IMG/VR virus record: IMGVR_UViG_3300030329_000184
Location: 1 to 20,122 of that record
DNA: 20,122 bases
From: a virus
Strand: one strand, 5' to 3'
Of this stretch, positions 1-20,122 are shown piece by piece (positions within the stretch are counted from its first letter, which is position 1; every line of letters starts with the position of its first letter). The notes under the pieces were generated by a model. The model was not told the DNA's origin. It searched no databases and worked only from the letters and a program-made list of their open reading frames with translations. Both the position numbers and the translations under genes were made by a program.

Positions 1-1703
1 GAGCATTTTCACCTATACCTACTCCTTCAGCACCAGTTGTATTAGCATCCATTGCCTGTCTGCCAACTGCTACATTACCAGCGCCTGTGGTGTTTGCATA
101 TAAGGCTTGATAACCAACTCCTGTGTTGTTGGATGCTGTCGTATTGGCTTGTAAAACCTGTCTGCCCAAAGCTGTGTTACTTGCGCCTGTAGTATTAACT
201 AACATGGCTTCCCTACCAACTACAGTATTGTGATTAGCAGTAGTGTTTGCACTTAGAGCATCTGCTCCAATAGCAACATTGGAGTGTCCTGTGGTATTTG
301 CATCTAAAGCACCTTTACCAACTGCTACCATTTCCGAGCCTGTGGTGTTTGCTCCTAAAGAAGCATATCCAATGGCTGTGTTGTTATCGGCTGTGGTGTT
401 AGCATCTAATGCATTTCTTCCCACTGCCGTGTTGTTTGCTCCAGTCGAATTAGCGTTCATTGAATTTCGACCAATAGAAGTGTTTCCATCGGCTGTTGTA
501 TTGTTAGCTAATGCTTCTTCTCCTACTGCCGTATTGTGTGCGCCTGTTGTATTATCTAGCATAGCTAAATGACCAACGGCTACATTAGTTCCGCCAGTTG
601 TGTTTGCTCCTAATGCACCATAGCCCATTGCGGTATTCCAAGAAGCTGTTGTGTTTGCGTCTAGCGCTGTAGCACCAACAGCTACGTTTTTTGTTCCTGT
701 GGTGTTTGCTTGTAAAGCATCTGAACCTACAGCAGTATTATTGGCAGCAGTATTTGCTCCTAAAGCATCTGCTCCAATAGCAGTATTAGCATTGGTTGTA
801 GTATTAGCATCCAATGCCCTCATTCCAAGTGCCGTGTTTGCTACACCAGTTGTATTAGCAACCATTGCATCTTTACCGACTGCTACATTTGAATATCCTG
901 TGGTGTTTGCTGTTAAAGCACTTTTACCGACTGCCACATTATTACTTGCTGTGGTGTTTGCTAATAAAGCGTTTTTACCCATCGCAGTGTTGTTGTCTGC
1001 TGTTGTATTAGCATATAAAGCCGCATAGCCAACCGCAGTATTACCATCACCAGTTGTATTACCACCAAGAGCCTCTTGACCAAATGCTGAATTATCACCA
1101 CCAGTTGTATTAGCATCTAGTGATTGATAACCAAAGGCATTATTATTAGTACCTGTAGTATTTGCCGCTAATGCACTTGTACCAACTGCCGTTCCTGTAC
1201 CTGTGGTGTTAGCCTTTAAAGCCTCCGCACCAACTGCTGTGTTGTTTGAAGCAGTTGTATTAGCTTCTAAAGCACTTTGACCAAAAGCCGAATTAGATGC
1301 TCCTGTGGTATTTGCTGTTAAAGCATTATATCCCATACCTGTGTTGTTATTAGCTGTAGTATTCGCATCAAGAGCGTATGTTCCCACGGCTACGTTTTGT
1401 GTTCCCGAAGTATTTGCACCTAATGCTTCAGCACCAATGGCTGTATTGTTGTCTGCTGTTGTAGCTGCATCCAAAGCTTGGTATCCCACTGCAACATTTC
1501 TTGCACCAGTTGTTGCTAACAACAAAGCTGCACTACCAACGGCAACGCTGGTTGTTCCAGTTGTTATTGCACCACCTGCATTGTCTCCCACTGCGGTATT
1601 GTCCGATCCCGTTGTAAACGCATCAAGGGCGTTCTCCCCTATGGCTACATTATCCGTTCCTGTGGTCATGGCTGTACCGAGCGATCCAGAACCTAGACCG
1701 ATA
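1..1703 (-). repeat. 51-bp in-frame tandem repeats of the fibre gene
   Basis: About 33 imperfect copies of a 51-bp unit encode NTAVGxxALxANTTGxx. The GCxxxTACxACxGG core of each unit is conserved while third positions and the two variable dipeptides drift. A few units are 48 bp (for example near 1190 and near 750), so length changes are whole codons. The array is coding and continues past the left edge. Confidence 0.9.
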
Positions 1704-2128
1704 TTGCCTGTACCGCCTGTCATATCGAGGACATCAGTTACGGCAGCACCTGCTCCCGCGCCATCGGCAACCACCATCTTAATTCCGCCATTCGGAATAA
1801 CGACATTAGCGCCTGTGCCTTGAGATATTGTTACTTGATAACCCGCACTATTTTGAATAATCCACGTTTTATTAACGGTATTCGGTGCGAGAGTTACTGT
1901 ATTGGTTGCGGTGATTGAGCCTGCTAAAGTTAAAGCGTAGGCCCTGGCAGCATCGGATGTGCCGTCTGCCATCGTAATAGTGTGGGAAGTCCCGGTAATG
2001 GTTTCTGAACCAGATCCCCAGGCTTCTGCAATGAGTTCTAAATTTGTATTGGTGCTTGTGCCCCAGGTTCCCGATTCGTCACCTGTAGCAATTTCTTTTA
2101 ATCGTAAGTCGTTTACATAGGTTGCCAT
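1..2128 (-). CDS. Tail fibre / appendage with YadA-like head repeats, 3' end outside window
   Basis: The ATG is at 2128-2126 and the frame is read to the left edge without a stop at every place checked, giving at least 709 codons. Residues 1 to about 140 form a non-repeated N-terminal domain (MATYVNDLRLKEIATGDES..., a TWGTSTN segment, an HTITMADGTSD-like segment). This type is common at the base of marine phage fibres and probably attaches to the virion. From about residue 142 the protein is an array of about 33 repeats of the form NTAVGxxALxANTTGxx, usually 17 residues, occasionally 16. The pattern resembles the left-handed beta-roll of YadA-type adhesin heads. I infer a long trimeric stalk or fibre for host adsorption. 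A GAGG Shine-Dalgarno lies 7 bases before the ATG. The receptor-binding C terminus, if any, is outside the window. Confidence 0.85.
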   Translation of the reverse strand, partial: MATYVNDLRLKEIATGDESGTWGTSTNTNLELIAEAWGSGSETITGTSHTITMADGTSDAARAYALTLAGSITATNTVTLAPNTVNKTWIIQNSAGYQVTISQGTGANVVIPNGGIKMVVADGAGAGAAVTDVLDMTGGTGNIGLGSGSLGTAMTTGTDNVAIGENALDAFTTGSDNTAVGDNAGGAITTGTTSVAVGSAALLLATTGARNVAVGYQALDAATTADNNTAIGAEALGANTSGTQNVAVGTYALDANTTANNNTGMGYNALTANTTGASNSAFGQSALEANTTASNNTAVGAEALKANTTGTGTAVGTSALAANTTGTNNNAFGYQSLDANTTGGDNSAFGQEALGGNTTGDGNTAVGYAALYANTTADNNTAMGKNALLANTTASNNVAVGKSALTANTTGYSNVAVGKDAMVANTTGVANTALGMRALDANTTTNANTAIGADALGANTAANNTAVGSDALQANTTGTKNVAVGATALDANTTASWNTAMGYGALGANTTGGTNVAVGHLAMLDNTTGAHNTAVGEEALANNTTADGNTSIGRNSMNANSTGANNTAVGRNALDANTTADNNTAIGYASLGANTTGSEMVAVGKGALDANTTGHSNVAIGADALSANTTANHNTVVGREAMLVNTTGASNTALGRQVLQANTTASNNTGVGYQALYANTTGAGNVAVGRQAMDANTTGAEGVGIGENA

Positions 2129-2152
2129 CTTATGCCTCTATTTATTTAATTG

Positions 2153-2181
2153 ATTATAGTCTTTATCCGTCTATGCCGCAA
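2153..2181 (-). promoter_or_regulatory. Possible sigma70-like promoter for the fibre gene
   Basis: On the minus strand a perfect TATAAT (2158-2153) sits 17 bases after TTGCGG (2181-2176), which matches three of six bases of the -35 consensus. It overlaps the stop of the preceding gene and lies 25 bases before the fibre ATG. The perfect -10 and ideal spacing support it, but the -35 is weak and no regulator site is visible. Confidence 0.35.
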
Positions 2182-3064
2182 CATCTGTCCAGTCCGGTGA
2201 TTGAGATTCGTCTATTTCAGTCCAGTTCGGTGTTTGAGAATCGCTGATCGCGGCCCATTCAGCATCTTGTCCTGGAACAATTTCACCCCACACAGTTAGC
2301 TGGCTGATTTGGCCTGTTCCGTACAGCCCCGTCAAAGAAACAGGAGCATCGCCCGAAATACTTAAATCCCCAAGAGCGCTAGTTCCTGCTACTCCCGTAA
2401 GCGAGACAATATTAGTGGTGTATATCGTTAGACTGCCTAACGCTGAAGTTCCCGCTAATCCAGTCGGATAAACATTGGCACCACCCGTTACAGTTTCATC
2501 GCCTTGAGAAACCGTGGAAGCGGTACCACTAACACCAACAAGAGCGACACCATTAGCAATAACCGTGCCAACTGCTCCTGTTGCCGCTACGCCTGTTTCT
2601 GCGACATTGGCATCACCCGTAACAGTCTCAGTGCCTAAAGCCGTAGTGCCCGCTAGTCCTGTTACAGCCACATTTGCAACACCTGTTGCGGTAAGAGAAC
2701 CAACCGAACCTGTTGCTGCTACTCCTGTTTCTGCGACATTTGCAGCACCTGTTATGGTTAAAGAGCTTACTGCCCCTGTCCCTGCGACACCTGTCTCTGT
2801 AACAATTGCCGCACCAGTAGCTGTTAAACTACCAACGCCACCTGTTCCAGCGACACCTGTTTCTGTAACATTTGCTGCGGCACTAATACTTAAAGAGCCA
2901 ACAGCTCCCGTACCAGCAACACCTGTTTCTGTAACATTTGCTTGTCCTGTTACAGTTAAAGAACCAACACCACCTGTGCCTGCAACACCTGTAATATCTA
3001 CAGGTATAGCCGAACCCCAGCCGGCTTGACCCCAAGTGCCTCGACCCCAGCCAGTTAGCGACAT
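2171..3064 (-). CDS. Beta-repeat virion protein with eleven 22-residue repeats
   Basis: This 297-aa protein has a short Trp/Gly N terminus (SLTGWGRGTWGQAGWGS). It then has eleven consecutive 22-residue units of the type TGVAGTGAVGSLTxxGxANVxE (residues 25 to about 260). The C-terminal tail carries three short SQxPxW-like units (QDAEW, SQTPNW, SQSPDW). It is rich in Gly, Ala, Thr and Val with no Cys, as in extended beta-solenoid or fibrous virion proteins. This N- and C-terminal design recurs in marine phage genomes next to fibre genes; its exact role is unknown to me. It probably forms part of the tail tip or a fibre. It starts 7 bases after the stop of the upstream gene with only a weak TAGG ribosome site. 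Confidence 0.8.
   Translation of the reverse strand: MSLTGWGRGTWGQAGWGSAIPVDITGVAGTGGVGSLTVTGQANVTETGVAGTGAVGSLSISAAANVTETGVAGTGGVGSLTATGAAIVTETGVAGTGAVSSLTITGAANVAETGVAATGSVGSLTATGVANVAVTGLAGTTALGTETVTGDANVAETGVAATGAVGTVIANGVALVGVSGTASTVSQGDETVTGGANVYPTGLAGTSALGSLTIYTTNIVSLTGVAGTSALGDLSISGDAPVSLTGLYGTGQISQLTVWGEIVPGQDAEWAAISDSQTPNWTEIDESQSPDWTDVAA
2279..2992 (-). repeat. 66-bp in-frame tandem repeats
   Basis: Eleven units of 66 bp (the last one shorter) encode the TGVAGTG...ANVTE repeats. Units 1 to 5 (right side) are the most alike, and units 6 to 11 are increasingly diverged, including one with SGTASTVSQGDETV. This gradient suggests recent duplication at the N-terminal end. Confidence 0.85.
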
Positions 3065-3071
3065 GAGGTAC

Positions 3072-3503
3072 CTACGCTATTCTAATAACAGCGTTACTTG
3101 CGTCTGCGGTTGGGAAAGATATTGTAAAGCTACCCGCTGTGCTTGTTTTGTTTCCACCGAAATCAAAAACCGCAACTGCTGGATCACCAGTGGCTGTGTC
3201 ATTATAAATCATGCAGCCTCTTGCCGTAATTGTGCAAGTACCAAACGTCAAATCAGAGAAATCAGTGAACGCAGTTGTCCCCGATGTGCTAGGGTTGACA
3301 TTTGTTAAAGCTGATCCGCCCGCACTATAGTTTGTGCCTGTTGCCTCTTGGTTAGTGGAATAAGCTGTGGTAGAAGCACTCATAGTCGCAGAGCTAGTAT
3401 ATAAAGCGAGCTTGAAAGAATTTCCTCCAGATGCTTTAAAGTTATGTACACCTTGCAGAAGCTCACTTTTGAAAGAAGTACACATTGCTTGTGTTATAGC
3501 CAT
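3072..3503 (-). CDS. Conserved virion-associated protein, tail region
   Basis: This 143-aa protein starts MAITQAMCTSFKSELLQGVH, followed by a Thr/Ser-rich beta-type body (KLALYTSSATMSASTTAYS, then FTDFSDLTFGTCTITARGC). I recognise this layout from many uncultured marine phage genomes, where it lies beside tail genes without a proven function. There are no membrane segments or signal peptide. A good AGGAG site is formed by the last codons of the upstream gene (Arg-Arg-Leu), and the start shares one base with that gene's TAA, so the two are probably translationally coupled. Likely a small tail or appendage component. Confidence 0.65.
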   Translation of the reverse strand: MAITQAMCTSFKSELLQGVHNFKASGGNSFKLALYTSSATMSASTTAYSTNQEATGTNYSAGGSALTNVNPSTSGTTAFTDFSDLTFGTCTITARGCMIYNDTATGDPAVAVFDFGGNKTSTAGSFTISFPTADASNAVIRIA

Positions 3504-3793
3504 TATAGTCTCCTAATAATTTCCGCAAGGTCCTTATGGCCCTGCGCCTCTAATTGATTACCTATTGTACACATGTGGTTTTTTATCGCCTCTTTCATGT
3601 AGTAGGTAATAACAAATTGACACGTTTTTTTAAAGGCATGGGCTTGTGCTCTAATTGGATCCGGCGCTGTGTCGCTCACCGAAACTAATTTATTAGTAGC
3701 CATTTCAGCAACTTCTTCTACTGTATGGCCTCTACCATGTGTTGTCTTTACTCCAAGGTTTCCTATGGAGAGTGTAAATGAATCAGTTTCCAT
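3503..3793 (-). CDS. Conserved small phage protein, mostly helical
   Basis: This 96-aa protein has a beta-like N terminus (METDSFTLSIGNLGVKTTHG), then a helix (TVEEVAEMATNKLVSV) and a long amphipathic helical part (AQAHAFKKTCQFVITYYMKEA, ending EAQGHKDLAEIIRRL). Similar proteins are frequent in marine phage tail regions, but I know of no assigned function. It overlaps the upstream gene by one base (TAATG) and the downstream gene in the same way, so it sits inside a coupled string of tail genes. The Cys-poor composition and the absence of known motifs leave a structural or assembly-helper role as the best guess. Confidence 0.65.
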   Translation of the reverse strand: METDSFTLSIGNLGVKTTHGRGHTVEEVAEMATNKLVSVSDTAPDPIRAQAHAFKKTCQFVITYYMKEAIKNHMCTIGNQLEAQGHKDLAEIIRRL

Positions 3794-4497
3794 TAATATT
3801 TCTCTGGTTCCGGTGGACCAATGTCTTGTCTCCCTGAAATGCCAGAAGGCTTCTCTTCCTCCATGACATCGGAAAACTTTCCGACGACCAATTCACCTTT
3901 GTCTAAATATACTACAGGAGGGTTATCAAGTCTATGGTAGCCATAGAGCTTTTCCTTTAAAGGGATGTTCGTATCTAGCATCGGGGAACGAGCGCCAATG
4001 GACACGTCCATTCCTGCGTCCATGCACTTAGACAACCAAAACTCACAACATCCTCTCCCCGATTCTCCAAAATAAACATTCGATTTATAAGCAAAATCTG
4101 CGCCAAAAAGACTAAGTTTTCCAACCTTTTTCCACAAGGCAAAAGCAAGGGCATAAGCGATTGTGTTGTTCAAGTATGCGCAACCTAAGTCTTTAACAAC
4201 TTCTTCCAGGGGAAACAGTTTAATAGCTGGAACCCGACTATCGAGCTCACAAGAATATACTGGGATTTCTAGTCTTGGAAGAGTTTTTCTCATTACTTGA
4301 GTTTGTGGGCCTGCGTCAAATGTGTCAAAGAAACGTGAAACAGGATCCATTATAAACACGCGATCACACTTAGTAACTGCGCACATAGAATTAATGCCCC
4401 AAACCTCATCGTACTCCTGACTATGAGAAAGACTCATGTGAAAATCCAGTTGGCTTTGCCCCATAGCAACCAGTGCAATGTGTTTATTTTCTAGCAT
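3793..4497 (-). CDS. Rossmann-like protein, possible sugar-transfer (DUF115-like) enzyme
   Basis: This 234-aa protein begins with a beta strand and glycine turn (HIALVAMGQSQLDF). It continues with EVWGINSMC and DRVFIMDPVSRFF (residues 31-57), and has NNTIAYALAFALWKKV followed by KLSLFGADFAY (residues 110-137). The alternation of hydrophobic strand, Gly/Asp turn and helix, and the LFGADF motif late in the fold, resemble DUF115/MptE-like Rossmann proteins linked to glycan transfer. That is a weak, memory-based match. The C terminus is Pro/Glu-rich and probably disordered. Its start directly abuts the preceding TAG. Placement among tail genes suggests a virion or host-glycan modifying role, but a structural role is equally open. 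Confidence 0.55.
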   Translation of the reverse strand: MLENKHIALVAMGQSQLDFHMSLSHSQEYDEVWGINSMCAVTKCDRVFIMDPVSRFFDTFDAGPQTQVMRKTLPRLEIPVYSCELDSRVPAIKLFPLEEVVKDLGCAYLNNTIAYALAFALWKKVGKLSLFGADFAYKSNVYFGESGRGCCEFWLSKCMDAGMDVSIGARSPMLDTNIPLKEKLYGYHRLDNPPVVYLDKGELVVGKFSDVMEEEKPSGISGRQDIGPPEPEKY

Positions 4498-5169
4498 CTA
4501 TTGCTGTTGTTGTTGTCGCGGGTTGACAAAAACCCTTTGCCTATCAAAGCGGTTCTCATCTCTCGTAGCTCTTCCTTCCATTAAAGCGGTTGTTCTAGCA
4601 AGATTTTCTTGAAAACGCTGTTCAAAAACATTGGTTTCATTAATGTCTTGCTTCATAAAAATACTGGCTTCTACCAAAGACCCATACAACAACAAGTCAG
4701 GCGCGTTGTCTGAAATCCAGGTTGTGCCGCTATCTCCAGCCGCTGTTAATGAAGCAGGCTGGTACAGATAATGTAGTTCAAACGTTAAATTAGCGTTAGG
4801 TGTTGGCGCTAAAATAAAGGTGTCGTCATCGAATTGTCCATAATACTTAGGTACCCCGGTCGTTGAGGCTGCTTGGGTATAGCTGCGCATAAAACTAGGG
4901 TGTTTTAGCAGTAAGTAAGTGTATTTACTGTCACTGTCCAACACAGCCAAGCTCAAAGGTGCAACAAAATCGGAAGGTGCAGACAGGTACTGGTTCCCTG
5001 ATGAAGCGGTTCCGGTTACGTTTTTACGAAAAACATTAAGCTCAATTGTATTAAATATACGGTTTTCTGCTTGCTTAATAAATGTATCAAGCGTATTAGT
5101 AAAAGTTGTCTCAGAATTATCCATGTAATTCTGAATCGCTGTTTTCATTCCACTATAAGTAAAGCTCAC
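4498..5169 (-). CDS. Head-tail connector / adaptor protein (second copy)
   Basis: This 223-aa protein begins MSFTYSGMKTAIQNYMDNS and continues TLDTFIKQAENRIFNTIEL (residues 26-44), then FRKNV, SAPSDFVAPLSLAVL, and FILAPTPNANLTFELHYLYQP. It has a helical LLLYGSLVEASIFMKQD region and ends in Arg- and Gln-rich helices (QQQQQ). This helix-beta-helix plan matches the phage adaptor proteins that form a ring under the portal (SU10-adaptor-like family as I recall it). It overlaps the upstream gene by four bases (ATGA). It likely continues the portal channel or docks the tail. Assignment is by pattern only. Confidence 0.65.
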   Translation of the reverse strand: MSFTYSGMKTAIQNYMDNSETTFTNTLDTFIKQAENRIFNTIELNVFRKNVTGTASSGNQYLSAPSDFVAPLSLAVLDSDSKYTYLLLKHPSFMRSYTQAASTTGVPKYYGQFDDDTFILAPTPNANLTFELHYLYQPASLTAAGDSGTTWISDNAPDLLLYGSLVEASIFMKQDINETNVFEQRFQENLARTTALMEGRATRDENRFDRQRVFVNPRQQQQQ

Positions 5170-5927
5170 GATGTTGGCCCTGCTGTTGCTGTAGATCCGC
5201 CACCGGTAATGTCTCCGGTTGTAGCGGTTCCTGTTGAAGTAAATTTATATTCGTTATCGTCCACAACTGTTATTGTATATCCATTTGAGCTTTCAAGCAC
5301 GGTTGTTGTTATTCCATCAAACGCTTCGGTGCTACGAAAACGAACTGTGTCGCCCGTGGTCCTGTTGTGCTTAAACTCGGTCACATGAATTATAGCATTT
5401 TCTCCCGAAGCCGCTGTTCTAAAAGGGTTTAAAGGCAATAGTGCCTGAGCGGGACCCACTGAAACAAAGGCTCCTCCGCCTCTTGCTCCACTTGTGCCTG
5501 TTCCAGCAACGGCTGAAAAAGTGTAGGTATCCGCGTCAACCTTTGTGATCGAATAAGCGTCTGGATCAACTAAAGTTCCACTGGTGAAGCCATCAAAAGC
5601 CTCTGCTCCTCTAAAACGTACTTTGTCCCCGGTACTTCTGCCGTGGTCGTCTTCAAAAACTTTAATAACCGCGCTTCCCGCTGTTGAAAGAAAAGGATTA
5701 TTGGTCAGTAAAGCATCTGCCACCGGCTCTGTTCTAGCGGGACGGGGGTTGCGCAAAGCTTCCGCGTCCGCTGTAAAATGAGGTGGGTTTAATTGTGGGT
5801 GCTTAGGGCTCCACTGATCTGGGCCAACTAAAAATCCGTCCCAGGTCTTTTTCATGTCCCTTAAACGATAACGAAACCCAGATATATCACAAATACCCCA
5901 AGCCTTTTTTCCGCTCGCAAAAGCCAT
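5166..5927 (-). CDS. Virion protein with an internal duplication, between two connector genes
   Basis: This 253-aa protein has residues 1-50 resembling a zinc-ribbon-like start (MAFASGKKAWGICDISGFRY, then VGPDQWSPKHPQL). Two homologous beta modules of about 64 residues follow, at 78-141 and 168-232. Both contain TGDxVRFRxxEAFDG and a YxITxVDxxxYxF strand pair. In relatives I recall, the N terminus has two Cys pairs; here only Cys13 is visible, so metal binding is probably lost. A Thr/Gly-rich tail ends the protein. It is coupled by ATGA to the following connector gene and by one base to the preceding one, so it probably belongs to the neck or tail hub. The exact function is unknown. Confidence 0.6.
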   Translation of the reverse strand: MAFASGKKAWGICDISGFRYRLRDMKKTWDGFLVGPDQWSPKHPQLNPPHFTADAEALRNPRPARTEPVADALLTNNPFLSTAGSAVIKVFEDDHGRSTGDKVRFRGAEAFDGFTSGTLVDPDAYSITKVDADTYTFSAVAGTGTSGARGGGAFVSVGPAQALLPLNPFRTAASGENAIIHVTEFKHNRTTGDTVRFRSTEAFDGITTTVLESSNGYTITVVDDNEYKFTSTGTATTGDITGGGSTATAGPTS

Positions 5928-6598
5928 TAGATAATTGTCCTAGACGGCAAAAAACGAGAGCTTACTGTGTCTATGTTTTCAGAGGCGGCTCGTGCCCATT
6001 CTTCGTCATAGATTTGTTTGAGCATTTGCACACGATCCGGAGTTCTTTTAATAGCTATATAATAAGCCAGTCCCGCTGCCATAGCTGGGAGAAACTCAAA
6101 CGTTATTTCCAGTGTATTAGTAAAAACGCCCGCGTCTTGTATGCGAGTTAAAGCATAGTAGCGAAAAACATCTGTGGAGTTTTCTGGTGCTGGATATAAA
6201 TACAGCTTCGGCGTTATGCTTTTTTCTACATAAAACTGCGTCGGCCTTGATTTCGTGCTCTTGTTTGGAAGATAGTGGTAATCACTACGACTAATCCTGT
6301 CTACTTGATAATCGGTGGTTGTTCCCCCAGAAGTGCGACGAATAACAGCGGAGAGCACATTAACTAGATCCGTGTCAAGATCATAGCTGGTAGTGCCTTC
6401 TGTTAAAGACTCCGTTCTTTCAACAATAAGCCAAAGATTTAATCCGCGATTCGCCCACTCAGCGAACATAAGATTAAGGGACCGCCTAGCTGTTTCCAGG
6501 TCGTAGCCGGTCCTTAATTCTAGTCCGCAACGTTCAAACGCTTCTTCGATCAACTCGTCGACGTTTAGATCGAACGTAGTTGTTCCTGACGTAGCCAT
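5927..6598 (-). CDS. Head-tail connector, P22 tail-accessory-factor-like
   Basis: This 223-aa protein begins with helices typical of portal-closing factors: DLNVDELIEEAFERCGLELR and LETARRSLNLMFAEWANRGL (residues 10-52). A beta part follows (TSYDLDTDLVNVLSAVIRR), then KSRPTQFYVE and PKLYLYPAPENSTDVFRYY, and a C-terminal helix with FLPAMAAGLAYYIAIKRTP. The same order is known for P22 gp4-like accessory factors and related adaptors that bind beneath the portal after packaging. The P22-type portal elsewhere in the window supports this. It starts one base inside the stop of the upstream gene (TAATG). Confidence in the connector role is good; the exact family is inferred. Confidence 0.7.
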   Translation of the reverse strand: MATSGTTTFDLNVDELIEEAFERCGLELRTGYDLETARRSLNLMFAEWANRGLNLWLIVERTESLTEGTTSYDLDTDLVNVLSAVIRRTSGGTTTDYQVDRISRSDYHYLPNKSTKSRPTQFYVEKSITPKLYLYPAPENSTDVFRYYALTRIQDAGVFTNTLEITFEFLPAMAAGLAYYIAIKRTPDRVQMLKQIYDEEWARAASENIDTVSSRFLPSRTII

Positions 6599-7020
6599 TA
6601 GTTATTAGGTGCTTCGTAATACTTATTGAACTCACACCAAACGGTGTATTCGTTCCCCGCATCAGCGGTGGACGGAACTACTAAGAGAACGTCTCCTGTG
6701 TATCCTGATGCTTCTGTATTAACTAGACCTCCAATTGAACTAAAGTCAAACATGTTGTCATAGGCTAAAGTCAAAAAGGTAACGTTTGTAGTTGCGTCCC
6801 AATCAAGAGATGCAGGTGCGTCAGGCGCTCCACTACAGGTGTACCAGATTTTGTTCAGCGCCACATGAGCACATGTTTCTTTATTAGCAGACTGGTTCAA
6901 AGCGGAAACGTCAACTAATGTTGTGCTACTGCCTGTTCCATCTGAATAAACAGAACAATATGTAACCAGTTTCTTATCGTAGTCGTATTGAATAGTTGGT
7001 CCTGTGACTGAATCAGCCAT
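6598..7020 (-). CDS. Small probable virion protein, beta-rich
   Basis: This 140-aa protein (MADSVTGPTIQYDYDKKLVT...) has short beta-like segments, a LTLAYDNMFDFSSIGGLV stretch, and TGDVLLVVPSTADAGNEYTVWCEFNKYY near the end. There are no membrane segments, signal peptide or recognised motif. The ribosome site is near perfect (GTAGGAGGTGA, 4 bases before the ATG), which suggests high translation, as expected for a structural protein. It lies between a likely decoration-type protein and the first connector gene. A head-closure or head-surface role is possible; I do not recognise the family with certainty. Confidence 0.55.
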   Translation of the reverse strand: MADSVTGPTIQYDYDKKLVTYCSVYSDGTGSSTTLVDVSALNQSANKETCAHVALNKIWYTCSGAPDAPASLDWDATTNVTFLTLAYDNMFDFSSIGGLVNTEASGYTGDVLLVVPSTADAGNEYTVWCEFNKYYEAPNN

Positions 7021-7030
7021 GTGTCACCTC

Positions 7031-7537
7031 CTACGAATCTGCGAATGGTGTTACTATAGTTCCTGATCCAAGAATGAGTCCTTCAACAGCATACTTAGCA
7101 GAAGCCATCGCAGTTACTTTTACAATACTGCCAGCAAGTCCGCCCTTAGTGCTTCCGTTCATAGTAATAACATCGTTACTTGAGCCAGATATAAAGGTCT
7201 TCCCTGTTGAATCATCGACTCCAGTATAAAGGCCGCCCACAAACTTATCTGTGCCATCGGTCAATATGTCCATGTCTGTCGCCGCTGTAACAACTATAAA
7301 TGTAAAGGTAGCGCCTAAGTTATTGGTTTGGTTAGGATCGTCGTCCGCGCCTGGTGCAGTCGCAACAATAGAAGGCAGTGTAAACTTGCCGTCTGCATCA
7401 TTGGTTATTAAGACCTTACCGGCATGAGAAGCTACTGTCAAAGACGTATCAGCGGTCAAACTGACTACGTTAGCGTTCCCTGCGGAAATAAAACCAGCCA
7501 ATGATTGAACTGGTCCCGAAAAGGTTGATTTAGCCAT
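7031..7537 (-). CDS. Probable capsid-surface or tail beta protein
   Basis: This 168-aa protein starts MAKSTFSGPVQSLAGFISAG. It is rich in Ala, Gly, Ser, Thr and Asp with alternating beta strands (VVSLTADTSLTVASHAGKV, then ATFTFIVVTAATDMDILT, and SIVKVTAMASAKYAVEGLIL). The FSGPVxSxxGF opening and the body resemble small virion surface proteins of marine phages that sit just after the capsid gene. A strong AGGAGG site lies 6 bases before the ATG, directly after a hairpin with a T-rich tract, which makes this the first gene of the tail-side block. A decoration or head-fibre role is inferred from composition and place only. Confidence 0.6.
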   Translation of the reverse strand: MAKSTFSGPVQSLAGFISAGNANVVSLTADTSLTVASHAGKVLITNDADGKFTLPSIVATAPGADDDPNQTNNLGATFTFIVVTAATDMDILTDGTDKFVGGLYTGVDDSTGKTFISGSSNDVITMNGSTKGGLAGSIVKVTAMASAKYAVEGLILGSGTIVTPFADS

Positions 7538-7549
7538 AATTTTCCTCCT

Positions 7550-7604
7550 GAGAAAAAAATAAGTCCTACCGTCTTGGCTTGTCTGCTAGGTCAGTCTGTA
7601 GGAC
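7550..7604 (-). terminator. Hairpin with T-rich tract before the tail-side genes
   Basis: On the minus strand GTCCTAC (7604-7598) pairs with GTAGGAC (7569-7563), a perfect 7-bp stem closing a 28-base loop. It is followed at once by TTATTTTTTT. This is the shape of a factor-independent terminator or attenuator. The long loop is unusual, and the next gene's ribosome site begins within 10 bases of the T tract, so partial termination between head and tail genes is likely. Confidence 0.5.
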
Positions 7605-7681
7605 AAGTTACTCCTAGATACAATAACTATACTACTTGGAAAGACGTGAAAAAGAAAGAGAAAGTGTGCCGCGTTGAGTAA

Positions 7682-7700
7682 GAAACCCGCGGCGGGGTTC
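7682..7700 (-). terminator. GC-rich hairpin just after the capsid gene
   Basis: Fifteen or so bases after the capsid stop, an imperfect hairpin forms from GAACCCCG and CGGGTTTC with one A-C mismatch and a three-base loop. Only a short T-rich stretch (TTTCTT) follows, so it is either a weak terminator or an mRNA 3'-end stabiliser for the abundant capsid message. Confidence 0.35.
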
Positions 7701-7717
7701 CATATTTAGCTTGTTGC

Positions 7718-8626
7718 TTACGCTCCGGGGCTGCCAAAGACTGCTCGGGGGTCAGACCACCCAAACGAATATCTTTCGCGTGCCTTGTATCGTACATTAC
7801 CGGTATCGAAATCCGCTTCCATTGAAGTCTTGATTGGTGAACGGTTAAACATTTTAAATCCGTTTGGACAATCAGTCTTAATGAACCACGCATCTGTATC
7901 AGTAAGATAATGATTTACGGTATAGCCTTCAGGGACCATGCCCATATTGCGTATAGCGTTAATATCATTATCAGAAGTAGCGACACGTCCCTGTGATTCC
8001 ATCAAACGATCAGCGGTAAATTGAAGCTCTTTAGGAATAATTAGTTTCATTCCTTGAAGAGCGACTTTTAGTCCGCGTTCATCTGTAAATGCTGCAATAT
8101 CAATCAGAGCTTGCTCTAACGAAGTTTCGTTAAGATCAGCCGAGGTAGAAAGCTCATTACGCAAATTAGCGCCGCCCACAGTTGGGTGGTCTGTTGCGCA
8201 AAGTTCTTTACCGTCGCCGCCTACATAACTTGAGTTAAAGGCTCTGTTTAATACAGAGGCAGATTTTACTTGCTTGGTGTTGCTCATACTTCTAGCAAGC
8301 GCACGAGTGTATCTTGCTGACAGTTTGTCATAAAGATTGTCCTCGATAGCTTCTTCAGTAATTGAAAACGCCAATGCAATCGTTTCATGGGTATACCGAG
8401 ATGTGAAGGCTTCTTGTGCTTGATCGAATGCTACTCCGGCTCCTTCCGATTTAACAGGTGCTGTGTCGAAACCAGTAAGCATAACCTCTTCTTCAAAAGC
8501 TCTGTCACTAGATTCCATGTCATAAATTTCTTCATGTTCTTGGTCATAGCGACTGTACTCTAGTCCAAAGAGAGCATTCAAGCCAGGTAGCAATTCTTTT
8601 ACGAGTTGCGCTCTACTTATAGCCAT
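7718..8626 (-). CDS. Major capsid protein, Mu gpT-like (HK97 fold)
   Basis: This 302-aa protein is of normal length for the family. The N-terminal part contains LNALFGLEYSRYDQEHEEIY and FEEEVMLTGFDTAPVKSEG (residues 16-62). The E-loop-like and spine-like parts have SRYTHETIALAFSITEEAIE (residues 76-95) and the typical KELCATDHPTVGG (residues 140-152). The A-domain part has LKVALQGMKLIIPKELQFTA (residues 186-205), and the end has ARERYSFGWSDPRAVFG. These features fit the Mu-like major head subunit gpT group. Its place after the scaffold and decoration genes agrees. An AAGGAG site lies 9 bases before the ATG. It builds the icosahedral shell. Confidence 0.85.
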   Translation of the reverse strand: MAISRAQLVKELLPGLNALFGLEYSRYDQEHEEIYDMESSDRAFEEEVMLTGFDTAPVKSEGAGVAFDQAQEAFTSRYTHETIALAFSITEEAIEDNLYDKLSARYTRALARSMSNTKQVKSASVLNRAFNSSYVGGDGKELCATDHPTVGGANLRNELSTSADLNETSLEQALIDIAAFTDERGLKVALQGMKLIIPKELQFTADRLMESQGRVATSDNDINAIRNMGMVPEGYTVNHYLTDTDAWFIKTDCPNGFKMFNRSPIKTSMEADFDTGNVRYKARERYSFGWSDPRAVFGSPGA

Positions 8627-8638
8627 TATTTATACTCC

Positions 8639-9220
8639 TTAAGTTCCAGCTACAGGTCCTCTATAAGCATGTTCGTTAATTTGTACTACCAAATTAGCGT
8701 TATCTGCTGTGAGATCCCCATTAATATCGTCTTGAACCACGCCAATAATCTTGAGCTGAAGCCCTTGAGTTGTGGCGATTGTGCTTGAATCAAGCTCTCG
8801 AGTGCTTACGCCCGTTGTTGTACTACCGCCAATACCGTCTGTGTCAGCATTTCTACCGATACAGGTCTGCGCTGAGGCACCATCTGCTTGTACGACAAAC
8901 AGTTGGTTAGGGTCGTCATAGATATATGCTTCTATTGCGCCACTTCCGAGTGCAGTTGTGCTGGCTGGGTAATAATTCTTAAAGGTCGGTGTGCCGTCAG
9001 TTGCAACATAGTAGCAATGCGAAAATACGCCAACTAGGTTAGCAGAACTAGCTGCTGCCCTGTTGATGTAACCACCTGCGAATATAACTAAGTCACCTTG
9101 AAAGATGCTTGTGCCATATCCAGAGGTAGAAATGTCGTATTTGTTTGCTTCTTGTACAGCCGAACCAACATTTAGACCTTTGTACGGACGAAGCCCGAAG
9201 GCTTTATCTACGTTTGCCAT
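8639..9220 (-). CDS. Probable capsid decoration / head-associated protein
   Basis: This 193-aa protein begins MANVDKAFGLRPYKGLNVG. It is mostly beta with Gly/Ala/Thr-rich turns (FQGDLVIFAGGYINRAAASS, ANLVGVFSHCYYVATDGTPT, IEAYIYDDPNQLFVVQADG, LQLKIIGVVQDDIN, LVVQINEHAYRG). The MAN...AFGLRP opening, a GDLV turn followed by GVF, and the YDDPNQLFVVQ motif are shared by head proteins encoded directly before capsid genes in many marine phages. In some annotations these are called capsid proteins, so a cementing role is an inference. An AAGGAA ribosome site precedes the ATG, and the capsid gene follows after 12 bases. Confidence 0.65.
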   Translation of the reverse strand: MANVDKAFGLRPYKGLNVGSAVQEANKYDISTSGYGTSIFQGDLVIFAGGYINRAAASSANLVGVFSHCYYVATDGTPTFKNYYPASTTALGSGAIEAYIYDDPNQLFVVQADGASAQTCIGRNADTDGIGGSTTTGVSTRELDSSTIATTQGLQLKIIGVVQDDINGDLTADNANLVVQINEHAYRGPVAGT

Positions 9221-9266
9221 TTATTAAGTTCCTTAATAACGATGAATTATATTTACCGGTAAAAAA

Positions 9267-9761
9267 TCAGTTTTTATCGACTGCTCTCTTACCGCCCAAA
9301 GTAACACGAGTTTGTCGGTTTGGTTTTGAAACCGACATAGAGGGATGTGTTCCGTCTCTGAAGTAATCGTTGTCGACTGCATCCATTTGACCTTCAGTTC
9401 TTTCGTCAAAGTGAGCTTGTCGTTCATGTACGGTTTCTTCAGGTATACGGGCCAATATCAGCCCTCCTACCCCAATACATCCTGCGTGTTTACCATCTTC
9501 AATGGTGGGAGCTTCAAAGTCTGGATATTCGTCTGCTCTCACAGGTTCATATCCTTCACGGAGTCTTGCTGACATGTTTTTTGTGTCAGATTGTCCGCGG
9601 ACCTCTGTTCTAACCCATCTATGCCGATAGCCTTCAGGGGCTGGGGGTGCATCCAATGCGGATGGGGGAGACCAAGGTTTACGTCGAGATTGTTTTTCTC
9701 TAGTATCGGCCTCGCGCGAAGCTCGAGTTGTTTCTTTTACGTTGTTACTGGACTTAGCCAT
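9267..9761 (-). CDS. Conserved phage head-region protein of unknown function
   Basis: This 164-aa hydrophilic protein has a basic, disordered N terminus (residues 1-30). It continues PPSALDAPPAPEGYRHRWVR, SARLREGYEPVRADEYPDFE and HAGCIGVGGLILARIPEETV (residues 93-112), and ends in a basic tail with HPSMSVSKPNRQTRVTLGG. I recognise this block order from many marine phages, always between scaffold and capsid genes. No enzymatic motif is visible. It could be an assembly factor or minor head protein. The AAGGAG ribosome site is formed by the last codons of the scaffold gene, with only 3 bases between the genes, so production is probably coupled to the scaffold. Confidence 0.65.
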   Translation of the reverse strand: MAKSSNNVKETTRASREADTREKQSRRKPWSPPSALDAPPAPEGYRHRWVRTEVRGQSDTKNMSARLREGYEPVRADEYPDFEAPTIEDGKHAGCIGVGGLILARIPEETVHERQAHFDERTEGQMDAVDNDYFRDGTHPSMSVSKPNRQTRVTLGGKRAVDKN

Positions 9762-9764
9762 ATA

Positions 9765-10739
9765 TTACTCCTTCGCGTATTTTGCGTACTCTTCTAGTGG
9801 CACACCTAATTTTTTAGCTATTGCAACCTGCGATGGTGTGAGTCTCACAGTGTTCTTGCCGCGCCCTTTTTTCGGACTGCGAGTCGCAGACGCGACCGTT
9901 TGGGCGGGACGGTTATCTATTTCAAGAGGAGGCGTTTCTCCATTAAATTTATGCGGAAACTCTTCTCTTATCCTTTTATCTATCTCATCATAATACTCAT
10001 CTTCCGATCCGTCAAACCCTTCTTCTTCGGTGAGTTGTCGATGAATTACAAAACTGGTCATGGTCATGGCTGTATCTTTGCCAAACCAATCGTTATTTTC
10101 TGCCCACGCTTCTGCTTTCGGGTCAGGGGGCGGAGGAGCCTGAGTCACACTTTCCAGGTCTGCCGGACGATTAATAACGCCGCTTTCTGTGGCTTGTGTT
10201 AGCGTTTCGCTCCTTTTTCTTTGGTCGTTCATGGTCTTAAGGTTCTGTGCCTCAACCGCGAGTCTCGCTAGTTTTTGTTGTGCCTCAACCTGTTTTTCAA
10301 CATCGTCCATTTCGGTCGCTTGCTTAAGCGCTGCTTTCGCTGCTTCTGTCTCTGTGGTAATTCTGTTCGCAAACTCCACAATATAGTTTCCATCTAAGGC
10401 TGAGTTCCTTGTTTTTAGACCATCGTTTTCTTTTTTTACGTTCTGTGCATATTCAGTGGCCGCCTTTTCTCTGCGCTCGGCTTCTCTTAATTTAGCCGTG
10501 AGCTTATTGATCCGTGTTTTAACGTTCTTGCTATAGTTTTCAAGCTCATCGGTCTCTTCTTGCGCTACCTCTTTAACAACTACTTCGGGGTCTTGTTCTC
10601 TTTCTTGAGCAGTCTCCTCTTGTTCGACCTCCGTGATTACGGCGCCTTCTTGGGGTAGTTCGACGTCAACGGCAGGGCCGGAAACGTCCAGTTCCACCAT
10701 CTTTTCTTCGTCAGTTTTAGTCAGTTCTTGTGCTGGCAT
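9765..10739 (-). CDS. Capsid scaffolding protein
   Basis: This 324-aa highly charged protein has an acidic, disordered N terminus (residues 1-60, many Glu/Val). A long coiled coil follows (about residues 65-195, including KTRINKLTAKLREAERREKA and EKQVEAQQKLARLAVEAQN). A Pro-rich hinge (APPPPDP) comes next, then AWAENNDWFGKDTAMT, and a basic C-terminal helical end (KNTVRLTPSQVAIAKKLGV). This is the classical scaffold plan, in which the C-terminal helix-turn-helix binds coat protein. It contains no Cys and lies upstream of the capsid gene. It likely directs procapsid assembly and then leaves or is degraded; no protease gene is seen nearby. Confidence 0.75.
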   Translation of the reverse strand: MPAQELTKTDEEKMVELDVSGPAVDVELPQEGAVITEVEQEETAQEREQDPEVVVKEVAQEETDELENYSKNVKTRINKLTAKLREAERREKAATEYAQNVKKENDGLKTRNSALDGNYIVEFANRITTETEAAKAALKQATEMDDVEKQVEAQQKLARLAVEAQNLKTMNDQRKRSETLTQATESGVINRPADLESVTQAPPPPDPKAEAWAENNDWFGKDTAMTMTSFVIHRQLTEEEGFDGSEDEYYDEIDKRIREEFPHKFNGETPPLEIDNRPAQTVASATRSPKKGRGKNTVRLTPSQVAIAKKLGVPLEEYAKYAKE

Positions 10740-10754
10740 GATTTATTCCTCATG

Positions 10755-11234
10755 TTAATAATTATGCAGAATTGCTTCTGGGTCGTTTACTTTCGCAATG
10801 ATTTCGTCATCGTTCAATATTTTGACTTCGCCACCTTCTATATCAAAGCGGGAACCAGCATATCGCCCAAACAAAACCCAATCCCCGGCTTTACACCAAG
10901 GACCTGTTGGAAACTTATGTTCATCTTGATAAGCGAGTTCACCTGTTTTTAACACATAACCAAGGACCGTGGCTATTTGTTGGCGCTCTACTGTTTTTTC
11001 TGTCAGGTATATGCCGCCATCTGTTTGGCCTTGTCCACGATAAGGGAGAATGAGAATGCGCCAGCCGGTTGGATCTGGAAGTTGGTCTAATAGATCAGAA
11101 GACAGTTTTTCCGGATTAAGTTTTTCCTTATCCGTCTTCTTGCTGCCAACTTTTTCGTAGGCTTTTTCTAAGGGAGACTTACTAGCCTCCTCTTGCGCCC
11201 ATTTCTGTTCAAGGGCGGAAGTTGCGTCACTCAC
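10755..11234 (-). CDS. GroES-like co-chaperonin (cpn10)
   Basis: This 159-aa protein is longer than the usual 95-110 aa. Residues 1-50 are a charged helical extension absent from bacterial GroES. Residues 57-155 form the cpn10 domain: GWRILILPYRGQ, a mobile-loop segment TDGGIYLTEKTVERQQIATV in which GGIYL stands where GroES has its GroEL-binding Gly-Gly-Ile-Val-Leu, VLGYVLKTGELAYQDE, and GDWVLFGRYAGSRFDIEG. It should cap the host GroEL to aid folding of phage proteins, as T4 gp31 does. The start is GTG, with AAGGAG supplied by the last codons of the upstream small gene 4 bases away. Its place before the scaffold fits capsid folding. Confidence 0.88.
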   Translation of the reverse strand: MSDATSALEQKWAQEEASKSPLEKAYEKVGSKKTDKEKLNPEKLSSDLLDQLPDPTGWRILILPYRGQGQTDGGIYLTEKTVERQQIATVLGYVLKTGELAYQDEHKFPTGPWCKAGDWVLFGRYAGSRFDIEGGEVKILNDDEIIAKVNDPEAILHNY

Positions 11235-11238
11235 AGGT

Positions 11239-11427
11239 TTAATCTCCTTGTTTGTCCAGTAACGTGTTTATTTCGGACCGTATATAAGCTAAAGCTTCTG
11301 TCTGTCCGGTCAAGTTTCGATAATGCTCCCAGTCTTTAACTTCACCACTAAGCATCATCTGTTGAACTCGTTCTTGTTTCTCTTCAACTATTTTCAATAG
11401 TTTATAAGCAAAATCTACAGTGTCAAT
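11239..11427 (-). CDS. 62-aa small protein with an apparent ATT start
   Basis: The reading frame IDTVDFAYKLLKIVEEKQER... ends at TAA (11241-11239) and encodes a compact helical protein (residues 6-26 and 42-58 are amphipathic helices). No ATG, GTG or TTG lies between the TAA of the 439-aa gene and codon 11. A strong AAGGAG stands 8 bases before ATT (11427-11425), an ideal distance, with ATC one codon earlier as the alternative. The frame is the same as that of the upstream gene, so stop-codon readthrough is another reading. The ribosome site of the co-chaperonin gene lies in its last codons. Function unknown; Asp-Thr-Val-Asp-Phe-Ala starts look familiar from marine phages. Confidence 0.7.
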   Translation of the reverse strand: MDTVDFAYKLLKIVEEKQERVQQMMLSGEVKDWEHYRNLTGQTEALAYIRSEINTLLDKQGD

Positions 11428-11439
11428 GATTTTATCTCC

Positions 11440-12759
11440 TTATCCAGTGTTCCTATTCGACTGTTTCCAAGCTTCCCAAGACGATTTATCTTCTGGGGAA
11501 ACAGCCCTACCATAGTTTAAGAAATCGTCCCAGGAAATGTTTGTTCCTGTGGGATATAGGTCTGCTCCAGGCGTTGTAGGTATATCAAAACTATATTGTG
11601 CTGCGTCACCAAGATTTAGTCCTGCTATTCCTTGGGGTGTAGAGGCCCCGGTTGTGCCTGCGGTTCCTCCACCAAACGGCGTCGTTCCAGCAAATTGGTT
11701 GCCGCCTAACATACTATAAGGGTTTACAGCCCCATAAGGGTTTGTTGGAAAGCTTCCGGGGGTGTAGGGTTGTGTAAAGTTCATAGTTGTGTCTACAGGA
11801 GGTGTTGAATCCTCTGGGCTCACTCTTCCACCAGCCCCTTGCATAGCTGCGGCTATTGCGGAGTTAATTGCTCCGCCTTCCCCTAAAGCAGCATCAAGAG
11901 CAGCTTGCACAGAAGCATCCACTCCTTCCTGTCCCAAATACCCAGACTCTCCCATCATTTGCTGAATTTGCTCTTGTGTCATGTAACCGGAGTCACCAAG
12001 CATTTGTTGTACTTGGTCCATGGTCATGCCTCCAGCCATAGCTGCATCAATCATCTGTTGAACGGCGTCTTGGGTTAGGTCTTCCTCGCCCGCGGTCATA
12101 CCTTGAATAGCTGCATCAATCATTTGTTGTACTGTCTCAGGTGTTATTCCCTCAACAGGGTTCGCCGCTAAATACTCCGCAATCATGTCTTGTATTTCTT
12201 GTGGGGAAAGTCCGTCCATTAGGGCCTGGTTAATCATTTCCTGGATTTGCTCTGTTCCCGGCAATGCTTGAGTGGCGTCACCAATCATCTGCTGTACCTG
12301 TTCTGGAGTAAGGGCGCCTCCCGTTGCATCCATAATCATTTGTTCAATTTCTTCGGGGCTAAGTCCACGAGCCATAGCGTCATCTATCATTTGCTTAATC
12401 ATGTCTTGTCCCACAAACTGTTCCGCCTGTTGTTCCCAGTCCTGTAGGCTCATATAGTTGTCAAGGCCGAGACCCCCAAGTGCGTCGCTTATGGCGGACT
12501 GCACGTCCCCTGTTTGAGCATAGCCGCTTAGATCGGGCTGTTCTCCTGCCAAGGCTTGAAAATAAGGAGAACCAGCAATTTGTTCAAGAACCGTGTTTAA
12601 ATATTCTTCTTTTAATGTGCCGTCCGGGTTTAAAAATGATTCCGCCCCCGCCAAAGCATCGGGGGGAGGACCTTTTGGGTCCCCAATTTTAGGGTCCCTG
12701 TCGTGTTTAGGCGGATCATATAAAGGATCATCAAAAGGGTTTTCGTAAGAGATTGGCAT
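11440..12759 (-). CDS. Helical-repeat protein after the portal, unknown function
   Basis: This 439-aa acidic protein has a Pro/Asp-rich N terminus (residues 1-40), which may be a binding tail. About ten short helical repeats follow between residues 118 and 290, with consensus LTPEQVQQMIDAAMxxG and unit length 15-23 residues. A Gly/Pro/Thr/Asn-rich low-complexity part lies at about 310-400, and the C terminus is WDDFLNYGRAVSPEDKSSWE. The repeats are rich in Gln, Met and Ala, with no Cys and no membrane segment. It starts one base within the stop of the portal gene (TAATG), so it is coupled to it. I do not recognise the family. A portal-associated, internal head or ejection protein is the most natural guess from its place. 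Confidence 0.75.
   Translation of the reverse strand: MPISYENPFDDPLYDPPKHDRDPKIGDPKGPPPDALAGAESFLNPDGTLKEEYLNTVLEQIAGSPYFQALAGEQPDLSGYAQTGDVQSAISDALGGLGLDNYMSLQDWEQQAEQFVGQDMIKQMIDDAMARGLSPEEIEQMIMDATGGALTPEQVQQMIGDATQALPGTEQIQEMINQALMDGLSPQEIQDMIAEYLAANPVEGITPETVQQMIDAAIQGMTAGEEDLTQDAVQQMIDAAMAGGMTMDQVQQMLGDSGYMTQEQIQQMMGESGYLGQEGVDASVQAALDAALGEGGAINSAIAAAMQGAGGRVSPEDSTPPVDTTMNFTQPYTPGSFPTNPYGAVNPYSMLGGNQFAGTTPFGGGTAGTTGASTPQGIAGLNLGDAAQYSFDIPTTPGADLYPTGTNISWDDFLNYGRAVSPEDKSSWEAWKQSNRNTG
11890..12410 (-). repeat. Coding repeats of a Gln-Gln-Met-Ile helix unit
   Basis: About ten degenerate units of 45-69 bp encode (L/M)(T/S)(P/Q)(E/D)x(I/V)QQM(I/L/M). The DNA of the units differs in many third positions while the protein core is kept, which points to selection on the repeated helix rather than very recent duplication. 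The last two units before residue 275 (QQMLGDSGYMTQ and QQMMGESGYLGQ) are the closest pair. Confidence 0.75.
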
Positions 12760-15236
12760 TATTTTCCTTTGTTTTTAGCTTGCTCCATTTTTTCACGGGA
12801 AACCTGTGCTCTAAGGGCTGCAATGTCTTCTTGACTTCGCATCTTCTCTTCGTCGGTTTCTTCCCGTACATTCATTTTTTCTCGCTCAAGGTCTAATTTC
12901 TCTTCAGCGATACGTTTATCGTCTTCGTTCTCTTGTGATCTTATCATAAGTTCCTGTTGTTTCAATTCCAACACACCCTCATTGCCTTGAGGAACCTCCA
13001 TCACTTCATTGATTCTCGGCATTAGTTCTTCTAATAAGTTCGCTTCTACCTGTGCTTTAAGTTCTTCTCTCACAGGGTTAGGCGGCATGGGTTGTGAGGT
13101 TCCTCCGCCGCCTTGTTGTAACATCATTTGCTGTTGCTGCATCATCTGTTGCTCTTGCATCAACTGTTGTTGTAGTTGTGGGTCCTCTTGCGCCATTTGC
13201 TGTAGTTGTTGTTCCGCGATCTCTTCAGCTTTAAAGGCAACGTGTTGAAAAATATCTGATAATAAAGACGTTGCCACCATGGGGTTCATTGTAGCCATGG
13301 GGTTTTCTAAAAACGTGATGTGCGACTCAATGTGCGCATCGTGGTCTTGTTCCGGAAACGCCTGTAAAGGTGCGCCCATTAAAGCGGCAGCATTTTCTAA
13401 AGCCGGGCTTGTGGGTTGCGGTGGAGGTGGATCAGGCAAGATCAGCGTTTCAATGTTCTGTGAACCAAGGGCCGTGTACATTCGACGATACGCTTCTTTG
13501 ATGTTGTGTATGTCTGGGTTGCTTTGTACCAACTGTAGTTCTTGTTGCGCCAAAGAAATACGTTGAGCAAAAGAGAAAAAGTTTGGATCAGAGACCGGAA
13601 TAACATCAACACGACCGTCAAAGTCCTGTTGCTTAATCATTTGATTTCCACCAACAACCTGATAAGGGTATTCTGGTGGAAGAAACTCTGAGAAAACTCT
13701 AGCTAATATTCTAAATTCTGTCTTTTGCGCATAATGCAGTCGTTTGTGAACCGCGGACATGACCTTGGTCCCCTGTTCCATGAGCGCTAACGTTGTTCCG
13801 ACTGCCGCTTGGTCATTACCTTCGCCCACTTGCATGTCTGTAATGGCAGCGAAGCGCTGACCGGCTTCAACACAAAAGCCCATTAATTGAAACAGAGTTC
13901 CACTTGGCTCTTTATAAGGGAGAGGCATCAAAGAATCTTTTAGCGCTCCGCCTGGTGCGTCTACGTCTCTAAATTCTCCGGGTTCTAAAGGTGTCTCATC
14001 GTCTCTTATTCTTATGCCCCGAGCTTTAAAACCGGCGGGGAGGTTGGACAGGGTTCCTGCGTCTATGAGTTGTCTGAGGGCCGCTGTTGCGGTTCGAGAG
14101 AGTCCTCCGATCATGTGGATTAAACCAAAGCCGTAGAAACCCAGTCCTGGGAGAAACTTGTAGTGTACAAAATAAGGTATTTTTCTTTTTTGTGGGTCGT
14201 TTTCATAATAGTTGCGTCGAATAGAGAGCACCTGACTAGACGTTCTGTCAATAGTTATAATGAAAGGCAGGTGTAGCCCATCTGAATCTTCAAACCCCGG
14301 CATTTCCATTGAGACATGAAACTCCAGCAGTTCATACATCATGTCGTTGCCCGAACCGCTAATGCCCTCGATCTCTTCGACTTTATCTTGGGTCACTGTT
14401 TGGGTACTGGTGTAGGTTGGGGTAATTTCTATGTCTCGATAAAATCCGGACAACTGTTGACTACGAATCTCATTGTAGTTCATTTTTACAATGTGCGTAA
14501 TTCTTGGGCAAGTTTCCAAATCACTGGCCGCATACGGCACCACTAAATCTTCAACCGGAACAAATTTGCTAACGGCTCTTTGCAAAGAGGGATCGTAGTA
14601 AACTTTTTTGAAAGCAGAACCGGCAAGGGGTAAATAGAACAGCAATTGGTCCATTTCCGGTGTGTATTCTTCCATGACACAAGTAATCTCATAATTCATA
14701 AACTCGCGCACACGATCGGACTGCGCTTCAACTTCCGGAGTAGCTAGTCCAATAATTTCTGTTTTTACCGGACCCTGTGCAGGGAGCAGTTCTTTGAACG
14801 CTTGCGCTTGAAATTGGGTAACGGATTCCGCTAATAGGGGGTGGGTAACACCGCTTGCGCCCGGGAACGGTCGATCGCGGTCTTCGTATTTAAACCCGAG
14901 AAGATCCAGTCCTTTGACATAGGCATCTTCCCATTCGTCACGGCTCATGCGGTCTTCTTCAAAATCACCGAGGAGTTGCGCCGCTATTGCTCCAAGTTCC
15001 GACTCATCTATATAATCAGCTAGGTTGGCGTTAAAAGGAATCATCGCCTCAACATTCATTTCATCCGGGGCATAGTCCAGAACCGCGCTGCCGTCTCGCG
15101 CAAAACTAACTTCTACGTCTCCGCCTTCAGGAATAGGTTCGTCGATCTCGACCTCTTGTCCGGCTTCAATATCCAGATCAATAAGGTCCGTGACCCGATC
15201 AATGTTGGTCGGCTTGTTGATTTCCTCGAATGCCAT
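12759..15236 (-). CDS. Portal protein, P22-like long type
   Basis: This 825-aa protein is close in size to P22-type portals (about 725 aa). Residues 1-70 are acidic. The clip/stem-type core starts near residue 70 with SELGAIAAQLLGDFEEDRMS and RDRPFPGASGVTHPLLAESV (residues 120-139). Further on are YELLEFHVSMEMPG, KIPYFVHYKFLPGLGFYGFG and GTLFQLMGFCVEAGQRFA. A Met/Gln-rich stretch at about 675-712 (QQQQMMLQQGGGG) and a charged coiled coil at about 750-820 resemble the C-terminal barrel of P22 portals that reaches into the head. It forms the dodecameric DNA gate that receives terminase. Family assignment rests on size, layout and position after terminase. The start lacks a strong ribosome site. 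Confidence 0.8.
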   Translation of the reverse strand: MAFEEINKPTNIDRVTDLIDLDIEAGQEVEIDEPIPEGGDVEVSFARDGSAVLDYAPDEMNVEAMIPFNANLADYIDESELGAIAAQLLGDFEEDRMSRDEWEDAYVKGLDLLGFKYEDRDRPFPGASGVTHPLLAESVTQFQAQAFKELLPAQGPVKTEIIGLATPEVEAQSDRVREFMNYEITCVMEEYTPEMDQLLFYLPLAGSAFKKVYYDPSLQRAVSKFVPVEDLVVPYAASDLETCPRITHIVKMNYNEIRSQQLSGFYRDIEITPTYTSTQTVTQDKVEEIEGISGSGNDMMYELLEFHVSMEMPGFEDSDGLHLPFIITIDRTSSQVLSIRRNYYENDPQKRKIPYFVHYKFLPGLGFYGFGLIHMIGGLSRTATAALRQLIDAGTLSNLPAGFKARGIRIRDDETPLEPGEFRDVDAPGGALKDSLMPLPYKEPSGTLFQLMGFCVEAGQRFAAITDMQVGEGNDQAAVGTTLALMEQGTKVMSAVHKRLHYAQKTEFRILARVFSEFLPPEYPYQVVGGNQMIKQQDFDGRVDVIPVSDPNFFSFAQRISLAQQELQLVQSNPDIHNIKEAYRRMYTALGSQNIETLILPDPPPPQPTSPALENAAALMGAPLQAFPEQDHDAHIESHITFLENPMATMNPMVATSLLSDIFQHVAFKAEEIAEQQLQQMAQEDPQLQQQLMQEQQMMQQQQMMLQQGGGGTSQPMPPNPVREELKAQVEANLLEELMPRINEVMEVPQGNEGVLELKQQELMIRSQENEDDKRIAEEKLDLEREKMNVREETDEEKMRSQEDIAALRAQVSREKMEQAKNKGK

Positions 15237-15241
15237 TGGTT

Positions 15242-15418
15242 TTAGTAAACGCCAGTAAAGTTGGTGCCTCTTTCCGCTGACTTTCCGCCTCTTGACTTAC
15301 CTTTGCCGGCGCCGGGCTGTGGTCCCTTGCTGGTTTTCATCTCTTTGGTTTTCGCGTAAGGAACAAAGCCTTGGCCTTTAATGTCTAAGCCTTTAACGAT
15401 TTTAGGTGCTTTCGCCAT
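15242..15418 (-). CDS. 58-aa basic small protein before the portal
   Basis: The ATG is at 15418-15416 and TAA at 15244-15242, encoding MAKAPKIVKGLDIKGQGFVP and then a Lys/Gly/Ser-rich tail (GKSRGGKSAERGTNF). A clear GGAGAG site lies 7 bases before the ATG, and the portal gene begins 5 bases after the stop, so this is a real gene although it is short. The protein is strongly basic and probably disordered. A DNA-binding or head-filling helper role is possible. Similar small basic proteins occur next to portals in marine phages, but I know of no function. Confidence 0.7.
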   Translation of the reverse strand: MAKAPKIVKGLDIKGQGFVPYAKTKEMKTSKGPQPGAGKGKSRGGKSAERGTNFTGVY

Positions 15419-15515
15419 TTTCTCTCTCCAGATTTATATGTTATCAGTTTATAGAACTTTCACGGTCTTCGCAAACGAGTATTGTGTGTAGATGCAGGTG
15501 CGCTTACCTATTAAA
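15419..15515 (-). promoter_or_regulatory. 97-bp gap with possible promoter before the 58-aa and portal genes
   Basis: The minus strand holds TTGCGA (15474-15469), then TATAAA (15453-15448) 15 bases later, and a second AT-rich stretch just before the ribosome site. The spacing is short of ideal. The order GAC..G..AAAG..TATAA resembles the candidate before the fibre gene. It may be a weak promoter that boosts portal and later genes. No hairpin is seen. Confidence 0.25.
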
Positions 15516-17384
15516 TCATTCGTTTGCCAGTCTTCCAAATAAATTTCTAATCCAAGCCCTCTCAATGGCTTTTCTTCTCGAAGCGTCTTTTTCCTCCGCA
15601 ATGGCCTCTAATTCAGCCAAAATTTCTTCTTCTTCTGGGTATCTTTCGTAAGCAGTCGTTGCTGCATAGGTTCCAAGAATACTCGGAATCCCCCCTGCAA
15701 TTTTTGCTTTTGTTAGCAGCGGTTTTAAGTCTTGGCGACGCATCCAATTTTTGTACCATTGCGCCTTTGCTTTTGCCGATCTTTCGGGGTCGACTTCCCC
15801 TTTTGTCCTCACCCTAAATTGTTTGTTGTTATCCTTTAATTGGTACACTTCACGGCCACGAGAACCTTGACGAGCAAGGTCTTGACTTATTTTTATTTGC
15901 ATTTTTATTTCGGCTTTGCGAGTAATGTACTCATCTCTGGACAATAAACCAGATTTGTACAACTCCTCTATTTTGTTTAATGCCTCTCTTGGGTCCAATC
16001 CAGTTATTGCATCACCAGCTAAAGTACCTATTACAGGGCCTCCGCCGCTGTAATTTGTGATGAGGCCGCCCAGTCCTTTTTTGGGTATTTTTGGTGCTTG
16101 CTTATAGGGTTGTGGACGACGGACCATGGACCCACTGTCTCCACTGACGTATTCAAAACCGTTTGCCTTATACCATTTTTCTAATCTTTTTTGGCTGCCT
16201 TTCTCAAATTTCTTTGCAAACTCCCCTGCTTTTTCTCTCTGTTTTTTGTACGCGTCTGTAAAAGTTGTGTTTCCTGCTTTTCTATCCAATTGCCCAAAAT
16301 GGTCCTTTAATGTCCTCATTCTTTCTGTTTTCCAACTGGGAAAGTACACAGGTGACATGTGAACCTCAATTCCTAGTCTGTCTAAAACAGGGCCTTTTAT
16401 TTTGTTTATGAGTTTTTGAGCACCTACCGGAGTATGAGAACGCAACGACGCCACACCGAACTGGTTGTTTATGTCCGGGTACATATTCATTCTAATAACC
16501 GCATCTGCCATGCCGTCTTTACCACCAAGAACAATTTCCATTCCTAGGTCTGGGTTGCTTGTAAATCCGTCTATGTTGTCAAATTTTCCTGCGCTATGTG
16601 CTTTGTTGTGAAAATATATTTTTCCTTCCTCTAAAATTTGTGGGTCTCTTTTTCCAGGCGCTCCTTTTAATGGAACCATACCAAACTCTTCTAACTCATC
16701 TACTACTTTGCGCATGTTATAAAGCACCCCTTCAACGTCTTCGAGTCCTTCATAAAGCTGGGTTCTGGAGTTATTAATATAGTCGTCGGCAACATCCATG
16801 TAATCGGTCAACTGTTCTTTGGTGCCCACTTGCCAAGGGGTGCCCACGTCCTCTAAGGATCGTTTCGCCACGCCTTTTTGTTTCTCGAAAGCCTGCATTG
16901 TTTCTAATAAAGACCTTCTTTCCAGTTTTTCAGAGCCTTTGCCCATTTTTCCGGCACGCACCAGTCTTTTAATCTGTTTTTCAATAAAGGGGGTCCCTTT
17001 TAGGGCCATCACCCCTGATTTTGCCATTAGTTCAGGGTTGGCCAAACCGCCCATCAATTCTCCGAGTGTTTCCAATCCGCCGCCTTCTCGCTCCAAACCC
17101 ATTTTCTCGGCAAACCATTCGCCCCCGCCCACATTGTCTTCTGAAAACCAAGGCTGGTCTTTCATAAGGTCTCGGGTTCTGGGGTCCACCTTTAATAAAA
17201 TTTGTCCGAGGTCCATGGGCAGACCGGCTAATAACGGAACGTTCCGAGCAATGCCTCTGCCTAACTGTCGGTATTCTTCCGACTCTCGTGCAAGGGCTTC
17301 TCTTGTTTGATCGGGGCCCACGCCATACCTACTGAAGAAAGGTGCCAGTAGTTCTTGATCGCGTTTTTCTTGTTCTGTTGCCAT
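15516..17384 (-). CDS. 622-aa composite protein with acetyltransferase-like and SHOCT-like parts
   Basis: This protein lies between terminase and portal and shares one base with the terminase stop (TAATG). Residues 1-130 include RGIARNVPLLAGLPMDLGQI and a WFAEKMGLEREGGGLETLGE stretch, a type of start seen in large marine phage proteins. Residues 120-240 are charged helices. Residues 290-425 run from DAVIRMNMYPDINNQFGVAS through a helical KAGEFAKKFEKGSQK part to LEKWYKANGFEYVSGDSGSM, which resembles the closing motif of GNAT or phage polyvalent enzyme domains. GLGGLITNYSGGGPV links to NKIEELYKSGLLSRDEYITR (about 465-485), a good SHOCT-type motif. The rest is basic. I do not know its function; an injected or head-internal enzyme is conceivable. 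Confidence 0.7.
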   Translation of the reverse strand: MATEQEKRDQELLAPFFSRYGVGPDQTREALARESEEYRQLGRGIARNVPLLAGLPMDLGQILLKVDPRTRDLMKDQPWFSEDNVGGGEWFAEKMGLEREGGGLETLGELMGGLANPELMAKSGVMALKGTPFIEKQIKRLVRAGKMGKGSEKLERRSLLETMQAFEKQKGVAKRSLEDVGTPWQVGTKEQLTDYMDVADDYINNSRTQLYEGLEDVEGVLYNMRKVVDELEEFGMVPLKGAPGKRDPQILEEGKIYFHNKAHSAGKFDNIDGFTSNPDLGMEIVLGGKDGMADAVIRMNMYPDINNQFGVASLRSHTPVGAQKLINKIKGPVLDRLGIEVHMSPVYFPSWKTERMRTLKDHFGQLDRKAGNTTFTDAYKKQREKAGEFAKKFEKGSQKRLEKWYKANGFEYVSGDSGSMVRRPQPYKQAPKIPKKGLGGLITNYSGGGPVIGTLAGDAITGLDPREALNKIEELYKSGLLSRDEYITRKAEIKMQIKISQDLARQGSRGREVYQLKDNNKQFRVRTKGEVDPERSAKAKAQWYKNWMRRQDLKPLLTKAKIAGGIPSILGTYAATTAYERYPEEEEILAELEAIAEEKDASRRKAIERAWIRNLFGRLANE

Positions 17385-18883
17385 TAATAATATTCTTTTC
17401 TAGGGGGTTTATAATCACTGTCCATCAACTCATCTGATTCTAAAGCAATAAAGCCGCCTTGTCGATAACGCATCAGGGCTTGCGTGGTCGAATCCACCAA
17501 GTCGTCGTGGTCGCCAAAGGGAAACGCAGCGCATTCTTCAATCACCTCATCAGCCCACCGCTTGTCCGGGGCCCAGACCATACCGGCTTCTAAAAGTGGG
17601 GAAACGGTATTGACTCGGGCAATTTTATCCTGTCCTTTGTTCGGCGAATAATTGAGCACCGGTATCCCGGTTTGCCGCAATTCGTGGGTGAGCGGCATCC
17701 CACTGGCCTTGGCTTCAATAATCACAATGTCCGGTTCCCAATACTCGTATTGTTCAAAAGCTTCGTTTTTAAGTTCCGGAAAATTCCACCGCCCTTTGCG
17801 AGCATCGAGCAACAATAAGTTCGGTTCGCCGCCCTCTTCGGGGTAGAACACGCACCATGTCGTGATGGCTGAGAAATCCGCTGTTTCTTTCTTACTAAAC
17901 GCGGTGTCGTAACTTTGTATGACAAACTGCATGTTGGGCACCCGATCCTCTTCCCAAATCTTCCACCACTCGCGTTTTAGGATCGCGCCTTCATCGGAAG
18001 TGGGGTTTTGCATCCACTGGGCTTCCCATTTGGACACCGGAATCGAAGCTTTTACCCCCTCCAATTCGGGCAAAGTCCAGTATTCGGGCCATAAGGCGTC
18101 GTTACTGGGCATAATGGCTGGAAATTCCACCACTTCCCATTGGTCGGCGTGCTCTTCCACCTGTTTACTGAGCAGTCTTCCGGTTAAATCTTTAGTGCTC
18201 CAACGCGTCATCACGATAATAATAGCCCCACCGGGCTGTAATCTTTGTCGTGGTCCTGAAGAGTAGTATTCCCAGGCATTGTCCAGAGCCGTTGGGGATA
18301 ATGCGTCTTGTTCCGAGTGAATGTCATCGAGAACCAGAATATCCGCACCACGACCCGTGACCGCACCGCCAATACCCGAATAAAACGCCTCGCCGCCGCC
18401 GTTGGTTTCCCACCGTCCGGCAGATTTACTGTCCGCTTTAAGCGCCACGCCCGGGAAAACCCCTTGATAATCCTCCGAATCGATCAAGTCCCTGACCCGT
18501 CGTCCAAAACGAAAGGCCAACTCCGCGGTGTGCGTGATTTGCATGATTTTTAACTTCGGATCGCGGCCCAAGGCCCACGAGGGGAAGTAAGTGGAGGCAA
18601 ATTCAGACTTCGTGTGTCTGGGTGGCATGTTAATAATCAGTCGTTTTAGCTCTCCACGAGCCACTTGTTCGAGTTTTTCAGCAAAAATCTGGTGGTGTCG
18701 CCCTTCAATAAAATCAGGCCACATGTGTTTTACATAGGTTAAAAAACTATCCTGCCCTTCGCGCTGTAGTGTTTTGGCTTTCAGCGCTTCTTGAAGGCCC
18801 AAAAGCTCTTTGGCGGCGTCCGGGTAAAGTTCGGACAGTTTTCCGGTGTCTATGTTAGTCGCAGACTTTGCAGACTTCGGCAT
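17384..18883 (-). CDS. terL: Terminase large subunit
   Basis: This 499-aa protein is of full family length and drives genome packaging through the portal. The N-terminal ATPase has a Walker A variant PPRHTKSE (residues 87-94), a Walker B ILVLDD (182-187) followed by HSE, and the coupling motif MTRWST (225-230). The C-terminal RNase H-like nuclease shows Asp326 in QSYDTAFSK, Glu390 in DIVIIEAKASG and the GDHDDLVDST Asp cluster (457-466), so all expected acidic residues are present. It belongs to the Terminase_6/gp17-like group. The start overlaps the upstream 53-aa gene by 29 bases, with only a GGTGG ribosome site. It should act with a small subunit, not recognised here. Confidence 0.96.
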   Translation of the reverse strand: MPKSAKSATNIDTGKLSELYPDAAKELLGLQEALKAKTLQREGQDSFLTYVKHMWPDFIEGRHHQIFAEKLEQVARGELKRLIINMPPRHTKSEFASTYFPSWALGRDPKLKIMQITHTAELAFRFGRRVRDLIDSEDYQGVFPGVALKADSKSAGRWETNGGGEAFYSGIGGAVTGRGADILVLDDIHSEQDALSPTALDNAWEYYSSGPRQRLQPGGAIIIVMTRWSTKDLTGRLLSKQVEEHADQWEVVEFPAIMPSNDALWPEYWTLPELEGVKASIPVSKWEAQWMQNPTSDEGAILKREWWKIWEEDRVPNMQFVIQSYDTAFSKKETADFSAITTWCVFYPEEGGEPNLLLLDARKGRWNFPELKNEAFEQYEYWEPDIVIIEAKASGMPLTHELRQTGIPVLNYSPNKGQDKIARVNTVSPLLEAGMVWAPDKRWADEVIEECAAFPFGDHDDLVDSTTQALMRYRQGGFIALESDELMDSDYKPPRKEYY

Positions 18884-19016
18884 TGTTGTCCACCAATTCT
18901 TCCTTAGCCAAAGTTTCTGCTACGCGACGTTGCAGTTCTTTGTCCCGGAAACCACGGTTGTACCAATATTGCCCTGCTTTTTCGGGCGTCATTTCGCTTT
19001 TCTTTTCAGAGGACAT
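18855..19016 (-). CDS. 53-aa small protein overlapping the terminase start
   Basis: The ATG is at 19016-19014 and TAA at 18857-18855. The product MSSEKKSEMTPEKAGQYWYN... is helical and charged and ends in CKVCD, a Cys-x-x-Cys that could bind metal. A strong AAGGAGAG site lies 4-6 bases before the ATG, and the last 29 bases overlap terL, so translation of the two is probably coupled. The place is where the small terminase subunit is normally encoded, but the protein is far shorter than known small subunits (usually above 100 aa), so that identity is only a possibility. Confidence 0.65.
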   Translation of the reverse strand: MSSEKKSEMTPEKAGQYWYNRGFRDKELQRRVAETLAKEELVDNNAEVCKVCD

Positions 19017-19197
19017 ACTTCTCTCTCCTTTTTATTTCTTTTTTATATTTATGGATTAATTTGGGTTTAGTGTTTGGGTTTTCTATTGCTGCAAGGAGGT
19101 CTTTCATCGAAGTGGCTTTAATATAATTGTGTTGAACCTTGGTGATTCCGGTTCGTCTGTTGTAGAGTTTTTCCGTCGGCTTAAATTTAGTCGGCAT
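19006..19197 (-). CDS. 63-aa basic conserved phage protein
   Basis: MPTKFKPTEKLYNRRTGITK is followed by QHNYIKATSMKDLLAAIE and a Lys/Arg-rich helix (KPKLIHKYKKEIKRREKYVL). I recall closely similar small proteins (KFKPSxKxYxRxTG ... YIKATSxKEL) in many pelagic phage genomes near terminase, with no known function. The strong positive charge suggests nucleic-acid binding. It overlaps the end of the HNH gene by 11 bases and the start of the 53-aa gene by 11 bases, so it is part of a tightly coupled packaging cluster. No Shine-Dalgarno is visible, which fits translational coupling. Confidence 0.7.
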   Translation of the reverse strand: MPTKFKPTEKLYNRRTGITKVQHNYIKATSMKDLLAAIENPNTKPKLIHKYKKEIKRREKYVL

Positions 19198-19639
19198 TTT
19201 CTTTATTGTGTACTACGTTTTTGCACCACCAGTAGAACTCACTTTCTCCCAAGGTGTGCTTCATTGTGTTTATTCGTTGTGTCACTAATTGGACGTTTCC
19301 TATTATATACCCTTTGTCCGAATTTTTCCTGTCAATACTGATATTAAGGTCCTGTCGTCCTTCGCCCCCGTGCCACGTCATAAACACCCCGGATAGCGCA
19401 CAGCGTCCCTCCTGTTTGTGCCAAAGACACTTAACGTGGTCCAAATCAATGTCCCATTCCCTATCTTTCCGCGCAGCTTTGAGTTTGGAATAAACCACAG
19501 CGACATAGGATTCAGGGGAACTGTTGCGGGCTTGGTTTCTTTGTAGGGAAGTACAGCGTCGGCAGACATTGCGTTTTTTAGTGTAGTCATCTTTTTGTAG
19601 CTCTCGTTTACAAGTAATGCAGGTTTTTGTTTTTCCCAT
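19187..19639 (-). CDS. HNH endonuclease with zinc-finger N terminus
   Basis: From the ATG at 19639 the protein has 150 aa; a TTG six codons upstream is possible but less likely. Two Cys pairs, CITC (residues 7-10) and CRRC (26-29), form a probable zinc site. A helical middle leads to the nuclease core: GRCALSG (78-84), the His-containing MTWHGGEG, then NISIDRKNSDKGYIIGNVQL, the typical Asp-Arg and Gly-Asn signature of HNH enzymes. It lies three genes before terL. HNH proteins beside terminase are known to be needed for cohesive-end cutting in HK97-type phages; a free-standing homing nuclease is the alternative. No ribosome site precedes it. Confidence 0.8.
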   Translation of the reverse strand: MGKTKTCITCKRELQKDDYTKKRNVCRRCTSLQRNQARNSSPESYVAVVYSKLKAARKDREWDIDLDHVKCLWHKQEGRCALSGVFMTWHGGEGRQDLNISIDRKNSDKGYIIGNVQLVTQRINTMKHTLGESEFYWWCKNVVHNKENAD

Positions 19640-19866
19640 GTTTTTTAGTATACACAAATTTTTCCGGGGACCAGGGACTCCTAGAAAAAAATATAAAATT
19701 TTTCTGAGTAGGGACTCCTAACAAAAAAGTGCCAAATTTTTTCACCTGAGAATTTATATCTCGATCTTTCTCTTATAGTCAGACCCCAGGCGCGAGCGGT
19801 GAGCGGCGGGAAAAAGTTTTGTGGCCATAAAAACTGGATGAATGTTGCGCAATAGGATCCCCATAT
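19640..19866 (-). promoter_or_regulatory. Leader region of the packaging/head gene block
   Basis: This noncoding stretch holds the direct repeats (19656-19742), a TATAAA and a TATAAG at about 19750-19780 that could be -10 boxes, and a GC-rich patch at 19790-19810 with GAGCGG twice. A TATACT at 19652-19647 lies only 7 bases before the HNH ATG. No good -35 box was found for any of them. Because every gene to the left is co-oriented without a long gap, the late promoter most likely sits here. Confidence 0.4.
19656..19742 (-). repeat. AT-rich direct repeats of 37-40 bp in the late leader
   Basis: AAATTTTT occurs at 19656, 19696 and 19734 (plus-strand left ends), and GGGACTCCTA occurs at 19674 and 19711, so at least two units share the order A-tract, T-tract, TAGGAGTCCC when read on the minus strand. 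The block stands between the terminator of the previous gene and the HNH start. It may be a promoter or regulator array, or part of a packaging site. Confidence 0.6.
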
Positions 19867-19900
19867 CAAAAGCCCCCACACCTGAGTAGATGTGGGGGCT
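19867..19900 (-). terminator. Factor-independent terminator after the 60-aa gene
   Basis: A perfect 10-bp GC-rich stem (AGCCCCCACA with TGTGGGGGCT) encloses a 10-base loop and is followed on the minus strand by TTTTGAT. It lies 27 bases after the stop of the 60-aa gene and ends transcription before the late leader. The T tract is short, but the stem is very stable. Confidence 0.8.
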
Positions 19901-19926
19901 GTTAGGGGTTAGCTGGTTGGTTGTTC

Positions 19927-20109
19927 TTAGCGTTCTCCGTCTATTATTCTTTTCAACCACTCCATAGTCTCCAAGACTCCCTCTAGGTCATCAGCGGAGA
20001 CAACGACCTGCCTCTTGCCCGCACTATCAAGAAAAACGGGTGAGAGTTCTTTTATAGTTGTCCTCCCGTTGTTGATAGTGTGAGTAAACAGTTTCTCAAT
20101 CTCTTCCAT
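19927..20109 (-). CDS. 60-aa hypothetical protein
   Basis: MEEIEKLFTHTINNGRTTIK is followed by a short beta part (KRQVVVSADDLEG) and an amphipathic helix (VLETMEWLKRIIDGER). A good AAAGGAG ribosome site lies 7 bases before the ATG, and a terminator follows the stop, so this is a real gene at the end of another transcription unit. I do not recognise the family. Its place just outside the late block suggests an early or middle function. It is small, acidic and probably soluble. Confidence 0.65.
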   Translation of the reverse strand: MEEIEKLFTHTINNGRTTIKELSPVFLDSAGKRQVVVSADDLEGVLETMEWLKRIIDGER

Positions 20110-20122
20110 AGTGTTCTCCTTT

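Follow-up and report, generated by a model that had tools for sequence, protein, structure and literature searches.

The locus analyzed here raises the question of what kind of protein is encoded between the terminase and portal genes of this virus, and why it occupies that position. The window, i.e., the whole stretch of DNA analyzed, comprises the 20,122 bases of a single IMG/VR record (Table 1). The preliminary description had placed a composite 622-aa open reading frame (ORF) between a terminase and a portal gene; its coordinates and both neighbours were borne out, the ORF lying on the minus strand with an ATG that overlaps the terminase stop codon (TAATG). We consider it a real gene because its central domain recurs in 16 further contigs of IMG/VR, accompanied by a counterpart of its N-terminal region wherever this is not truncated at a contig end. 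The 622-aa protein gave no match beyond chance in PHROGs, none among PDB sequences and none at E ≤ 0.01 in a tblastn search of 50,697 phage records; a PHROG tape-measure match (E 0.076) and a Pfam Erp_C match (E 0.11) were put down to chance, SHOCT being the one noteworthy signal in Pfam.

Table 1. Features of record IMGVR_UViG_3300030329_000184, a 20,122-base virus fragment (the window). The composite protein consists, in this order, of an N-terminal helical region, a predicted GNAT-fold domain, the KKGLGGLI tag and a SHOCT-like cassette.
Feature	Position	Strand	Basis
Composite 622-aa ORF	15516..17384	-	ORF listing and 16 related contigs
Residues 1-215, N-terminal region	16740..17384	-	Conserved in relatives; mosaic between relatives
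Residues 241-425, predicted GNAT-fold domain; helical insertion ahead of the final helix	16110..16664	-	Model of residues 216-432, Foldseek, VIA
Residues 432-445, KIPKKGLGGLITNY, tag of the short form, internal here	16050..16091	-	Long forms aligned with short forms
Residues 446-622, optional C-terminal cassette	15519..16049	-	Comparison of forms; free-standing gene in L008
Residues 467-493, SHOCT-like segment	15906..15986	-	PF09851 match
58-aa ORF between composite gene and portal, ending in RGTNFTGVY	15242..15418	-	DNA conserved in relatives
Terminase large subunit, bordering the slot upstream	17384..18883	-	phrog_38, E 1.3e-108; Terminase_6C
Portal protein, bordering the slot downstream	12759..15236	-	phrog_1216, E 2.8e-62

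The centre of the protein had been likened to GNAT and polyvalent enzyme domains on the strength of a segment reading WYKANGFEYV...MVRRP. This segment is present (W404 to P424), and the likeness to GNAT stood for the fold of the predicted structure but not for sequence profiles. The full-length model was poor (pLDDT 45, pTM 0.31, from a 15-sequence alignment) and its Foldseek list consisted mostly of acetyltransferases and isocitrate lyase 2 (best E 0.02); the fold assignment rests on a model of residues 216-432 alone (pLDDT 72.3, pTM 0.75, 16 sequences), not on the full-length one. In order, the domain model comprises three long strands, one helix and another strand, then a pair of inserted helices, a further helix and, finally, two short strands. 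Searched against the PDB with Foldseek (best E 0.044), it retrieved acetyltransferases or N-acetyltransferase complexes in 37 of the 50 rows listed, including GCN5, GmvT and AtaT, which we take to be acetyltransferases, and isocitrate lyase 2 (ICL2), whose C-terminal domain is presumably GNAT-like, in the other 13. With VIA, all 50 rows listed (the best 50 of 303 chains with Z ≥ 5) were GNAT-fold, some of them by our own assumption, with Z scores of 5.7-6.8 (NatD 6.8, RimI 6.7, Elp3 6.6, GCN5 6.3, anti-CRISPR AcrVA5 6.0), the tool itself warning that a Z below 8 can reflect a common arrangement. Since the class of the VIA matches was uniform, we accepted the GNAT-fold call at these middling scores.

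No GNAT family was detected by Pfam at E ≤ 10 in the whole protein or in the domains of six relatives, nor by PDB profile search, and we therefore file the domain as GNAT-fold rather than naming it a member of the GNAT family. The canonical GNAT CoA-binding loop is Q/R-x-x-G-x-G/A; its counterpart across the relatives is S-[HN]-T-[PA]-x-G-[GA]-Q, with a conserved G and a G/A and no Q/R at position 1. Y405, in the L..WY...G segment, was invariant in all 16 aligned domains and presumably fits the role of the catalytic Tyr. In its predicted structure, the central domain (approximately residues 241-425) has a GNAT fold and is a candidate acetyltransferase. A profile of the domain run against a prokaryote genome collection gave 41 pattern matches, none of them confirmed, from a short-peptide-pattern start that would miss distant relatives, and the domain of L019, one of the related contigs, had no tblastn match among phages at E ≤ 1.

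The 16 contigs carrying the domain were obtained from IMG/VR scans with the whole protein and with central-domain profiles (L005 and L023 being one contig), and together with the window they provide 17 forms. Twelve of these stop shortly past the central domain with tails such as KKGLGGLITNYKANLRRP, KKGLGGLIDKTNMLR and KKGMGGFIDSPLYLRDY, the short form thus having a KKGLGGLI...LRRP-type end. Two forms (the window and L002) run on into a 177-aa SHOCT-bearing cassette, two others (L013 and L020) into a cassette of ~290 aa that again ends in KKGVGGLISTHNTRLRRP, and in the remaining one (L016) the contig stops before the end of the gene. The Gly-rich stretch that had been described as a linker does exist (KKGLGGLITNYSGGGPV, residues 435-451); it is, however, not a linker but the C-terminal end of the short form. 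DNA alignments placed the SHOCT cassette as an insert of ~570-580 bp at one site, with near-identical downstream flanks (window/L007 and L002/L003) and closely similar upstream flanks. In L008, whose terminase is only 64% identical to that of the window, the same cassette is a free-standing gene of 166-167 aa located directly after the terminase. The best Pfam matches of the ~290-aa cassette were ART-PolyVal and DUF3990 (E 0.0016-0.026, below cut-off), the ART-PolyVal scores being 19.6 bits for L020 and 15.7 for L013 versus a cut-off of 31.2; on these sub-cut-off matches we call it ADP-ribosyltransferase (ART)-like. It was found in no third contig and had no match among PDB sequences, while tblastn against phages retrieved seven records at E 0.3-0.8, all of them large-genome enterobacterial phages; the SHOCT-bearing cassette had no tblastn match among phages at E ≤ 1.

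The same kind of N-terminal region was present in every relative that is not truncated at a contig end, the truncated ones being L007 and, in part, L013, and the full-length model predicted it, at low confidence, to be mainly helical. Its designation as a marine-phage-type N terminus can be retained in so far as the region is kept among the relatives sharing the central domain, but a wider family was not found in Pfam, PHROGs or phage records. In L005/L006, an N terminus of the L003 type is followed by a remainder of the L020 type. With optional C-terminal cassettes and mosaic N-terminal halves among relatives, the label "composite" was well chosen, and the protein is modular, combining the predicted GNAT-fold domain with interchangeable C-terminal cassettes.

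A SHOCT-like motif had also been proposed, as a tether between domains. PF09851 matched residues 467-493 (E 1e-4) over positions 1-27 of its 28, with IEELYKSGLLSRDEY (residues 472-486) inside the match, at 22.3 bits versus a gathering score of 27; the cassette alone reached 22.6 bits (E 9e-5), still below this curated cut-off, and two of three cassette homologues were matched at E ≤ 1. The segment thus resembles the SHOCT domain in 27 of 28 profile positions and differs from it in its sub-gathering score, in the 129 further residues that follow it and in belonging to an optional cassette. A fixed tether is not what we observed, the cassette being present in 2 of 17 forms.

The interval between terminase and portal, hereafter the slot, was surveyed over 156 terminase loci: a first set of 100 with a terminase (the best 80 loci of an IMG/VR terminase scan, 19 earlier ones and the window) and 56 new ones, each terminase scan being a sample of the best 80 matches. 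Genes were called by a greedy longest-ORF script with unrefined starts, and where a portal was missing (10 of 100 loci in the first set, 8 of 56 in the new one) the slot was taken to extend as far as the contig; one contig entered the counts twice, as L005 and as L023. A portal gene was located downstream in 90 of the 100 first-set loci, at a distance ranging from none to 6.2 kb and below 150 nt in 27 of the 90. The terminases of L040 and L041 are 99.1% and 98.2% identical to that of the window, yet the slot protein of these two loci is a different one, outside the group of the 622-aa protein at E 1e-4 (best BLASTP E 0.6 between the L040 protein and the 622-aa protein), and L043 (77.5% terminase identity) has a 1-nt gap and no slot protein.

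Of 108 slot proteins chosen as representatives, 98 were scanned with Pfam (all except L020 and nine short proteins), and at least 76 of the 98 had no match at E ≤ 0.01, 22 matches being listed. TAT_signal-like matches occurred in five slot proteins, and the 1367-aa slot protein of L061 matched a cell-wall hydrolase above cut-off (32.1 bits versus 27, E 1.9e-7). A TAT-like gene of L058, considered as a homologue of HTVC027P gp42, was not confirmed as such (BLASTP E 0.21). The named relatives by terminase (57-62% identical) were the pelagiphages HTVC027P and HTVC023P, plus 023Pt_psg01 and DSL-LC04, whose slots contain proteins of 483+892 aa, 201 aa, 615+751 aa, and an 825-aa PcfJ-like protein (Pfam PcfJ, 36.5 bits versus a cut-off of 25, E 5e-9), respectively. 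They share the slot with the window, whereas their slot proteins, annotated as hypothetical or, in DSL-LC04, PcfJ-like, were not matched by the 622-aa protein in tblastn at E ≤ 0.01; the available passages of PMC12753301 make no mention of the HTVC027P slot genes gp41/gp42. The terminase-portal interval is a hypervariable slot.

This variability bears on whether the 622-aa protein has a structural, ejection-channel or head-completion role and a GNAT-like fold that is catalytically dead. Its gene lies beside that of the portal, its CoA loop is degenerate, its N-terminal region is largely helical in a low-confidence model, and the ejection proteins of podoviruses are typically large and variable, all of which would suit such a role. 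We nevertheless regard it as quite unlikely, given the 27 of 90 portal loci with a gap below 150 nt, L043 among them, and the dissimilar slot proteins at other loci, which indicate that the protein is not a conserved structural part.

Slot proteins tended to be alike at their C-terminal ends, with sequences such as ...(A/S)GG[LI]A.MLGE, ...GGLP.ILGV, ...GGLATMF..KR, ...EGGIASLNVKKK or ...GP.PQGL.SL.KR. Such tags, ~11 residues long, recur among slot proteins without detectable body similarity, and GG(L/M)-type tails are also present in HTVC027P gp41, HTVC023P gp30 and the 615-aa protein of 023Pt_psg01. When complete ORFs of at least 120 aa were grouped by BLASTP, 14 of 40 slot groups had GG[IL] within the final 15 residues, versus 3 of 179 groups made up of the other genes at these loci, the p-values of this first set being post hoc since the motif definitions were fixed after the tails had been viewed. 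With unchanged definitions, the 56 new loci had GG[IL] in 37/75 slot proteins versus 1/225 others and, by group, in 5/12 versus 1/49 (p 0.0007). The new groups non-homologous to the first set gave 3/10 versus 1/30 with the stricter motif (p 0.042) and 6/10 versus 3/30 with the looser one (p 0.0033). Among pairs of proteins from different loci without body similarity (BLASTP E > 0.01), 143 of 11,442 slot pairs shared at least 9 of the last 18 residues, versus 4 of 179,384 control pairs, although pairs from related phages are not independent events. In the 50.6-kb relative G001, whose ORFs of at least 60 aa were examined in three pieces, the tag was present only in the slot gene, apart from one 62-aa ORF whose tail matched loosely. 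Among the papers listed in searches of openly licensed PMC text, none announces such C-terminal tags in the opening of its abstract.

Tail sharing (at least 7 of 18 residues) increased from 0.2% of the pairs whose terminases are 60-65% identical to 17% of those with 90-100% identity (Spearman 0.11 between tail similarity and terminase identity, 10,629 pairs), and none of the 78 pairs from one phage shared a tail. From this rise with relatedness and this absence within one phage, the tags look lineage- and position-specific. The same climb could be expected from a by-product at the DNA level, either the ribosome-binding site of the next gene or a recombination junction left by body swaps, and the final GE codons may indeed double as a ribosome-binding site: in 15 of 24 ...LGE ends the codons are GGAGAA or GGAGAG and immediately precede the start of the following gene, the others being GGTGAG, GGGGAA and GGTGAA. 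The GG part, however, is located ~25-30 nt ahead of the stop, GGAGG occurs in only 15 of 88 GG tags, GGA is under-represented at the first Gly relative to background, and several tagged genes (e.g., L003, L014, and L019) have no start codon immediately after them. Identical tail residues used the same codon at a frequency of 0.475 versus 0.418 expected from codon usage (459 pairs), therefore the tag is conserved at the amino-acid level, and we consider a DNA-level origin very improbable.

Alternatively, the bodies of the slot proteins could be homologous, having diverged or had their middles swapped beyond recognition, with the ends as the best-conserved segments. We hold this to be possible but doubtful. 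Single-link grouping did join 21 of the 90 slot proteins of at least 120 aa, and the mean identity in 138 tail-sharing pairs (67 proteins, 53 loci) faded gradually, from 68% over the last 12 residues to 28% at positions 13-18 and 12% at 19-40, before reaching chance (6%) at 41-60. Sharing was also observed at the other end: at least 9 of the first 18 residues were common to 45 of 11,442 slot pairs versus 9 of 179,384 control pairs, the strongest N-terminal pairs listed being mostly second-slot proteins starting like MKIHEYNEMMAYL.RP, and the top tag-sharing pair (L125/L126) has look-alike N-termini as well. Weaker than the C-terminal one, this N-terminal sharing could come from address signals at both ends as well as from old families whose ends are conserved while their middles change fast, and its presence makes the shared-ancestry reading slightly likelier and a head address slightly less likely. 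On the other hand, only seven pairs shared at least 7 residues at both ends, GGLARMLGE is common to proteins from 149 aa (L099) to 870 aa (L141), and the excess of shared tails (at least 9 residues) persisted when any BLASTP hit at E ≤ 10 was excluded (119 of 10,663 slot pairs versus 3 of 177,777 controls). The best alignment between the L040 slot protein and that of L019, from the 622-aa family, corresponds to their last 19 residues, IVKKTGGGIMSGPLYSRDF versus IPKKGMGGFIDSPLYLRDY (E 0.011). Conserved termini over unrecognisable bodies would in any case still call for a binding partner.

The explanation that we favour, and to which we give about an even chance, is that the 622-aa protein is a polyvalent-type phage effector encoded in a hypervariable slot for tagged cargo and presumably delivered by the virion. 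The protein, whose start overlaps the terminase stop, would be made late and would enter the prohead, where the N-terminal region and/or the tag would bind a head component (coat, scaffold, or portal). It would then be ejected with the DNA, the GNAT-fold domain would modify a host target to the advantage of the phage, and the SHOCT-like cassette would add oligomerisation, which we assume to be its role. This explanation is favoured by the predicted GNAT fold, by the exchange of cassettes at one site among the relatives, by the near-identical terminases followed by dissimilar slot proteins and by the shared C-terminal tags. Packaging and delivery are suggested by the position of the gene, by the ART-like, PcfJ and cell-wall-hydrolase company in the slot and by the reasoning on polyvalent proteins in the available passages of PMC5512222. 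The preliminary interpretation, a packaged enzyme delivered with the DNA, is thus supported in part. Several observations weigh against the favoured explanation: the GNAT likeness comes without a sequence-profile match, with Foldseek E values of at least 0.02, VIA Z scores below 8 and a CoA loop that is not clearly kept; the ART matches are below the Pfam cut-off; short segments are shared by slot-protein N-termini too; and the tag is internal in the 622-aa protein, so that the end of the cassette would have to take over any strictly C-terminal function.

The start-stop overlap by itself suggests co-expression only, and a GNAT-fold enzyme needs no packaging. The protein might thus be an enzyme made in the infected cell and never packaged, co-expressed with the late genes only because of its operon position, with tags serving stability, localisation or complex formation. 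We find this unlikely, as the slots of other loci contain proteins of kinds that fit virion delivery, namely ART-like, PcfJ and cell-wall-hydrolase proteins with one or two cases of each, and as packaging has been argued for such phage proteins in the passages of the polyvalent-protein paper (PMC5512222).

A bolder version of the cargo explanation, about which we are rather doubtful, would make the interval a standing cargo bay, in which the right lineage- and position-specific C-terminal tag of ~11 residues would bring about loading into the HK97-fold prohead and ejection. The 622-aa protein would then be a GNAT-fold cargo whose tag was later extended by a SHOCT module, and the head partners of these addresses would co-evolve with the tags by lineage. 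If this were right, the "dark" unannotated genes of this marine podovirus group would be interchangeable delivered effectors, and the tags would provide short peptides, open to testing, with which proteins might be directed into a phage head. More surprising than the protein itself is the tag pattern across the slot, which can be tested directly.

Compared with known systems, the central domain shares its predicted fold and the conserved L..WY...G with GNAT acetyltransferases (NatD, RimI, GCN5, Elp3, and AcrVA5), whereas identity in structural alignments is ~7-22% and the domain has a degenerate CoA loop and a long helical insertion. The polyvalent proteins of Iyer et al. (2017), argued in the available passages of PMC5512222 to be packaged in portal-terminase phages, are comparable in being multidomain proteins of such phages with a GNAT-fold domain: the 622-aa gene is flanked by both portal and terminase genes, and its product would combine a predicted GNAT-fold domain with a SHOCT-like segment. 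One GNAT family in polyvalent proteins typically neighbours an ART domain according to the same passages, and the sub-cut-off ART-PolyVal-like matches of L013 and L020 suggest that a GNAT + ART pairing is present within one polypeptide in these relatives as well. In contrast to the polyvalent GNAT, exemplified by BAR32501.1, the domain studied here is undetectable by sequence profile. SHOCT has no occurrence in the main text of PMC5512222, and a fixed terminase-portal site with a repeated tail motif is absent from its available passages.

The tags themselves recall encapsulin targeting peptides, for which the available parts of PMC8346489 and PMC7925596 give the consensus SDGSLGIGSLKRS and which load cargo into an HK97-fold shell; a phage-capsid ancestry is proposed for encapsulin shells (PMC8346489). 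In both cases short C-terminal Gly/hydrophobic/basic peptides are carried by otherwise dissimilar proteins, but the sequence resemblance of the slot tails is weak. The encapsulin core LGIGSLKR did score higher in slot tails than in the tails of other genes (MWU p 0.0096, group level); the mean consensus score was 12.8 for slot tails versus 11.4 for the same tails shuffled, so that composition accounts for most of the resemblance, and we set aside the idea that the tags are encapsulin targeting peptides proper. The parallel is therefore one of principle, not of sequence: if the address reading is true, these tailed phages would possess a peptide-addressed cargo system functionally parallel to encapsulin targeting peptides, i.e., a tailed-phage counterpart to encapsulin cargo loading.

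Short, lineage-specific C-terminal tags were common to many dissimilar, mostly Pfam-dark proteins encoded in the hypervariable terminase-portal interval (the slot) of the IMG/VR loci L040-L175, examples being GGLARMLGE, GGLATMFKEKR and EGGIASLNVKKK. A different tail type, RGTNF.G.(Y/F), ended small proteins near the slot in the window and in locus L008, and similar tails (.G.KF.G) were found in genes located outside the slot in L010, L045 and L054.

At the other extremity, MK(I/V)(H/S)EYN.MMAY(L/M).RP was a frequent type of start among the second proteins of the slot, and no body similarity was detected between many of the proteins starting in this way. Internal twin-arginine-like hydrophobic motifs (sub-threshold matches to Pfam TAT_signal) were present in the large slot proteins of L061, L070 and L135, whereas MNRR(A/S)F(L/I)K opened separate slot genes in L046 and L058. 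The slot of L099 (1594-5345) contained five ORFs instead of the two found in many relatives; since this stretch includes ambiguous bases, some of them may be frame-broken pieces.

Coordinates of the features in the window and in related loci
Feature	Record	Position	Strand	Remark
NTA(V/I)G..AL-repeat protein	window	2-2128	-	many repeats; extends past window end
GroES-type co-chaperonin gene	window	10755-11234	-	Cpn10, E 2.6e-10
RGTNF-tailed small protein	window	15242-15418	-	
156-aa ORF	window	19187-19657	-	CxxC pairs, IDRKN...GN segment
RGTNF-tailed small protein	L008	4362-4571		
TAT_signal-like motif, large protein	L061	12405-16508		
TAT_signal-like motif, large protein	L070	4362-7925		
TAT_signal-like motif, large protein	L135	5096-8599		
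MK(I/V)(H/S)EYN-type start	L112	4233		
MK(I/V)(H/S)EYN-type start	L124	3572		
MK(I/V)(H/S)EYN-type start	L125	3990		
MK(I/V)(H/S)EYN-type start	L144	4232		
MK(I/V)(H/S)EYN-type start	L161	2349		
MK(I/V)(H/S)EYN-type start	L168	8003		

Elsewhere in the window, the repeat protein is probably a fibre, and the long plus-strand ORFs across its gene look like shadow frames. The 156-aa ORF, which had no Pfam match at E up to 0.01, looks by eye like an HNH-type endonuclease. The GroES-type gene sits among the head genes, and a GroES annotation is likewise carried by the records of the terminase-related phages HTVC023P and DSL-LC04.
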